This document shows positions 1 to 64,000 of a stretch of DNA of 64,000 nt, piece after piece (position 1 is the stretch's first letter; each line of letters begins with the position of its first letter). This stretch comes from Chitinophagaceae bacterium (GTDB lineage: Bacteria > Bacteroidota > Bacteroidia > Chitinophagales > Chitinophagaceae): positions 1-64,000 of the forward strand of contig JANWIJ010000042.1 in the NCBI GenBank assembly GCA_025449935.1, written 5' to 3'. The translations under genes were made by a program, and so were the position numbers. The notes beneath the pieces are model-generated. The model saw nothing but the letters and a program-made list of their open reading frames with translations, did no database searches and was not told the DNA's origin.

Positions 1-2
1 TC

Positions 3-875
3 CTGATTGATATGCATAACCTGGGAATAAAGATTGCGGAAGTAAGCATTGGTACTATTGAAAACCGGATGCAACCACTTGAGCAGCTTGGAAAGATGAG
101 CCGTGAAGTGGCCAGGACAATTATGAAAAAATCCAGGAGCGCCGACGTTCAGAACCTTGAGACCTATGAGAATATTCAAATAATCAGAGAACAGATGGAA
201 TTTGCTATAAAGGAAGGCCTGATGTCACTTAAAAAAATTGCCGTATTTGATATGGACAACACCATTCTACGGGCGAGCTTTATTAGCAGTGCTGCTGATA
301 AATACGGATTCAGGAAGCAATTGGTAGATATAGTTACCAATAATGATAACCCATTTATCCGCACTAAATTAATTGCGCGACAATTGAAAGGAAAATCAAT
401 CGGTGACTTGTTGGAATTAACGGATAGTATTGAAGTGACACCTCATTTGCAGGAGGCCGTGTGTGAATTAAAAAAGCAGGGTTATATCACCGGTATTATC
501 AGCGACAGTTACGACTGTGTTACTAATCATCTCAAAAATAGGTATGGATTTGATTTTACGATTTCCAATGAACTGGAATTTTCAAAAAGCTTTGCGACGG
601 GGGAAGTGAAAATTCCATCATTTTTTGTATCGGGGGATGATAGCCAATGCAAACATGACTATTGTAAGCTGAATGCGCTGGTCAAAATCTGCCAACAATA
701 CAAAGTTGATTTAAAAAACACTTTAATGATTGGAGATGGGGAAAATGATATTTGCTGCCTGAAGAAAGCGGGCATTGGTGTCTCGTTCTGCTCCGCCAGC
801 ACCCTGGTCGATTCTGTAGCCGATTATATCATTAAAGAGCCTGATTTTGGGCTGTTAATTCCTATATTAGAGTGA
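3..875 (+). CDS. HAD-superfamily phosphatase (SerB-like), probably 5'-truncated by the window edge
   Basis: FDMDNTIL motif I, SDSYD motif II region, MIGDGENDICCLKKAGIGV motif III/IV; frame is open upstream of the ATG at 12 to the window start. Confidence 0.75.
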   Translation: MIDMHNLGIKIAEVSIGTIENRMQPLEQLGKMSREVARTIMKKSRSADVQNLETYENIQIIREQMEFAIKEGLMSLKKIAVFDMDNTILRASFISSAADKYGFRKQLVDIVTNNDNPFIRTKLIARQLKGKSIGDLLELTDSIEVTPHLQEAVCELKKQGYITGIISDSYDCVTNHLKNRYGFDFTISNELEFSKSFATGEVKIPSFFVSGDDSQCKHDYCKLNALVKICQQYKVDLKNTLMIGDGENDICCLKKAGIGVSFCSASTLVDSVADYIIKEPDFGLLIPILE

Positions 876-876
876 T

Positions 877-2151
877 ATGTTTACAGCTCTTATTATCATC
901 ATTTTTGTGCTGGGATATATTGCGATTGCATTTGAGCATCCCCTCAAACTAAATAAAGCTGCATCAGCCCTGATCACCGGCGTGCTGTGCTGGACTATTT
1001 ATTTTTTGCAAAGTGAGTCTGCAGAATCAGCCACCGATGAATTATTGCATCACATGGGAGAAATCTCCGGGATTTTGTTTTTTTTATTGGGTGCTATGAC
1101 CGTTGTGGAATTGATCGATTCGCATAATGGCTTTGATATAATTAAGGACAAGATCACCACTACCAGTAAATCCAGGCTACTCTTGGTTGTTTCTTTTCTC
1201 ACTTTTTTCCTCTCTGCTTTGCTGGACAACCTTACGACTGCAATTGTAATGACCTCACTTTGTTCCAGGCTATTGGAGGAAAAGGAGGACCGGCTCTGGT
1301 TTGCAGGCATGATCGTTATTGCTGCCAATGCCGGTGGTGCCTGGTCGCCGTTGGGCGATGTAACAACAACAATGCTCTGGATCGGAGGACAAATTACTGC
1401 CTTAAATATTATGAAGGAACTTATCCTGCCCAGTATGGCAGTCTGTATTCTGCCGGTCCTAATTATTGCCTTCAGGTTTCGTGGAAAAAAAATCGATGCT
1501 GTGCCAATCGCCGTTCGAACCGAGAAAGAAAAACAGGAAGGGAAAATCATTTTATTGGCTGGCATAGGTTTCTTAATCTTTGTTCCCATTTTTAAAACAC
1601 TTACTCATCTTCCTCCATTTATGGGGATGTTGCTTGCCCTTGGATTGATGTGGGTAATTACAACGATTATACATACGGGGAAAGAAACACGACTGGCCCA
1701 AAAATATTCCGTAACCCATGCCTTGCAAAAAGTAGACTCGCCTAGTATTCTCTTTTTTCTCGGTATCCTGTTAGCTGTTTCTGCTTTGCAATCCTCTGGA
1801 TTATTAAAAGAAGTCGCCAACAGTTTGAACGGCGCTCTCAAAAATGATTACCTGATTGGTACAGCTTTAGGCCTGCTTTCAGCATTGGTAGACAATGTTC
1901 CTTTGGTTGCAGCATCCCAGGGGATGTATGATTTAGCGACCTATCCAACTGATCATCACTTTTGGGAGTTTCTTGCTTTAACAACAGGCACGGGCGGCAG
2001 CGCTATTATTATTGGCTCTGCAGCAGGTGTAGCCGTAATGGGCATCGAGAAGATTAATTTTATATGGTACTTAAAAAGGATCACCTGGCTTGCACTGATT
2101 GGCTTTATAGCGGGAATAGTCGTGTTTCTTTTGCAACTTCAATTCGGCTAA
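877..2151 (+). CDS. nhaD: NhaD-type sodium/proton antiporter (ion transporter superfamily)
   Basis: 424 aa polytopic protein; LDNLTTAIVMTSL and NAGGAWSPLGDVTTTMLW motifs typical of NhaD. Confidence 0.85.
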   Translation: MFTALIIIIFVLGYIAIAFEHPLKLNKAASALITGVLCWTIYFLQSESAESATDELLHHMGEISGILFFLLGAMTVVELIDSHNGFDIIKDKITTTSKSRLLLVVSFLTFFLSALLDNLTTAIVMTSLCSRLLEEKEDRLWFAGMIVIAANAGGAWSPLGDVTTTMLWIGGQITALNIMKELILPSMAVCILPVLIIAFRFRGKKIDAVPIAVRTEKEKQEGKIILLAGIGFLIFVPIFKTLTHLPPFMGMLLALGLMWVITTIIHTGKETRLAQKYSVTHALQKVDSPSILFFLGILLAVSALQSSGLLKEVANSLNGALKNDYLIGTALGLLSALVDNVPLVAASQGMYDLATYPTDHHFWEFLALTTGTGGSAIIIGSAAGVAVMGIEKINFIWYLKRITWLALIGFIAGIVVFLLQLQFG

Positions 2152-3938
2152 TGAACATGGGTATCAAGTCGTTATATCTGGCCATTCTTAATTTTCTGCG
2201 TACAAGACTGAGCAGGGTGCAGTTCATTATGGTAATTGCGACACTGGTAGGTTTTTTTTCGGGGCTGGGTGCGGTTTTTCTTAAAACGGTGGTGCACCGG
2301 CTACAACATGGAGTAGAAGATATATCATTTCATCGTTATGCCTACCTGGTGTTTCCCGCCATTGGACTGCTGATAACCGTTTTCATTATACGCTACTTTC
2401 TGGGTGGGCAAATTGAAAAGGGCATTGCAATGGTGCTAAAAGCTATTGCCAGGAAATCGTCTTTTATTCCGCTGAAGCACACCTATGCGCATATTGTCAC
2501 AAGTTCAATAACGGTGGGGTTTGGCGGATCTGTGGGCCTGGAAGCTCCGATTGTCGCCACCGGCTCAGCCGTTGGATCTAATATATCCCGGATCAGCGAT
2601 CTAAATTACCAGGAAAGAACTTTACTGATCGCTTGCGGTGCAGCAGCGGGCATTTCAGCCGTTTTTAATGCTCCGATTGCGGGTGTAATATTCGCAGTAG
2701 AAGTGTTACTGACTGAGAAAGTGGTCAGCTATTTCATACCCCTGATAATTTCTTCTGTAGTGGGAGTGCTGTGTTCAAAAATTATATTGCAGGAGTCCTC
2801 AATGTTCAACTTTGTATTAAAGCAGAATTTTGATTATAACAATGTTCCCTTTTATATATTGTTGGGTGTTCTTGCGGGTTTTGTATCCTTGTATTATGCA
2901 CGCATATTTAAGAAAACAGAGCACTGGATACATGAATGGAAGTTAAATATGTTCGCGAGGGCGGTCATAGGAGGAATCTTCCTTCTTGCTATATTTTATG
3001 TTTTTCCTCCCTTGTTTGGGGAAGGTTACGACAGTGTGAAACTGGTGGCCAACGGTACTTTCACCACATTTGCTGATAACACTACGTTGTTCGCTGCGCT
3101 GGGTGAGAATTGGGGTCTTATTGCTTTTACTGCATTGATAGTTTTGTTCAAGCCCGTAGCTGCCGGTATTACGTTAGGCAGCGGGGGCAATGGTGGTAAT
3201 TTTGCTCCATCACTCTTTGCGGGATCGTACCTTGGCTTCTTTTTTTCCAGGCTCATTAACAGCACGCCGTGGTTTAAGATACCAGTAGGGAATTTCAGTC
3301 TGATTGGAATGGCAGGAGTATTAAGCGGCGTAATGTATTGTCCCCTGACCGCCATTTTTTTGATTGCCGAGATAACAAATGGTTACGAATTGTTTATACC
3401 GCTCATGATTGTGTCCTCCATTTCATTTTTTATCGTAAAGTCCTATGAGCCCTATTCCATGGACCTGAAAAGACTGGCACTGGAAGGACAGGTTTTTACG
3501 CACAGGAAAGAAAAAAACATTCTTACCTCGATTGTGCTTTCCGACATGCTGCAGGATAGCTACGAAAGTATCAACCTGGACAAGAAGTTAAGGGACCTGG
3601 TGGAATTAATCAAAGGAAGCGAGAAGAATATTTTTGCTGTGTCGGACAATAAGGGAAAGTTTGCAGGTATAATTGAATTAAATGATATTAAACAAAAACT
3701 CTTTCAACCGGAATTGTTTGATAAGGTAGCTGTTAAAACCATTATGAAGAAGCCAGCAGCCATACTCCGGGATGATGACACCATGCACGAGGTTATGGAA
3801 AAGTTTGACATTGCCCAGAGTTGGTATCTACCGGTTCTTGGCAAGGAAAGAAATTTTATCGGCTTTATTTCCAAGACAAAACTTTTTAGTAAATACCGGG
3901 AAATATTGTCCAGGCAGGGTGATTTATATGAGCCTTAA
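2151..3938 (+). CDS. ClC-family chloride channel/transporter with C-terminal CBS domains
   Basis: GSVGLEAPIVATGSAVGS, GAAAGISAVFNAPIAGVIFAVE, GSGGNGGNFAPSLFAG ClC motifs; CBS-like C-terminus; internal ATG at 2151 overlaps the upstream stop (TAATG), so preferred over the 2064 start. Confidence 0.9.
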   Translation: MNMGIKSLYLAILNFLRTRLSRVQFIMVIATLVGFFSGLGAVFLKTVVHRLQHGVEDISFHRYAYLVFPAIGLLITVFIIRYFLGGQIEKGIAMVLKAIARKSSFIPLKHTYAHIVTSSITVGFGGSVGLEAPIVATGSAVGSNISRISDLNYQERTLLIACGAAAGISAVFNAPIAGVIFAVEVLLTEKVVSYFIPLIISSVVGVLCSKIILQESSMFNFVLKQNFDYNNVPFYILLGVLAGFVSLYYARIFKKTEHWIHEWKLNMFARAVIGGIFLLAIFYVFPPLFGEGYDSVKLVANGTFTTFADNTTLFAALGENWGLIAFTALIVLFKPVAAGITLGSGGNGGNFAPSLFAGSYLGFFFSRLINSTPWFKIPVGNFSLIGMAGVLSGVMYCPLTAIFLIAEITNGYELFIPLMIVSSISFFIVKSYEPYSMDLKRLALEGQVFTHRKEKNILTSIVLSDMLQDSYESINLDKKLRDLVELIKGSEKNIFAVSDNKGKFAGIIELNDIKQKLFQPELFDKVAVKTIMKKPAAILRDDDTMHEVMEKFDIAQSWYLPVLGKERNFIGFISKTKLFSKYREILSRQGDLYEP

Positions 3939-4068
3939 TGCAAGATCTGAGTCAGTTGGTGAAGCACACCGGGTGATATCAGGAACAGAATAACCAGTCC
4001 GAATGCTGGCCTACACCAGCCTACCGCTGGATGTACGGGTAATTAGTAAATGTTGAAAGATACATTGG

Positions 4069-4098
4069 GGCCACTTCTGAAAGGAAGTGGCCTTTTTT
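4069..4098 (+). terminator. Rho-independent terminator
   Basis: GGCCACTTC-TGAAAG-GAAGTGGCC followed by TTTTTT. Confidence 0.85.
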
Positions 4099-4126
4099 GT
4101 AAAAGCTAAGCACCTGGAAACCAACT

Positions 4127-4164
4127 ACTAATAAATTTAGTTATATAAAACTAATAAAATTAGT
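4127..4164 (+). promoter_or_regulatory. Tandem palindromic operator-like sites
   Basis: ACTAATAAATTTAGT (4127-4141) and ACTAATAAAATTAGT (4150-4164); arms ACTAA(T)/(A)TTAGT, 23-bp centre spacing, ending about 14 bp before the polymerase ATG at 4178. Confidence 0.6.
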
Positions 4165-4177
4165 AATCTTGTCCTGT

Positions 4178-7135
4178 ATGTATCTCAACTGCAAGACCTG
4201 TTTCAGCTTTAATTATGGCACTTTTTCTACAAAAGAACTGGTGGAAACGGCAGTTGAGAAGGGAGTTACTGCCCTTGCGCTCACCAATATCAATTTGACC
4301 TGCGATACCTGGGAGTTTGTAAAGCTATGCCGGGAGGCGAATATCCGCCCGGTTGCCGGTGTGGAGATACGGAACGATGACAAGCTGCTGTATGTCCTCC
4401 TTGCAGCTAATAACAAGGGCTTTGCATGGATCAACCAGTTTCTTTCCGGGCATTTAACAGCGAAGAAAGATTTCCCGGAACCTTCGGAGGAACAAAGTTT
4501 TTTTGAAAACGGTTGGGACGGGTTTGTGATTTACCCAATAGGCGTAAAAAAATTTTCAGCCTTACGTTTGAATGAACGCATCGGCGTTAGGCCATCCGAA
4601 ATTAATAAACTGTTTGGCACGGACTGGCGGAATTATGAAGAGAAATTTGTGATACGCCAGCCCGTAACGGTTCAAAATAAAATATATCATAACCTCCACC
4701 GGTTGTTAAGAGCCATTGACCACAACCTCCTCTTGTCACAACTTCCCAAAGCAACACCCTGTGATGAGAAAGAAATTTTCCTGTCGCCCGCACAGCTGAT
4801 GAATTGTTTTCAACTCTATCCATTTATGATCAGCAATACGTATAAGCTGATGGATGCCTGTAAGATTGACATGGAATTTCATAAGGACAAAACAAAAAAA
4901 ACCTATACCGGGTCACCCGAGGGCGATAAACTTTTACTGGAGAAGCTGGCGATGGATGGATTGCCGCATCGGTATGGAAACAGGAATAAGACCGCCCTTG
5001 CGCGTTTGCAAAAAGAACTCAGGATCATCGGGGACATGGGGTTCAATTTTTATTTCCTCAGCAACTATGATATCGTGCGGCATGCGCAATCCCGGGGCTT
5101 TTATCATGTGGGGAGGGGCAGCGGGGCCAATTCCATCGTGGCCTATTGCATGGGCATCACGGATGTGGACCCGATCGAACTCAATTTATATTTTGAACGG
5201 TTTTTAAACCCGGAACGAACCTCACCGCCTGATTTTGATATTGACTTTTCGCACAGGGACCGGGATGAAGTAATGGACTATGTATTTAAGCGGTATGGCA
5301 AGGACCATGTAAGCCTGGTTGGCAATTATACGACCTACAAAAATGATTCAATCATCCGGGAACTGGGAAAAGTGTTCGGGCTGCCGGATGCGGATATCAA
5401 AGAACTGCAAAGGACCAATTTACCCCGTGATCATATCCAAAAATTAATCATGCAATATGGAAACCTGATGCGGAATTTTCCCGCCAACTGTTCGGTTCAT
5501 GCGTGTGGGATGTTTATCTCCGAAGAACCCATCACCCATCATGTGGCGTTATTCATGCCGCCGAAGGGAATGGCAACTGCTCAACTGGATATGTATGCGG
5601 CGGAGGATATCGGGTTAAACAAGTATGATATATTAAGCCAGCGGGGCCTCAGTCATATCCGGGAAGCGCTGGGGCTGATCAGGCTGAATAAAGGTATTGA
5701 CATCAATATTCATGATACCCATAAATTCAAGAAAGATCCAAACGTCAATTTACAAATCAGGAACGCCAACAGCATTGGCTGCTTTTATATCGAATCGCCG
5801 GCCATGCGGCACCTGCTGATGAAACTGAAATGCGATGATTACCTGACGCTGGTCGCAGCCAGTTCAATTATACGGCCGGGTGTTGCCGAATCAGGGATGA
5901 TGCGGGAATATATTTACCGTTATCACAACCGGGAGGGAATCAAATACCTGCATCCCATCTTCGAAGAACATTTATCGGAAACATTCGGCGTGATGGTTTT
6001 CCAGGAAGATGTGATAAAGATCGCTCATTACTTTGCCGGGCTGACCCTTGGTGATGCCGATGTGTTACGGAGAGCGATGAACAGTGCCAAGTACAGGGAG
6101 AACAGCAGTTTTGAAATTATCCGTAATAAGTATTTCAAAAGCTGTCAGGAAAAGGGTCATCCGGTGGAACTGGCGGCTGAGGTATGGAGGCAGATGGAAA
6201 GTTTTGCGGGCTATAGTTTCTGCAAAGCGCACTCGGCCAGCTTCGCGGTTGAAAGTTATATGTCACTCTACCTGAAAACCTATTACCCAAAGGAATTCAT
6301 GGTGGCCGTGATCAATAATTTCGGAGGGTTTTATTCCACTGAACTTTATTTTATTGAATTATTCAAAGCAGGCGGAAGGATCGAACCCCCGTGTATCAAT
6401 AACAGCGACGAATACAGCAATATCAAAGACGATGAAGTATATGTCGGGCTGATTCATATCAAAAGCCTGCGGAAAGAATGGATGGAAAATATCCTGGACG
6501 AACGAATGAACCGTGGTCCTTACCTGCATTTACAGGATTTTATTGAACGGGTAAATACCGGGATCGAACAACTGGCCTTATTAATAAAGACAGGCGCTTT
6601 CCGGTTCACTGGAAAGACGAAGAAGCAATTGTTATGGGAAGCGCATAGCCTGCTCAAAATGCACCAGCTCCAATTACAAAATACTCAACCGCTCTTTCAT
6701 GAACCTGCTATTCAATTTAAATTGCCTGACCTGGCCGATCATCCGCTGGATGATATTTATTACCAGGTCCATCACCTGGGGTTTCCGCTCGGTAACCCAT
6801 TTGGTTTAGTGGATGACGATCCCGGTAACTATGTTCCCGCAAAGGATCTTTTCAAATTTTCGAATAAGTATGTGACAGTCCTCATTTATTTCATTGCCCA
6901 TAAGCATGTACCCACCAAACACGGGGAAGAAATGTATTTCGGCACCTTTCTCGACAGTAACCTGGATTGGGTGGACACGGTGCATTTCCCCGAATCAGCG
7001 AAGAAATATCCATTGGATAAATCAGGATTCTTTCGCGCCACGGGCAAAGTAACACTCGACTTTGGCGTAGTTAGTCTTGAAGTGACGAAAATGGAAACAG
7101 TGAGCTACCGGGCAAGACAGTATGCTGACCTATGA
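4178..7135 (+). CDS. DNA polymerase III alpha subunit, short/error-prone type (DnaE2/ImuC-like)
   Basis: PHP-domain N-terminus, HVGRGSGANSIVAYCMGIT, PPDFDIDFSHRDRDEV catalytic motif; about 985 aa, shorter than replicative DnaE; paired with dinB. ORF track start 4169 is a TTG; ATG at 4178 preferred. Confidence 0.88.
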   Translation: MYLNCKTCFSFNYGTFSTKELVETAVEKGVTALALTNINLTCDTWEFVKLCREANIRPVAGVEIRNDDKLLYVLLAANNKGFAWINQFLSGHLTAKKDFPEPSEEQSFFENGWDGFVIYPIGVKKFSALRLNERIGVRPSEINKLFGTDWRNYEEKFVIRQPVTVQNKIYHNLHRLLRAIDHNLLLSQLPKATPCDEKEIFLSPAQLMNCFQLYPFMISNTYKLMDACKIDMEFHKDKTKKTYTGSPEGDKLLLEKLAMDGLPHRYGNRNKTALARLQKELRIIGDMGFNFYFLSNYDIVRHAQSRGFYHVGRGSGANSIVAYCMGITDVDPIELNLYFERFLNPERTSPPDFDIDFSHRDRDEVMDYVFKRYGKDHVSLVGNYTTYKNDSIIRELGKVFGLPDADIKELQRTNLPRDHIQKLIMQYGNLMRNFPANCSVHACGMFISEEPITHHVALFMPPKGMATAQLDMYAAEDIGLNKYDILSQRGLSHIREALGLIRLNKGIDINIHDTHKFKKDPNVNLQIRNANSIGCFYIESPAMRHLLMKLKCDDYLTLVAASSIIRPGVAESGMMREYIYRYHNREGIKYLHPIFEEHLSETFGVMVFQEDVIKIAHYFAGLTLGDADVLRRAMNSAKYRENSSFEIIRNKYFKSCQEKGHPVELAAEVWRQMESFAGYSFCKAHSASFAVESYMSLYLKTYYPKEFMVAVINNFGGFYSTELYFIELFKAGGRIEPPCINNSDEYSNIKDDEVYVGLIHIKSLRKEWMENILDERMNRGPYLHLQDFIERVNTGIEQLALLIKTGAFRFTGKTKKQLLWEAHSLLKMHQLQLQNTQPLFHEPAIQFKLPDLADHPLDDIYYQVHHLGFPLGNPFGLVDDDPGNYVPAKDLFKFSNKYVTVLIYFIAHKHVPTKHGEEMYFGTFLDSNLDWVDTVHFPESAKKYPLDKSGFFRATGKVTLDFGVVSLEVTKMETVSYRARQYADL

Positions 7136-8276
7136 CCGTCATATCGCTCATTTGGATATGGACCAGTTCTTCATATCCGTAGAAAGGCTTCGTAATTCAA
7201 GGCTGGAAGGAAAACCTGTACTTATCGGTGGAAGCAATGATCGTGGTATAGTTGCTGCCTGTAGTGACGAGGCAAAAAAATTCGGTATTCACGTTTCTAT
7301 GCCGGTGCGGATCGCTTTACGATTATGCAGGTATGCAACAGTCGTCAGAGCAGACTTTGAGGAATACAGCAAGCATTCAAAACTGGTCACAGAAATTATC
7401 AAAGACGCTGTACCGTTGGTTGAAAAATCGAACCTGGACGAATTCTATGTTGATCTCAGCGGTATGGATAAATTCTTTGGATGCAAAAAATTTACACAAG
7501 AGTTACGGCAGAAAATTCACCTGCATAGCGGTTTGATTTCAAGCTATGGACTTGCCAGTAATAAGTTAGTAAGCAAGGTAGCAGCAAACCAGGTTACCCC
7601 GAATGGTCAGCTGGAAATTCCATTCGGCAACGAAAAGATATTTCTTGCTCCATTGAGTGTAGTGAAGTTACCCGGGGTCGGTAAGGAAACTGCTTTCAAA
7701 CTGATGGACATGGGGGTTGAAACGATTTCCTCCCTCAGTGAAATTCCTCCGGAAATGCTTTGCGATGTGGTCGGCAAATCAGGAAATGAATTATGGAGGA
7801 GGGCGAACGGGATTGATGAATCACCGGTGATTCCTTTCCAGGAACAAAAGTCTCTTTCCATTGAGCATACATTCCAGCAGGATACCATTGACATGGATGT
7901 GCTGCTCGGGAAGCTGGCAATGATGACTGCGGGCATTGCCTTTGAACTGAGGCAGCAAAACAAGGTAACAGGATGCGTGGTATTAAAGCTGCGATATTCG
8001 GATGGCGATACGCATACTATCCAGCGATCTATTCCATTTTGCAATACTGATCATGTATTATTAACGGTGGCGAAGGAGTTATTCCGTAAGCTATTTACGC
8101 GGAGATTACTGGTGCGGCTGCTTGGGATACGCTTCACGAACCTGATCCCCGGAACTTACCAGGTCGATTTGTTTGAGGATAGCCAGGAGACGATAAAGTT
8201 ATACCGTGCGATAGATCATATAAAAAAGAGATTTGGTGAAAAGCTTTTGGGAAGGGCCGGTTATTTGAATTCGTGA
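7122..8276 (+). CDS. dinB: Y-family DNA polymerase (Pol IV/DinB-like)
   Basis: LDMDQFFISVE, NLDEFYVDLSGMD catalytic motifs, LPGVGKETAFKLMDMG HhH; overlaps the dnaE-like gene by 14 bp. Confidence 0.88.
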   Translation: MLTYDRHIAHLDMDQFFISVERLRNSRLEGKPVLIGGSNDRGIVAACSDEAKKFGIHVSMPVRIALRLCRYATVVRADFEEYSKHSKLVTEIIKDAVPLVEKSNLDEFYVDLSGMDKFFGCKKFTQELRQKIHLHSGLISSYGLASNKLVSKVAANQVTPNGQLEIPFGNEKIFLAPLSVVKLPGVGKETAFKLMDMGVETISSLSEIPPEMLCDVVGKSGNELWRRANGIDESPVIPFQEQKSLSIEHTFQQDTIDMDVLLGKLAMMTAGIAFELRQQNKVTGCVVLKLRYSDGDTHTIQRSIPFCNTDHVLLTVAKELFRKLFTRRLLVRLLGIRFTNLIPGTYQVDLFEDSQETIKLYRAIDHIKKRFGEKLLGRAGYLNS

Positions 8277-8357
8277 CCCTGCCATGAGCAGGGGAATACC
8301 GGGTATTATTTATATCAGCGCCTCTTTTAAAAGGATTAACTGCAAATAATCGCCTGG

Positions 8358-9221
8358 TCAAAACAGCTCAACCTGGCCATGCGAAACCGTTTTTTCGCCC
8401 CCGGGTACTTCGATGGGTGGAAGTTCGGGATAGAAATGCTCTTTCCAGGGTTCATGAGAACTGAGAAAATCTTTGGCCAGTGTATAATAGCTGATCTCCT
8501 CCCACGGAAGATTAAAGGAAGCTATTTCCGTAATTCGTTTGTCGTCCAGCTTTCCAAACATCCATTCCCAGGCCAGCTCATCGGTCAGCATCGTCGGCAT
8601 CCTGCTCTTGCTGTTGTGAATCTGGCTGGTCACTAAATTACCGCTTGTCGTCGTGAGGGCACAGGTATCAATGGTCTCCCCGGTGTCGGCATCGGTCCAT
8701 TCCTGCCAGACGCCTGCAATCCAAAAATATTCCCTGCCTTTCTGACCAACCCTGTAGGGATATTTTTTTGCTGTCTTTAATGGCTCGCCGGTCCGTTTAT
8801 TCATCGGGAAGATATGACGCCATTCAAAGTAACCACTTGATAAAAAAATACAGCGGCGTTCCTGCGCTGCCTTACGGTATACTTTGCCGGGCTTCACAAT
8901 TTCTTCCGATACTGCATTTAAAAAATTAATGCCTTCATTCCATTTTCCCCTTGCGTCTTTATAACCCCGCCGGACCTTAAACAACTGTTCCCTTGTTTCT
9001 ATAAAGGGCCAGCCAAGGGGATCGGGAACAAAACCCCATTCCATCGGGACAATGTCAAAATCTTCTTTATCCTTCATTGGTTTGAGTATGGCAGTCACCC
9101 CAAAATCAAAACCATTGATCACATCGCGGTCTATGAATTTGTAATTGGCTACCAGTTTTTCCAGGTGTTTCAGGCGGATGTATTCTGCCCTGGTAACTTT
9201 CGTTCCGTTATAATAACACAT
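8358..9221 (-). CDS. SOS response-associated peptidase (SRAP/YedK/HMCES family)
   Basis: Starts MCYYNG (catalytic Cys2), RRCIFLSSGYFEWRH and HNSKSRMPTML motifs of the SRAP family. Confidence 0.88.
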   Translation of the reverse strand: MCYYNGTKVTRAEYIRLKHLEKLVANYKFIDRDVINGFDFGVTAILKPMKDKEDFDIVPMEWGFVPDPLGWPFIETREQLFKVRRGYKDARGKWNEGINFLNAVSEEIVKPGKVYRKAAQERRCIFLSSGYFEWRHIFPMNKRTGEPLKTAKKYPYRVGQKGREYFWIAGVWQEWTDADTGETIDTCALTTTSGNLVTSQIHNSKSRMPTMLTDELAWEWMFGKLDDKRITEIASFNLPWEEISYYTLAKDFLSSHEPWKEHFYPELPPIEVPGGEKTVSHGQVELF

Positions 9222-9469
9222 TATTTATTTTTCTTTTCAAAGTACTGGTCAATTAGTTTTCCAACTCCCGCGGCCTCTTTTTTTCTCCCTTCGGGAACAG
9301 ATGTCCATAATTTATTACCTGCATCATCCTTATACCTCGCCATCACGATCGGTGGCCGTTTGCTGCTGAATACGACCCTGAACGCGGTATGTTTTGGAAG
9401 GTCCATTTCCTGCACCTGCATACTTACCCCATTTAGTTCCAGTTCAAAGGATTCCAACCCGGTTTTCAT
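9221..9469 (-). CDS. Conserved-looking hypothetical protein (82 aa), coupled to the SRAP gene
   Basis: ORF abuts SRAP start with 1-bp overlap; same strand. Confidence 0.6.
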   Translation of the reverse strand: MKTGLESFELELNGVSMQVQEMDLPKHTAFRVVFSSKRPPIVMARYKDDAGNKLWTSVPEGRKKEAAGVGKLIDQYFEKKNK

Positions 9470-9654
9470 GTTCCAATTTACCCAAATCAGCTGTTGAAAA
9501 CAACAGTATTACCCGTGAAAGAACGGCAAAAATCTTGCAGGATTTAGAATGATTTAACTGAAGCCTTCCCGGGGTGAAAAGGGGACGCTTTGCGGAGCTT
9601 ACATGATTAATATTTCCGGGCAAACAGGAGTGAGCCAGGTACCTGTCAATCAGG

Positions 9655-10341
9655 CTATGGGATAGGTAGTACCCTCCGGATCGTTTGCCAGATGATTTTC
9701 AGATCAAGCCAGAAGCTGGCCTTACGCACATATTGTGCATCCCAGTAATAGCGCAGCATGGCGCTTTCATAATCAATACTGGGTCCATAGAATCCGTTCA
9801 CCTGTGCCCATCCCGTTACTCCGGGACGGACCAGGCTACGGAATGAATAGGAAGATATAATGAAGGAGAAACGGATACAATCTGTCATCATGTGCGGCCT
9901 GGGCCCCACCACGCTCATGTGGCCCAGCAACACATTAAAGAATTGCGGCAGTTCATCCAGGTTTGTTTGCCGCAAGAAATTTCCGGCCCGGGTAATACGG
10001 TCATCATTGTTTTCAGCCGGGCGTTCATCGGCCTCGCTGTTCTTAATCATCGTACGGAACTTGATGCAACGGAAAGGCTTCCCATTCCGGCCAATCCTGT
10101 TTTGAAGAAAAAAAACAGATCCTGTTGAATCCAGCTTAATAAGGACCGCCACCAGGGGTATCAGCCAGCTCAGTATCCCGGTGATCACCAGCAGGGAAAA
10201 GAGTACATCAAAACACCTTTTGAAGAATAAATACTTTTTCCGGCTGGCAACGAAGCTCCGTACGATCCCGTTTTGACTGGCAGCTGCCCATTTGATAACC
10301 GGCAGCTTTTGTTCAGTAATATGCTGGGCCGTGTAGTTCAA
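9655..10341 (-). CDS. Bacterial sugar transferase (undecaprenyl-phosphate glycosyl-1-phosphate transferase type)
   Basis: KRCFDVLFSLLVI, IKFRTMIKNSEADE, RPGVTGWAQVNGFYG motifs. Confidence 0.92.
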   Translation of the reverse strand: MNYTAQHITEQKLPVIKWAAASQNGIVRSFVASRKKYLFFKRCFDVLFSLLVITGILSWLIPLVAVLIKLDSTGSVFFLQNRIGRNGKPFRCIKFRTMIKNSEADERPAENNDDRITRAGNFLRQTNLDELPQFFNVLLGHMSVVGPRPHMMTDCIRFSFIISSYSFRSLVRPGVTGWAQVNGFYGPSIDYESAMLRYYWDAQYVRKASFWLDLKIIWQTIRRVLPIP

Positions 10342-10424
10342 GAGTGATTAAAAAAAAGGATAAAAATTTCTTTGATTTAATCGTCCGGGCAGATTAAAAG
10401 GTTGCTTTTTAAATCAAACTATCC

Positions 10425-11402
10425 ATGGAACAAACTGACGTGACTGAAAAAAAACAAACCACGGGGGATTTTTTTTCCGGAACAGGAAGTATATTAAAAA
10501 CACTGGGCTATTTTGATATTTTCCATTACCCGCTGACCAGGGAGGAAATCAAAACCTTTCTTTCCGCAGCTGCTGATGATGACCTTTTTGATCAATGGCT
10601 GGCGGAATTAACCACGGAAAGATCAATCTACTATTTTAACGGGTTTTATTCACTGCACAATAACCCGTTGCTGGCCTACCGCAGAAAACAAGGTAACGAA
10701 AGAGCCGCCGGTCTCTTGATTAAAGGGAACCGGATTGGCCGGTTCCTGTACCAGTTCCCCTTTGTAAGGGCGGTAGGTATTTCGGGATCCCTGTCCAAGA
10801 ATTTCGCGGATGAGAAGGCCGATATTGATTTCTTTGTTATAACAAAAACCGGGCGGCTCTGGATAGCCCGCACCCTGATGCATCTTTTTAAGAAGCTGAC
10901 TTTTTTTACCGGCCAGCAACACTTTTTCTGCATGAATTATTATATAGATGAAAAATCGCTGCTGTTAAACCAGCAGAATATTTTCACGGCTATCGAAGTA
11001 AAAACTTTGTTACCGGTAAGCGGGGAAAAAACCATGCAACATTTTTTTACAGCCAACCAATGGGCCGGCAAATGGCTCCCGGGCTGTTCCTTCCGGCCCC
11101 AGGAGAAAAAGGATCCCTCCATCACCTGGCTAAAGAAACTGGTGGAGTGGATGTTCAGCAACAAAGCAGGAAACCTGGCAGAACATTATCTTTTCCGGCT
11201 GACTGAAAAACGCTGGAGCAGGAAAATAAAAAAAGAAAAAAGAAATGATAAAGGAGCCCGGATGGCGTTGATCACGGGGAAACATTTTGCGAGGTCCAAC
11301 CCGGATGATTTCCAGGAAAAGGTGCTTGCCTTATACCAGCAAAAATTGTCAGCCATCAGGAAAAACTACCAGGCTACCGCCGCTATTTCTTCTGCAAGGT
11401 GA
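10425..11402 (+). CDS. Protein with MNT-type nucleotidyltransferase domain
   Basis: GISGSLSKNFADEKADIDFFVI matches the GS...DxDFFV nucleotidyltransferase signature. Confidence 0.65.
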   Translation: MEQTDVTEKKQTTGDFFSGTGSILKTLGYFDIFHYPLTREEIKTFLSAAADDDLFDQWLAELTTERSIYYFNGFYSLHNNPLLAYRRKQGNERAAGLLIKGNRIGRFLYQFPFVRAVGISGSLSKNFADEKADIDFFVITKTGRLWIARTLMHLFKKLTFFTGQQHFFCMNYYIDEKSLLLNQQNIFTAIEVKTLLPVSGEKTMQHFFTANQWAGKWLPGCSFRPQEKKDPSITWLKKLVEWMFSNKAGNLAEHYLFRLTEKRWSRKIKKEKRNDKGARMALITGKHFARSNPDDFQEKVLALYQQKLSAIRKNYQATAAISSAR

Positions 11403-12204
11403 TAATATAGTAGTCACCGGTCACTTTCCAGGGCCAGGCAGATTTCCATTTTCCTTCTTTTTTTACCAGGGTCTTATAAAGCCGGGGATGCTTTTCAGCA
11501 AAATCCTCCAGGTAAGAAGGCGGCACCAGGCTGCACAAACCTTCTGTTTTCCTTACATCAAATGTATTTTTTAAATGACGGCGTATAAAGGAGGGATTAT
11601 AATACCAGCAGCGGAAATGTTCTCCTTCGATATGAGCCCTGGCCCCTCCGGAACCGGTAAATCGCCGGAACGCGGTTTTGAATTTTCCACGGAACATTAA
11701 TAAAAGCTCCCACAGGCAGAACTTTGGCAGCATTACCAGGGTAACAAACCCTCCGGGCCGCAAAAGCAATGAAAAGGAATCCAGCACTTTTTCTAAACGG
11801 CTGGTACAATTCAAACCGGCAAAATTCGAAAAAATATAGTCATAGGGACCGGGCTGCTGCAGTTTCCCCAGTTCATTAAATGAACAAAGTTCACTGCTAA
11901 TGGCAGCGGCCATTCCCTGCTGCATTATTTTTTTCTTCAGCGCCGCCTGCATACCGGGAGATATATCAGTGGCATGGATGCGATGCCCTTTGGCAGCAAA
12001 ATAAATAGCATCATCTCCGGTACCGGCGTTTAATTCCAGGATATGAGAGGCCGGCAATAGAAAAGTTTCCAGGTGGTCCCTCACTCTTTGCCTTTTGTAT
12101 TGAATGATACTGTTAGCATGGTAGAGTTCGTCAAATACCGCAGCTTGTTTATCAAACGCTGCGGCTGTAACCTGTTCCTGTATATGAAAGTGGCTTGCTG
12201 TCAT
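11383..12204 (-). CDS. Class I SAM-dependent methyltransferase
   Basis: ILELNAGTGDDAIYFAAKGHRIHATDIS motif I; LRPGGFVTLV. Confidence 0.85.
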   Translation of the reverse strand: MTASHFHIQEQVTAAAFDKQAAVFDELYHANSIIQYKRQRVRDHLETFLLPASHILELNAGTGDDAIYFAAKGHRIHATDISPGMQAALKKKIMQQGMAAAISSELCSFNELGKLQQPGPYDYIFSNFAGLNCTSRLEKVLDSFSLLLRPGGFVTLVMLPKFCLWELLLMFRGKFKTAFRRFTGSGGARAHIEGEHFRCWYYNPSFIRRHLKNTFDVRKTEGLCSLVPPSYLEDFAEKHPRLYKTLVKKEGKWKSAWPWKVTGDYYIITLQKK

Positions 12205-13667
12205 GAGGGCGGGGTTTCAAACTGCCGCAGTTTTTGCTTTGCTATCCAGGCCGCAGGCGAATAATAAAGGAATGAAATGGCTTTTTTTAGTTTGCTGAAT
12301 CGAAGGGATGCTGGTCTGGCCAAAATGGTCTTTATCACTTCGATGGCGAGGTGTGTCCGGTAGCTTTTATGCACGTAGCGGTGTAAGTGTTTGTAAAAAG
12401 CAGGAGCATAGGTATTACTGAACATCAGGGCCAGTTCGTCCGAATCGGTCCAGTTGGTCTTTTCTCTTAATTGTGCTTTTACCCGTTCGTAAAAAACGGT
12501 CCCCGGCAGTGGGTAAGAAACTGAAATGCCAATTTCATGCGGTAATAATTCATTGATCATGTCAATGGTCTTACGGATATCCTCTTTTCTCTCACCGGGA
12601 TAGCCAAACTGGATAAAAAATGAAGGATGGATATTGTTCTTTCTCAATATCCGGGTGGCTTCAAAGATCTGTTCCACCCTGGTGCCCTTGTCCATGGCAT
12701 CCAATATTTTCTGCGAGCCGCTTTCCGCGCCCATCCAGATGTTTTCACAGCCTGCCCTGGCAAGATCCTTAATAAAATCTTCCTGTAACAGCAGGTCGGC
12801 TCTTGCCTGTATCTTAAATGTAAACTGGAGTTGTTCTTTTTCCACCAGGTCTGCAAACTCATGGACCCACCCGGGTTTTAAACCAAAGATGTCATCGCAG
12901 AACCAGATATGATCAAAACCAAATTGTTTTTTCAGCATTTTTAATTCGGCGACCACATTTCCCGGGGACCGGGAATTATACCGGTTGCCATAGATAGGTT
13001 TTGCGCACCAGTTGCATTTAAAGGGACAGCCGCGGGTAGTGGCCATATTGAGTGAGAAATACCCTTTATGCCGTAGCCAGGTTTTACGGTACATTTCCAT
13101 GTCGGCAAGGTCCCAGGCCGGGAATGGAAGCTCATCCAGTTCCTTCATCACGGGTCTCCGGGCAGTTTTGATGACAGCATCCTGGTAACGATACGCGAGG
13201 CCGGCGACAGTTAAAAGATCGGTCTGCTTGTTATTAATAGCTGAAATCAATTCGGTTAAGGTCTGTTCTGCTTCACCGGCTATGACAAAATCCGCACCCT
13301 CCAATAAATATTTTTCAAAATGATCGGTAGCATCCGAACTCGACACAATAACGATACAGCCTTTCTGTTTGGCAAACTTCATCATTTCAAAAGCTGCCTC
13401 CCGCATATTGGTCAGGCACATTTTAGTGAGGTAATTAAACCCGTCATCGTACAATACAAAAAAATCCGGGTGATGTTTTTCCAGTGGCAGGATCACCTCC
13501 TCAGGTCCGTAAGCGAACATGCTGTCAAAAAAAGATACCTGGTGACCCTGCTCTCTCATCAGGGCGGCGGCGTACAATGTCCCGATAGGCGCATAAGGCT
13601 GACCCGTGGCCCATTGTTTGGGATCAAACCGCATAAAATAAGAATGTGAAAAAAGTATTTTACTCAT
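12201..13667 (-). CDS. B12-binding-domain radical SAM protein
   Basis: N-terminal cobalamin-binding-like domain and TTRGCPFKCNWCAKP (CxxxCxxC); start at MSKILF (13667) forms TGATG overlap with the upstream gene. Confidence 0.9.
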   Translation of the reverse strand: MSKILFSHSYFMRFDPKQWATGQPYAPIGTLYAAALMREQGHQVSFFDSMFAYGPEEVILPLEKHHPDFFVLYDDGFNYLTKMCLTNMREAAFEMMKFAKQKGCIVIVSSSDATDHFEKYLLEGADFVIAGEAEQTLTELISAINNKQTDLLTVAGLAYRYQDAVIKTARRPVMKELDELPFPAWDLADMEMYRKTWLRHKGYFSLNMATTRGCPFKCNWCAKPIYGNRYNSRSPGNVVAELKMLKKQFGFDHIWFCDDIFGLKPGWVHEFADLVEKEQLQFTFKIQARADLLLQEDFIKDLARAGCENIWMGAESGSQKILDAMDKGTRVEQIFEATRILRKNNIHPSFFIQFGYPGERKEDIRKTIDMINELLPHEIGISVSYPLPGTVFYERVKAQLREKTNWTDSDELALMFSNTYAPAFYKHLHRYVHKSYRTHLAIEVIKTILARPASLRFSKLKKAISFLYYSPAAWIAKQKLRQFETPPS

Positions 13668-14719
13668 CAGGTAAGTTTTTTCCCGGGTGAAAGATTCAGT
13701 GAACAAACACATTTGATACAGGTACTGTTATTGGCCACATCCAGCTCTTTCCTGAATTGAATGGCTTTGTCACTATTCAGGATTTTCTCTAATGATTGCT
13801 CCCGTATATTCCCGAGCGGTTCATGGAAGAAGCAGGGTCTTACCGTTCCATCGGCTTCCACCACCGTTGACACCCAGGGCGCATTACATTTTTTATACGG
13901 GAATGCACCCTGGTTGTAAAAAGCAGCATAGTATTGATAGATTTTCCTGATTTTGACCGGCGATTCGGCAATGAATTGCGATTTTATTTCCAGGTTATAT
14001 CGCTCAACCAGGTTTTCGATTACATATTCCAGTTCAGGCAACTCAGTTTTTTCGGGCAGAATTTCCTGTTTCCGCTGGTCGCTCCATAATACTTCGCGGT
14101 TAAATGCATGGCTGCTGACATCGGCAGGTAAGAAACTGACCTGGTCCAGTCGCATTTCTTTGGCACAGTCGATAATGGCCGGCCAGCAACGGAAATTGAT
14201 CCGGTGGATCACTGTCCTGGCGCTTATCCTGAAATGCGGATTAATGCTTTTAATATAGCTGACGCCATCTCTTAACGCCTGGAAAGCCTGTGGGATATTC
14301 CTGATATAATTGTGGGTTTCTTCATCGCCGTCCAGCGATATAATAATATCATTCACATAGCGTAAAAGAGAGTGTGCATTCTTCTTCAGGGTCAGACCGG
14401 TTGAAAGCAACGTGATTTTAATTCCCTGTTGCCCCAGTATTTCACATAAGCTGAAAAAATTCGGGTTCAGGAGCGCTTCGCCCCCCGACATGACCACCTG
14501 TTGTGTGCCCAGCTTTTTTAAAGACAGTAATAATTGCCGCACATCTTCTTCAGTTAATTGTTTCAGGTTCTTATTGTCTTTCCAGATATCGCACATCACG
14601 CACCGGCAGTTACAGGCACTGTGTGGCATCAGTATTACAACGGGCAAGGCCCTTATCTGGTCCGTCTGTAACGTGCGGTAGCGTTGAAAATGGTGATATA
14701 ATGATTGGGTGACCGTCAT
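13667..14719 (-). CDS. Radical SAM protein with SPASM-like C-terminus
   Basis: CNCRCVMCDIW (CxxxCxxC), GGEALLNP, C-terminal Cys cluster CNAPW...CFFHEPLGNI...CIKCVC. Confidence 0.9.
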   Translation of the reverse strand: MTVTQSLYHHFQRYRTLQTDQIRALPVVILMPHSACNCRCVMCDIWKDNKNLKQLTEEDVRQLLLSLKKLGTQQVVMSGGEALLNPNFFSLCEILGQQGIKITLLSTGLTLKKNAHSLLRYVNDIIISLDGDEETHNYIRNIPQAFQALRDGVSYIKSINPHFRISARTVIHRINFRCWPAIIDCAKEMRLDQVSFLPADVSSHAFNREVLWSDQRKQEILPEKTELPELEYVIENLVERYNLEIKSQFIAESPVKIRKIYQYYAAFYNQGAFPYKKCNAPWVSTVVEADGTVRPCFFHEPLGNIREQSLEKILNSDKAIQFRKELDVANNSTCIKCVCSLNLSPGKKLT

Positions 14720-15492
14720 GCAATAATAGCTTTCTGTTTAATCAGCAGCCAGGGAAAGGGGTTGTTATTCCTTTGGAGGTATTGCTGCAAGGAAGATGGC
14801 CGGTAAAGCATTTCCAGCTCAAAGCCTTCCAGTTCAGCCAGCGTATGGTGAAAATAATAACCGGACATTTCAGCAAAACCCATGTTTGTATAGTAGGCTT
14901 CTGTTCTTTTTCGCGCCGCTGCTGTTTCAGCAGGTTTGTAAAAAGGACTGTCGAGGATATGAATTTCCCCACCGGGCTTCAATAACTGGAAAGCCTGTTT
15001 CACCACCGCTGAAACCGAAGCAAAATACTGGATACAGGAAGCAAAAATGATACAATCAAATTCCATTTTTTCCAGTATTTCGGATTCCACATCAGCATAG
15101 ATGAATAAAAGATTGGGAATATGACTGAATACGCGGGCCGCCTGCTGTAATTCGGTAAAATTGATATCCGTTCCAACGACCTTGCTATGCGGCACCGTAG
15201 CCAATAGACTGCTTAGCCATCCATTTCCACAACCTACCTCCAGCATTCTCAGCGGAAGCCGCTTTTTTTCAAGATAATGGAGCAGCCGGTTACAGGAGCT
15301 TTTTCGTACCAGCCATTCGTGGTAATGGATATGATCTTTCGGCACAGCAGGTAATTGCAGCAGTTCTTCGTCGCTGTATATTCTTTGCTCTTTAAAGCGA
15401 AGTTCGATGTATCTTTTTTCAAACAGGCTGTCCGGCTTCAGCCTTTCGGGGATATAAACACGATTTGATATGGTAAATCCTTCTACATGCAT
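14716..15492 (-). CDS. Class I SAM-dependent methyltransferase
   Basis: MLEVGCGNGWLSSLLATVPHSKVVGTDIN; LLKPGGEIHILD. Confidence 0.87.
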   Translation of the reverse strand: MHVEGFTISNRVYIPERLKPDSLFEKRYIELRFKEQRIYSDEELLQLPAVPKDHIHYHEWLVRKSSCNRLLHYLEKKRLPLRMLEVGCGNGWLSSLLATVPHSKVVGTDINFTELQQAARVFSHIPNLLFIYADVESEILEKMEFDCIIFASCIQYFASVSAVVKQAFQLLKPGGEIHILDSPFYKPAETAAARKRTEAYYTNMGFAEMSGYYFHHTLAELEGFELEMLYRPSSLQQYLQRNNNPFPWLLIKQKAIIA

Positions 15493-15502
15493 GGACGGCA
15501 GG

Positions 15503-17005
15503 TTAAAAGCCCTGGATTTCCGGTTGACGGTATTTCCACATACGGTGCAATAATTTTATTTCATAGGGGAACCGGTAAAAATTTGTTTTATAACGCAGTC
15601 CTGACACAAAGCGGATCATTTTTCGTTTCATGCTGGTGAGGCGGATGTCGGAGACCGTCGGATAATAGCCATTGAGTACCGTCTCAAAATTCCGGATCCG
15701 GTCAATCATTTCCGGTGTCAGCCAGGGCGTGAGTGGATTTTTTCTCAAATCAAAACGTTCCCATTGTGGAGTAACCCAGTCTTCTAATTTTTGGGGGAAC
15801 TCAAACCCGCTTTCTTTTACCCGGGCAAATAACTCCGATCCTTCCGTGGGAACCGGGCTATAGGTATAAAGAACTATTTCGGTACGCGGGTTAACTTCTT
15901 TTACTTTTTTAATGAAGCTGATATCAAATTCAATCTGTTCCATAACCCGTTCAGGCGTGGGAGCGGGGGTACCCAGTACAAATGAATATTCCGGAATAAT
16001 ATCAAAGCTCTTCATTCGTTCAGCAAAACGGATGATCTGTTCGCCGGTTTGGGTACCGCCTTTATCGAGTTGTTTCAATACCGCATCGTTCCCGCTTTCT
16101 GCCCCAAAGAAAATTATCTTGCAACCGGCTTCCCGGATCAGGGCCAGCGATTCATCTTTGAATTTATCCATTGTATCGATCCGGGCCATACCCCACCAGT
16201 TCATTCGTTCCGGCCGGATCATACGGGAAAACTCAACGGTTCTTTTTTCTGAAACAAAAAAATTGTTATCATGAAATTCAATGGCATTGGCTCCCCATTT
16301 TTCTTTAATGTATTTGACGTCATTAAAAACATGCTGCGCTGATTTGGCTTTCCATCTTGCTTCATAGGTAGGGACTACCGCGCAAAAGGAACAGGTAAAT
16401 GGGCAGCCAATACTTGAATGATAAGCCAGTGTACGGCTGCCCAGGTAGGTTTTTCCCAAATAATATTTATCGATAGCATACAGGCTGTTCAATTTGTCAT
16501 ACGGCAGTGCCGGCAGGATATCCTGTTCGATCAGGTCTTCTTTTGCATTCTTAATGACCCCATCACCATTGCGGTAAATAAGATTTTTGATGAGTTCATA
16601 AGGTGTATTGTTTTCCAACGCGTTTAATAGCTGCGGAAATGCGTGGTCGCCGGGACCATTGATGACAAAATCAACATACCCTGATTGTAAGACTATTTTA
16701 TAATGGTTGGTTGGAAAATACCCACCCCAGATGATGATCGTTCCGGGAAAATCTTCTTTGATTTTTTTTGAAAAAGGAATAGCCTGTTTGGTCTGGGGAC
16801 CCGGCATCACCGTAATACCGATGTACTTAAACGCCCCTGTTTGCAGGAGCCCGGCGATTTTCTGGTAAGGATTTTCTTCGCAATTGCCATCTACGATTGT
16901 CCAGTCAAAAATTCCCTCAACTGACGCGGCAATATTCATGATCGAATTAGGGATACGATGCTTGGCAACTGCACTTTTTGGATTGAAGAGAATCACCTTG
17001 TTCAT
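15503..17005 (-). CDS. B12-binding-domain radical SAM protein
   Basis: IGCPFTCSFCAVVP (CxxxCxxC) preceded by B12-binding-like domain; FFGAESGND motif. Confidence 0.9.
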   Translation of the reverse strand: MNKVILFNPKSAVAKHRIPNSIMNIAASVEGIFDWTIVDGNCEENPYQKIAGLLQTGAFKYIGITVMPGPQTKQAIPFSKKIKEDFPGTIIIWGGYFPTNHYKIVLQSGYVDFVINGPGDHAFPQLLNALENNTPYELIKNLIYRNGDGVIKNAKEDLIEQDILPALPYDKLNSLYAIDKYYLGKTYLGSRTLAYHSSIGCPFTCSFCAVVPTYEARWKAKSAQHVFNDVKYIKEKWGANAIEFHDNNFFVSEKRTVEFSRMIRPERMNWWGMARIDTMDKFKDESLALIREAGCKIIFFGAESGNDAVLKQLDKGGTQTGEQIIRFAERMKSFDIIPEYSFVLGTPAPTPERVMEQIEFDISFIKKVKEVNPRTEIVLYTYSPVPTEGSELFARVKESGFEFPQKLEDWVTPQWERFDLRKNPLTPWLTPEMIDRIRNFETVLNGYYPTVSDIRLTSMKRKMIRFVSGLRYKTNFYRFPYEIKLLHRMWKYRQPEIQGF

Positions 17006-17094
17006 CGGTTTTCAAAACGAAATACAAAAGGGGGAGGTTGCCTGCCAAAGCTTGCAGTTTATCCCTATTTTTATGAAAACCAATTGTTCAGGAC

Positions 17095-17820
17095 ATGTCA
17101 GTCACCGGGTGGGTCAGGAAAATATTCCGGGGTCAGAAAATAACGGAACCCGCAAAAGCCTATGACCAGTGGGCAACCGGATATGACAAGCAGCCCGGCA
17201 ACCTCATGCTGGACCTTGATGAGGGCATTACTCGTGATTTCCTGGAGAAAATTGACCTGTCCGGCAAAATAATGGTGGATATAGGATGCGGGACGGGCCG
17301 TCATTGGAATAAGATTCTTGCAAAAAACCCGCAACGCCTCATCGGTTATGATGTGTCTGCGGGCATGCTTGACAAATTAAAAGAAAAATTCCCGGGTGCT
17401 GAGACCTTGCTGCTGGAAGGAAACCATTTAGCCGGGATGAAAGACGCTTCGGTTGATTTTATCATTTCCACACTGGCGGTGGCGCATATTGAGCAAATCA
17501 ACCATGCATTTGAAGAATGGAACAGGGTGTTAAAACCAGGGGGTGAAGTTTTTATTACGGATTATCATCCCGATGCGCTTGCTAAAGGGGGACAACGGAC
17601 TTTTAAACATGATGGGAAGCTGATCGCTGTCAGGAATTATATCCATCCCATAGCAACGATCAGGCTTTTAACCGGGCAACTGGGTTGGAAGGAAACCCGT
17701 TTTACCGAAAAAAGCATTGATGATTCGGTCAGGGGATATTATGAAGCACAAAATGCCCTTGCTGTTTTTGAAAAATTCAGGGGCACCCGGATTATTTATG
17801 GAATCCATTTAAAAAAATAA
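17095..17820 (+). CDS. Class I SAM-dependent methyltransferase
   Basis: IMVDIGCGTGRHWNKIL...RLIGYDVSAGML; LKPGGEVFITDYHP. Confidence 0.88.
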   Translation: MSVTGWVRKIFRGQKITEPAKAYDQWATGYDKQPGNLMLDLDEGITRDFLEKIDLSGKIMVDIGCGTGRHWNKILAKNPQRLIGYDVSAGMLDKLKEKFPGAETLLLEGNHLAGMKDASVDFIISTLAVAHIEQINHAFEEWNRVLKPGGEVFITDYHPDALAKGGQRTFKHDGKLIAVRNYIHPIATIRLLTGQLGWKETRFTEKSIDDSVRGYYEAQNALAVFEKFRGTRIIYGIHLKK

Positions 17821-17821
17821 A

Positions 17822-18970
17822 ATGATCCTGCATGATGTCAGCCTGTACGGTAAGCAAGGATTTCATCACATCCATATTAGTAAAGGCAAAATAGCAGTAA
17901 TTACCGCCGACAGGAGTAAACTCAGCCATATTTCCGCAGATGACCGGGTTGAATTAAATGGCGCTATGGCCCTGCCCGGGTTTATTAATTCACATGATCA
18001 CCTTGATTTTAATTTGTTCCCGCAATTGCGGAACAGGATTTACAGGAACTATACGGAGTGGGGACCTGATATTCAACTTATCAACAAGGATATTATACAA
18101 CAGGTGCAGAAAATTCCGCGATCACTCCGGGTCAGCTGGGGAATTTATAAGAATCTTCTCAATGGATTTACCACGGTAGTCAACCATGGCGAAAGATTAA
18201 CTGTCAGAGGGGAACTGATTACTGTTTTCCAGGAGTGCAATTCCCTTCATTCCCCGGCTTTTGAAAAGGGATGGAAGTGGAAACTGAATAACCCCTTTAA
18301 AACCGGGCAGCCGATGGTCATGCATACGGGTGAAGGCACGGATGCCGGGGCCAAATCTGAAATTGATGAAGTGATCGCGGGGAATATCATAAAGAAAAGG
18401 ATGGTGGCCGTCCATGGCGTTGCCATGAATGAAGAGCAGGCTGGGTATTTTGAAGGATTGGTGTGGTGTCCTGCCTCTAATTATTTTTTACTGGATGAAA
18501 CGGCGGACATCAGAAAATTAAAAACCAAAACCAACGTTGTTTTTGGAACAGATTCCACGCTGACAGCTCCCTGGAACGCCTGGGAGCATTTCCGGCAGGC
18601 GATCCATAGTGATATGGTGAAAGAAAAGGAGTTGCTTGACATGCTGACCAGTAACCCGGCCAGGCTATGGAGGATGAATGATTGCGGGGAACTCGGTGAA
18701 CAAAAGTCAGCGGACATACTTGTAGTCAAAAATACCGGCAACCTGTTCAGCCTGGACCCGGGGGATATCCAGCTGGTAATGCACAAAGGCAATATCAGGC
18801 TCATAGACGACCATATCGCCAATCGTCTGAACAGTCCTTTAAAAGACTTTAGCCGGGTAATGATAAATGATTATGTCAGGCGTGTACAGGGAGACCTGGC
18901 GTTATTGACCCATGAAGTGAAAAAATATTTTCCTGCTGCCTCTATTCCATTTTCTGTTGACAATGAGTAA
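17822..18970 (+). CDS. Amidohydrolase-family (metal-dependent hydrolase) protein
   Basis: ALPGFINSHDHLDFN (HxH motif), VVFGTDSTLTAPWN, C-terminal beta-domain. Confidence 0.85.
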   Translation: MILHDVSLYGKQGFHHIHISKGKIAVITADRSKLSHISADDRVELNGAMALPGFINSHDHLDFNLFPQLRNRIYRNYTEWGPDIQLINKDIIQQVQKIPRSLRVSWGIYKNLLNGFTTVVNHGERLTVRGELITVFQECNSLHSPAFEKGWKWKLNNPFKTGQPMVMHTGEGTDAGAKSEIDEVIAGNIIKKRMVAVHGVAMNEEQAGYFEGLVWCPASNYFLLDETADIRKLKTKTNVVFGTDSTLTAPWNAWEHFRQAIHSDMVKEKELLDMLTSNPARLWRMNDCGELGEQKSADILVVKNTGNLFSLDPGDIQLVMHKGNIRLIDDHIANRLNSPLKDFSRVMINDYVRRVQGDLALLTHEVKKYFPAASIPFSVDNE

Positions 18971-20081
18971 CAAAATTAAATTCATCGACCTGAATTATTA
19001 TTATCACTCAGCGTTTACAGCTCCGGGAGAAGCCATCCTTAAACACGAACCATCCAATTTGTTCGCAACCCCGTTGACCCGTAAAGCATCCATTGTACTG
19101 GTAAAGCATATTAACTATACAGGGAAGCAGCATGCCGGCGGGGTCAGCTATCAATTTTTCAGAAGTAAGAATAAGTTTCTTCATATTCCTTTTGCTACTC
19201 ACCGGTTCATCAAAAAGGAAAAGCCAGACATGGTGCTGGTACAGGGATTGATCTTCCCCCTAAAGGTTATTGCCCTGCGAATGAAACTGGGCAAACATTG
19301 TAAAATTGTATTACAGCACCAGGGAGAAAGACCCTTCCGGCGGAAAATCATTTTTCAGAAAATGGCGGATAAGTTTGTCGATGGTTATTTTTTCACGGCC
19401 CGGGGAAATACAAACGAATGGATAAACGCGGGTGTGATCCGGGGTAAATCAAAATGTTATGAAATACCTGACGCGTCCACGCTTTTCTGCAGGCAGGAGA
19501 AAGCGGTTTGCCGGCAGCGGACAGGAATGACAGGAGCACTTAATTTTTTATGGGTAAGCCGTTTAAATGAAAACAAAGATCCCTTTACCGTATTATCCGG
19601 ATTCGAAAAATATTTTGCCGGTCACCCAACGGCGAAATTATACATGATCTACAGCGAAGAACCATTACTGGAGCAAGTGAAAGAACGCATTCTTAAAAGC
19701 CCTACACTAAAGGACAGGGTTATCCTTGTTGGAAGAGTTCGCCATGACCAACTGCAGGATTGGTACAGTGCCGCCGATTATTATGTATCAGGGAGCCGGC
19801 GGGAGGGTGGAGGCTACGCTCTCACGGAGGCAATGGCCTGTGGCTGTATTCCTGTCGTGTCCAATATTCCTCCATTTATGAAATCGATTGATAACGGCAG
19901 GGCGGGGTATTATTACCCCGCAGGAGATAGCGATGCATTGTTCCAGGTCCTGGCAGGGCTTGACCCCGGAAGACAACAGGAAATGTCGTTGGCCGCACAG
20001 ACACAGTTTAGAAATCATTTATCTCCCCCGGCTATTGCTGATAAGATTTTTGCTGCTTTCGAGGATTTAAAGCTCAAATAA
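18957..20081 (+). CDS. Glycosyltransferase, GT4/GT-B type
   Basis: NFLWVSRLNENKDPFTVLSGF; SGSRREGGGYALTEAMACGCIPVVS. Confidence 0.88.
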   Translation: MTMSNKIKFIDLNYYYHSAFTAPGEAILKHEPSNLFATPLTRKASIVLVKHINYTGKQHAGGVSYQFFRSKNKFLHIPFATHRFIKKEKPDMVLVQGLIFPLKVIALRMKLGKHCKIVLQHQGERPFRRKIIFQKMADKFVDGYFFTARGNTNEWINAGVIRGKSKCYEIPDASTLFCRQEKAVCRQRTGMTGALNFLWVSRLNENKDPFTVLSGFEKYFAGHPTAKLYMIYSEEPLLEQVKERILKSPTLKDRVILVGRVRHDQLQDWYSAADYYVSGSRREGGGYALTEAMACGCIPVVSNIPPFMKSIDNGRAGYYYPAGDSDALFQVLAGLDPGRQQEMSLAAQTQFRNHLSPPAIADKIFAAFEDLKLK

Positions 20082-21122
20082 TTTCATGATCTTCCTGCTG
20101 GTTTCACCGATAGTATAAGGATAGCCGGGTGTATGGTCCGGGTTTGTATTTAATAGAGATAAAGTTTTTTCCACCATCTTTTCCGGGTTTTGCACGATAT
20201 GCCATTTTTCAATCCTTTCTTTCATTGGTTGGTGAAAACTGATAACATGGGCGCCGGCGGCAAGTGCTTCCAGGCACGCTATACCAAAACCTTCATAGGA
20301 AGAAGGATGAAGAAAAATTTTGCTTCTCATCATCAATGCCAATACTTCGGGGTGTTTTTTTTCACCGGCAAGCAGTATATTTTCCTGTAAGTCGTATGCC
20401 CGGATCAGTGAATTTAATTTCCCCGATTCAGGGCCTTTGCCAAGGAGGATCATCCTGACGGCAGGAAATGATTTTTTTACTTCTTTAATCACCTCTATAC
20501 ACAGATGATACCGTTTCAGGGGAATTAATGAACCGGCCGCCAGGATATCAATATTTCTCTCCTGGTCAGCCCCATGAAATCGCGCTGGCTCCACACCAAT
20601 GGGAATGACATGCCCTGTCTTTATTGCATGATTCCTGTCAAGCTCTTCAGCGATAAAATCTGAGAGACTGATCAGTGCTGCACCAGTGGACCCGGATCTT
20701 TTTATATAATGGTTTTCTTTTTTGGCGTCCTGTCCCATTAACCAACCATAATGTCTTATCCCGTTTTTTTTAGCCCACCGGGTCCCAACCAGTGTACATT
20801 CGCCACCCCAAAAACTCAAAACACCGACAATGTTATTTTCTTTTTTTAACTGGTTGAGTTTTTTTCTTACCCGTTGCCACAGCAGTAACCTTGGTAAACC
20901 ACCTTTATTTTTCCCGGCAAAAGCATACACGGTGTTATTGTTCCAACAATATGCCGACCGGGAGAAAGGATATTGAAAACAAAGGATAAGCACCCGGAGA
21001 AGCGGAAATTGCCTGTTGAGATCCTTAATAAAAGATTGCTGCGCGGGCAGGCAGGTGCTGTCTGATTCATCTTTTGGAAAACCGGGGATCAGTATGACCA
21101 GGGCGGGCTCATTTTTCATCAA
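20067..21122 (-). CDS. Glycosyltransferase, GT4 type
   Basis: DILAAGSLIPLKRYHLCIEV; LHPSSYEGFGIACLEALAAGAHVISF. Confidence 0.88.
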   Translation of the reverse strand: MMKNEPALVILIPGFPKDESDSTCLPAQQSFIKDLNRQFPLLRVLILCFQYPFSRSAYCWNNNTVYAFAGKNKGGLPRLLLWQRVRKKLNQLKKENNIVGVLSFWGGECTLVGTRWAKKNGIRHYGWLMGQDAKKENHYIKRSGSTGAALISLSDFIAEELDRNHAIKTGHVIPIGVEPARFHGADQERNIDILAAGSLIPLKRYHLCIEVIKEVKKSFPAVRMILLGKGPESGKLNSLIRAYDLQENILLAGEKKHPEVLALMMRSKIFLHPSSYEGFGIACLEALAAGAHVISFHQPMKERIEKWHIVQNPEKMVEKTLSLLNTNPDHTPGYPYTIGETSRKIMKLFEL

Positions 21123-22773
21123 GCGAAATAATTTTATTACAGAAGGAAAGACTCTCCTGGTTATGCGTAATCAGCAGTACGGTTTTACCCCCTGAGGCGA
21201 GTTCACGGAAATGATTCAGCAACCTGTCTTCCGACACCCGGTCGAGTTCATTAAAAGGCTCATCCAGGATTACCAGGTCAGCATCCTTGTACAAAGCCCT
21301 GGCCAGTATAACGCGTTGCCGCTGGCCCCCGCTTAAATTTTTGCCGTTCTCGGAAAGAATGGTGTCAATACCCTCAGGATGCTCTGCGGCTAAACTGTCC
21401 ACGCCAGTGATTTTTATTACCTTGGCCAGCCTTTCCTTTTCATGATTTTCCTGGAGCGTGATATTGTTTCTTACTGAATCATGTATAAAAAATGATTGTT
21501 GTTTGATATAGGAAATTCTTGACCAGTATCCCTGCCGTTCGTGCATTCCTGTTACAGCGTTGTTGAAGGAAACCACCCCTGCATCTGGTTCGAGGAAGCC
21601 CAGCAGTAAATTGATTACCGTGGTCTTCCCTTTTCCTGACAACCCGGTTAGCCCCGCGAAATCTCCCCGTTTAAGTGTCATGTTGAAATTACTCAATATA
21701 CTCTCCTGTTTATACCCGAAACTTACTCCCGAAAGCTCCAGCAGATCAATGGGCAAATTATTTTGAGGAACAGGGGATGGGCTATCCTTTTGCCCGGCAA
21801 GCAGGTCGTTAACCGTAAAGGAATATGTTTTCACCTGTTCCGTGCTGTTGAGTATCCTTACTATTCCCGGAATGATCTTGTAAGCGGCCGCCATGAAACC
21901 ACCGATTAATAATACCTGGATTGAATCAACCCCGGATATAAATGAATTAAAAACTATCAACAGGAAAAGTCCCAGGATGGCAAACACTTCGATCAGTCGT
22001 GCCGGCAGATTTTGCATGACCTGGTGCTCCGATAAACCGGCATTGAATTTTCCCTGGAAATACTGGTAGCGGTCAATAAAAAAGTCTTTCCGGTGATAGA
22101 GATTGCTTTCGATATAACCCGAGAGGGCTTCCTGGAGATACTGGATAGATTTTTCCCTGTTCTTTTTCCCTGATTTTCGAAGTGCTGCCAGCCTTTTGCG
22201 GGTTATATAAGCTGTCACAATAGCCGGTGGCAGCAGCATTAAAAAAAGCAGCGTAAACAAAAGCGTATTAAAGAAAAGAATCGGGATAATGGTGAGGACA
22301 ATCAAAACCGAGTTACAGATAACCTGGTGTACGCCCCGTAATACGTAATGACTGAATTCCACAGGCTGCTGGCTGATCTTTCTTACATGAATGGAAGAAT
22401 CAATATTGACGTAATCAAAATAACTTCCGTCAAGGTACGAGGCCAGGTTTTTTTTTGAAATCCTGGAAGCTACTTCATAGACAAATCCAAACTGCATCCG
22501 GAATACCAGGAACCCAAACCAATTTTTCAAAGCAAACAACAGCAGGAAGGCGCTGATCAGGAGAAGCGGGTAGCGGTTAAATACATCAGCAATACCTGGT
22601 GGCAGGGTGGTTGCCGCATAGGTTTTTGTATAATAGCCGACAACAAAGACCAGCAATACCAGGAAGGAAATATCAAGGATGCTGGTCAGGATGTCAAAAA
22701 AAATTAGCCGGGCAAATTTCCTTTTTTCTTTCACCGTAAGCACCAAAGCAATATTGTTTAACAGGCGTTTCAA
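21109..22773 (-). CDS. ABC transporter, fused permease/ATP-binding protein
   Basis: GLTGLSGKGKTTVINLLLG Walker A, LSGGQRQRVILARAL signature, DLVILDEPF Walker B. Confidence 0.92.
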   Translation of the reverse strand: MKRLLNNIALVLTVKEKRKFARLIFFDILTSILDISFLVLLVFVVGYYTKTYAATTLPPGIADVFNRYPLLLISAFLLLFALKNWFGFLVFRMQFGFVYEVASRISKKNLASYLDGSYFDYVNIDSSIHVRKISQQPVEFSHYVLRGVHQVICNSVLIVLTIIPILFFNTLLFTLLFLMLLPPAIVTAYITRKRLAALRKSGKKNREKSIQYLQEALSGYIESNLYHRKDFFIDRYQYFQGKFNAGLSEHQVMQNLPARLIEVFAILGLFLLIVFNSFISGVDSIQVLLIGGFMAAAYKIIPGIVRILNSTEQVKTYSFTVNDLLAGQKDSPSPVPQNNLPIDLLELSGVSFGYKQESILSNFNMTLKRGDFAGLTGLSGKGKTTVINLLLGFLEPDAGVVSFNNAVTGMHERQGYWSRISYIKQQSFFIHDSVRNNITLQENHEKERLAKVIKITGVDSLAAEHPEGIDTILSENGKNLSGGQRQRVILARALYKDADLVILDEPFNELDRVSEDRLLNHFRELASGGKTVLLITHNQESLSFCNKIISLDEK

Positions 22774-23711
22774 TTTTGCGGGGTTGTTTTAAGTAAAGGC
22801 CCCGGTACCGGGAAATAGGCTTTGCAGGAACGGTATAATGCCGATATCCAATGCCGCCAGTTGTCATTCCCCATGGCTTTTCTTAATTGCGTCCATGCAA
22901 TCCGATGATCCCCGGCCGCCGAACGTTTAACGGCTGCCTCTGCCAGCAGGTAGGCCAGGCGCTGCCGGGCTATTTTCCTGAGCCTGGGGTCGGTTTGTGT
23001 TTCAAGAAACATCCTGTACGGCACCGAACTTCTTTCATGGGCATTCTCAAGAGTATTCGTAATTCTTCCCGGGTGATCAAAAATATTTACTAATAAATCA
23101 GGCAGGGCAACGACCTCTTCTTTCAGGGACAGGCGCAATGCAAACTCGTAGTCTCCACGGAAGTAAAGTCTTTCATCAGTACTGAAGCCACCGCTTTCTT
23201 CAAATAAATTTCTTTCAACAAGTAAGGTGCAAATAACAACCGCCACCTCGTTGGTCAGCAATTGCGCTGTAACCTGGCCGGAAACCGGACGGAACGTTCC
23301 TGCTTTGGCGGGAATCATTTTCCCGGAATCATCTACCAGTTCAAACCGGCCATAGCACCATCGTCTGGCTGTTTCCTTTAATGCATTCACCTGGAGTTCC
23401 AGTTTGCGGGGGAGCCAGGTATCATCGGAGTCAAGAAAAGCGACCCATTCACCTTTTCCAGCCTTTACGCCTGCGTTTCTGACTTTACCAATATGGCCCG
23501 TATGGGCCAATTCAAGGAACCGGATCCTCGGATCATTTATCGAAAGCACGGCCTCCTTTGTTTTATCTGCAGATCCATCATCCGCGATAAGCAATTCAAG
23601 GTTTGAATAAGTTTGGGAAAGTACAGAATCAATCGCCCGGATGACCAGCGCTGCCCTGTTGTACGTTGGAATTACCACCGTAATAAGCGGGTATGTATCA
23701 ACTTTCTCCAA
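22770..23711 (-). CDS. Glycosyltransferase family 2
   Basis: ITVVIPTYNRAALVIRAIDSVLSQTYSNLELLIADDGS; DSDDTW. Confidence 0.92.
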   Translation of the reverse strand: MEKVDTYPLITVVIPTYNRAALVIRAIDSVLSQTYSNLELLIADDGSADKTKEAVLSINDPRIRFLELAHTGHIGKVRNAGVKAGKGEWVAFLDSDDTWLPRKLELQVNALKETARRWCYGRFELVDDSGKMIPAKAGTFRPVSGQVTAQLLTNEVAVVICTLLVERNLFEESGGFSTDERLYFRGDYEFALRLSLKEEVVALPDLLVNIFDHPGRITNTLENAHERSSVPYRMFLETQTDPRLRKIARQRLAYLLAEAAVKRSAAGDHRIAWTQLRKAMGNDNWRHWISALYRSCKAYFPVPGPLLKTTPQN

Positions 23712-24519
23712 TGGCGGTTTTTGTACCGGGTACAGCGGGTTTTGCGAATGCTGCTATCGGGTATTGTTTGGATCGTTGTAACCTGTACAATTTGCTGTAT
23801 TTCTGGAAAACCTGGTGGGACGTATGAATGGCGATGGAAAAGCCATCAAAACCGTCTAAAAAACCAAGCCGTAAAAAAAAACCGTTAATAAAAGCCCATG
23901 CCGGATGCAACAGCATTTTAAACCAGGAGCTTTTCATTCCTTTAGCGTACAAAGAGGAAGCAGCAATCGAACTCAGCCTGTTGTTTTGCCATACCAGGTC
24001 TTCAACCGAGCTGAAGGAGTAATGCAGGATATCTCCTTCAAGAGGATACGCCAGAAAATTTTCCTCCAGGCTGATCTTATCGTGCGGATTTAACCCGCCC
24101 CATCGGGCAACTGTCCTGTCAAACAAACGAATTTTTTTGTCCGGGTACCATAACCCATGACGGATAAACCGCCCGCAGAAATTTGTACAGCGGTTCATGA
24201 CATATGCCCGGTGAGAAAAAGTTTTTTTGGCCTCCTGGATTGAAGCGATCAGTTTTTGATCCAACGACTCGTCCGCATCAAGGCTGAGAATATAATTGTG
24301 GGATGCCAGTTTCATGGCATAATTCTTTTGACCTATATAACCCCTGAATTTTTCCTGGTGAACGATGGCGCCATAACTGCGGGCGATATCTACTGTCCGG
24401 TCTGTTGAAAATGAGTCTAAAACAATGATCTCGTCCGCGATTGCTTTCACTGAACGGATACAGCGCTCAATATTTTGCTCTTCATTAAAGGTTATTATAG
24501 CAACGGATAAAGGATGCAT
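23698..24519 (-). CDS. Glycosyltransferase family 2 (WaaE/KdtX-like)
   Basis: SVAIITFNEEQNIERCIRSVKAIADEIIVLDSFSTDRT; LSLDADE. Confidence 0.9.
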   Translation of the reverse strand: MHPLSVAIITFNEEQNIERCIRSVKAIADEIIVLDSFSTDRTVDIARSYGAIVHQEKFRGYIGQKNYAMKLASHNYILSLDADESLDQKLIASIQEAKKTFSHRAYVMNRCTNFCGRFIRHGLWYPDKKIRLFDRTVARWGGLNPHDKISLEENFLAYPLEGDILHYSFSSVEDLVWQNNRLSSIAASSLYAKGMKSSWFKMLLHPAWAFINGFFLRLGFLDGFDGFSIAIHTSHQVFQKYSKLYRLQRSKQYPIAAFAKPAVPGTKTAIGES

Positions 24520-25820
24520 CAGCAGACGGGTTTAAGTTCAGGAGCATTTGATCTTTTTAATCGTTGAAAAGACCTTAAAGGTTGACCTGCGAGCCAAAAA
24601 AAGGAAAAGAAAAAAGCATAAAAGAATATCCCTTTGTTGACGTCCAGTATATTCTCCGAGAATGAGACCGTAACCACCAGCACCAGGAAGGAAAAGAAAA
24701 CAGGATCCCGTCTTTTGATGGCTGCCAGGAACCCCACAGCGAGGCTCAGTAAAAACAGGAGCAGTCCGAACAAGCCGGTCTTTAACCAGATACTGAGATA
24801 TTGATTATGGGCATTTAGTTCTTTCAGGTAGGAATTAAACAGTTTATTCTCATAATATCTTTCTTTTAAAAGGCGTTTTTCCGAACCGCTTCCATGACCC
24901 AAGATGGGAGATTCCCTTATGAGCTGGAAGGCACAGCGCCAGCGCTCGATGCGGGGTTCGCGGTTGTCCGGCTCAACAGCGGCAGGAGTGAGCTCATTCC
25001 TGAAATCCGTGATATACCTTTTCTGGAAAGATTCAATCCGTGTAATAAGCAGGAGTACCATCAATCCGGCAGCTACAGCAATCATGATTAACCGGTATTT
25101 TTTAATTTTTCCCGCGGGGAGGAAGAACAGGCTTGCCAGGGTAAAGAATGGAATCGCGATGAATACAGATCTTGAAGCAAGCTGGATGAGCCCGGCAACC
25201 AGGACAACCACGGCCGCGAAATAAACGAGAGATTTTTTCCTGTTTTTTTCCTCCAGGAAAAAGATCATGAACGCTGAGAGAGATAACGCGACATACATGG
25301 CCAGGTAAGTGGCATGAATTTGGAGCGGCTCTGAAGAGTTATGATTGATAAAGTAGGAAGAAAATAACGAAGAAAGTCCCATCCCGTTACGGCTAATGAT
25401 CCGGAGGGCGTCTGCAAAAAGGTAGAGGATTATGATGACACAGGTTATTCCAAAGAATTGCAGGAGTTTTCTTTTATACCTGCTGATATCCAGGTCTGAA
25501 AGGACCAAAATGACCGGGAATAACAGAATGACCAACTGGCGTTGCAGATCTTTAAAGGCTTCGTTTTTATCTGCTGACCAGATCATCCCAACTATATTCA
25601 CCAGGAAGACCGATGTTAGTATTAATATATCGGGGCTCCAGATGCCACGCAGACTATTTTTCCTGGTATGAATTAGGGTATGTAATATGAAACTGATCAG
25701 AACCAGCTGGCAATAAAACCGGTCAAACGGGAGCGTTACTACGAAGGCAGCCAGGTGACAGAAGCCTATCCTGTTTTCTGGTGAGTCTTGCATGGAATGG
25801 AAATCAGCCATGGGTGCCAT
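24519..25820 (-). CDS. O-antigen polymerase/ligase-like membrane protein (Wzy/WaaL type)
   Basis: Polytopic; large loop with ILGHGSGSEKRLL...LNAHNQYLSIWLKTGLFGLLLF typical of Wzy_C proteins. Confidence 0.8.
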   Translation of the reverse strand: MAPMADFHSMQDSPENRIGFCHLAAFVVTLPFDRFYCQLVLISFILHTLIHTRKNSLRGIWSPDILILTSVFLVNIVGMIWSADKNEAFKDLQRQLVILLFPVILVLSDLDISRYKRKLLQFFGITCVIIILYLFADALRIISRNGMGLSSLFSSYFINHNSSEPLQIHATYLAMYVALSLSAFMIFFLEEKNRKKSLVYFAAVVVLVAGLIQLASRSVFIAIPFFTLASLFFLPAGKIKKYRLIMIAVAAGLMVLLLITRIESFQKRYITDFRNELTPAAVEPDNREPRIERWRCAFQLIRESPILGHGSGSEKRLLKERYYENKLFNSYLKELNAHNQYLSIWLKTGLFGLLLFLLSLAVGFLAAIKRRDPVFFSFLVLVVTVSFSENILDVNKGIFFYAFFFSFFWLAGQPLRSFQRLKRSNAPELKPVC

Positions 25821-26781
25821 TGTTTAGATCCGGGTTACTTGTTTTCTTATGGAGCCAGGCGATAAAAAATTTTGGGAAAAAACTCAGTATGTATAAAGCA
25901 TAATTATCCAGTCTGAACGGGTAGATCCGTATCGCTTTTCCGAGGTGATTCCTGGCCACTGGTGGCTGGTAGTTATTGACCAGGAACTTCTTTCCGCAAA
26001 GTGTATAATAAGCCCCCTCTTTTACTTTCTTATGATCCTGTTTGTGAACGATCTGATGAAGGATCTCGCTTTCTTCCCGGGTAATACCACCTTTTCGTAT
26101 GCAGGCATATTTTAGCCGGTTAAATGATTTTCCCCGGCGCTTTTCATCCATGGTTACAGAGCCCGGGTGAAAACGATGCCTGATTAATGGCTCCCGCAGG
26201 TTAACCAGCTTGCCGGTTGAAAAAAAGGATGTCCAGAAAAGATGATCTTCAAAATGGATGGCCCCGCGCGGGTAACCTCCCAACGCCAACGCAACTTCTT
26301 TTTTGTAAAAAACCGTCGGGTGATCAAACGGGCTGGCATAATTTATCAGGTTAGTTAATTCTTCATGCCGGCAGGCAGGAGGATCCCACCTGAAAATAAA
26401 GTTGCCGTCCTGGTCAATATATTCACAGGCACTCCCAATCATGACATGATCGGGGTGCGTTTCCATGAATTTGTATTGTACCGACAGCCGCTCAGGATAA
26501 CAAATATCATCAGCATCAAAACGGGCAATATATTTTCCCGCCGCCAGCTCAAGTCCTTTATTGAGTGCACCGATCACGCCCATATTCTGTTGATTAAAAA
26601 GCCTGATCCGGGGGTCTGTGTAGGAATTTATGACCGATTCTGTATTGTCGGTTGAACCGTCATTAATGATGAGTAATTCAAAATCCGTAAAGGTTTGCGA
26701 TAAGACTGAATCGATCGCTTCCGCAATATATCTACCGGCATTAAAGGCTGGCATCAATACGGTAATGGCCGGTGCATTCAT
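25804..26781 (-). CDS. Glycosyltransferase family 2
   Basis: ITVLMPAFNAGRYIAEAIDSVLSQTFTDFELLIINDGSTDNT; RFDADD. Confidence 0.92.
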   Translation of the reverse strand: MNAPAITVLMPAFNAGRYIAEAIDSVLSQTFTDFELLIINDGSTDNTESVINSYTDPRIRLFNQQNMGVIGALNKGLELAAGKYIARFDADDICYPERLSVQYKFMETHPDHVMIGSACEYIDQDGNFIFRWDPPACRHEELTNLINYASPFDHPTVFYKKEVALALGGYPRGAIHFEDHLFWTSFFSTGKLVNLREPLIRHRFHPGSVTMDEKRRGKSFNRLKYACIRKGGITREESEILHQIVHKQDHKKVKEGAYYTLCGKKFLVNNYQPPVARNHLGKAIRIYPFRLDNYALYILSFFPKFFIAWLHKKTSNPDLNNGTHG

Positions 26782-28448
26782 ATTGATTGCCCCTCCCGGC
26801 GCATAGACTCCGTATTACTTGTCTTCTTATCCGTCAGCAGCAACAATTCGAACAGGATAACAACGGAGAGCTGTTCAAACCAGTATTCAATACAAAAAGC
26901 ACCCAGTAATAAAACCAATACCGGAAGCCCGAAAGTGAGTTGACGGCAGGATCTCAAAAAATAACCCGCATAAAATAACAGGAATGCAAATATTCCGGCC
27001 AAGCCATATTCGGATATTAACTGACCATAAGTGGAGTCTGGTGTGTTTTCTGCGGCGTGTTTGGGTTGTTCCTGGGAATGAAAATAAATATACAGGTACA
27101 GGTGATTATGCAGGAACGAAGGATGAATGTAGCGGTATTCCGACGGGTAACCGCCAGCGATACCCATGGAGGTAGTCTTAAAGGCAACCCGGGAAGAAAA
27201 ATGACCAGTCCCTGCTCCTGTCAGCAGTTTGCCGGGATGCTCTTTAAAAAAATCAATGATTTGAAGCAGGGCGGTCCATTTGCCCGGTTTGCTCCAGTTA
27301 TATTTTTTTTGCAGGCTATCCCTGGTGGCTGCCTGGAAATTTGCGAGCAAAAACCCGCTGTATTTAGTCACCTTCCCTGCCACCTTTTCTGATTCCTGGT
27401 ATTGAAAGAATGAACTATTGACTACCTGGCTGTCTTTCCCGAGCAATACCTGTTTATCCGGAAGATCATTTTCCACCGCGGGAGCCAGTCCGTGTGCCAG
27501 GTTATACCCGGCTTTTAGGGTGCTGACACTGTCGATGAAAAGAAGGGCCTTTTTCTTTTTTATTTCTTCAGCCGTCAGCAAACTATCGGGCTGTTTTTTT
27601 AACAGGTCTGCCGATACGGAATGTTTTGGTAAGTCATAGGTCAATCCCAGCATTTTGTAAACGAATCTCCCGGTGTATTCATTATTCTGCGGAGATATCC
27701 TGGCAGTAAATATGACGAGCAGGAAAAGCTGGACGATGATGATACTTTTCTGCAGCTTATCGCTCCGGGAAATAAATACAAACAGCAATACGAGCACCAG
27801 CATGATGTTGGTGAGATTACTGGCAATGATGAGCAGTCCCGGCATGGCAGCAAGTGACAGTATAAACTGTCGGCGGTACAAAAAATATATAACCGCCATG
27901 GCGCTGATCATAGCTGTAGTTACCGGGCTGTCAAAACTGATACCACTTATGAAGTCTCCGGTGCTTATATAGTACTGTTGGTTAAATCCTTTATACGTGT
28001 AAGGGTTGAACGTGCCGCACCTGATCATGATGGCAAGCAGATTCACAAAACAAGTGGCCGTATGTAATACAAAGAAAACCGCAATCGTATTGAATAACCG
28101 GCCTTGTTGTTCTTTTTGTACTATCCGGGAAAGATAATAGCCGGATGCCAGGCAGATTACCCACAGCATGATCCCCAGGGCTGCAGCCAGTGCCTGGTTT
28201 ATACCGCCGTTTTTTGGCTGGACCAGGTAATTGATGATGGCTATTGCGATCAGGGATAAATAAAAAAGGAGATGTTTTTGCCTGCGTAATTCTTTCAGTG
28301 AAAATTTCCGGTATTCCGAAACTGCAATAAAGAGGAATGCCAAAATCTTGATGACCAGTTTTACGTTGAGCAGCAGCAACAAAAAAAGTAAAAGCGTCCA
28401 GTTTACTTTTTTAGCCTGGTCAGTTAGTTTTTGAAAAAAATATTTCAT
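26778..28448 (-). CDS. O-antigen polymerase/ligase-like membrane protein
   Basis: Polytopic; LLTGAGTGHFSS...HPSFLHNHLYLYIYFHS...SEYGLAGIFAFLLF; start set at MKYFFQ (28448) because the upstream extension overlaps the preceding flippase gene in another frame. Confidence 0.78.
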   Translation of the reverse strand: MKYFFQKLTDQAKKVNWTLLLFLLLLLNVKLVIKILAFLFIAVSEYRKFSLKELRRQKHLLFYLSLIAIAIINYLVQPKNGGINQALAAALGIMLWVICLASGYYLSRIVQKEQQGRLFNTIAVFFVLHTATCFVNLLAIMIRCGTFNPYTYKGFNQQYYISTGDFISGISFDSPVTTAMISAMAVIYFLYRRQFILSLAAMPGLLIIASNLTNIMLVLVLLFVFISRSDKLQKSIIIVQLFLLVIFTARISPQNNEYTGRFVYKMLGLTYDLPKHSVSADLLKKQPDSLLTAEEIKKKKALLFIDSVSTLKAGYNLAHGLAPAVENDLPDKQVLLGKDSQVVNSSFFQYQESEKVAGKVTKYSGFLLANFQAATRDSLQKKYNWSKPGKWTALLQIIDFFKEHPGKLLTGAGTGHFSSRVAFKTTSMGIAGGYPSEYRYIHPSFLHNHLYLYIYFHSQEQPKHAAENTPDSTYGQLISEYGLAGIFAFLLFYAGYFLRSCRQLTFGLPVLVLLLGAFCIEYWFEQLSVVILFELLLLTDKKTSNTESMRREGQSI

Positions 28449-28471
28449 GAGCGATATCCTGCTGCCGGGGT

Positions 28472-29908
28472 TCATTTCCTTAGTTGGAAAAAATGAAGCA
28501 TATCTCTCCAATCGGATTTTCGTAACTGTTTGGTTGCCAGCAGTAGTAAACAAAATATGGGTAAGGCAACTCCCACGCGAACGGGAAGAGATCCGGATAT
28601 GATTATCGCAATAAACCCGCTGGCGGCTGCGGCCAGCAGGCAGGTAACAGGTGAAAGCCATGTTTCGCGGATGGCTGACAACGGGGAAACCCTCATATAG
28701 TTGATGTATTCGGCTATGGTAGCCAGTAGATAAATTGATGCAGCGCCCAGCGACGCGTATAAGGGAATAAATATAAGATCGCCGGCAAGGATAATGAGAA
28801 ATGTGATAAGGGTAATACGGAAAATTACTTTGAGGCGGTTTTGTGCCAGTTGTACCGACCACAAAATATTATTCATATATAAAAACGGAAGACAACAGGA
28901 GAGAATAAGAAAGACCTTTTCATTCACCGCGCCGTATTTGCCCGCGGTAATGCTGTCTATTAAAGGAGTCCAGACCAGGTTAAGTACAAGCGGTATAGAA
29001 GTGGCCAGGATCATTTCAGATCTTACGAGCAGGCTGAGCTGATTTTTTCTTTCCAGCAGGTCCTTGTTTGTATGCGTGCTGAAAAATTTTGATAACCGGC
29101 TCAGCAGGACAGGTGCCAGGATTAGCAAGGGGAATGGCGACAATTCGAAAACCTTGTAAGCAAAACTGTACTCAGCGGTTATTTCAGTTGTTGTAAAAAC
29201 CCCGAGGAGTATCCAGTCGATTCGCGCAATCGACGCATTTAAAATCACAGCACCTGCCAGCGGTAAAGATTCCCGCACCAACATAAAATAATCCCGGAGG
29301 CTATGCCGGGTGCTGATGTGTACTTTCAGCCTGTATTTTGCCAGGTAAAAACAGATGAGCAGCTCGGCCAGTGAAGAAGCGATGTAAATGACGAATATGT
29401 TTTCTATAGTGAGGGAGGCGAAAAGAATGATACAAAGCAGCCAGCTTGCCCTGACCAGGTTGGCCACGGATGACATGATTGCGAGGAACCTGAAATTCTC
29501 TTTCCCGTTTGCCAGTTGTTTGAACGGGGAGGAAAAAAAAGAGAGCAGGTGGCTGATGGCCAGGATCAGCAGGAGATCGTGTTTTTCAAAAAAGCCCGGG
29601 AAGAGGAAATTGCCGGCCAGCAGGAAGGCATAGAAGCAAGTGCCGGTGACCAGGATATGCCCGGAAAAAAGGGTTAGCAATTTCGCGGCATCATGACCCG
29701 CGGCCACTTTTCTCACCACTATTTGTTCTAATCTCAGGCTTAGTATGGTAGTGGCAAATGTCAGCACCGCCAATGACCAGTTCATTTCCCCATAGATGGA
29801 TTTATCAAGGTACCGGGAAGTGATAAAAAAAATGACCAGCCCCAGTAACAGGTTCAGGAAAACCTGGGCTGAACTGGCTGATATGTCCTTGATTAATTTG
29901 CGGCTCAT
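28472..29908 (-). CDS. Polysaccharide flippase (Wzx/MATE-like)
   Basis: Polytopic; KDISASSAQVFLNLLLGLVIFFITSRYLDKSIYGEMNW N-terminus typical of Wzx. Confidence 0.85.
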   Translation of the reverse strand: MSRKLIKDISASSAQVFLNLLLGLVIFFITSRYLDKSIYGEMNWSLAVLTFATTILSLRLEQIVVRKVAAGHDAAKLLTLFSGHILVTGTCFYAFLLAGNFLFPGFFEKHDLLLILAISHLLSFFSSPFKQLANGKENFRFLAIMSSVANLVRASWLLCIILFASLTIENIFVIYIASSLAELLICFYLAKYRLKVHISTRHSLRDYFMLVRESLPLAGAVILNASIARIDWILLGVFTTTEITAEYSFAYKVFELSPFPLLILAPVLLSRLSKFFSTHTNKDLLERKNQLSLLVRSEMILATSIPLVLNLVWTPLIDSITAGKYGAVNEKVFLILSCCLPFLYMNNILWSVQLAQNRLKVIFRITLITFLIILAGDLIFIPLYASLGAASIYLLATIAEYINYMRVSPLSAIRETWLSPVTCLLAAAASGFIAIIISGSLPVRVGVALPIFCLLLLATKQLRKSDWRDMLHFFQLRK

Positions 29909-29917
29909 GTAAGCAGG

Positions 29918-30955
29918 CTAACCTGTATTGCAGGCAAGTGAGGGTGGATTTCTTTCTCTTTCCAGCAGTTTATACAACCTGTTTTTTATTCTTTTTAATA
30001 AGGCGGGATAAACCGGTCTTAGCAGAATCTCTCTTTTGGAAGATACTGGCTGTATCCCCCTGAGTATGGTCGCAGCCCCGGCCAGGGGTTGATATTTATT
30101 TAATACCAGCTCACGCGCCTCTTTCAGGGCCTCTATCCGGCTTTCCCAGTCATCATGCTCCAGCTGGAACCGGATTTTTTTCATAGCCCCCGCGGAATCT
30201 GCTAAATCAATTTGAATAAAAGATTTTTCGGGAAAATACTGGCTGATGTTTTTACACCCAAAATAAACCGGTACGGTATAAGCCAGGAAACAATCATTTA
30301 TTTTTTCTGTAAAGTAATGCGGTTGTGAACAATTTTCAATGGCAATGCTGTAGCGGTAGGGGAGCAGCCCATCCATCTTATCGGGTAAAAAATGACGTTC
30401 TCTTCCAAAGAAATCAACCTGGGGAAAATGTTGTTCAAGTTTCTTAATAAAATCCAGGCGATGACGGTGTCCTTCAAGCTGCGTAAGGCCGGATGCAATA
30501 CAGGAGACCAGGCGGGTTTTTTGAGGAAGATCAAGGTTAGTCAGACCCTGGTGATCATAATCAAAATGCCATCCCAGGTATCCATGAGACTGGACCGTGT
30601 TGAGGGACTGTACCAGGGGTGAGTATACTTTATAGTATTGTTCCAGGTTCCTGAACATCCAGGGATGTTCGCTGATTATGCCGGGCTCCATCATAAAGGC
30701 GATCACTTTTTCAGGACAGCAGGATGCCCGGATATTTTCACCCGGGCTGTTAAATACCAGCAGGGCGTCGCATTCAGGCAGTATATCGGTCGTAAATGCA
30801 AATTCATCCCAATACGCAAAACGTTCATCACTATGCTGCGAGTATTTTTTTATCGTATTCAGCAAAGCCTCTTTTTTTTCAAAAGAAGCGCTGACACAGA
30901 CTATGAATTTGTCATTTATCATACCAGGAGCCTGCCCGATTTTAAATAAATACAA
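29918..30955 (-). CDS. Glycosyltransferase family 10 (alpha-1,3-fucosyltransferase-like)
   Basis: YRYSIAIENCSQPHYFTEKINDCFLAYTVPVYFGCKNISQYFPEKSFI matches the GT10 donor-binding motif; true start may be 30922. Confidence 0.85.
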   Translation of the reverse strand: MYLFKIGQAPGMINDKFIVCVSASFEKKEALLNTIKKYSQHSDERFAYWDEFAFTTDILPECDALLVFNSPGENIRASCCPEKVIAFMMEPGIISEHPWMFRNLEQYYKVYSPLVQSLNTVQSHGYLGWHFDYDHQGLTNLDLPQKTRLVSCIASGLTQLEGHRHRLDFIKKLEQHFPQVDFFGRERHFLPDKMDGLLPYRYSIAIENCSQPHYFTEKINDCFLAYTVPVYFGCKNISQYFPEKSFIQIDLADSAGAMKKIRFQLEHDDWESRIEALKEARELVLNKYQPLAGAATILRGIQPVSSKREILLRPVYPALLKRIKNRLYKLLERERNPPSLACNTG

Positions 30956-30988
30956 TAGTACCGCTGAGTTTTAATATGATGCGGTTTT

Positions 30989-32128
30989 TCATACAGCAGC
31001 AGCAGCGGGCTGAACAACCAGTTTCTTAATTCCACAGGCACCCAGCATCAGGTATTCGTAGTCATCGGTTATTTTTTCCTGGTTATAGATCATCCTGATC
31101 TTGTCCAGGTTTATCTTTTTCCATTTTTCAATGACAGAAACCGTCTTCGGGAAACTAATGACGGCTGCAATATCCGCGATATTATGAAAATAGTCGGCCT
31201 CCTGCTGCAGGACAGCCCGGTTAAACCGGTTGTTATGTGCGGCAATCCGGCAGCCGCAGGCCATTGCCTCCAGTAAAGAAGGATTTGTACCACCCACCGT
31301 ATGACCATGGAAATACAACGAAGAATAATAGCGCAGGTTATCCAGTTCCACCTGGTTATATATTGCATCCGAGAATTTTATCCGCGGATCCCTGTATTTA
31401 GCGGTGATGTATTTGCCGAATTGGTTAGTAATATTCCCGATGATAAAAAGGGGATAGCAGTGTTTGGAAGCGAGGTGTCCGTCAATGATCATTTCGACGC
31501 TATTTTCAGGCTCCATCCTGGTGATCATGAGGAAATACTGGTTGGGGCGGAGATGATACTTGTCCAGGATGGAAATATCAGGTTGTGTGAAAGGAACTGC
31601 CCCGTAGGGAATATAAACCGGTTTTCTTCCATAGGTGGCCGAAATATATTCCTGTACGCCCGGTGAGTCTGCGATCATGACCTGCGCATTTTTGGCAGCC
31701 AGTGATTCTGCCCATCGCAGGAACCGTTTCACCGGCTTATTGTATTTTGTCCGTTGCCACTCCATGCCGTCCATGTTCACAATATTCACCGTTTTTTTTG
31801 GCCATCGCCAGTACCAGACCGAATCACTGGTGTAACCCAGGTGGAGCAATATGTCAAAATTCCTTTTGCGGGCGTCATTGATGCAATTCAGGTCATACGC
31901 GAATTGACCGGCGGTACCCAGTTTGTTTTCGAGGTCGGTGCAGTGAATGATATGAACCCCATTCCACGCTTTCTCTTTATAAGGATGGAGGCTGGAATTA
32001 TACACCGATACCCGGTGACCGCGCTGTACGAGATCATAGGATAAATGCTCGGCAAACTGTTCAAAACCACCGTAGTGGTTGGGAATTCCTCTTGTACCTA
32101 AAATACCAATGTCTAATTTTTTCATCAT
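30989..32128 (-). CDS. Glycosyltransferase (DUF1972/GT4 rhamnosyltransferase-like)
   Basis: IGILGTRGIPNHYGGFEQFAEHLSYDLVQRGHRVSVYN; HGHTVGGTNPSLLEAMACG. Confidence 0.88.
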   Translation of the reverse strand: MMKKLDIGILGTRGIPNHYGGFEQFAEHLSYDLVQRGHRVSVYNSSLHPYKEKAWNGVHIIHCTDLENKLGTAGQFAYDLNCINDARKRNFDILLHLGYTSDSVWYWRWPKKTVNIVNMDGMEWQRTKYNKPVKRFLRWAESLAAKNAQVMIADSPGVQEYISATYGRKPVYIPYGAVPFTQPDISILDKYHLRPNQYFLMITRMEPENSVEMIIDGHLASKHCYPLFIIGNITNQFGKYITAKYRDPRIKFSDAIYNQVELDNLRYYSSLYFHGHTVGGTNPSLLEAMACGCRIAAHNNRFNRAVLQQEADYFHNIADIAAVISFPKTVSVIEKWKKINLDKIRMIYNQEKITDDYEYLMLGACGIKKLVVQPAAAAV

Positions 32129-33204
32129 GATATTGCTTTTTTATAAGATTCTGCGGTAATTGCTGCCGCTTTTTGCCAGGTATAATCATGTAAAATTCTC
32201 TCCTGTAATTCTGCATGGCCTGTATGTTTAGAGGCCGACTCAATGGCGTTGAATATTGATTCCGGGCTGCCGGGATCACAATAGAAAGCATCATTCCTGA
32301 AATATTCCCGGGTATAGCCTTTTTCGGTGATGGCGATATTGCAGCCCATGGCCGCTGCTTCGAGAGAAGAAAGACCACAGGTTTCAAACCAGCTTGGCAG
32401 GGCATGCACTTTTGCTTCTTTATAATAATTAAGCAATGTTTCCTGCGGTAAATATTCGCGGAAGTGTATATTTTTTGCCGCTATTTTCTTACAGGCATTA
32501 AAGTATCCTTTCTGGTTGGGTGCCGGTGAACCGGCCAGCATGAGCGTATAGGAAGAATTGTTCAGGGCTTTGATCAGGTTTAGCTGGTTTTTAATTCCCT
32601 CGATCCGGGCGGCACAAAGAATAAATTTTTCATCTTTCTTCGTGTTGGCATCAGGGGAAAACAGGGCAGTATCAATCCCGTTGGGAACCACTACATAGGC
32701 TGTTGCTGTGCCATATAACTCTGCCAGTTTGCGGTATTCTGTTTCTGAATTCGGCAACAGGATGGATGCTTTCTGTAATATTTCCCGGATGCTTTTCCGC
32801 TGTCCTTTCCAGATATAAGATTTACTTTTTAAACTGTCTTTGCCTTTTACCCATCGGGCAAAGGTTTTGATATACTCGTTCCTGTTTGCAGAAAATTGGC
32901 GCAACAGCATTCCGGACAAACCTTTCCGCTGGCTCCTGTCATACTCACTGTAATCGACGAGTACCGGTGAGAGTACAAATGGCTTTTTTGTTTTGCCGAG
33001 GTGGTACAGGATATCTGCCGGCCGGATAATATTAATGAAGTGAAGCAGGTCATACTTCCGGTAATTAATCTCTTCGCTGGTCAGCAATACATCCACATCA
33101 ATTTCCAGCTTCCGCAGGGACCTTGCAGTTTGCAAAACCTGGATAGTATCACCACCGGGGGCAGTATATAGCGTGGATCTGGTAATGAAGGCTGTTTTCA
33201 TCAC
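32125..33204 (-). CDS. Glycosyltransferase, GT4 type
   Basis: LPSWFETCGLSSLEAAAMGCNIAITEKGYTREYF; FILCAARIEGIKNQLNLIKAL. Confidence 0.9.
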   Translation of the reverse strand: MMKTAFITRSTLYTAPGGDTIQVLQTARSLRKLEIDVDVLLTSEEINYRKYDLLHFINIIRPADILYHLGKTKKPFVLSPVLVDYSEYDRSQRKGLSGMLLRQFSANRNEYIKTFARWVKGKDSLKSKSYIWKGQRKSIREILQKASILLPNSETEYRKLAELYGTATAYVVVPNGIDTALFSPDANTKKDEKFILCAARIEGIKNQLNLIKALNNSSYTLMLAGSPAPNQKGYFNACKKIAAKNIHFREYLPQETLLNYYKEAKVHALPSWFETCGLSSLEAAAMGCNIAITEKGYTREYFRNDAFYCDPGSPESIFNAIESASKHTGHAELQERILHDYTWQKAAAITAESYKKAIS

Positions 33205-33383
33205 TATTTTGGAACGATGAACCGGTTTTGATTATTCAAATCGGGTAAAAATTGAAATAAGCAGCCTCGGCGCAAATAAAAATCCGGAATCTCCAGTTGG
33301 CATAGGAATAAGGTCAGCTTTTTCCGCGTTCCTGACGACGGGTGGAGGGAAAAATTATCATTATCTTGCTTTGATTTAAGAGC

Positions 33384-34358
33384 ATGAAGCATTATGTTGT
33401 TACCGGTGGCGCGGGATTCATTGGCAGCCACCTTATCAAAAGTTTACTCACTATTACTTCGGGTATAAAGATTACCTGTATTGATAACCTCGATCCCTTT
33501 TACCCGGCTGAACTGAAACAACTCAATATCGGGGATATAAAGACTGCGCCGGGTTTCCGGTTTCTCAAGCTGGATATTGCCGCTACTCCTCCGGGAGAAC
33601 TGGCTGAACTTATAAAGGAACCGGTTGATGTGATTGTTCACCTGGCGGCAAAGGCGGGGGTGCGACCCAGCATCCTGGATCCATTGGCTTACCAGCGGAC
33701 AAATATTACAGGTCTTCAGCACATGCTGGATTTTGCAAAATCAAAAAATTGCAGGCAGTTTATTTTTGCTTCCAGCAGTAGTGTGTATGGCGTGAACGAT
33801 CACTACCCGTGGAAAGAAGATGAAAGGCTGATGCCCATCAGCCCCTATGCAATGACCAAACTGGCCGGGGAAATGCTCGGTCATGTCTACCATAAATTAT
33901 ATGATATCCGCTTTATCGCTCTAAGATTCTTTACTGTTTATGGACCAGCGCAGCGACCCGACCTGGCCATCCATAAGTTTACGAAAGCCATTCTCAAAGG
34001 TGAACCCATTCCCATGTATGGAGATGGGAATACGAGCCGGGATTATACATTCGTGGCTGATACGGTGCAGGGTATCCTTGGCGCCATAGAATACACAACC
34101 ACTGGTTTCGAAATAATCAACCTGGGAAATAACCAGGCGGTTTCCTTGAAGGAATTGATACATGCAATTGAACAGGTAACGGGGAAAAAAGCTATTATTG
34201 AACAACAGGATGAGCAACCGGGGGATGTGGCTAAAACGTTTGCTGATATTGGCAAAGCAAAAAAACTACTGGGTTACAACCCGGAGACGGGATTCAGGGA
34301 AGGATTGGAAAAATTCTATGGCTGGTTTTTGGAAAACAGGGAATTATTGTTGAAGTAA
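33384..34358 (+). CDS. NAD-dependent epimerase/dehydratase (UDP-glucuronate 4-epimerase-like)
   Basis: YVVTGGAGFIGSHL Rossmann motif; SSSSVYG...YAMTKLAGE SYK triad; FTVYGPAQRPDLA. Confidence 0.88.
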   Translation: MKHYVVTGGAGFIGSHLIKSLLTITSGIKITCIDNLDPFYPAELKQLNIGDIKTAPGFRFLKLDIAATPPGELAELIKEPVDVIVHLAAKAGVRPSILDPLAYQRTNITGLQHMLDFAKSKNCRQFIFASSSSVYGVNDHYPWKEDERLMPISPYAMTKLAGEMLGHVYHKLYDIRFIALRFFTVYGPAQRPDLAIHKFTKAILKGEPIPMYGDGNTSRDYTFVADTVQGILGAIEYTTTGFEIINLGNNQAVSLKELIHAIEQVTGKKAIIEQQDEQPGDVAKTFADIGKAKKLLGYNPETGFREGLEKFYGWFLENRELLLK

Positions 34359-34362
34359 TTAA

Positions 34363-35331
34363 TTACATGGTCACTTCACTGCTGTGATTTATTTCCCTTT
34401 TTGCATGATAGATCTTCCTGACTGTGTAGGTTTTCTTGTTCTGAGACTCAAAATATGTTCTGGTATTTATGTCGGCTACAATACCGATCGTGATAAACTG
34501 TATGCCGCCTATCAGTAAAATCAGTCCCAGGATCAGCAGGGGTTTCCCGCCAATATCGTTACCCATGATTTTTAACACCAGCAGGTATATGTTTATCAGC
34601 AGGCCAATCCCAAAACTCACAAAACCGATGGGACCAAACAGATGCATGGGCTTTTGCATATACTTACGCATAAATACCATCAGCACCAGGTCACTCATTA
34701 CCTTAAAAGTCCGGTTGATGCCATATTTGCTTTTGCCGTGTATTCGTGCGTGGTGTTTTACATCCACCTGCGTGATCCTGGCTCCCTGTAATTTTGCCAG
34801 CACTGGTATGAAACGATGCAATTCCCCGTACAAACCAAGTTCTTCGGCAATCTCCCGCTTGAATATCTTTAATGTGCAGCCATAGTCTTTAATATATACC
34901 CCCGTCATCCGGCGGATAAGCGAATTGGCAATTTTGCTCGGGATTTTCCTGAGTATGAAACCATCTTTCCGGTTTTTCCGGTTTCCGGCTACCACATCCC
35001 AGTCTTCCTTTTTTAATAAGTCAAGCATGGCAGGTATATCGGTCGGGTCATTTTGCAGGTCACCATCGAGGAGGGCAATAAACCTGCCGCGGGAATGATC
35101 AATACCGGCGGTCATGGCCGTGCTTTGTCCATAATTTTTTCTCAGTTCAACCAGCACGGTACGGTCATCAGCATGTTCAAGAACTTGTTGTTTGGTCTTA
35201 TCGGTTGAACCGTCATCTACAAGCACTACCTCGTAATCAATACCACCCAGTGCGGAACGTACTGCGTCCAGCAGGGGTTTGATATTCTCTTCTTCATCCA
35301 TCACCGTAATGACAACCGATAATTCCCGCAT
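34363..35331 (-). CDS. Glycosyltransferase family 2, polyprenyl-phosphate type with C-terminal TM helices
   Basis: SVVITVMDEEENIKPLLDAV...DDGSTDKTKQ; LLDGDLQNDPTDIPAML; two C-terminal TM segments. Confidence 0.9.
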   Translation of the reverse strand: MRELSVVITVMDEEENIKPLLDAVRSALGGIDYEVVLVDDGSTDKTKQQVLEHADDRTVLVELRKNYGQSTAMTAGIDHSRGRFIALLDGDLQNDPTDIPAMLDLLKKEDWDVVAGNRKNRKDGFILRKIPSKIANSLIRRMTGVYIKDYGCTLKIFKREIAEELGLYGELHRFIPVLAKLQGARITQVDVKHHARIHGKSKYGINRTFKVMSDLVLMVFMRKYMQKPMHLFGPIGFVSFGIGLLINIYLLVLKIMGNDIGGKPLLILGLILLIGGIQFITIGIVADINTRTYFESQNKKTYTVRKIYHAKREINHSSEVTM

Positions 35332-35425
35332 AATTGTAATTATTCGGTCAAAGGTACAGGATAAACCGACGGCAAATCAGGAGTTGCTGCGCAGCATTTT
35401 TTACCGGGCTGTGCCGCCGTTGCAA

Positions 35426-36682
35426 TTACAGTACCCCTGCCAGCTCCAAACTTTTTCTCTTCAGCTTACGGAGTTCAAGGTCTTCAATTACAGGATCAGG
35501 AGCCAGGATAAGTGAAACATTGTTTTCCTTCCACCATTCGGCAGATTTTAATTCCCGGTGTGAAATGACCCCCACCAGGTACTCCCGTCCTTCCCGGGCA
35601 TGCCATTCTTCAATCCATTCAAATCGTTCCCGGGGAATGACCGACGCATCATCAAAACTGATATATACCCGCAGGAAAAAATCATTACTCAATTCATGTG
35701 GCAGGTGATGATTTAGTTTTTTATACTCATATTTATAATGGTACCGGAGGGCGGATATATCGCTCAGTATAGCCGACGCGGTGGGAAAACTGCCGGCACC
35801 CTTTCCATAGAAAAATTGTTTATCCGCAAACGCACTTTCAATCACCACCCCGTTGTATTCATTTTTTACAAGTGCGAGGGGATCGTCCTGTTTTACAAAC
35901 TGCGGTAAAACAAAGGCAGCTACTTTGCCATTTTTTAGTTTCTGTGCCTGTGCCACCAGCTTAATCTCCTGCCTTTTTGCGCGGGCAACCTCCGCATCGG
36001 CGGCATGGATATGCTGAATGCCGCTAAACAATATGGATGCAGGCCGTTCCATGATACCATAGGCATGCGTCAGCAGGAAAGTCCATTTGTTTACAGCATC
36101 ATAACCTTCCACATCCAGCTGCGGGTTCCTTTCCGCGAAACCCGCCTGTTGCGCCAGTAGCAATGCCTGTTTGAAATCAAGACCTTCTTCAAATATTTTG
36201 GTGAGAATAAAATTGGTAGAGCCATTTACAATTGCTTTTATCGAATGCAGCAGGTCGTTATCATAGTATTCTTCCAGGTTCCGGATTACCGGGATAGAAG
36301 CACAGGCCGCAGACTCGTACAGGAACGACCTCCCTGTTTGCTGCTGCAGCTCCAGTAATTCCGGCAAATGCCCGGCTATCATTTTTTTACTGGCACTTAC
36401 CACATCCTTTCCATTTTTCAATGCGGTGCTTACAATGGTAAATGCGGCGTCTGCATCATCAATTACTTCTACGATTACATTGATGTCCCGGTCATTCAAT
36501 AAGTCATACTTGTCAGCCGTAAATAAAGAGGCGGGTCCATTCCTTTTCTTCCCGTAATTTTTTATACAGACTTTTTTAATGCGGGCATTGAGTGAGGGAG
36601 TTTGTTGCAGCACCCTGTACAGGCCTTCACCCACCACACCAAATCCAAAGAGACCAATCGTTAATTGTTTATGCGTTTCCAT
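35426..36682 (-). CDS. Homoserine dehydrogenase
   Basis: IGLFGFGVVGEGLYRVLQ; INVIVEVIDDADAA; IKAIVNGSTNFILTKIFEEGLDFKQALLLAQQAGFAERNPQLDVEGYDAVNKW. Confidence 0.93.
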   Translation of the reverse strand: METHKQLTIGLFGFGVVGEGLYRVLQQTPSLNARIKKVCIKNYGKKRNGPASLFTADKYDLLNDRDINVIVEVIDDADAAFTIVSTALKNGKDVVSASKKMIAGHLPELLELQQQTGRSFLYESAACASIPVIRNLEEYYDNDLLHSIKAIVNGSTNFILTKIFEEGLDFKQALLLAQQAGFAERNPQLDVEGYDAVNKWTFLLTHAYGIMERPASILFSGIQHIHAADAEVARAKRQEIKLVAQAQKLKNGKVAAFVLPQFVKQDDPLALVKNEYNGVVIESAFADKQFFYGKGAGSFPTASAILSDISALRYHYKYEYKKLNHHLPHELSNDFFLRVYISFDDASVIPRERFEWIEEWHAREGREYLVGVISHRELKSAEWWKENNVSLILAPDPVIEDLELRKLKRKSLELAGVL

Positions 36683-37863
36683 CAGGCGGTTACAGTTTTA
36701 TTTTTAGTTTTTGTGTTTAACAGCGCATTCAATGCAGTATCAAGGTCGCTGACCAGGTCAGTTACTTCTTCCAGGCCAACCGAGAGACGGACCAGGCTGT
36801 CTGAAACTCCCGCAGCTCTTCTCTTTTCAGCCGGAATGGATTTATGGGTCATTTGGGCAGGATGACAGACGAGGCTTTTAACTCCACCCAGGCTCTCCGC
36901 CAGTTTAAAATAGCGGGTGGAGGTAACAAATGCAGTCGCTGCTTCTTCTGTATCATCCTTCAGGGTGAAGGATACAATGCCGCCAAAACCTTCCGACTGC
37001 TTTGCAGCTATCTCATGATTCTGGTGATTTTTCAACCCCGGGTAGTAAACTTTGTCTACCGCGGGATGTATCGCCAGGAATTCAGCAACCGCTTGTGCAT
37101 TAGCGCAATGTTGTTTAATACGCAGGGGTAATGTTTCAATGCCCCGGATTACCAGCCAGCTGTCGAAGGGAGATAAAATTGCACCACTGGCATTCTGGAT
37201 GAATTTAATTTTTTCCCCCAGCTCTTTTTCTTTGGTCACTACCAGGCCGGCGATCAGGTCACTGTGTCCACCGAGGTATTTGGTGGCGGAATGAACGACA
37301 ATATCTGCCCCCCGTAAAAGAGGTTGTTGCAAGGCGGGAGAAGCAAATGTATTATCCACGCAAAGCAGGCAGTGGTTGGCCCTGGCAATTTTAGCGATCG
37401 CCTCTATATCAGAAATCTTCAGCGTGGGATTGGTGGGGGTTTCGATCCAGATAAGTTTTGTGTTGGGTGTAACGGCGTGAAAAACATTTTCCGCATTTGT
37501 TGTATCGGTATAATTGACTTTTATTCCGAATTTCTGGTAGATATGGGTGAATAGCCGGAAGGCACCGCCATAAATGTCATCTACGGCGAGTATTTCATCC
37601 CCGCTTTCCAATAGTTTGATCACGGCATCAATAGCGGCGAGACCACTGCCAAAGGCAACACCAACTTTGCCGTATTCGAGTTTGGCAATGATATCTTCCA
37701 GTACTGCCCGGGTGGGATTGCCGGTGCGGGCATAGTCATAGCCTTTGTTTATCCCGGGTGCTTCCTGCACAAAAGTAGATGTTTGATAAATCGGAACGGC
37801 GATGGATCCTGTTAACGGGTCGACAGGGATACTGTGGATCAGCTGTGTTGCATTGTTACTCAT
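36682..37863 (-). CDS. Cys/Met metabolism PLP enzyme (cystathionine gamma-synthase/lyase-like)
   Basis: PIYQTSTFVQEAPGINKGYDYARTGNPTRAVLE; VVHSATKYLGGHSDLIAGLVV (PLP Lys). Confidence 0.93.
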   Translation of the reverse strand: MSNNATQLIHSIPVDPLTGSIAVPIYQTSTFVQEAPGINKGYDYARTGNPTRAVLEDIIAKLEYGKVGVAFGSGLAAIDAVIKLLESGDEILAVDDIYGGAFRLFTHIYQKFGIKVNYTDTTNAENVFHAVTPNTKLIWIETPTNPTLKISDIEAIAKIARANHCLLCVDNTFASPALQQPLLRGADIVVHSATKYLGGHSDLIAGLVVTKEKELGEKIKFIQNASGAILSPFDSWLVIRGIETLPLRIKQHCANAQAVAEFLAIHPAVDKVYYPGLKNHQNHEIAAKQSEGFGGIVSFTLKDDTEEAATAFVTSTRYFKLAESLGGVKSLVCHPAQMTHKSIPAEKRRAAGVSDSLVRLSVGLEEVTDLVSDLDTALNALLNTKTKNKTVTA

Positions 37864-38001
37864 CTTTTTTGGTTTTACCCCATTCCTGGGAATGAGGGAG
37901 GTTAAAAAATTTCATTTTTTTTAAACACTGACCAAGAAAGTGAAGTAATAAAACTATCAGGTAGTTGATCTGTTTCCCGGTTATACCCGGGAAAATAAAA
38001 A

Positions 38002-38027
38002 AGCTCACCCGACAAATCAGATGAGCT
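38002..38027 (-). terminator. Intrinsic terminator hairpin between SAM-I aptamer and metB-like gene
   Basis: Minus strand AGCTCA-TCTGATTTGTCGGG-TGAGCT followed by TTTTTT. Confidence 0.7.
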
Positions 38028-38066
38028 TTGAATATAGTAAGAAGATATTTGAAGCTTTTAATCTGA

Positions 38067-38183
38067 CTTATCTGTCCCCGCACTAAATGTGGGGATGGAA
38101 TTGGCACCTTTCTCCCGACGTTGTTGTCAGGAGCAGGTTGTCAAGGCTTCATCGGGCCATTACCCTCTGCCTTTCTTGATAAG
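38067..38183 (-). ncRNA. SAM-I (S-box) riboswitch aptamer
   Basis: Minus strand: CTTATCAAGAAAGGCAGAGGGTAATGGCCCGATGAAGCCTTGACAACC...GGTGCCAATTCC...GATAAG matches the SAM-I consensus including P1 CTTATC/GATAAG. Confidence 0.95.
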
Positions 38184-38320
38184 TATCTGTAAAGAACTGG
38201 GTCAAAGATAGGGAGAAGAAGTTCGATTTTCCAAACAAGGATTTATTTTTTTTCCGAACAACTGTTTGGATATAGGCCGTAATACTGGCTGGTAAAGAAT
38301 TTCAACCGGAAAAAAAAGAA

Positions 38321-38344
38321 AGAGGTTGCACCCCTGCAACCTCT
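38321..38344 (-). terminator. Rho-independent terminator of the 38377-39030 gene
   Basis: AGAGGTTGCA-GGGG-TGCAACCTCT then TTCTTTTTTTT on the minus strand. Confidence 0.85.
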
Positions 38345-38376
38345 TCATTATAAATGAACCGACCCTATAAGAAAGT

Positions 38377-39030
38377 TTAATTTTTTGCGGTTTCTACTTC
38401 AACCTTGGTACCTGTATAGATCCAGGCCTTGGGTGTTTCAGCTTTTTTGACTTTAACTTTAGTCTTTGTTTTTGTGGTTTTAGCCTTAACATCTGCATCC
38501 GCTGTTGCTGCGTCTCCCGTACCTATTGACGGTACAACAAATACTGCGGCGGGATCTGCTACATTATAAGGTTTGCCAATAACAATGCTCAGGGTTTTTG
38601 TATCCTTGTCAAAAATTAATGTTCCTTCAGCTACATCTTTCCCATCCTCCGTTTTTTGAGCAGGAATTTTATAGGTAGCAGGTGATTTTCTAAGCATGGC
38701 TTTCACTTTACCCTGTGGTAAACCTTCTATCCATACCAGGCCTTTATTTTCCGGATCTATTGAAACAGCAACTGAAGCTGCCTCCGGGTTCGTTGTGGAT
38801 TCATAGGTCCCTATAACAGGGAAAATATCTTTTGAAGTAAGGGCTGGCCTTGTGGCAATCAGTTTACCTTCGTATTTCGCATTAATGTCTCCTACTACTG
38901 GATTTTTCTTAGGATCCCATGTTGATTTTTGCTCCTGTACCGGCACTGGTACGGGGTCTGTCTGGGCTTGTGTTATCATAGCCAGGAAAGACAATACCAT
39001 GACTCCCATTATATAAATGGTCTTTTTCAT
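38377..39030 (-). CDS. Hypothetical secreted protein
   Basis: 217 aa, signal peptide MKKTIYIMGVMVLSFLAMITQAQ; own terminator. Confidence 0.75.
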   Translation of the reverse strand: MKKTIYIMGVMVLSFLAMITQAQTDPVPVPVQEQKSTWDPKKNPVVGDINAKYEGKLIATRPALTSKDIFPVIGTYESTTNPEAASVAVSIDPENKGLVWIEGLPQGKVKAMLRKSPATYKIPAQKTEDGKDVAEGTLIFDKDTKTLSIVIGKPYNVADPAAVFVVPSIGTGDAATADADVKAKTTKTKTKVKVKKAETPKAWIYTGTKVEVETAKN

Positions 39031-39197
39031 AAGTTAAAATTTTAATGATTTAATTGATACCAGCCCTACTCTTCAAAATACTGTGCCAAAAAACTCCTTT
39101 TGTGGATAAGTTGAATATTTTTTAGTTAAACGTCCCTGCCGGGAAGGAAGTCCGCCCACCCAATGCCCGGGTTGTGCTTATCTTCGCTCACTATTTT

Positions 39198-42059
39198 ATG
39201 ATAAAAAAGGAGCAAAAAAACGGGGATGGTTCAGCAGCGCAGCAGGAAATGATTGAAGTATTCGGGGCCCGGGTGCATAACCTGAAGAATATCGACATTG
39301 CGATCCCTAAAAATAAACTGGTTGTTATTACCGGTATCAGCGGCAGTGGTAAATCTTCGCTGGCGTTTGATACGATTTATTCAGAGGGACAGCGCCGCTA
39401 TATGGAAACCTTTGGCGCCTATGCCCGGCAGTTCATCGGCGACATGGAACGCCCCGATGTTGATAAGATTACCGGGCTTTCTCCCGTTATTTCAATTGAA
39501 CAAAAAACTACCAATAAGAACCCCCGTTCAACCGTTGGCACCGTTACGGAAATTTATGATTTCCTGCGCCTGCTCTTTGCCAGGATCGGCGAAGCATATT
39601 CCTTCAACACGGGAAAAAGAATGGTGAAATGGAGCGAAGAGGAGATTGTTGAAAATATTTTTAATAAATACAAAGGTAAAAAGATTGCGTTGCTCGCGCC
39701 GCTGGTCCGGGGCCGCAAAGGTCATTACCGCGAGTTATTTGAAGAGGTAAGAAAGAAAGGGTTCCTGAAAGTGAGGGTGGATGGTGAAGTGAAGGACATT
39801 ACACCGAAGATGCAGGTGGACAGGTACGTGATTCATGATATTGAATTAGTGGTGGACAGGCTGCAGGTAACAGAAGATTTAAAACCCAGACTAAGCCAGA
39901 GTGTTCAGCAAACATTGAAACTCGGAAAGGACCTGATGTTTTTGCTGGTGGATGACCTGAAATTTATCCAATACTCCAAACTGCTGATGTGCGAGGAGAC
40001 GGGTATCAGTTACGAAGAACCATCTCCCAATGCATTTTCATTCAACTCCCCGTATGGAGCCTGCCCGGTTTGCAAGGGACTCGGGACCAGGCATCATATT
40101 AATATGGAAGCCGTGCTGGCGGATACTTCATTAAGCATCAGTGAAGGTGGAATTGCGCCGTTGGGACAGGAAAGAGACGCCTGGGTATACCGGCAGGCAC
40201 AGGAAGCCGCCAAAAAGAATAAGATCTCCCTGTCGGTTCCTGTGAACAAACTATCGAAGAAGCAGCTCAACATCATGTTGTATGGAAATGAAGAAGGGGA
40301 GCAGGCTGACCTGGATTTTGAGAACATGAAATTTGATGCCCAGGCACCGTTTGAAGGTATCGTGAATATGCTGCAACGGTGGTTTGCCAACCCATACAGC
40401 GAAGCCATCCGTGAATGGACCGAAGATTATATGATCATGAAGCCCTGTGAGGGCTGTAACGGCACCAGGTTGAAAAAAGAAAGTTTATGGTTTAAAGTGA
40501 ACGGGAGAAATATTGCCGAGCTGAGCAATATGAACCTGGACAATCTTGCCGCCTGGTTTGATGGTATTGAACTGATGCTGGACAACAAACAAAAAACAAT
40601 CGCCAAAGATGTAGTGAAAGAGATCAGGGAGCGTTTACAGTTCCTGCTGGATGTGGGACTGACTTATCTTACCTTATACCGTCCTTCCAAAACATTGAGT
40701 GGGGGAGAGTCGCAACGGATCAGGCTGGCGACCCAGATCGGATCGCAATTACAGGGTATTACCTATATACTTGACGAACCATCTATCGGGTTGCATCAAC
40801 GGGATAACCACCGCCTGATTGATGCGTTGAAAAATTTACGTGATATCGGTAACAGTGTCCTGGTAGTAGAGCATGATAAAGACATTATGCTGGCGGCGGA
40901 TCATTTAATTGATATCGGCCCCAAAGCCGGCTTCCACGGCGGAAGGATAGTAGCCCAGGGCAATCCTGCGCAACTGCTGAAATTAAACACACTTACTTCC
41001 GGGTACCTGAACGGCCTTCATAAAATAAAAACTCCTGCAGACAGAAGAAAAGGTAATGGCAAACTGCTTGAGCTGAAAGGAGCAAAGGGAAATAACCTGA
41101 AAGATGTAAGCATAAAACTCCCGCTGGGTAAATTTATTTGCGTAACCGGGGTAAGTGGTAGCGGTAAATCAACACTGATCAATGAAACCTTATACCCCAT
41201 CCTGTCCAAACATGCGTATAGCTCTAAAATGGTGCCCCTGGATTATAAATCCATAAAGGGACTGGAGCACATTGATAAAGTGATTGAAATTGATCAGTCA
41301 CCGATTGGCAGAACACCAAGAAGTAACCCGGCAACTTATTGCGGGTTCTTTACGGATATCAGAACCTTGTTTGCTTCTGTTCCTGAAGCAAAAATCAGGG
41401 GATACAATGCGGGCCGGTTTTCTTTCAATGTCAAAAGCGGCCGTTGTGATGTCTGTGAAGGAGGGGGTATGCGGGTGATTGAAATGAATTTTTTGCCGGA
41501 TGTGTATGTTCATTGTGAGAAGTGCAATGGTAAAAGATATAACCGGGAAACGCTGGAAATACGTTTTAAAGGAAAGTCAATATCCGACGTGCTGGAGATG
41601 ACGGTGGAAGAGGCCGTGGAATTTTTCCAGGCAGTGCCCTATATATACCGGAAAATAAAAGTGCTCGCGGAAGTTGGCCTCGGGTATATCACGCTGGGCC
41701 AGTCGGCCGTAACCCTAAGCGGGGGAGAAGCCCAGCGGGTAAAACTGTCTACCGAGCTTTCAAAAAGAGATACGGGTAAAACTTTTTATATCCTCGATGA
41801 GCCCACAACCGGTTTACATTTTGAAGACATCCAGCACCTGCTGGATGTGCTGAATAAGTTGGTTGACCGGGGGAATACGGTGCTGGTAATCGAGCATAAT
41901 ATGGATGTGATCAAAGTTGCTGACCACATTATTGACCTGGGACCCGAAGGGGGAGATGGAGGCGGGCGAATATTATTTGAAGGAACACCGGAAGAGTTAA
42001 GCCGGAACACAGAAAGTTACACAGCTGAGTTTCTGAAAGCCGAACTTGATGTAAAATAG
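39198..42059 (+). CDS. uvrA: UvrA excinuclease subunit A
   Basis: VVITGISGSGKSSLAFDTIYSEGQRRYMETFGAYARQF; zinc-finger CPVCKGLG, CDVCEGGG...CEKCNGKRYNRETL; two LSGGE(S/A)QR signatures. ATG 39198 preferred over 39174. Confidence 0.97.
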   Translation: MIKKEQKNGDGSAAQQEMIEVFGARVHNLKNIDIAIPKNKLVVITGISGSGKSSLAFDTIYSEGQRRYMETFGAYARQFIGDMERPDVDKITGLSPVISIEQKTTNKNPRSTVGTVTEIYDFLRLLFARIGEAYSFNTGKRMVKWSEEEIVENIFNKYKGKKIALLAPLVRGRKGHYRELFEEVRKKGFLKVRVDGEVKDITPKMQVDRYVIHDIELVVDRLQVTEDLKPRLSQSVQQTLKLGKDLMFLLVDDLKFIQYSKLLMCEETGISYEEPSPNAFSFNSPYGACPVCKGLGTRHHINMEAVLADTSLSISEGGIAPLGQERDAWVYRQAQEAAKKNKISLSVPVNKLSKKQLNIMLYGNEEGEQADLDFENMKFDAQAPFEGIVNMLQRWFANPYSEAIREWTEDYMIMKPCEGCNGTRLKKESLWFKVNGRNIAELSNMNLDNLAAWFDGIELMLDNKQKTIAKDVVKEIRERLQFLLDVGLTYLTLYRPSKTLSGGESQRIRLATQIGSQLQGITYILDEPSIGLHQRDNHRLIDALKNLRDIGNSVLVVEHDKDIMLAADHLIDIGPKAGFHGGRIVAQGNPAQLLKLNTLTSGYLNGLHKIKTPADRRKGNGKLLELKGAKGNNLKDVSIKLPLGKFICVTGVSGSGKSTLINETLYPILSKHAYSSKMVPLDYKSIKGLEHIDKVIEIDQSPIGRTPRSNPATYCGFFTDIRTLFASVPEAKIRGYNAGRFSFNVKSGRCDVCEGGGMRVIEMNFLPDVYVHCEKCNGKRYNRETLEIRFKGKSISDVLEMTVEEAVEFFQAVPYIYRKIKVLAEVGLGYITLGQSAVTLSGGEAQRVKLSTELSKRDTGKTFYILDEPTTGLHFEDIQHLLDVLNKLVDRGNTVLVIEHNMDVIKVADHIIDLGPEGGDGGGRILFEGTPEELSRNTESYTAEFLKAELDVK

Positions 42060-42060
42060 A

Positions 42061-42091
42061 AAAGCATCCCGTCAATGGCGGGATGCTTTTC
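42061..42091 (+). terminator. Rho-independent terminator downstream of uvrA
   Basis: AAAGCATCCCG-TCAATGG-CGGGATGCTTTT. Confidence 0.85.
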
Positions 42092-42108
42092 TGATAAACA
42101 TATTGAAA

Positions 42109-42531
42109 TCACCCAATGGGTGGTTTTTTATTATCCGGAACTTTAATAATGCCTAAAAGGAATAACAAACCAGCAACACCTACCAGGATAGCCAGGTAAA
42201 TGCCAAACCCGGGTTTTACAACACCCCTGCCTTTCCCGCTTACGCTGATGAATGCTATGACAGCCCCGAGGATAATGGCCCCGAATCCGCCTAAGGCAAT
42301 ATTCCTGAAATTACCTTCATATGCTTTCATTTTATCTCCCATGAAAGAGGCAACTGCTACAGCACCAACTCCCAACAGGGTGATCAGACCCTCACCCCGA
42401 AGTCCATTAACAGAACCGGCGCCATATCCACCAAAAGAATAGGTTGCCCAAGGCAGAAACAATGAAATTAATGCTACACCGGCAGCGATTAACGCATACA
42501 GTTTCTGTTTGTGAAAATTTACATTTTCCAT
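42109..42531 (-). CDS. Hypothetical small membrane protein
   Basis: 140 aa, four predicted hydrophobic segments. Confidence 0.65.
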   Translation of the reverse strand: MENVNFHKQKLYALIAAGVALISLFLPWATYSFGGYGAGSVNGLRGEGLITLLGVGAVAVASFMGDKMKAYEGNFRNIALGGFGAIILGAVIAFISVSGKGRGVVKPGFGIYLAILVGVAGLLFLLGIIKVPDNKKPPIG

Positions 42532-43034
42532 AATAAGTCTGGTTGATTTTGGTTTTACCTACTCGTATGGCTTTTCGGTATTCGCCCCCGGTTTTAAAGG
42601 TTCAGGTCTCCCTATTGGTAAACTTGAACTAATATAAGACAGTTTTTCAACAACGGTACAGTGGTAAAGGATTTTTTTTAAACTGATTAGTAACAGTTTA
42701 CCTGCAGAAATGATAATTAAAAAGAGTAGAGGATGTCTAATAAACCCGTAGGTAGAGGCAGGAAGTGATTGAAAAAATTGAGGGTAAGGGTTGCTTTCTT
42801 TGTTTTTCACCCGGATACCGGATTTTAGCAATTTCCCTGCCTGTACGGGTTTCTTAGTTATGACAATTAAAAGAGCTCGGGGTTGGTCATTTGCCCGGAA
42901 GCAGTGCAGAGAGTGATTAATAAAATTTTCTACAAATGAGGGTACCAATAGAGAACGGATCAGGTTTTATCAACCAGGTATCAGATTTTATTAAGCTCCC
43001 TGCTGCTTGTCGGGACTGCGTTTAGACTATTTTT

Positions 43035-43454
43035 TTACCGGATTTCAAATTTCCCGGTTGCTGTTTCTTCATCACCACAGAAAACATGGTAAACATATAT
43101 GCCCTTTTTCAGGCCTGCTATCCGCTGGTGATCCCGGGACTTCATTTTATAATTCATCACCAGGGTTCCTTCTACATCAAACACAAAAAAATCGACTTGC
43201 TTGCCATCATTTTTTTTGGCAACCACATGCATGTCTCTTTTTAAGATGTCCGGGTAGATTTTTACGGAATTGTTGTTGTAACCGGCATTAACCGTTTTTG
43301 TTTTTTCTTTCTTGTTTTTTGCAGGATCTTCTTTTTCCAGCACAAAACTCCGGAACGGTTTCCCGGCTGCCAGTGTTACCTGGCAAAAAATACAGGCCGG
43401 GAGGGCCAGCAGTGCAATGGTTCTGAAATAACGATACGTAAATTTAGTTTTCAT
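43035..43454 (-). CDS. Secreted protein with C-terminal sorting-like domain (T9SS type A-like)
   Basis: Signal peptide from MKTKFTYRYF; C-terminus VKIYPDILKRDMHV...FDVEGTLVMNYKMKSRDHQRIAGLKKGIYVYHVFCGDEETATGKFEIR resembles a Por/T9SS tail. Confidence 0.6.
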   Translation of the reverse strand: MKTKFTYRYFRTIALLALPACIFCQVTLAAGKPFRSFVLEKEDPAKNKKEKTKTVNAGYNNNSVKIYPDILKRDMHVVAKKNDGKQVDFFVFDVEGTLVMNYKMKSRDHQRIAGLKKGIYVYHVFCGDEETATGKFEIR

Positions 43455-43489
43455 ATAGGCTCGGGTATTTGTTACGGTATCAGTGCCAG

Positions 43490-44446
43490 TTAATAAAATA
43501 CAGGACATTTAAGCTGGCGGCTCATCGGGCTATTATTGATCCTCCATCCCAGCCTTAATATGCTGGAGAAAAAAGCATCATTTTCTTTGGGATCACCTCT
43601 CCATGCGTCCTGGTAATACGGACGGGTTGTTGGCCAGGAATAGGTTCCACGATAAAACATCCGCCTGGCTACTACCGCATCCGCGGGAGTGAGGTATTGA
43701 TCAAAATAAATTGGGTCTACATACCATTTCTGGCTTACATCATCGATATAATCGGTAAATAATTTCCGGTGCAGGATCTCTAATCCTATATAGGCATTTT
43801 CCTTGAAATAATATTTAAACCCAAATCCCATCAGCAGGTTCATTTGCGTGAGTTCATAAGGTTTCCTGTCGGGGTATTGAGCAAAGCCCTGGCCTTCCAG
43901 GTGAAGGGGAGCTAATTTTATATACTGACCTGTAAGCGGGTCTTTTGCTTCCGGGTCAAATTTATACATACCTAATCCCCCGACAATATAAGGCCGTAAC
44001 TTTCCCTGGAGCCCATCGTATTTCTCAAAGAACCAGGTGGGATAAATTTCCAGCGCAACATAAGCTTCGCTGATTTTTGAACGGAAACTCAGGTTCCTGT
44101 ATTTACGGTCTTCCTCGTCACCTCCTTTGGCAGGTGCTTCGGCATCATCTCCTTCCACCATTCCCAGGTTTCCCGCTACGCGGATGCCAAACCATTCGGC
44201 CGGGTAATAATTCAGGTAAATTCCTTTACTGAATTTGGTAAGGGGAAAATCAAGATCCTTGATAAAGGTTTTGCCTATACCCTTGCTTCCTCCAAGGTCT
44301 CCCAGGAAAAACATGGGGCCTAAGCCAAGACCTATTTCCAACTTACCGTTACCGGTACTGATGGATTGTGAATGTGATCGTAAGGATAAGAAAGTGAAAA
44401 GACAAAGAAGTACGGACAGCCGTACAGTAAGTACACTTGTTCTCAT
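43490..44446 (-). CDS. Putative outer-membrane beta-barrel protein
   Basis: Signal peptide; glycine/aromatic beta-barrel-like pattern (LEIGLGLGPMFFLGDLGGSKG, YIGLEILHRKLFTDY). Confidence 0.6.
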   Translation of the reverse strand: MRTSVLTVRLSVLLCLFTFLSLRSHSQSISTGNGKLEIGLGLGPMFFLGDLGGSKGIGKTFIKDLDFPLTKFSKGIYLNYYPAEWFGIRVAGNLGMVEGDDAEAPAKGGDEEDRKYRNLSFRSKISEAYVALEIYPTWFFEKYDGLQGKLRPYIVGGLGMYKFDPEAKDPLTGQYIKLAPLHLEGQGFAQYPDRKPYELTQMNLLMGFGFKYYFKENAYIGLEILHRKLFTDYIDDVSQKWYVDPIYFDQYLTPADAVVARRMFYRGTYSWPTTRPYYQDAWRGDPKENDAFFSSILRLGWRINNSPMSRQLKCPVFY

Positions 44447-44582
44447 TGGTATCAGATTTCTGGTTTTTCTACTATTGGATTTCGGGACTAAAATATAACA
44501 GGAGAAAATAATATCGTAATGAAATGACAGATTTCTCTCCTTGTATCAAGGATAAAAGCTTTTCTACTTAGTGATTTTACTT

Positions 44583-45023
44583 TTATAATCGTATCATTTC
44601 GATATGTTCGATACCATCCTCTGAATAAGGCCCGCTTGTTTGTTGAAAACCAAGCGAAGAGTAGAATTTTTCCAGGTGAGATTGTGCGCCGATTTTAATG
44701 GGCGTGCCGGGGTATCGGGTATTTACCTCCTTAATGGTTTTTTCCATTAGTAATCTGCCGGTACCCGTCCCTCTTGCAGCCCGTGAAGTAACCACGCGCC
44801 CCACGGATGCTTCGGGATAAATAATACCGGGTGGAATGATCCTTGTATAAGCCACGAGTTGATCTTTTTCCCATCCCATAAAGTGATGAGCCTGCTGGTC
44901 TTTCCCATCCGCATCCTGGTACACGCAGGTTTGTTCTACAACAAATACTTCATTGCGTAATTGCAGGATGGCATATAATTCAAAAGGGGTCAGCTCATCA
45001 AATTTTTTTATTAACCAGGTCAT
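44583..45023 (-). CDS. GNAT-family acetyltransferase (ElaA-like)
   Basis: FDELTPFELYAILQLRNEVFVVEQTCVYQDADGKDQQAHH and VGRVVTSRAARGTGTGRLLMEKTI; start set at MTWLIKKF. Confidence 0.88.
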   Translation of the reverse strand: MTWLIKKFDELTPFELYAILQLRNEVFVVEQTCVYQDADGKDQQAHHFMGWEKDQLVAYTRIIPPGIIYPEASVGRVVTSRAARGTGTGRLLMEKTIKEVNTRYPGTPIKIGAQSHLEKFYSSLGFQQTSGPYSEDGIEHIEMIRL

Positions 45024-45026
45024 GTA

Positions 45027-45060
45027 GTGAATAGTCAATTGTGAATAGTGAATAGTCAAT
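45027..45060. repeat. Short direct-repeat cluster GTGAATAGTCAATT / GTGAATA / GTGAATAGTCAAT
   Basis: Read directly; immediately upstream of the ElaA-like ATG. Confidence 0.75.
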
Positions 45061-45074
45061 GTAATCACGGCGGA

Positions 45075-46427
45075 TCATCGTCCGGCCGGTGCCGGTACAA
45101 CCGGCAGGCTTTCATTACCTGTTTCACTCACGGCCTGTACCGCGAAGAAATAATTGTCCTTTGAATAGGGAAGATCTGATTTGGTCTCCGTGGTAAAATA
45201 CTTCTTCTGCCATATCGCACTGGTGGTTTCCCGCATTAATATATAATACCCTTTTACTTTTCCTGATTTCGGGGCTTTCCAGCCCAGGTTGGTGAAATTG
45301 GTAAGTCTTTTGGTTTCTACTTTTACCTCCAGTGGCATAGAGGGAGACTTGGCAAGATTAGCGAGGTTGGAGAGATTCATGCAGGTGTTTTTCCGGAGAT
45401 ATTCAAAGTCCATGAACTCGGGCAGGTCGCCATACTGGATGCCATTTTCCATCCGCACATCCTGGTGCTGGTGATAATAATTCTCATTCATTTCGGTAAA
45501 CCGGACCGCGGCATACCCCCGGTTTACGTAGGGAGTATGATCTCCGCCCCTTAAAAAGCGGTCATTGCGGTAAATCATCACGACCTCCAGGTTGTCCACG
45601 TAACGTTCCCCAATTTCTTTTACATAACGTGCCAGTTGTCTTGCCTTGCCATCATTTTCCAGTCCCAGGCTGCGGATCGCCAGTGCGGCCCGCCCCGTAT
45701 CCTGTATGGAAAAGGCTTCACTAAAAACACGGATCTTAGTATTATTGATCACATTTGTTTCATTGCTGTTGTTACTGCCCATTATATCATTGTTCAGCAC
45801 CGCCTCAATATTCCAGTTTTGTTTTTTGGCTTTTTCTGCCATAAAGTTGGCGCCCAGGAGTCCCTGCTCTTCGCCGCTTACGGCTACAAAAATGACGGTG
45901 GCCGGAAATGAATGCTTACTCATGATGCGGGCACACTCCATCACAGCAGCTACGCCGCTGGCATCATCATTGGCTCCCGGGGCGTCACCCGTCCCATCCA
46001 TTACATTGCTGCGCATATTATCCAGGTGCCCGCTGATAATAAAAATGCGGTCATCGTCTGCATCGGTTCCCTTTAACGTGGCCACTACATTTCCCAACAA
46101 CGTTGTTTTATCAACCCGTCGTCCATCAGGTTGAAGCGTAATGGTATCAATAAAGGCAGTAAGACGCCCCCCGGATGTCTGTGCAAACTCATTGAAACGA
46201 TTCAAGACCCAGTTGCGGGCAGCACCGATACCACGTTTCGGATCGGTTTGTGTACTTAAAGTACTACGGGTTCCAAAACTCACCAGTTTTCTTACATAGG
46301 ATTCGAGCGAATCTTTCGAAACCCCGGCTACCATATTTTCTATTTGGGGGTCTTTCATAATGGTTACCTGTGCAGACAGCGCAGGAGCCATAAGCAGGGT
46401 GAGTACAGCCAGCAGCAATTTTTTCAT
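45075..46427 (-). CDS. M28-family metallopeptidase, secreted
   Basis: Signal peptide MKKLLLAVLTLLMAPALSAQ; SGHLDNMRSN...GANDDASGVAAVMECARIM; SGEEQGLLGANFMAEKAKKQ. Confidence 0.88.
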   Translation of the reverse strand: MKKLLLAVLTLLMAPALSAQVTIMKDPQIENMVAGVSKDSLESYVRKLVSFGTRSTLSTQTDPKRGIGAARNWVLNRFNEFAQTSGGRLTAFIDTITLQPDGRRVDKTTLLGNVVATLKGTDADDDRIFIISGHLDNMRSNVMDGTGDAPGANDDASGVAAVMECARIMSKHSFPATVIFVAVSGEEQGLLGANFMAEKAKKQNWNIEAVLNNDIMGSNNSNETNVINNTKIRVFSEAFSIQDTGRAALAIRSLGLENDGKARQLARYVKEIGERYVDNLEVVMIYRNDRFLRGGDHTPYVNRGYAAVRFTEMNENYYHQHQDVRMENGIQYGDLPEFMDFEYLRKNTCMNLSNLANLAKSPSMPLEVKVETKRLTNFTNLGWKAPKSGKVKGYYILMRETTSAIWQKKYFTTETKSDLPYSKDNYFFAVQAVSETGNESLPVVPAPAGR

Positions 46428-46506
46428 GTAGCATGATTTGAATGCTAAATTTATGAAATCAATATGCATTGCACACAAAAACACTAATTTTAGAAAAACG
46501 GATACG

Positions 46507-47397
46507 ATGGCAGTAAAAGACCTGAGCACCGTGCATGAGCTGGTCAGTGATTTATTCCGGTGGCCGGATTCTGCCGCCGGCTGGGATCAATATAAATTGG
46601 CTGATGAACAGGTGGATTTTTTCCGGGAGAATGGTTTTGTAAGTGGTATTAGGTTACTGGCTGATAAGCAGGTTGAAATTATCCGGGAGGAATTGTCGGA
46701 GATAGCTGACCCGACACACCCGGGTCATGAATTATTTTATGAGTTCCATTCCAACGAATCGACTGATCCTGCCACCATTCTTTTTCATGCCCTGGGGGCG
46801 TGGCGAATTACAAACGGCCTGCATGATGTATTATGGAACCCTAGGTTCCTGGTGGCCGCCAGCCAGTTGCTGGGAAATGTACCCGTTCGATTCTGGCATG
46901 ACCAGTTATTCTGGAAACCGCCCAAACAGGGCGGGGTTGTCGCCTGGCACCAGGATTATTCATACTGGACAAGAACCAAACCCGTAGCGCATCTTACCTG
47001 TTGGTGCGGGTTGGATGATGCGACGATACAAAATGGATGTCTCCAATATATACCAGGCAGTCATAACTGGGGGCTGTTACCAAAGCCGGTCATTGCCGGT
47101 GAATTGCAGGGAATAAAAGATTTCCTGGACACAGAGCAGCAAAAGCAATTTGCCAACCCGCAATATGCCGAAGTAAAGGCCGGGGAAGCCATCTTTCATC
47201 ACCCGCTTACCCTGCACGGTTCCGGCGCGAATACATCCTCCAAACCAAGAAGGGCATTTGTAATTAACGTTATTGCAGATGGGGTAATTTCTGATTCGGA
47301 TGAATCGATGCTGGAAGGAGTACCGGTTATACCGAAGGGCGAAAAAATAGCCGGGCAGTTTTTCCCGCTTTTATTCGATCCCCGTACTAATCAATAG
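46507..47397 (+). CDS. Phytanoyl-CoA dioxygenase (PhyH)-family Fe(II)/2OG oxygenase
   Basis: [27 protein letters not shown] (HxD), [23 protein letters not shown]. Confidence 0.88.
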
Positions 47398-48653
47398 TTG
47401 TATTTATCCTTCCACAGGCGTCTCAAAAATTTTCTCAGTTCTTCTTCCCGGGCATTCTTTCCGGGGTCATAGAATTTCATCCCGGAAATTTCTTTGGGCA
47501 AATACTCCTGCGGTGAAAAATTGTTTTCATAACTGTGCGAGTATTCATAGTTTTTGCCATAATCCAAATTCTTCATGAGTTTGGTGGGCGCATTGCGGAT
47601 ATGCAACGGAACAGAAAGATCCCCTTTTTGTTTTACGGCATTCATGGCTGCGCCGATTGCCACCGTAGCTGAATTGCTTTTTGCGCTTGACGCCAGGTAG
47701 ATGGCGCATTGTGATAAGATCAGGCTTGATTCGGGGTAGCCAATTTTATTCACCGCATCAAAACTGGCATTTGCCATAACCAGTGCTGTCGGGTTCGCAT
47801 TACCAATGTCTTCGCTGGCCAGTATCACCAGCCTCCGGGCAATGAATTTTACATCTTCACCACCTTCGATCATGCGGGCCAGCCAGTAAACAGCCGCATT
47901 GGGATCACTCCCCCGGATGGATTTGATAAAGGCTGATATAATATCATAATGCTGCTCCCCGCTTTTGTCATACAGGGCAATCCTCTTCTGGGCTGTCTCC
48001 ATGACGTATTCATCCGTGATGGTCACGGTATCACCTGATGCATCACTCACAATTTCCAGCAGGTTCAACAATTTCCGGGCGTCGCCACCGGATATGTTGA
48101 TCAATGCGGCCGTTTCTTTCAGATCGATCTTTTTCTTTTGGAGGGCTTCATCTTTTTTCACCGCCAGTTGCAAAAGTTTAACCAGCTCCGTTTCGCCCAG
48201 TGGTTTCAGCACATATACCTGGCAACGGCTGAGTAAGGCACTATTGACTTCAAAGGAAGGATTTTCCGTGGTAGCACCGATCAATGTAATGACTCCTTTT
48301 TCCACCGCGCCCAGCAAGGCATCCTGTTGTCCTTTATTAAACCGGTGGATCTCGTCTATAAACAATACAGCACCGGGTTTTGATTTTGCCTGTTCAATGA
48401 TATCTCTTACATCCTTTACCCCGGCACTGATGGCACTTAACTGGAAAAACGGAACGTTGAGTGTATGCGCAATAATATTGGCGATGGTTGTTTTGCCGGT
48501 GCCGGGCGGTCCCCAAAAGATCATGGACGGTACTTTGCCATGTTCAATAGCGGTCCGTAAAATACTCCCTTTCCCCACCAGGTGTTCCTGGCCCAGCAAT
48601 TCATCCAATATTGTGGGACGGATACGTTCGGCTAACGGCACATGACTATTCAT
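47391..48653 (-). CDS. rarA: Replication-associated recombination protein A (MgsA/RarA) AAA ATPase
   Basis: [62 protein letters not shown]. Confidence 0.95.
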
Positions 48654-48709
48654 ATTCAAAGTAACAAAAAAAGAATGCCGCAAAAACAGGAAGCTAAAAA
48701 AGGGAGTAA

Positions 48710-49567
48710 TTAATTGACATGGGCAGCCAGGAATGCAGTGATCTTCTCAAATGAATCGGCCAGGTTAGCGCCCAGCCATCCATGATTTTCCGTGGGATAA
48801 AATACATACTGGTGGACAACGCCGGCCGACTGCAGGCTGTTTTTTAATAAAACAGATTGCGATGGAGCCACTACCACATCTGCCCCGCCATGGAGCAGAA
48901 TAGTCGGGGGAGTTTGAGCAGTTACAAAATTGATGGGGCTTGATTGCTGGTAAACAACCGGATGAGTTACGGGTGTGCCACCTGTTACGCCCTGGAGCAG
49001 TGCCGGAACCAGGGGGTTGATTGGATTATTGTACATCGCTGCCAGGTCAACGGGGCCAAAAAAATCCACCACAGCCTTTATGCTTACCGGCGAATTATAT
49101 TTATAAGCATGCAACAAGGCAAGATGTGCGCCTGCACTGGCGCCAATCAACACATATTTATCTGATATCGCGTATTCCGTTCTTTTGGAATAAATAAATT
49201 CAATGGCTGATTTCACATCATTTTCCTGCGTGGGAAAGAAATTGGCGGCGACAGTAGACAGCCGGTAATTGATATTAAAGATGGCATAACCCGGGAGTCT
49301 TTTTTTTAAAGAGTCGACATAAAGGGTAAAATCGGTTTTATCTCCCTGTGTCCAGCCGCCCCCATGTATTAATACGATGACTTTGGTGCTGGCCATATTT
49401 CGCTGATCCGGCAAATAAATATCCATCTTTTGCGCAGCATCGGTGCCATATGGGATATTCAGCCCGGTGTAGGAATCAACGAACCTGTCTTTGCTGCAGG
49501 AGAGAAGCAGCACCGGTAACAGGAAAATAAATAATATATTCTTCATTTGATATTTTAAAACCGCCAT
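48710..49567 (-). CDS. Alpha/beta hydrolase (esterase), putative lipoprotein
   Basis: KVIVLIHGGGWTQGDK; LIGASAGAHLALL; lipobox-like FLLPVLLLSC. Confidence 0.87.
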   Translation of the reverse strand: MAVLKYQMKNILFIFLLPVLLLSCSKDRFVDSYTGLNIPYGTDAAQKMDIYLPDQRNMASTKVIVLIHGGGWTQGDKTDFTLYVDSLKKRLPGYAIFNINYRLSTVAANFFPTQENDVKSAIEFIYSKRTEYAISDKYVLIGASAGAHLALLHAYKYNSPVSIKAVVDFFGPVDLAAMYNNPINPLVPALLQGVTGGTPVTHPVVYQQSSPINFVTAQTPPTILLHGGADVVVAPSQSVLLKNSLQSAGVVHQYVFYPTENHGWLGANLADSFEKITAFLAAHVN

Positions 49568-49610
49568 TCTCCGGAATAGTTTAGTACCGGGTCAGGATGT
49601 AAGTTAAATA

Positions 49611-49638
49611 AAAAAGCAGGCGGTGCAGGCCTGCTTTT
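49611..49638 (-). terminator. Rho-independent terminator (possibly bidirectional)
   Basis: AAAAGCAGGC...GCCTGCTTTT inverted repeat downstream of the 49668-50069 gene. Confidence 0.75.
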
Positions 49639-49667
49639 GATGGATAATATCCAAATGAAATCTTTTC

Positions 49668-50069
49668 TTAATAAAATCCGTAGGTGTAATAACCCGAACA
49701 GTTACCTCCCTTGGTTGGCCACTCAATAGTTCCGCCCGCGGATAAACCATAAATCGTAGTGTAACCATCGCCTACATAGACAGTGCCTTTACCATAAGGC
49801 GATAACTGGCCTTTGTAATAACCGTCTACATAGATGTTAATGTAATAGCCTGTATAGTTTGTAAAGTCAATCATGCAGGTTCCCCTTGATTTACTTTCAG
49901 GTGCATCAGTGGTAGGGGCATCTGATTTAACGTTGGAGTTAGCGCCACGGCTGGCATCAACTTTTTGCTGGGTAACTTTTACGGCTACTTTTTTCTGTGC
50001 AGAAGCGGTGGTGGAAAATGCGAGCAGCATGCACCCTGCAGCAAGTATTCCAATGATTTTCCTTTTCAT
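49668..50069 (-). CDS. Small secreted Tyr/Gly-rich protein with two C-terminal-domain Cys
   Basis: Signal peptide MKRKIIGILAAGCMLLAFSTTASAQ; low-complexity linker; ESKSRGTC junction then Tyr/Gly-rich domain; own terminator. Confidence 0.75.
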   Translation of the reverse strand: MKRKIIGILAAGCMLLAFSTTASAQKKVAVKVTQQKVDASRGANSNVKSDAPTTDAPESKSRGTCMIDFTNYTGYYINIYVDGYYKGQLSPYGKGTVYVGDGYTTIYGLSAGGTIEWPTKGGNCSGYYTYGFY

Positions 50070-50186
50070 GTTGTGTGTTTTTTTATTTTTAAAAATATTT
50101 GTTCATTTATTATTCCTGAACAAGGTTACGTAAAATTATTCTTCCGGTGATACCACCGGCGTGGTATTTTTTTATGCTTGTATTTT

Positions 50187-52433
50187 TTATCGTCTTGATT
50201 TAACCGGCAATTTGATCAGGTTCCAGTTGGAGGCTGATTTCGTGAATCCTCTTGTACCTCCTTCGTTACCCATATTCAGCAGGTTGCCAAGCGGGCTGCC
50301 ACCCCGCGGGGTTCCGGCTCTCACTCCTTCCTGGTTAAACACCGCGGCATAATTGGGAATGGGCTCATCGGATGCGATCAGGAAATAATTGTCCGTTCCT
50401 ACCGGATCGGAAACCTCACCCTCGAACAACAGCACATCGCGGACAAGCTCTTTTTTACTGTCAAGCTTGGGGAACTGGTTGTTCACGTTGCCACCCTCGC
50501 TGTCGGGGTAACCAAGAACCATATTGCCATTTTTATCGATCATAAAAACATAAATATATCTTTTGGCGGCACTGGCACCCGTGTTTCCACTATCAGCCAC
50601 CAGGTGGAAGGCAATATTATCACCCAACCGGTACTCATGGTTGGTAATAGGCTTTTGTGTTGATTTATCGATAAGCTCAAGGCGGAAAGGAAAATTGCTG
50701 GTGCCTTCCTTAGGCGGGCTAAGTTGTAGCCAGCCCCTGATCTTTGACAGGCGCATGGCATATTCATAAATACTGTCGGCAATTGACTTGTTGGCCGCAC
50801 TCATATTGGTTTCAAGAGCGAACGTTTTTGTTTGAACCGGCATGGATTCAAGACTGTCGCGGGCCGAGGTTTGCGCACGGCGTAACCCATAGGACGGTTT
50901 ACCATTTTCATCAACAGTGCCGAAGAGCACGTAATTGGCGTCGTTGACATCATTAACGATAACCAAACTCTTATTCTGGCCGATTCTTTCTTTTATTGCT
51001 GCAGACAGACTCCTGGAAGTGGGGAGTTCAAAATATAAAGTGGAGTCTTGCTTACTTAATTGAAGAATACTGCCTGAAGTGATCGTGGACGGGGCCGGCT
51101 GATCTTTACCGTCAACATTCACCCGGTATTTTTCTCCATCAAAGAAAACCGTAGTATAGGGGTCTTGCTTTTCCAGGTCGTTAATCCATTTCACTTTTTT
51201 GGAAGCTTTAAGCTCGTTATTGACACCGGCCAGTCTTACCACCTCTTCATACGTCATATTCCCCGAAGGAATATACACTTTCAGCAAAGGTGCATCCGAG
51301 GATACCCAATTGGTAACCTCTACCAGTTCACCGGGTTTCAGATCCTTACTATCGCCTTTTATAACAACGGCAATTGATTTATTCACGCTAACGACTGATT
51401 CAACCTGGAGTTTTACCAGGGTGTCTTTTCCATTAAATTTTACCAGCTCGTTTTCTTTATACAGCCCCAGCGCAAACCCGCCCTGGAGGGTTACCCGGTT
51501 CCTATCAATACCAGTGATGGCAATTAAGGATTTGTCAGGCAGTGTTCCTTTTTCGATGCCGAATAAGGTTTGTTGCTGGCGGAGCGAGCTCCCACCAAGT
51601 ACAGGTTCCTGTTTCTTGCCATTACTTTTTAAAATAGCCCTGATACTGGTAAAAAGATTTATCGCAGACGCGTTGACTGACTGCTGTTGCAAAGCCTGCA
51701 TAAACGCAATGGTAAAAGCTCCGTGTGCGATATTATTTTCATCTCTTTGCTCCTGGGCATATTCATTGTCCTGCGCTGCCGACATGATCAGGAAGGTTCC
51801 CTCGGACCTTGTTTCAGGAATTACCGGCCGGGAGGCATCTTTCGCATCATAGTTGGCATCAGCAATAAACCGGTAGGAACCGGGATCGTTGGGTCCCCGG
51901 GAAAGTGAACCACTGTGGCAGCAATCCATAATGACAGTGAGTTTTACTCCTTTGTCAATAAACTGGTTAAATATCCCTGCCAGTTGTTTATCCCGGAGAT
52001 CTTCCACACCGGGCTTCCATGTATCACTGGGCACCATGGATTCATCAATTTTATCCACCTCGTTTGACAGGCTGTTCGGAACCCGGCTTCCATGCCCTGC
52101 ATAATATATAAAGGCGATATCGTTGGGTTCAGATTTTTTGAGCAATGCCAGCATTTGCTGTTCGATGGCCACCCGGGTGGCTGCATCATTATACAGGGTA
52201 TCTATTTTGCTGGCGTTAAACTGGAAGCGGGAAGAAATGATAGACTGCATTGACCTGGCATCATTGATACAGCCATCAAGGTCACGGAACACCGAACGGG
52301 CCGTACCCGCTATTTTGGTACCCGGAGGGGGAGTATACTTGTCAATGGCTATCAATAAAGCTCTTTTTTCCTGCGCGGCAACTGACAGGGTAATCATCAG
52401 TAAAATGAGTGCGGTGGTAAGTTGTTTTGGCAT
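50187..52433 (-). CDS. Exported caspase-family (C14) protein with DUF4384-like C-terminus
   Basis: Signal peptide; IAFIYYAGHGSRVP (His) and VIMDCCHSGSLS (Cys); C-terminal RLGDNIAFHLVADSG...YIYVFMIDKNGNMVLGYPD. Confidence 0.9.
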   Translation of the reverse strand: MPKQLTTALILLMITLSVAAQEKRALLIAIDKYTPPPGTKIAGTARSVFRDLDGCINDARSMQSIISSRFQFNASKIDTLYNDAATRVAIEQQMLALLKKSEPNDIAFIYYAGHGSRVPNSLSNEVDKIDESMVPSDTWKPGVEDLRDKQLAGIFNQFIDKGVKLTVIMDCCHSGSLSRGPNDPGSYRFIADANYDAKDASRPVIPETRSEGTFLIMSAAQDNEYAQEQRDENNIAHGAFTIAFMQALQQQSVNASAINLFTSIRAILKSNGKKQEPVLGGSSLRQQQTLFGIEKGTLPDKSLIAITGIDRNRVTLQGGFALGLYKENELVKFNGKDTLVKLQVESVVSVNKSIAVVIKGDSKDLKPGELVEVTNWVSSDAPLLKVYIPSGNMTYEEVVRLAGVNNELKASKKVKWINDLEKQDPYTTVFFDGEKYRVNVDGKDQPAPSTITSGSILQLSKQDSTLYFELPTSRSLSAAIKERIGQNKSLVIVNDVNDANYVLFGTVDENGKPSYGLRRAQTSARDSLESMPVQTKTFALETNMSAANKSIADSIYEYAMRLSKIRGWLQLSPPKEGTSNFPFRLELIDKSTQKPITNHEYRLGDNIAFHLVADSGNTGASAAKRYIYVFMIDKNGNMVLGYPDSEGGNVNNQFPKLDSKKELVRDVLLFEGEVSDPVGTDNYFLIASDEPIPNYAAVFNQEGVRAGTPRGGSPLGNLLNMGNEGGTRGFTKSASNWNLIKLPVKSRR

Positions 52434-52736
52434 GCTATCGGGCTTTTAAAAATTTGTATTGGGTTGTGAATGTGGGCTCATGAATGTCATCATACGGGAG
52501 TTCCGTGTCGGGTTCAGTTGAATGGCACTAATATAAACTGATTTTTGAAACAAAGAAGAATTTAATCTGTTTATTAACCGTTCAGATTGCGTGGCCGGCA
52601 AAAAGGTTGTACTCCGGGTTAAATATAATTGAACAAAAATTTTCATATGATAACAATATTAAACCACGCAACTGTGCCGGCCTATACCTGCTGGCAGGTA
52701 TTTTTGAGCATTCGGTCAAAGCCCTGGTTGGTTCTG

Positions 52737-53921
52737 TTAGGGGGTAAGCCCGTAAGTATCCGCTAATATTTTTTTGTATTCAGCGGGAAGCTGTGGATGC
52801 CGGTAGGCTTTTTCAGCAACGGTTTTTGCAGCTGTTTCATTTCCAAGGTTGATCTCGCAAACCAGTTGCATCAGGTAAAGCCAGTATTCTTTATCCTTAT
52901 CAAGGGGCCGGAATTTGAACAGCTTTAGTTGTGCGTTTATTGCCTGGTAATTTTCTTTTTCAAAGCTGGAAGAATAATCCAGCAGCCAACCGGCTATATC
53001 ATCAATACCCAGCGGCTGTTTAACATCCTTCAGGTATTGAATCAATAAAGCTGTTGCTTTTACATTGTCTTTATCTGCTTGTATGGCAATCCTGAATTGG
53101 AGGTCCTTGACCGCATAATTCTCTTTTTCGGGGCTGAATTTCCGGATCCCGAGCCGGAAAGAGTCAATATTATTATTGGTTCTTTCGTAGATTATTGCTG
53201 CCCGGCTAAACAGTAAATTATATAATACCGAGGTCGTTTTCTCTTTATCCCAGCCCAGCAACTTTTCTATTTTTGCCTTGTTTTGATGAAGATAGCTGAA
53301 TTGTTTATCGGTCAGTTCACTGGTATACATCAATACGGTCGCAGCAATGTCTCTATTACCCAATATATCGGGTTTCAGGGCCAGCCAGGATGCAATGATT
53401 GGTTCTTTATCCGGGTCCTCCAGTTGATCGGCCATGGATGCCCAATTCACAAAATCAGCATCGGTTAAAAGCTGTTTGCGGGCCTTTTCTTTAAGCGTGA
53501 AATATTGCATGGCCGGGTTTTTCGCATTTTTCCCAAGCTCTATGAATTGCGGCGCTTCCATGGCGCCGATGGATTTATGAACGAGGTTGCCCTCGGCAGA
53601 AAAGAATAATAATGTAGGATAAGATGTTACGTCAAATTCTTCAGACAGTTTAACTCCTTCACCCTCTTCCATATCAAATTTTACATTGATGTAATTGGCG
53701 TTAAAATAGGTGGCTACAGCTTCATCAGTATAAACCGAGTTTTCAAGGTATTTACAGGGACCGCACCAGCTGGTGTATGCGTCAAAGAAAATCATCTTGT
53801 TCTCCTTTTTGGCTTTTTCTTTGACCTGCTTCCAGGTTAGATTGCTGACAAAATTGATTTCAGCCGCGAAAGTGAGGATACTGAGCAGGAGGGCGGGTAC
53901 AAGGCCAGTTAGTTTCTTCAT
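52737..53921 (-). CDS. Exported thioredoxin-fold protein
   Basis: Signal peptide; MIFFDAYTSWCGPCKYLENSVYTDEAVATYFNANYINVKFD (WCGPC). Confidence 0.9.
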   Translation of the reverse strand: MKKLTGLVPALLLSILTFAAEINFVSNLTWKQVKEKAKKENKMIFFDAYTSWCGPCKYLENSVYTDEAVATYFNANYINVKFDMEEGEGVKLSEEFDVTSYPTLLFFSAEGNLVHKSIGAMEAPQFIELGKNAKNPAMQYFTLKEKARKQLLTDADFVNWASMADQLEDPDKEPIIASWLALKPDILGNRDIAATVLMYTSELTDKQFSYLHQNKAKIEKLLGWDKEKTTSVLYNLLFSRAAIIYERTNNNIDSFRLGIRKFSPEKENYAVKDLQFRIAIQADKDNVKATALLIQYLKDVKQPLGIDDIAGWLLDYSSSFEKENYQAINAQLKLFKFRPLDKDKEYWLYLMQLVCEINLGNETAAKTVAEKAYRHPQLPAEYKKILADTYGLTP

Positions 53922-54032
53922 GTTCCAGGTTTTTTTGTGGGTTTATTAATAATGACCAGATGCTGCTTCCTCCTACTATACATGGCTGAAGGCTGTTAAT
54001 TAATTCTTAAGCAGGTGCAAGTCATAACAGGA

Positions 54033-57000
54033 CTATTGGTTTAAAAAATCTTCGACATCCGTGCTCCCGTTCTGAATTGCCACTAACAAGGCCGTATTCC
54101 CATTTCGGTCTTTGGCCCGCTTGTCTGCGCCAAACTTTACCAACAATTGGGCGGCGGCCAGGTTATTACTGTAAGCTGCAGCCATAAGCGGGGTGAACAT
54201 ACCTGCTGACTCATTTGTGTAATTGATATTAACGCCGTTATTAACAAGCCATTCAAGGCTTTGCTGCTTTTTCTGAAAAATGGCCACAAAAACTGCACTA
54301 ATGCCTTCTCCATAGTGCCAGTAATCAAGGTCCAGTTTTTCTGCTTTATAAATTGAATCAGCGGATAATACGTTCCCGGAAGCCAGGAAACGCATCATCT
54401 CATAATGAATGCTTTCCCGTTGTTTTACTTTTTTAAAATCCGCCAGCATGGACAAAATAAAAGGGGTGGAGCGCAGCTTCAGTGTATCCATGTGCCAGGA
54501 CAGATCAACCTGTTCTTTCACCACGGCGCCCTTATCCAGCAAATAATAGACGATTTTTTCATGCCGGTTAATAGCGGCAAGGTATAAACAGCTGAATGGA
54601 AATTCTGATTTCAGGCTCATATCGGCCTTTTTCTCCAGGAGGTACTTTACGGCGGTAAAAGCGCCTTGCCGGCAGGCATAATGCAGGGCGGTGAAACCCC
54701 GTTCATCTTTTTTATTCACCGGAATTTTTTCCTGTTCAAGGCAAATTTTCAGTGTGGGAAGATGGTTGTTTTGTGCGGCCCAAAGGAATGCAGCAAAATA
54801 GGAATCACCGGATGAGAGCATGGCAATATCCTGGTATAAATTAGCCTGCCGGAATGAGGGTTGCTGCCTTCCTTTTGAAAGTCTTTTCACCATGGATGAT
54901 ACATAGTGCTGGAGTTCGCTGATAGAAAGAATGCTGTCCTTATCAAGATCGGCATCACCTGATTTGAAAGCCGTAAGCAGGCTATAGGTAAATAACCCAT
55001 TTTTTAAACTATCCGTTTCGAAGGCATATTCATTACCTGCGGAAGCGGCCATGATGTCTACGCCGTTGCCCTGGTTAAAATGATTGAATGCGAAATTAAC
55101 TATGGAAGAACGCTGTGATTTATTTTTTACCTTAAATCCCCTTGCCACGACGGCGCTCGTATCATCGCCCATGGTCTCTTCATAGATCATCGCCTCATCA
55201 TCCGACAGCCCGCTGTTGCAGGCATCAATCATCATTATCTTTTTCCGGGCCGGGCTTGCCGCTACGGCATTATTTAAATCATCGATGTTGAGTCCTGTCG
55301 CAGCTGGATTGCCGGCTTCCCAATTATATGAAGACAAATAATAACTCCCTGATGCAGTATCCAGCATGCCATGTCCTGCATAATAAACAATCACCTGGTC
55401 CCTGGCCCTTGCTTTTTGGAGAAAGAGGCGAACACTGTCAATCGTCCTTGCTGATACCCGCTCGTTGGAACTTGTATAGGCATGGACATTTTCAAAGCTG
55501 GAAGTTGTTTTGAAATATTTGTAAATATCCAGCATGTCTTTCGCGGCGTAACGGAGATTATTCCGGGGGTCATTATATTGTGAAAGCCCGATTCCAACAA
55601 AATAAAGGTCCTTCTTCTTTTCGGGCATGGCATTCACATAAACATAATCACCGGGTGTTTCTTTTCCATCTTTGTCAGTAAGACAAACGCGGATATGATT
55701 ACCGGCATCCACGAGACTTATTTCAGCAGTGAAGATTTTATTGCTATTAAATATTGCGGCTGGTTTTCCGGGCGTGGGCCATAAGGCTGTCCCGTTTACA
55801 TAGATCATCAGGCCCTGGACACCGGTTGCCGGGCCTTCCAGGGATATTGACAGGTTGACGCTTTGTTTTGAAAAATAAGGAACATTGTTCTTCCCGCTAA
55901 TAACCACATCAGCTGCGATGTCAGCGATTGAAAATCGCCTGGCCCTTTTTCCCGTCATATTGCTGATAGCGTTGATAACCTTGCTGTCGGCATAACCGAA
56001 AGCATCCAATACTTTGTCGGGACGATGAAATTTCGCATCCATCTGGAATGCCGGGTATTCTTTATCCTGTTCGGTCCAGGAAAGCATGTTGTAATATTTA
56101 TTCTCGCCCATATAATTCCCGTCGGGCAGCAGAACAAGGTAGCTGGGTTGCAGTTCTCCCAATTCGTTGTAAGTTCCCCGGTTGGCATCTAAAACAATTT
56201 CAGCCAGCTGCCTGCTTTTGCCGGCATCCCATACTTTTATCTTTTCATCGCGGCCAAGTGTATATACCAGTGAGCTATGGGGATCTGCGGTTATTTTTTC
56301 AATACCCGACTGCGAACCCGCAACAGCCATTTTTTTCACGGAATTATCCCAGGTGACAAGCTCATCCTCCTTTGTATAATATTCCATGATAAAACTGATA
56401 TATCGTTTATCAGGACTTACAACAAACCTGTCGGCGAAGGAATAACCTTCCGGGAAAGGGGTAACCTGGGTACTGTCAGCCAACTGAAAAATACCATGAC
56501 CGGTGACAAACTGTTTGCCGCCGGGCAGTACAAGGAGATCTCTTACCCGCCATTTACGCAATATTTTTTTTTCATCCAGCTTTATGATATGGATCAGTTT
56601 GGTTAAGCTGGTGGTTTGAGATTCCCAGTAGATGGTGAGTATGGAAGAGCTGCTGTCAAAACTGAATGCATCATACTTCCAGGACTGTTGAACAGGGTTT
56701 CCCTCATCATCTGTTAGCTTAATTGTGTGGAGGAGCAGTTGTTTGATATCATACCATTGCATTTCCCCTTTTTGTTTATTTAAAGCTGCCAGCGCATTCG
56801 GGAGGTGAATCCTGCAGCTGTCCGTTCCCGGGATATTCATCCGGAGATCAGTTCCCTTTTGCCATAAACCTGCCGGGGTATATGCCCGTCTGGCGGGACT
56901 ATATAATTTTTTTGTAGCGGCAAGGGGTTTATAATCTTTGCTTCCCAGGAACCGGGCGGTATTGATGTGATAGTCCTTCCGCAAGCCAACCGGTTCCATT

Positions 57001-58241
57001 TTACCGTTTGACAGGTCAAGAAATACGCCGTCGGAGAAATGACTGTTGACCTGCACCAGCAATTTACCCGGCTCGTCCGTCAGGTAAAAATTATCAATGG
57101 AAATGTTTTTGCGGGTGAGGCTGAAAAGATGCCCGGTATTCCGGAGCACTATATCTGCCCTGTCCTGTTGTGAATCTTCAATGAATGCGAAACAGCCCGT
57201 CGCAGGGCAATAGGCAAAATCGATTGCCACCTCTTTATACAAATCCCGGAAAGCCGCCGGTTCCGAAGTCAATAACGGGTAACTGATGGTTCCCTTGTTG
57301 ATTTTGGCAACATAATAAATACGATTCCTTATTTCTGTGGCGGATTGCTGCCGCCTGGTATTGGTCAGCCACACAGCTCCCGCCTCGTCCAGGACAAATG
57401 AATGATTTAACCGCATACGTGAAGCAAACTGGTAATCCTGTTCGCCCAGTGCAAAAAAATCTTTCACGGAAACCTTATCCAGCAGCTTCATCCCGCGTAT
57501 GTCAAACCATTGCAGGTAACCGGACAATAACACCAGGGTATCATTCCGGAATTGCATATTGGCAAAGAGGTCGCCTTCTTCAGGGACGGACAGCATCTTT
57601 TCAAAACGATCCCCTTTTTGTTTTAGAACAGCACGGGAAGTGGCCACCCATATTTCGCCATTGATGGTTTGAATGGCATTCACAGTTTCATGATCAATAC
57701 CGCGTATATGCTGCAATATTTTTCCTTCGGCAGAAAATTCTACGATCTGTTGCGGCATGGCAGTTGAAAATTCTCCCTCGTTATAGCATAGCCGGAGTTT
57801 CCGGGTACTAAAATCAATGTCAACCAGCGGGTAATATCCGAAACGTGGCATACTGAGTTCAGGAGACCTGATAGTTTTCGGTATGGGTGTGGAATGCACT
57901 ACCGACCCGGAAGGAAATTGTCTTTTTTGCAGGTAAAGGCTGTCTTTAGTTTCTGTGAGGGTATAAAAAAATGGCGCTGATGGATCGGCGATTAATAAGT
58001 CCGGTATAATTCCCGGGATTTTAGCAACAGGTATTCTTTTTTTCAGATCCGAGATAACAGCTGCATGGTCATCACCGGTGGTAACCAGGTACTGGCCGTC
58101 CGCGGAAAAGACAGTTTTTTTTATATCAAAATTTTCGTGCCAGGGAAGCAGGACAGGTTTTACGCCCGGTTGCTGGGCCTTTCCAGCAGAATAAAAAAAG
58201 CAAAGTATCAGAAAGAGGGCCGGATTAAAGCATCTTTTCAT
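54033..58241 (-). CDS. Exported multidomain caspase-family protein: beta-propeller-like N-terminus, caspase domain, ankyrin repeats
   Basis: Signal peptide; KKDLYFVGIGLSQYNDPRNNLRYAAKD; VIVYYAGHGMLD (His); IMMIDACNSGLSD (Cys); ankyrin GFTALHYACRQGAFTAVKYLLEKKAD, NGNTALLVAIQNGSTD. Confidence 0.9.
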   Translation of the reverse strand: MKRCFNPALFLILCFFYSAGKAQQPGVKPVLLPWHENFDIKKTVFSADGQYLVTTGDDHAAVISDLKKRIPVAKIPGIIPDLLIADPSAPFFYTLTETKDSLYLQKRQFPSGSVVHSTPIPKTIRSPELSMPRFGYYPLVDIDFSTRKLRLCYNEGEFSTAMPQQIVEFSAEGKILQHIRGIDHETVNAIQTINGEIWVATSRAVLKQKGDRFEKMLSVPEEGDLFANMQFRNDTLVLLSGYLQWFDIRGMKLLDKVSVKDFFALGEQDYQFASRMRLNHSFVLDEAGAVWLTNTRRQQSATEIRNRIYYVAKINKGTISYPLLTSEPAAFRDLYKEVAIDFAYCPATGCFAFIEDSQQDRADIVLRNTGHLFSLTRKNISIDNFYLTDEPGKLLVQVNSHFSDGVFLDLSNGKMEPVGLRKDYHINTARFLGSKDYKPLAATKKLYSPARRAYTPAGLWQKGTDLRMNIPGTDSCRIHLPNALAALNKQKGEMQWYDIKQLLLHTIKLTDDEGNPVQQSWKYDAFSFDSSSSILTIYWESQTTSLTKLIHIIKLDEKKILRKWRVRDLLVLPGGKQFVTGHGIFQLADSTQVTPFPEGYSFADRFVVSPDKRYISFIMEYYTKEDELVTWDNSVKKMAVAGSQSGIEKITADPHSSLVYTLGRDEKIKVWDAGKSRQLAEIVLDANRGTYNELGELQPSYLVLLPDGNYMGENKYYNMLSWTEQDKEYPAFQMDAKFHRPDKVLDAFGYADSKVINAISNMTGKRARRFSIADIAADVVISGKNNVPYFSKQSVNLSISLEGPATGVQGLMIYVNGTALWPTPGKPAAIFNSNKIFTAEISLVDAGNHIRVCLTDKDGKETPGDYVYVNAMPEKKKDLYFVGIGLSQYNDPRNNLRYAAKDMLDIYKYFKTTSSFENVHAYTSSNERVSARTIDSVRLFLQKARARDQVIVYYAGHGMLDTASGSYYLSSYNWEAGNPAATGLNIDDLNNAVAASPARKKIMMIDACNSGLSDDEAMIYEETMGDDTSAVVARGFKVKNKSQRSSIVNFAFNHFNQGNGVDIMAASAGNEYAFETDSLKNGLFTYSLLTAFKSGDADLDKDSILSISELQHYVSSMVKRLSKGRQQPSFRQANLYQDIAMLSSGDSYFAAFLWAAQNNHLPTLKICLEQEKIPVNKKDERGFTALHYACRQGAFTAVKYLLEKKADMSLKSEFPFSCLYLAAINRHEKIVYYLLDKGAVVKEQVDLSWHMDTLKLRSTPFILSMLADFKKVKQRESIHYEMMRFLASGNVLSADSIYKAEKLDLDYWHYGEGISAVFVAIFQKKQQSLEWLVNNGVNINYTNESAGMFTPLMAAAYSNNLAAAQLLVKFGADKRAKDRNGNTALLVAIQNGSTDVEDFLNQ

Positions 58242-58433
58242 AGCTTAAAAATAGGGATAATAATTCTTGCCGGATCCTGGCGTCCGTAACAGGCATCCAG
58301 CAGGAGGCAGCGGGAACGTATTTGGTTGCCCGGAAGAACAGGAATACTCAATATTAGGTATTGGAGCAAATAGTGACATCGGTAAATTGCTGATCCAAAA
58401 AGATCATATTTTCAAAACCTAAATTTTAATCAT

Positions 58434-58844
58434 ATGAACAAGATCAAAATGTTGTTCTTCTTCCTGATGCTAACGGCTACCGTGGCATACGGGCAAAACG
58501 ACAACGAAAAGAAAGTGACCAAAATTGAAAAGGGGGCAGTATTAACTGATGCTGACCTGGGGTTTTTAAGTATGGTGACCAATGCCGAACTGGCGGGTAA
58601 CCGCAGTGCTGCCAAAATCGAAGCCACTGTTGACGGGAAAACCTATACGGTAGGCCAAACGCTCACAAAAGCTGACGCTAAAGCTATTAATAATGCCATC
58701 AAGGAATACCAGAAAGCGAATCCCGGGGAGAAAAATCCGACAAGGAATACAGAGAGTGCCCGTGGCGGTCTTTGCTACTACTGGTATTGGTATTGCGATG
58801 GCTATGGAAACTGCTGGTGGTATAAGTACTGGTACTACTGTTAA
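58434..58844 (+). CDS. Small secreted protein with aromatic/Cys-rich C-terminus
   Basis: Signal peptide MNKIKMLFFFLMLTATVAYGQ; ends ARGGLCYYWYWYCDGYGNCWWYKYWYYC; followed by a terminator. Confidence 0.8.
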   Translation: MNKIKMLFFFLMLTATVAYGQNDNEKKVTKIEKGAVLTDADLGFLSMVTNAELAGNRSAAKIEATVDGKTYTVGQTLTKADAKAINNAIKEYQKANPGEKNPTRNTESARGGLCYYWYWYCDGYGNCWWYKYWYYC

Positions 58845-58865
58845 CAGGCCATTCTTAAAAGATTG

Positions 58866-58891
58866 AACCGGTTCCATGAGCCGGTTTTTTT
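58866..58891 (+). terminator. Rho-independent terminator
   Basis: AACCGG-TTCCATGAG-CCGGTT plus T run. Confidence 0.75.
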
Positions 58892-58913
58892 ATGCAGCAG
58901 ACTATGCACTTTC

Positions 58914-61361
58914 TTATTTGTCGGGGAAATATTTTTTCAGCAGGGCTTTAAATGCCGGCATGTTCCGTACAGGTTCCAGGTCCGCATCATACTTCAGGGT
59001 AAAATAATTTCCGTATCCCAGTTTCAACGCTTTTTCAAGACTTTCCAGGGCAGCATTGTTATCCTGTGCCATGGCTTTATAACAAGCATGATGATACCAG
59101 GTCAGCGCTTCATGCTGTTTGTAATTGAAAAGAAGATCCAGGAGAAAATTGGTGTTTTCTGTATTGACCAGCATACCCGGTGTGCGGAGGTAGGCATAAA
59201 ATATCGACAGGTAGGAGAGATACTGCATATTGAATGTATGCGACTTGCTTTTAAATTCAGCAATTTCCTTTTCATCCGTAGCGGTGTAGGTTTTTCCAAA
59301 ATACAGCTGCAGGTTCGTCACAAAACCTTCGGTAAACGTGGGTGCATACTGGACGGTTTTAATAAACCGGGCCATGGCATCCTTCACACTGTCTTCCCTT
59401 AATTCTACTGTCGCCAGGTTGAAATTGGCAAAGGGTTCAGTGCTGTCTGCAGCCAGTACCAGCCGGAAATATTTTTTGGCTGAATCAGGCTGGTTGTTCA
59501 CGAAATAGATATGACCGATATTATTATCGCAGATACTGCAGATGCCGCTATTATTCTTTTTGGCCAGGTTGTAATAATGGATGGCACTGTCGAGGTTATT
59601 ATTTTTTGAATAATAAATGCCTTTAAAGAAATAACCGTTTGATTTATCCTGGGGAGAATTAATCAGTTCATCAATGATGGCGAGGGCTTTGGAAGTTTTA
59701 TCGTTAAACATGTAAGCATTGGACAGTTGAATTTTTAAATCCGTTACGGCCGGGTATTCTTTTACCAGTCCCTCGTAAATACTTTCCGCCTTGTCAAACC
59801 GTTTCAGGTTTACATAGATGGCCCCGAGCGTATATTTTGCATAATAATCATTGGGGCGCAGGTCCAGGTATTTCTGGAACACTTTATTGGCCTTGTCAAA
59901 CTCGTACACAAAATTGTAGTTGACCCCGAGTGCCGACAGGGTATAGGCGGCATTGGGTTCCAGTTTTTCTGATTGCTCAAGCAGGTCGATGGATTTTAAT
60001 ACGGTGGGTTTATAACCAATATTGTATTCCGTTTCAGACAATGCCCAGGTAAGCGCCATCGCATCCATGAATAATTTGCGGGCTTTGAGATTGGTGAACA
60101 TGTAGTGCTGTTCTCCCAGCAGTTTGAGGCAGCTGTCCAGTTCAGCGGCGGCATAATAGCATTCGTCACGGGTAGAATAACTTGTTTCTCCCTTCAATAA
60201 TGGGCTCACGATGCCATTGAACCGTTCATTCAGCGCTGCCGCGAGGTTCCTTCGCATAACGGGTGTAAGCGGGTTGTCGGCATACCTTTTTACAAACAGT
60301 TTATAATCCCGGAGTGCATTGGTGTCGGTTGGCCAGATAAGCTTCCTGGCTTCCACATTGTCTTTAAAGGACGCGTATATCTTTTTTCCCGGTTCATCCA
60401 GCGAGTCTGTGTATTTTTCTTCATTGCCCTTTGTGTTGGCTACTGCCAGCATGGGATAGTTCTCTGCTTTTTGTTTTTTTAATGCCGCCAATACGGCCGG
60501 GTTCACCGAAGCAATTGCTTTGCTCAGGTCGCCACTGATCAGCGGGATTTGCTTGCCTTCGCTGTATTTTGCCACATTGGACTGGATATAACTCTGCAAT
60601 TCAAACATGCTGACGATGCCGTTATTATCCATATCGGCCAGTCCTTTTATTCCTTCTTCCAGTTGCAACGAGAATAAACCCCGGCCACCGCCCCATTCCG
60701 CACTTTCAAGTGATAACTGGTTGGGCTGGCAGGAAAGTATCTTATATTCTTTGCCCCAGGCGGAGGCAAGGGCAGAAGCCGTCTGCTGAACACCTTCCAC
60801 GCCACCTTTCAGGTTACCGGAGTGGCAGGCATCCACGATAAATATCATCTCAATTCCCTTTTGGGCCAGTGGCGACAGGTAGCGTTTCAGATCCAGAATT
60901 TCGAGCACATCATCGTTCATGCCGAAATAATTTCCATTGGGGCTGTTGTACAGCAATAAAAGACCGTTTTCGATTTGCGTCAGGTCTTCCATATCACCAT
61001 GTCCCGCGAAAAAGAAGTAGATCCGGTCCCCGGGTTTGGCTTTCCTGGCGAGCACCGAGATGGCGTCGCCGACATTGGTGCGGGTGGCATGCTCATTTAA
61101 AAATGTTTCAATACTGGTCGCAGGAATTTTACCGCCTGCTTCGCTCAGTAAAAAACGTTCAAATGCCTGCGCATCCTTATCAGCATATTGGAGATCAGGC
61201 ACTACTTTATAATTGCTGATCCCGACGATGATCGCATAGGTATTTCCTGTTACCACCGAAGAATCCTGCTTTTTTTTCAGCCCGCGCTCATCCGGTTGGG
61301 CAGCAAGCTGCAGGGTGATACCCGCAAATAACAGTAATATGCAAAAACTTCGTAATGCCAC
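58914..61361 (-). CDS. Exported caspase-family protein with TPR repeats
   Basis: Signal peptide; TYAIIVGISNYKVVPDLQYADKDAQAF; IYFFFAGHGDMED (His); MIFIVDACHSGNLKGG (Cys); TPR-like repeats (NPYDYYAKYTLGAIYVNLKRFDKAESIYEGLVK-type region). Confidence 0.9.
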   Translation of the reverse strand: MALRSFCILLLFAGITLQLAAQPDERGLKKKQDSSVVTGNTYAIIVGISNYKVVPDLQYADKDAQAFERFLLSEAGGKIPATSIETFLNEHATRTNVGDAISVLARKAKPGDRIYFFFAGHGDMEDLTQIENGLLLLYNSPNGNYFGMNDDVLEILDLKRYLSPLAQKGIEMIFIVDACHSGNLKGGVEGVQQTASALASAWGKEYKILSCQPNQLSLESAEWGGGRGLFSLQLEEGIKGLADMDNNGIVSMFELQSYIQSNVAKYSEGKQIPLISGDLSKAIASVNPAVLAALKKQKAENYPMLAVANTKGNEEKYTDSLDEPGKKIYASFKDNVEARKLIWPTDTNALRDYKLFVKRYADNPLTPVMRRNLAAALNERFNGIVSPLLKGETSYSTRDECYYAAAELDSCLKLLGEQHYMFTNLKARKLFMDAMALTWALSETEYNIGYKPTVLKSIDLLEQSEKLEPNAAYTLSALGVNYNFVYEFDKANKVFQKYLDLRPNDYYAKYTLGAIYVNLKRFDKAESIYEGLVKEYPAVTDLKIQLSNAYMFNDKTSKALAIIDELINSPQDKSNGYFFKGIYYSKNNNLDSAIHYYNLAKKNNSGICSICDNNIGHIYFVNNQPDSAKKYFRLVLAADSTEPFANFNLATVELREDSVKDAMARFIKTVQYAPTFTEGFVTNLQLYFGKTYTATDEKEIAEFKSKSHTFNMQYLSYLSIFYAYLRTPGMLVNTENTNFLLDLLFNYKQHEALTWYHHACYKAMAQDNNAALESLEKALKLGYGNYFTLKYDADLEPVRNMPAFKALLKKYFPDK

Positions 61362-61482
61362 TTGCCGGAATATTCTTTTGAGAATTAATTTTAAAGGTAA
61401 TAAAGTTTGATTATGAACAACTACCCGCCGGAGGGTATTAAAAACTGCCGTTATAGTTATATCTTTTCAGCAAATCGCGAGC

Positions 61483-63717
61483 ATGCCCGGCCTGCAAAAA
61501 ATAATAATTACCTGTTTATCAGTTTTTGGCTTGCTGTACGGTCCCCGTTCATTCGCTTATACGGGTATAAATGCCGGGACCACAATAGTCCTGGAGCACA
61601 GCCAGTATCCTCCAGCCATAAAAAAATATAATGCAAGTGAAGCATATGTGCTCTATTGGGGTACCGGGTTTGGTGCAAAACAGTTACAGGGGACTATTCT
61701 TCGCAAGGATACCATCATCAATTATAAAAAATTCACGGAATCATTTCCCAATGGGACCGGTTTCCGGCTGGTTTATTCAACGGGAGATAATATTGACAGT
61801 GTTTATCAGCTGGATGCAAAATCCAGGATCACAGCTAAAGCCTATAACCTGGGCAACGGGAAGCTCCATATACTGGCTTTTGATACCCTGATGAAAAAAG
61901 TGGATGAGTTTATCTACAATTATGCTGAAAAAATTGCAGCTATGGCCAACACCCGCGGTAAATCAGCCGGCGGGGAAGGCAGGTCCCTTGAATTGCTGCT
62001 AAGGCAATACGAGATTTACGATTCTTATGACAGGAATAATTATGCCCTGGCTTCTGTGTGGATACTTTCCATTGGTATTGACGACTACGGCCCGGAGCAA
62101 TACGCCACCTGTAAATCCGATGCCCGGTCCTATGCTGAATTTTTCCGGAAACAATATACCCTTGGGCAGAACGCTGACCTTCATGCTTCATTAGTTCATG
62201 AATATGTGTTGCTCGATCAAAATGCTACCCGTGAAGCGATCCTGGATGCGTTGAAAGACATCGCCAGGAAATCTTCGTTGAACGATTATTTTATTTTTAA
62301 TTTCAGTGGGTGCAGCAATGTTCTCAAAAATGACCCGGTAAACAGTGGTACCCACTTTTTCCCTTATGACGTGATTGTTGTCAGCCAGGCTTCAAGCGGG
62401 GCGGGACTTAAGAACAGGGATAGCAGGGATACTTCCGATCCTTATAAGAAAACAATTTCACTAAAAATACTCCAGGAGCATATACAGGCAATTCCCGCCA
62501 ATAACCAGTTGTTTATTTCCGAAGCAGGGCCTTCCGGGAAATTTAAGACGGAGTTTATACGGACCCTGATGCAAAACTCCCCGGAGGTGGCCAGCATCCT
62601 GAACAAGAACAGGATTATCATCGTTCCTAATGGATTTGGCTACGATGGGGTAAGCTGCCTGGGAACTTTCATCGCAAAAGGACCTATCAATTATTATATA
62701 ACCTCCCTGGATTCAGCGAATATCTATGATCTTTTTAAAGAGGAGTCCCGGGCCAGCCCAATCGCTTTTAAGATAAAAAATAAGGCCTGGAACTGCCGGT
62801 CATTTAAAGAGGAGTATTTCGATATTTTTTTCGAAAGAAAATTCCTGAAGGAATACCAGGAAATTTTCGTGGACAGTGAAGGTCAATCCCGGGGACTGAA
62901 GCCCAAAGCAAAGGAACTGAGGGAAGTGGCTAATATATCGGGTAAACAATATGCCCTGGTGGTGGGCACGGATAATTATAAAGGAACGGGTTGGAAAAAA
63001 CTACCCAATGCGATCAATGATGCAAGAGCCGTTCGCGATGAACTGGAGCGGGGTTATGGTTTCGAGGTTCAGTTACTCGAGGACAAACCGCTGGATACGA
63101 TCTATAGAGCGATCGGGGAGTACTACCGTATTTTGCAACCCGGCGATCAGTTTATCCTCTATTTTGCAGGTCATGGAGATATGGAAACCGAGTTCATGGA
63201 TGATGGGTTTATTGTCTGCACCGATTCAAAGTCCCGGGATGATGACCCTACCCGGAATACTTATATACAATATATCAAGCTGCAAAAAATGATTAACAAG
63301 ATACCCGCGCGGCAGATACTTGTAATGCTGGATGTTTGTCATGGCGGTGTTTTCAACCAAAAAAGAAGCGATCCTGTCAGGACCTTGTCCAACAGGAATG
63401 TCCGACAGTTCCTCGCAGATCAGTCGCAATACACCTGCCGGAAATTTTTATCCTCGGTAGGGACCGACGAAGCTTTTGATGGCAAGCCGGGAGAACATTC
63501 GCCCTTTGCCAACCTGTTATTGCAGGTATTGAGAGCCAGGGGAAACACTTCCAACGGCATTGTGACGCTATCGCATATTTTTTCGGTGCTCCAGACAGCC
63601 AGTATGAATGAAACAGCAACGCTGAAAATTTCTCCGCAAAAAGATGGGTTTGGGAAAGATAACCCGGAGAGTGATTTTATACTGATACCTGTACAAAACA
63701 CTGGGGATAAACAATAA
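61483..63717 (+). CDS. Exported tandem caspase-family protein: degenerate N-terminal plus intact C-terminal caspase domain
   Basis: N-terminal domain WILSIGIDDYGPEQYATCKSDARSYAEFF...FIFNFSGCSNV; C-terminal domain YALVVGTDNYKGTGWKKLPNAINDARAVRDEL...FILYFAGHGDME...VMLDVCHGGVF. Confidence 0.88.
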   Translation: MPGLQKIIITCLSVFGLLYGPRSFAYTGINAGTTIVLEHSQYPPAIKKYNASEAYVLYWGTGFGAKQLQGTILRKDTIINYKKFTESFPNGTGFRLVYSTGDNIDSVYQLDAKSRITAKAYNLGNGKLHILAFDTLMKKVDEFIYNYAEKIAAMANTRGKSAGGEGRSLELLLRQYEIYDSYDRNNYALASVWILSIGIDDYGPEQYATCKSDARSYAEFFRKQYTLGQNADLHASLVHEYVLLDQNATREAILDALKDIARKSSLNDYFIFNFSGCSNVLKNDPVNSGTHFFPYDVIVVSQASSGAGLKNRDSRDTSDPYKKTISLKILQEHIQAIPANNQLFISEAGPSGKFKTEFIRTLMQNSPEVASILNKNRIIIVPNGFGYDGVSCLGTFIAKGPINYYITSLDSANIYDLFKEESRASPIAFKIKNKAWNCRSFKEEYFDIFFERKFLKEYQEIFVDSEGQSRGLKPKAKELREVANISGKQYALVVGTDNYKGTGWKKLPNAINDARAVRDELERGYGFEVQLLEDKPLDTIYRAIGEYYRILQPGDQFILYFAGHGDMETEFMDDGFIVCTDSKSRDDDPTRNTYIQYIKLQKMINKIPARQILVMLDVCHGGVFNQKRSDPVRTLSNRNVRQFLADQSQYTCRKFLSSVGTDEAFDGKPGEHSPFANLLLQVLRARGNTSNGIVTLSHIFSVLQTASMNETATLKISPQKDGFGKDNPESDFILIPVQNTGDKQ

Positions 63718-63812
63718 GTACCGGGAAAAAATACCAAATTCCGGGTATTGGAAACAGGTTTCCATGGGGGTATCTTTTCGAAAATTTTCAGCGCATGAAT
63801 ACCCGATAAAAA

Positions 63813-63865
63813 ATAACCCCGGCGTACTCCAAATGGAGTATAGGCGGGATGTAGTAACCGACATA
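63813..63865. repeat. Palindrome-containing element resembling Bacteroidota interspersed repeats
   Basis: TACTCC-AAAT-GGAGTA palindrome (63825-63840) followed by TAGGCGGGATGTAGTAACC. Confidence 0.4.
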
Positions 63866-63965
63866 GATTTACGGGAATTTCAAAAATTCACTAAAAAAAG
63901 CTACCATTATCATAGCAAAGAAGTTTTAATCAAACATCCATTTTAACACGTTAAATCGAACAATT

Positions 63966-64000
63966 ATGAAGAGAATTAAAATGCTATTATCAGCTTCCCT
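63966..64000 (+). CDS. Start of a further putative secreted protein (truncated by window end)
   Basis: ATGAAGAGAATTAAAATGCTATTATCAGCTTCC (MKRIKMLLSAS) resembles the signal-peptide start of the 58434 protein (MNKIKMLFFF). Confidence 0.4.
   Translation, partial: MKRIKMLLSAS

What the first reader, a model, noticed from the sequence alone, without database searches (positions are those of the whole stretch)
58761..58841. Extreme aromatic/cysteine C-terminal peptide GGLCYYWYWYCDGYGNCWWYKYWYYC
The last 26 residues contain 4 Cys and 15 Trp/Tyr, following a charged pro-region and an RGG. This is not typical of a folded enzyme; it resembles a mature secreted peptide (RiPP-like, disulfide-crosslinked toxin, or adhesive/redox-active peptide). 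I do not recognise a family.
Basis: partly seen in the sequence, partly recalled or inferred. Interest (0 to 1): 0.7.

Follow-up and report, generated by a model that had tools for sequence, protein, structure and literature searches.

The report
Secreted precursor of aromatic, cysteine-rich peptide
The odd tyrosine/tryptophan/cysteine tail is real and conserved: it ends a so far unnamed family of exported bacterial proteins that look built to be cut after a fixed arginine, releasing a small disulfide-bonded peptide, and here the gene sits among caspase-like protease genes.

Summary
ORF 58434-58844 (136 aa) ends in a 26-residue tail with 14 Trp/Tyr (not 15) and 4 Cys. A paralogue lies 5.5 kb downstream. 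I found 16 genes in 13 Bacteroidia genomes (4 GTDB families, 5 genera). All share one plan: Sec signal, Cys-free pro-domain, and a tail of 19-27 residues, 54-79% W/Y/C, with 4 or 6 Cys. An invariant Arg sits at the tail boundary and a second in the pro-domain; six members have no other Arg in the exported part. Among close relatives the tail is the most constrained region (pN/pS about 0.1), but its sequence varies between genera. Two distant members were found with a tail-free profile. No Pfam, NCBIfam or PDB relative was found. In five genomes of the own genus the gene sits in a cluster of secreted caspases with a secreted CGPC thioredoxin; elsewhere it stands alone. Best reading: an exported proprotein cut after Arg to free a disulfide-bonded aromatic peptide, in this lineage perhaps by the neighbouring caspases. 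Family, export signal and conservation are shown; cleavage, disulfides, hairpin fold and activity are inferred. No RiPP enzymes were seen nearby and the peptide is not cationic.

The parts
58434..58844 (+). 136-aa precursor gene (stop included)
   Evidence: ORF; paralogue and orthologues
58434..58493 (+). Sec signal peptide MNKIKMLFFFLMLTATVAYG, cut before Gln21 (by eye)
   Evidence: sequence; G-Q or A-Q boundary recurs in the alignment
58494..58763 (+). pro-domain, residues 21-110, no Cys, predicted compact alpha/beta fold
   Evidence: AlphaFold2 block pLDDT up to 94 in its core, fold repeated for a distant member; no fold match in the PDB
58602..58604 (+). Arg57, first invariant [SNH]-R-[GS] site
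   Evidence: in all 15 full-length members; the partial copy reads MSRG there too
58761..58763 (+). Arg110, invariant Arg at the pro-domain/tail boundary; proposed cleavage site
58764..58841 (+). aromatic/Cys tail, proposed mature peptide; predicted beta-hairpin (strands 113-121 and 127-135)
58865..58887 (+). intrinsic terminator directly after the gene
   Evidence: one is present after 15 of 16 members
63966..64000 (+). start of the paralogous precursor gene, which continues to C42:64352 outside the window
   Evidence: 53% identity over residues 1-136
50187..52433 (-). secreted caspase with DUF4384-like C-terminus, 748 aa
52737..53921 (-). secreted thioredoxin-fold protein, 394 aa, CGPC active site
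54033..58241 (-). secreted caspase with WD40-like N-part and ankyrin C-part, 1402 aa
58914..61361 (-). secreted caspase-TPR, 815 aa
61483..63717 (+). secreted caspase, 744 aa, between the two precursor genes

Best explanation
The gene encodes a preproprotein. Step 1 (sequence signal clear): it is exported by a Sec signal peptide. Step 2 (inferred): the small Cys-free pro-domain keeps the aromatic, aggregation-prone tail soluble while its four Cys form disulfides outside the cytoplasm. Step 3 (inferred from invariance): an Arg-specific protease cuts after Arg110 (and perhaps after Arg57), freeing a peptide of about 26 residues. In this lineage the likely proteases are the neighbouring secreted caspases, which carry features of the basic-P1 (C14B) type, and the neighbouring CGPC thioredoxin is the likely disulfide handler; in stand-alone members the enzymes would be encoded elsewhere. 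Step 4 (inferred, weakest): the peptide is a disulfide-locked aromatic hairpin that works at the cell surface by its composition (stacking, self-assembly, or binding membranes or glycans), not as a cationic pore former.
For: 16 genes in 13 genomes keep the plan: export signal, 0 Cys and 1-4% W/Y/C in the pro-domain, then Arg, then a tail with 54-79% W/Y/C and 4 or 6 Cys, always even. Six members (three of them near-identical) have exactly two Arg in the whole exported part, both at the two sites, although Lys is plentiful. G494 and G523 were found with a pro-domain-only profile (A4), so their aromatic tails are independent evidence; with tails removed all 16 score E<=2.3e-17 against that profile, including the six distant ones that did not build it. 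Tail pN/pS about 0.1 against 0.27-0.46 for the other regions. Terminator after 15 of 16 genes. Window tail modelled as a hairpin at block pLDDT 74-87. Five genomes of the own genus (six genes) have the precursor inside a secreted-caspase cluster; every caspase examined there keeps the His-Cys dyad and the Asp of DxC, one of the two acidic residues that seat basic P1 residues in metacaspases (PMC6426788). A full-length orthologue of the cluster's thioredoxin occurs, in 42 genomes of the genus, only in those five.
Against: No cleavage, disulfide or peptide has been observed. Ten of 16 genes are not inside a caspase cluster, so the caspase link is lineage-specific; casp734 and the caspase-TPR also exist in genomes without the precursor. 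The four casp734 genomes that lack both precursor and thioredoxin form one group in the casp734 tree, so the co-occurrence counts as one or two events, not nine. The hairpin is confident for the window member only; for G494 the tail is at pLDDT 36-41, and four of the five models of the window member had mean pLDDT of 62-65.
Confidence: 0.55

Rival explanations
1. The protein is not cut. It is an intact small exported protein whose C-terminal disulfide hairpin is a binding module (for glycan, peptidoglycan or another protein), and the R-G motifs are linker or turn residues.
For: The pro-domain is a folded, conserved domain in its own right; aromatic clusters commonly bind carbohydrate (general knowledge); stand-alone genes have no protease next door.
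Against: Arg, not Lys, is invariant at both sites in 16 genes and is otherwise rare; the tail changes sequence between genera while the Arg boundary does not.
Confidence: 0.22
2. The freed tail is a killing peptide (bacteriocin or two-disulfide beta-hairpin antimicrobial peptide) and proteases release it on demand.
For: Precursor layout like BRICHOS-related antimicrobial peptides (PMC7761999); hairpin model; tails differ between genera.
Against: The window tail has one Asp and one Lys, pI 5.8, whereas known beta-hairpin antimicrobial peptides are cationic (general knowledge); no recurrent immunity-like gene next to the stand-alone copies; tails are nearly identical within most of the own genus.
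Confidence: 0.15
3. The precursor is a regulator of the caspases: a decoy substrate, inhibitor or redox sensor whose Cys/aromatic tail is read by the thioredoxin and whose Arg sites occupy caspase active sites.
For: Two Arg sites fit a substrate-like inhibitor; several caspases plus a thioredoxin in one cluster; the two precursor genes of the own genome lie either side of two caspase genes.
Against: Most members of the family live without neighbouring caspases and keep both Arg sites and the tail.
Confidence: 0.12
4. Ribosomally made, enzymatically modified natural product (RiPP) with cross-linked Tyr/Trp.
For: Leader plus conserved-composition core; Tyr/Trp-rich cores occur among cross-linked RiPPs (general knowledge).
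Against: No candidate modifying enzyme recurs next to the copies; the precursor carries a Sec signal.
Confidence: 0.04

Closest known systems
BRICHOS-domain-related antimicrobial peptides (arenicin, capitellacin, alvinellacin)
   Same: Signal peptide, folded pro-domain thought to shield an aggregation-prone part, basic cleavage site, C-terminal disulfide hairpin of about 20 residues (PMC7761999, PMC13001179)
   Different: Animal proteins; no BRICHOS match here; those peptides are cationic, this one is not; the pro-domain here has no Cys
Arg-gingipain-processed type V pilus subunits (FimA/Mfa1) of Bacteroidia
   Same: Exported precursor of a Bacteroidia species activated outside the cytoplasm by cleavage after Arg (PMC5954841)
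   Different: Those are lipoproteins of pilus fold activated by gingipains; no fimbrillin match here
Secreted metacaspases/orthocaspases (Peptidase C14B) in multi-caspase loci
   Same: The neighbouring enzymes belong to Peptidase C14: His-Cys dyad, DxC; C14B cleaves after basic residues (PMC6426788); multi-metacaspase operons are known in Bacteroidetes (PMC3501461)
   Different: I know of no described partner peptide of this type
Bacterial gasdermin with its neighbouring caspase-like protease
   Same: Works-like comparison only: protease genes beside a substrate that is freed by cleavage (general knowledge)
   Different: Gasdermin is cytoplasmic, larger and loses a short C-terminal inhibitor; no similarity was seen

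Membership tests
RiPP | dedicated modifying enzyme encoded with the precursor | tested here: not met
   no such gene recurs next to the copies; an unlinked enzyme is not excluded
RiPP | modified core residues | not testable with these tools
   needs mass spectrometry
beta-hairpin antimicrobial peptides | about 20 residues, two disulfides, hairpin | tested here: inconclusive
   4 Cys; hairpin modelled for one member only
beta-hairpin antimicrobial peptides | cationic | tested here: not met
   pI 5.8
BRICHOS precursors | BRICHOS domain | tested here: not met
   no BRICHOS match among 11 members in Pfam at E up to 10
Peptidase C14 (neighbouring proteins) | caspase domain with His-Cys dyad | tested here: met
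Peptidase C14B basic-P1 specificity (neighbouring proteins) | acidic S1 residues (Asp two before Cys, and a second Asp upstream) | tested here: met
   first Asp in all 15 caspases listed; second found by pattern in 4 of the 5 own-genome caspases; specificity itself untested
known anti-phage defence proteins | PADLOC model match of the precursor | tested here: not met
   precursor none; neighbouring caspases match generic caspase models

The most novel reading that the evidence does not exclude
A bacterial caspase-released extracytoplasmic peptide: secreted metacaspases cut a dedicated, chaperone-like proprotein after Arg and release a disulfide-locked Tyr/Trp hairpin that acts on the producer's or neighbours' envelope, with a co-inherited thioredoxin folding it. 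It would be, to my knowledge, the first dedicated peptide substrate of secreted bacterial caspases and a new class of bacterial peptide.
Probability: 0.25. Interest if true: 0.85.

Novelty: new variant of a known kind. Interest (0 to 1): 0.62.

Why it matters
The natural substrates of the many secreted caspase homologues of Bacteroidota are, as far as I know, not established. This family offers a concrete candidate substrate with two precisely placed Arg sites that can be tested with purified proteins. It also defines a new family of exported, arginine-bounded aromatic/cysteine peptides in which composition is kept while sequence drifts between genera, a pattern expected of surface-acting or self-assembling peptides.

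Tried and rejected
Chance composition or an out-of-frame ORF: rejected. Phage or plasmid origin: no relative in viral contigs, in the plasmid collection, or (tested with the G494 member) in the phage collection. Known fold: no PDB match with E<=0.001. Internal duplication of the pro-domain, each half ending in R-G: suggestive by eye, weak by hhalign (probability 9.7%, P 0.003) and by shuffling; not claimed. Other aromatic peptides next to the precursor-less casp734 and caspase-TPR genes: none seen in the gene lists. Weak hits at E 1e-3 to 1 (L049-L055; L072) look like chance.

Full report
What is there. The tail is 58764-58841 and 58761 is the codon of Arg110. Such a composition is far outside chance (about 8e-12 per position with the window's own background), and nothing like it occurs elsewhere in the window.

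It is a conserved gene. The same contig holds a paralogue at C42:63966-64352, starting at the very end of the window. Searches of relatives, genus, family, order and class with successive alignments gave 16 genes in 13 genomes: own genus (G000 twice, G028 twice, G030, G035, G037, G039), G176 (two copies, another genus of the same family), G494 and G523 (family f9), G1375 (f85), G1176, G1279 and G1378 (f120). By contig numbers and lengths several of these correspond to named records: IBVUCB2, UBA2789, CAN_BIN39 and Chersky_580 (Chitinophagaceae) and Ga0077558 (Bacteroidia). The family is sparse: 6 of 42 genomes of the genus carry it, plus a relic in G031 where only the end of the tail and what follows it survive.

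Anatomy. All members share the plan: signal peptide; pro-domain with 0 Cys; Arg in [SNH]R[GS] mid-way; Arg just before the tail, followed by Gly or Ala; tail of 19-27 residues with 54-79% W/Y/C and 4 or 6 Cys. Examples of tails after the Arg: GGLCYYWYWYCDGYGNCWWYKYWYYC (window), GACCYWYYYCTYSGYCYYYWRCYC (G028a), GCYYVCWYYYAGYYYYYCC (G494), GSADCYYYCYYDYYGNYVCYWYCD (G523), GAVCYYLYCNSYGNCYYVYYYC (G1375), GDCRYVCYYYLQDSYGYWYYYYYCC (G1279). G494 and G523 were found with a profile that excludes the tail, so their tails confirm the pattern independently; the f120 and f85 members were found with the full profile but also score without their tails. In six members, three of them near-identical, the exported part has exactly two Arg, the two sites, while Lys is frequent. 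Among closer relatives the tail is the most constrained region: pN 0.08 and pS 0.72, against pN 0.18-0.32 elsewhere. An intrinsic terminator follows 15 of 16 genes, so these look like single, expressed genes.

Structure. AlphaFold2 gives the pro-domain a compact alpha/beta fold with high confidence in its core in two distant members, without a PDB match. The window's tail is modelled as a hairpin with strands 113-121 and 127-135 at block pLDDT 74-87, but only in the best of five models is the mean confidence fair (75 against 62-65), and the tail of G494 is not modelled with confidence. The hairpin is therefore a proposal.

Neighbourhood. In the own genome the precursor genes lie in a cluster of five genes for exported caspases with different repeats (DUF4384-like, WD40/ankyrin, TPR, a 744-aa one, WD40) and one for an exported thioredoxin with a CGPC site. 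A similar cluster with one precursor is found in G035, G037, G039 and, rearranged, in G028. All caspases examined keep the His-Cys dyad and the Asp of DxC; four of the five own-genome ones also show the second acidic residue by pattern. In C14B enzymes acidic pocket residues go with cleavage after Arg or Lys (PMC6426788), and the only solved sequence relative of the 744-aa caspase is a metacaspase (4f6o, E 0.004). A full-length orthologue of the thioredoxin occurs only in the five cluster genomes among 42 of the genus. Four sister genomes keep the pair casp734/caspase-DUF4384 with neither precursor nor thioredoxin beside it, but they form one group in the casp734 tree, so this is one or two events. 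Outside the own genus, and in G030, the precursor stands alone among unrelated genes; one G176 copy lies at a contig end. The caspase link is therefore a feature of one lineage, not of the family.

Interpretation. Shown: a conserved family, an export signal, the Arg/tail layout, selection on the tail, the cluster. Inferred: cleavage after Arg, disulfides, the hairpin, activity. The layout is closest to animal BRICHOS-related peptide precursors (PMC7761999, PMC13001179) and to Arg-gingipain activation of Bacteroidia pilus subunits (PMC5954841), with no sequence membership in either. The slightly acidic, aromatic peptide, its conserved composition with drifting sequence, and the absence of an immunity-like neighbour make a surface-acting or self-assembling peptide more likely than a bacteriocin, but this last step is weak. 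No family in Pfam, NCBIfam or PADLOC describes the precursor.

Noticed in passing
L045:10098-10214 (G031:C2): DNA relic of the tail (HYCDWYGYCYWYKYWYYC with stop) behind an unrelated short reading frame: a decayed member of the family.
   Followed up: partly
L043:15303-16544 (G035) and L037:3578-4796 (G039): The thioredoxin gene is split at about the same place (near residue 170) into a thioredoxin part and a C-terminal part.
   Followed up: no
L036:649-1041, L043:19226-19618, L037:491-883: A 131-aa exported protein of unknown family ends the caspase cluster in three genomes; weak relatives lie next to caspases in G028, G032 and G020.
   Followed up: no
L059, L060, L061, L062: The divergent pair casp734/caspase-DUF4384 is kept, in a similar gene neighbourhood, in four genomes without the precursor: a minimal secreted caspase pair whose function is open.
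   Followed up: partly
L034:6131-7886 (G030) and L067:8605-14615 (G020): The precursor in G030 and a caspase pair in G020 both sit beside the 3' end of an mtaB-like gene: possibly one site with different remains of the cluster.
   Followed up: no
G000:C42:50187-69018 (window 50187-64000 and beyond): Five exported caspases with five different repeat architectures in one 19-kb stretch.
   Followed up: partly
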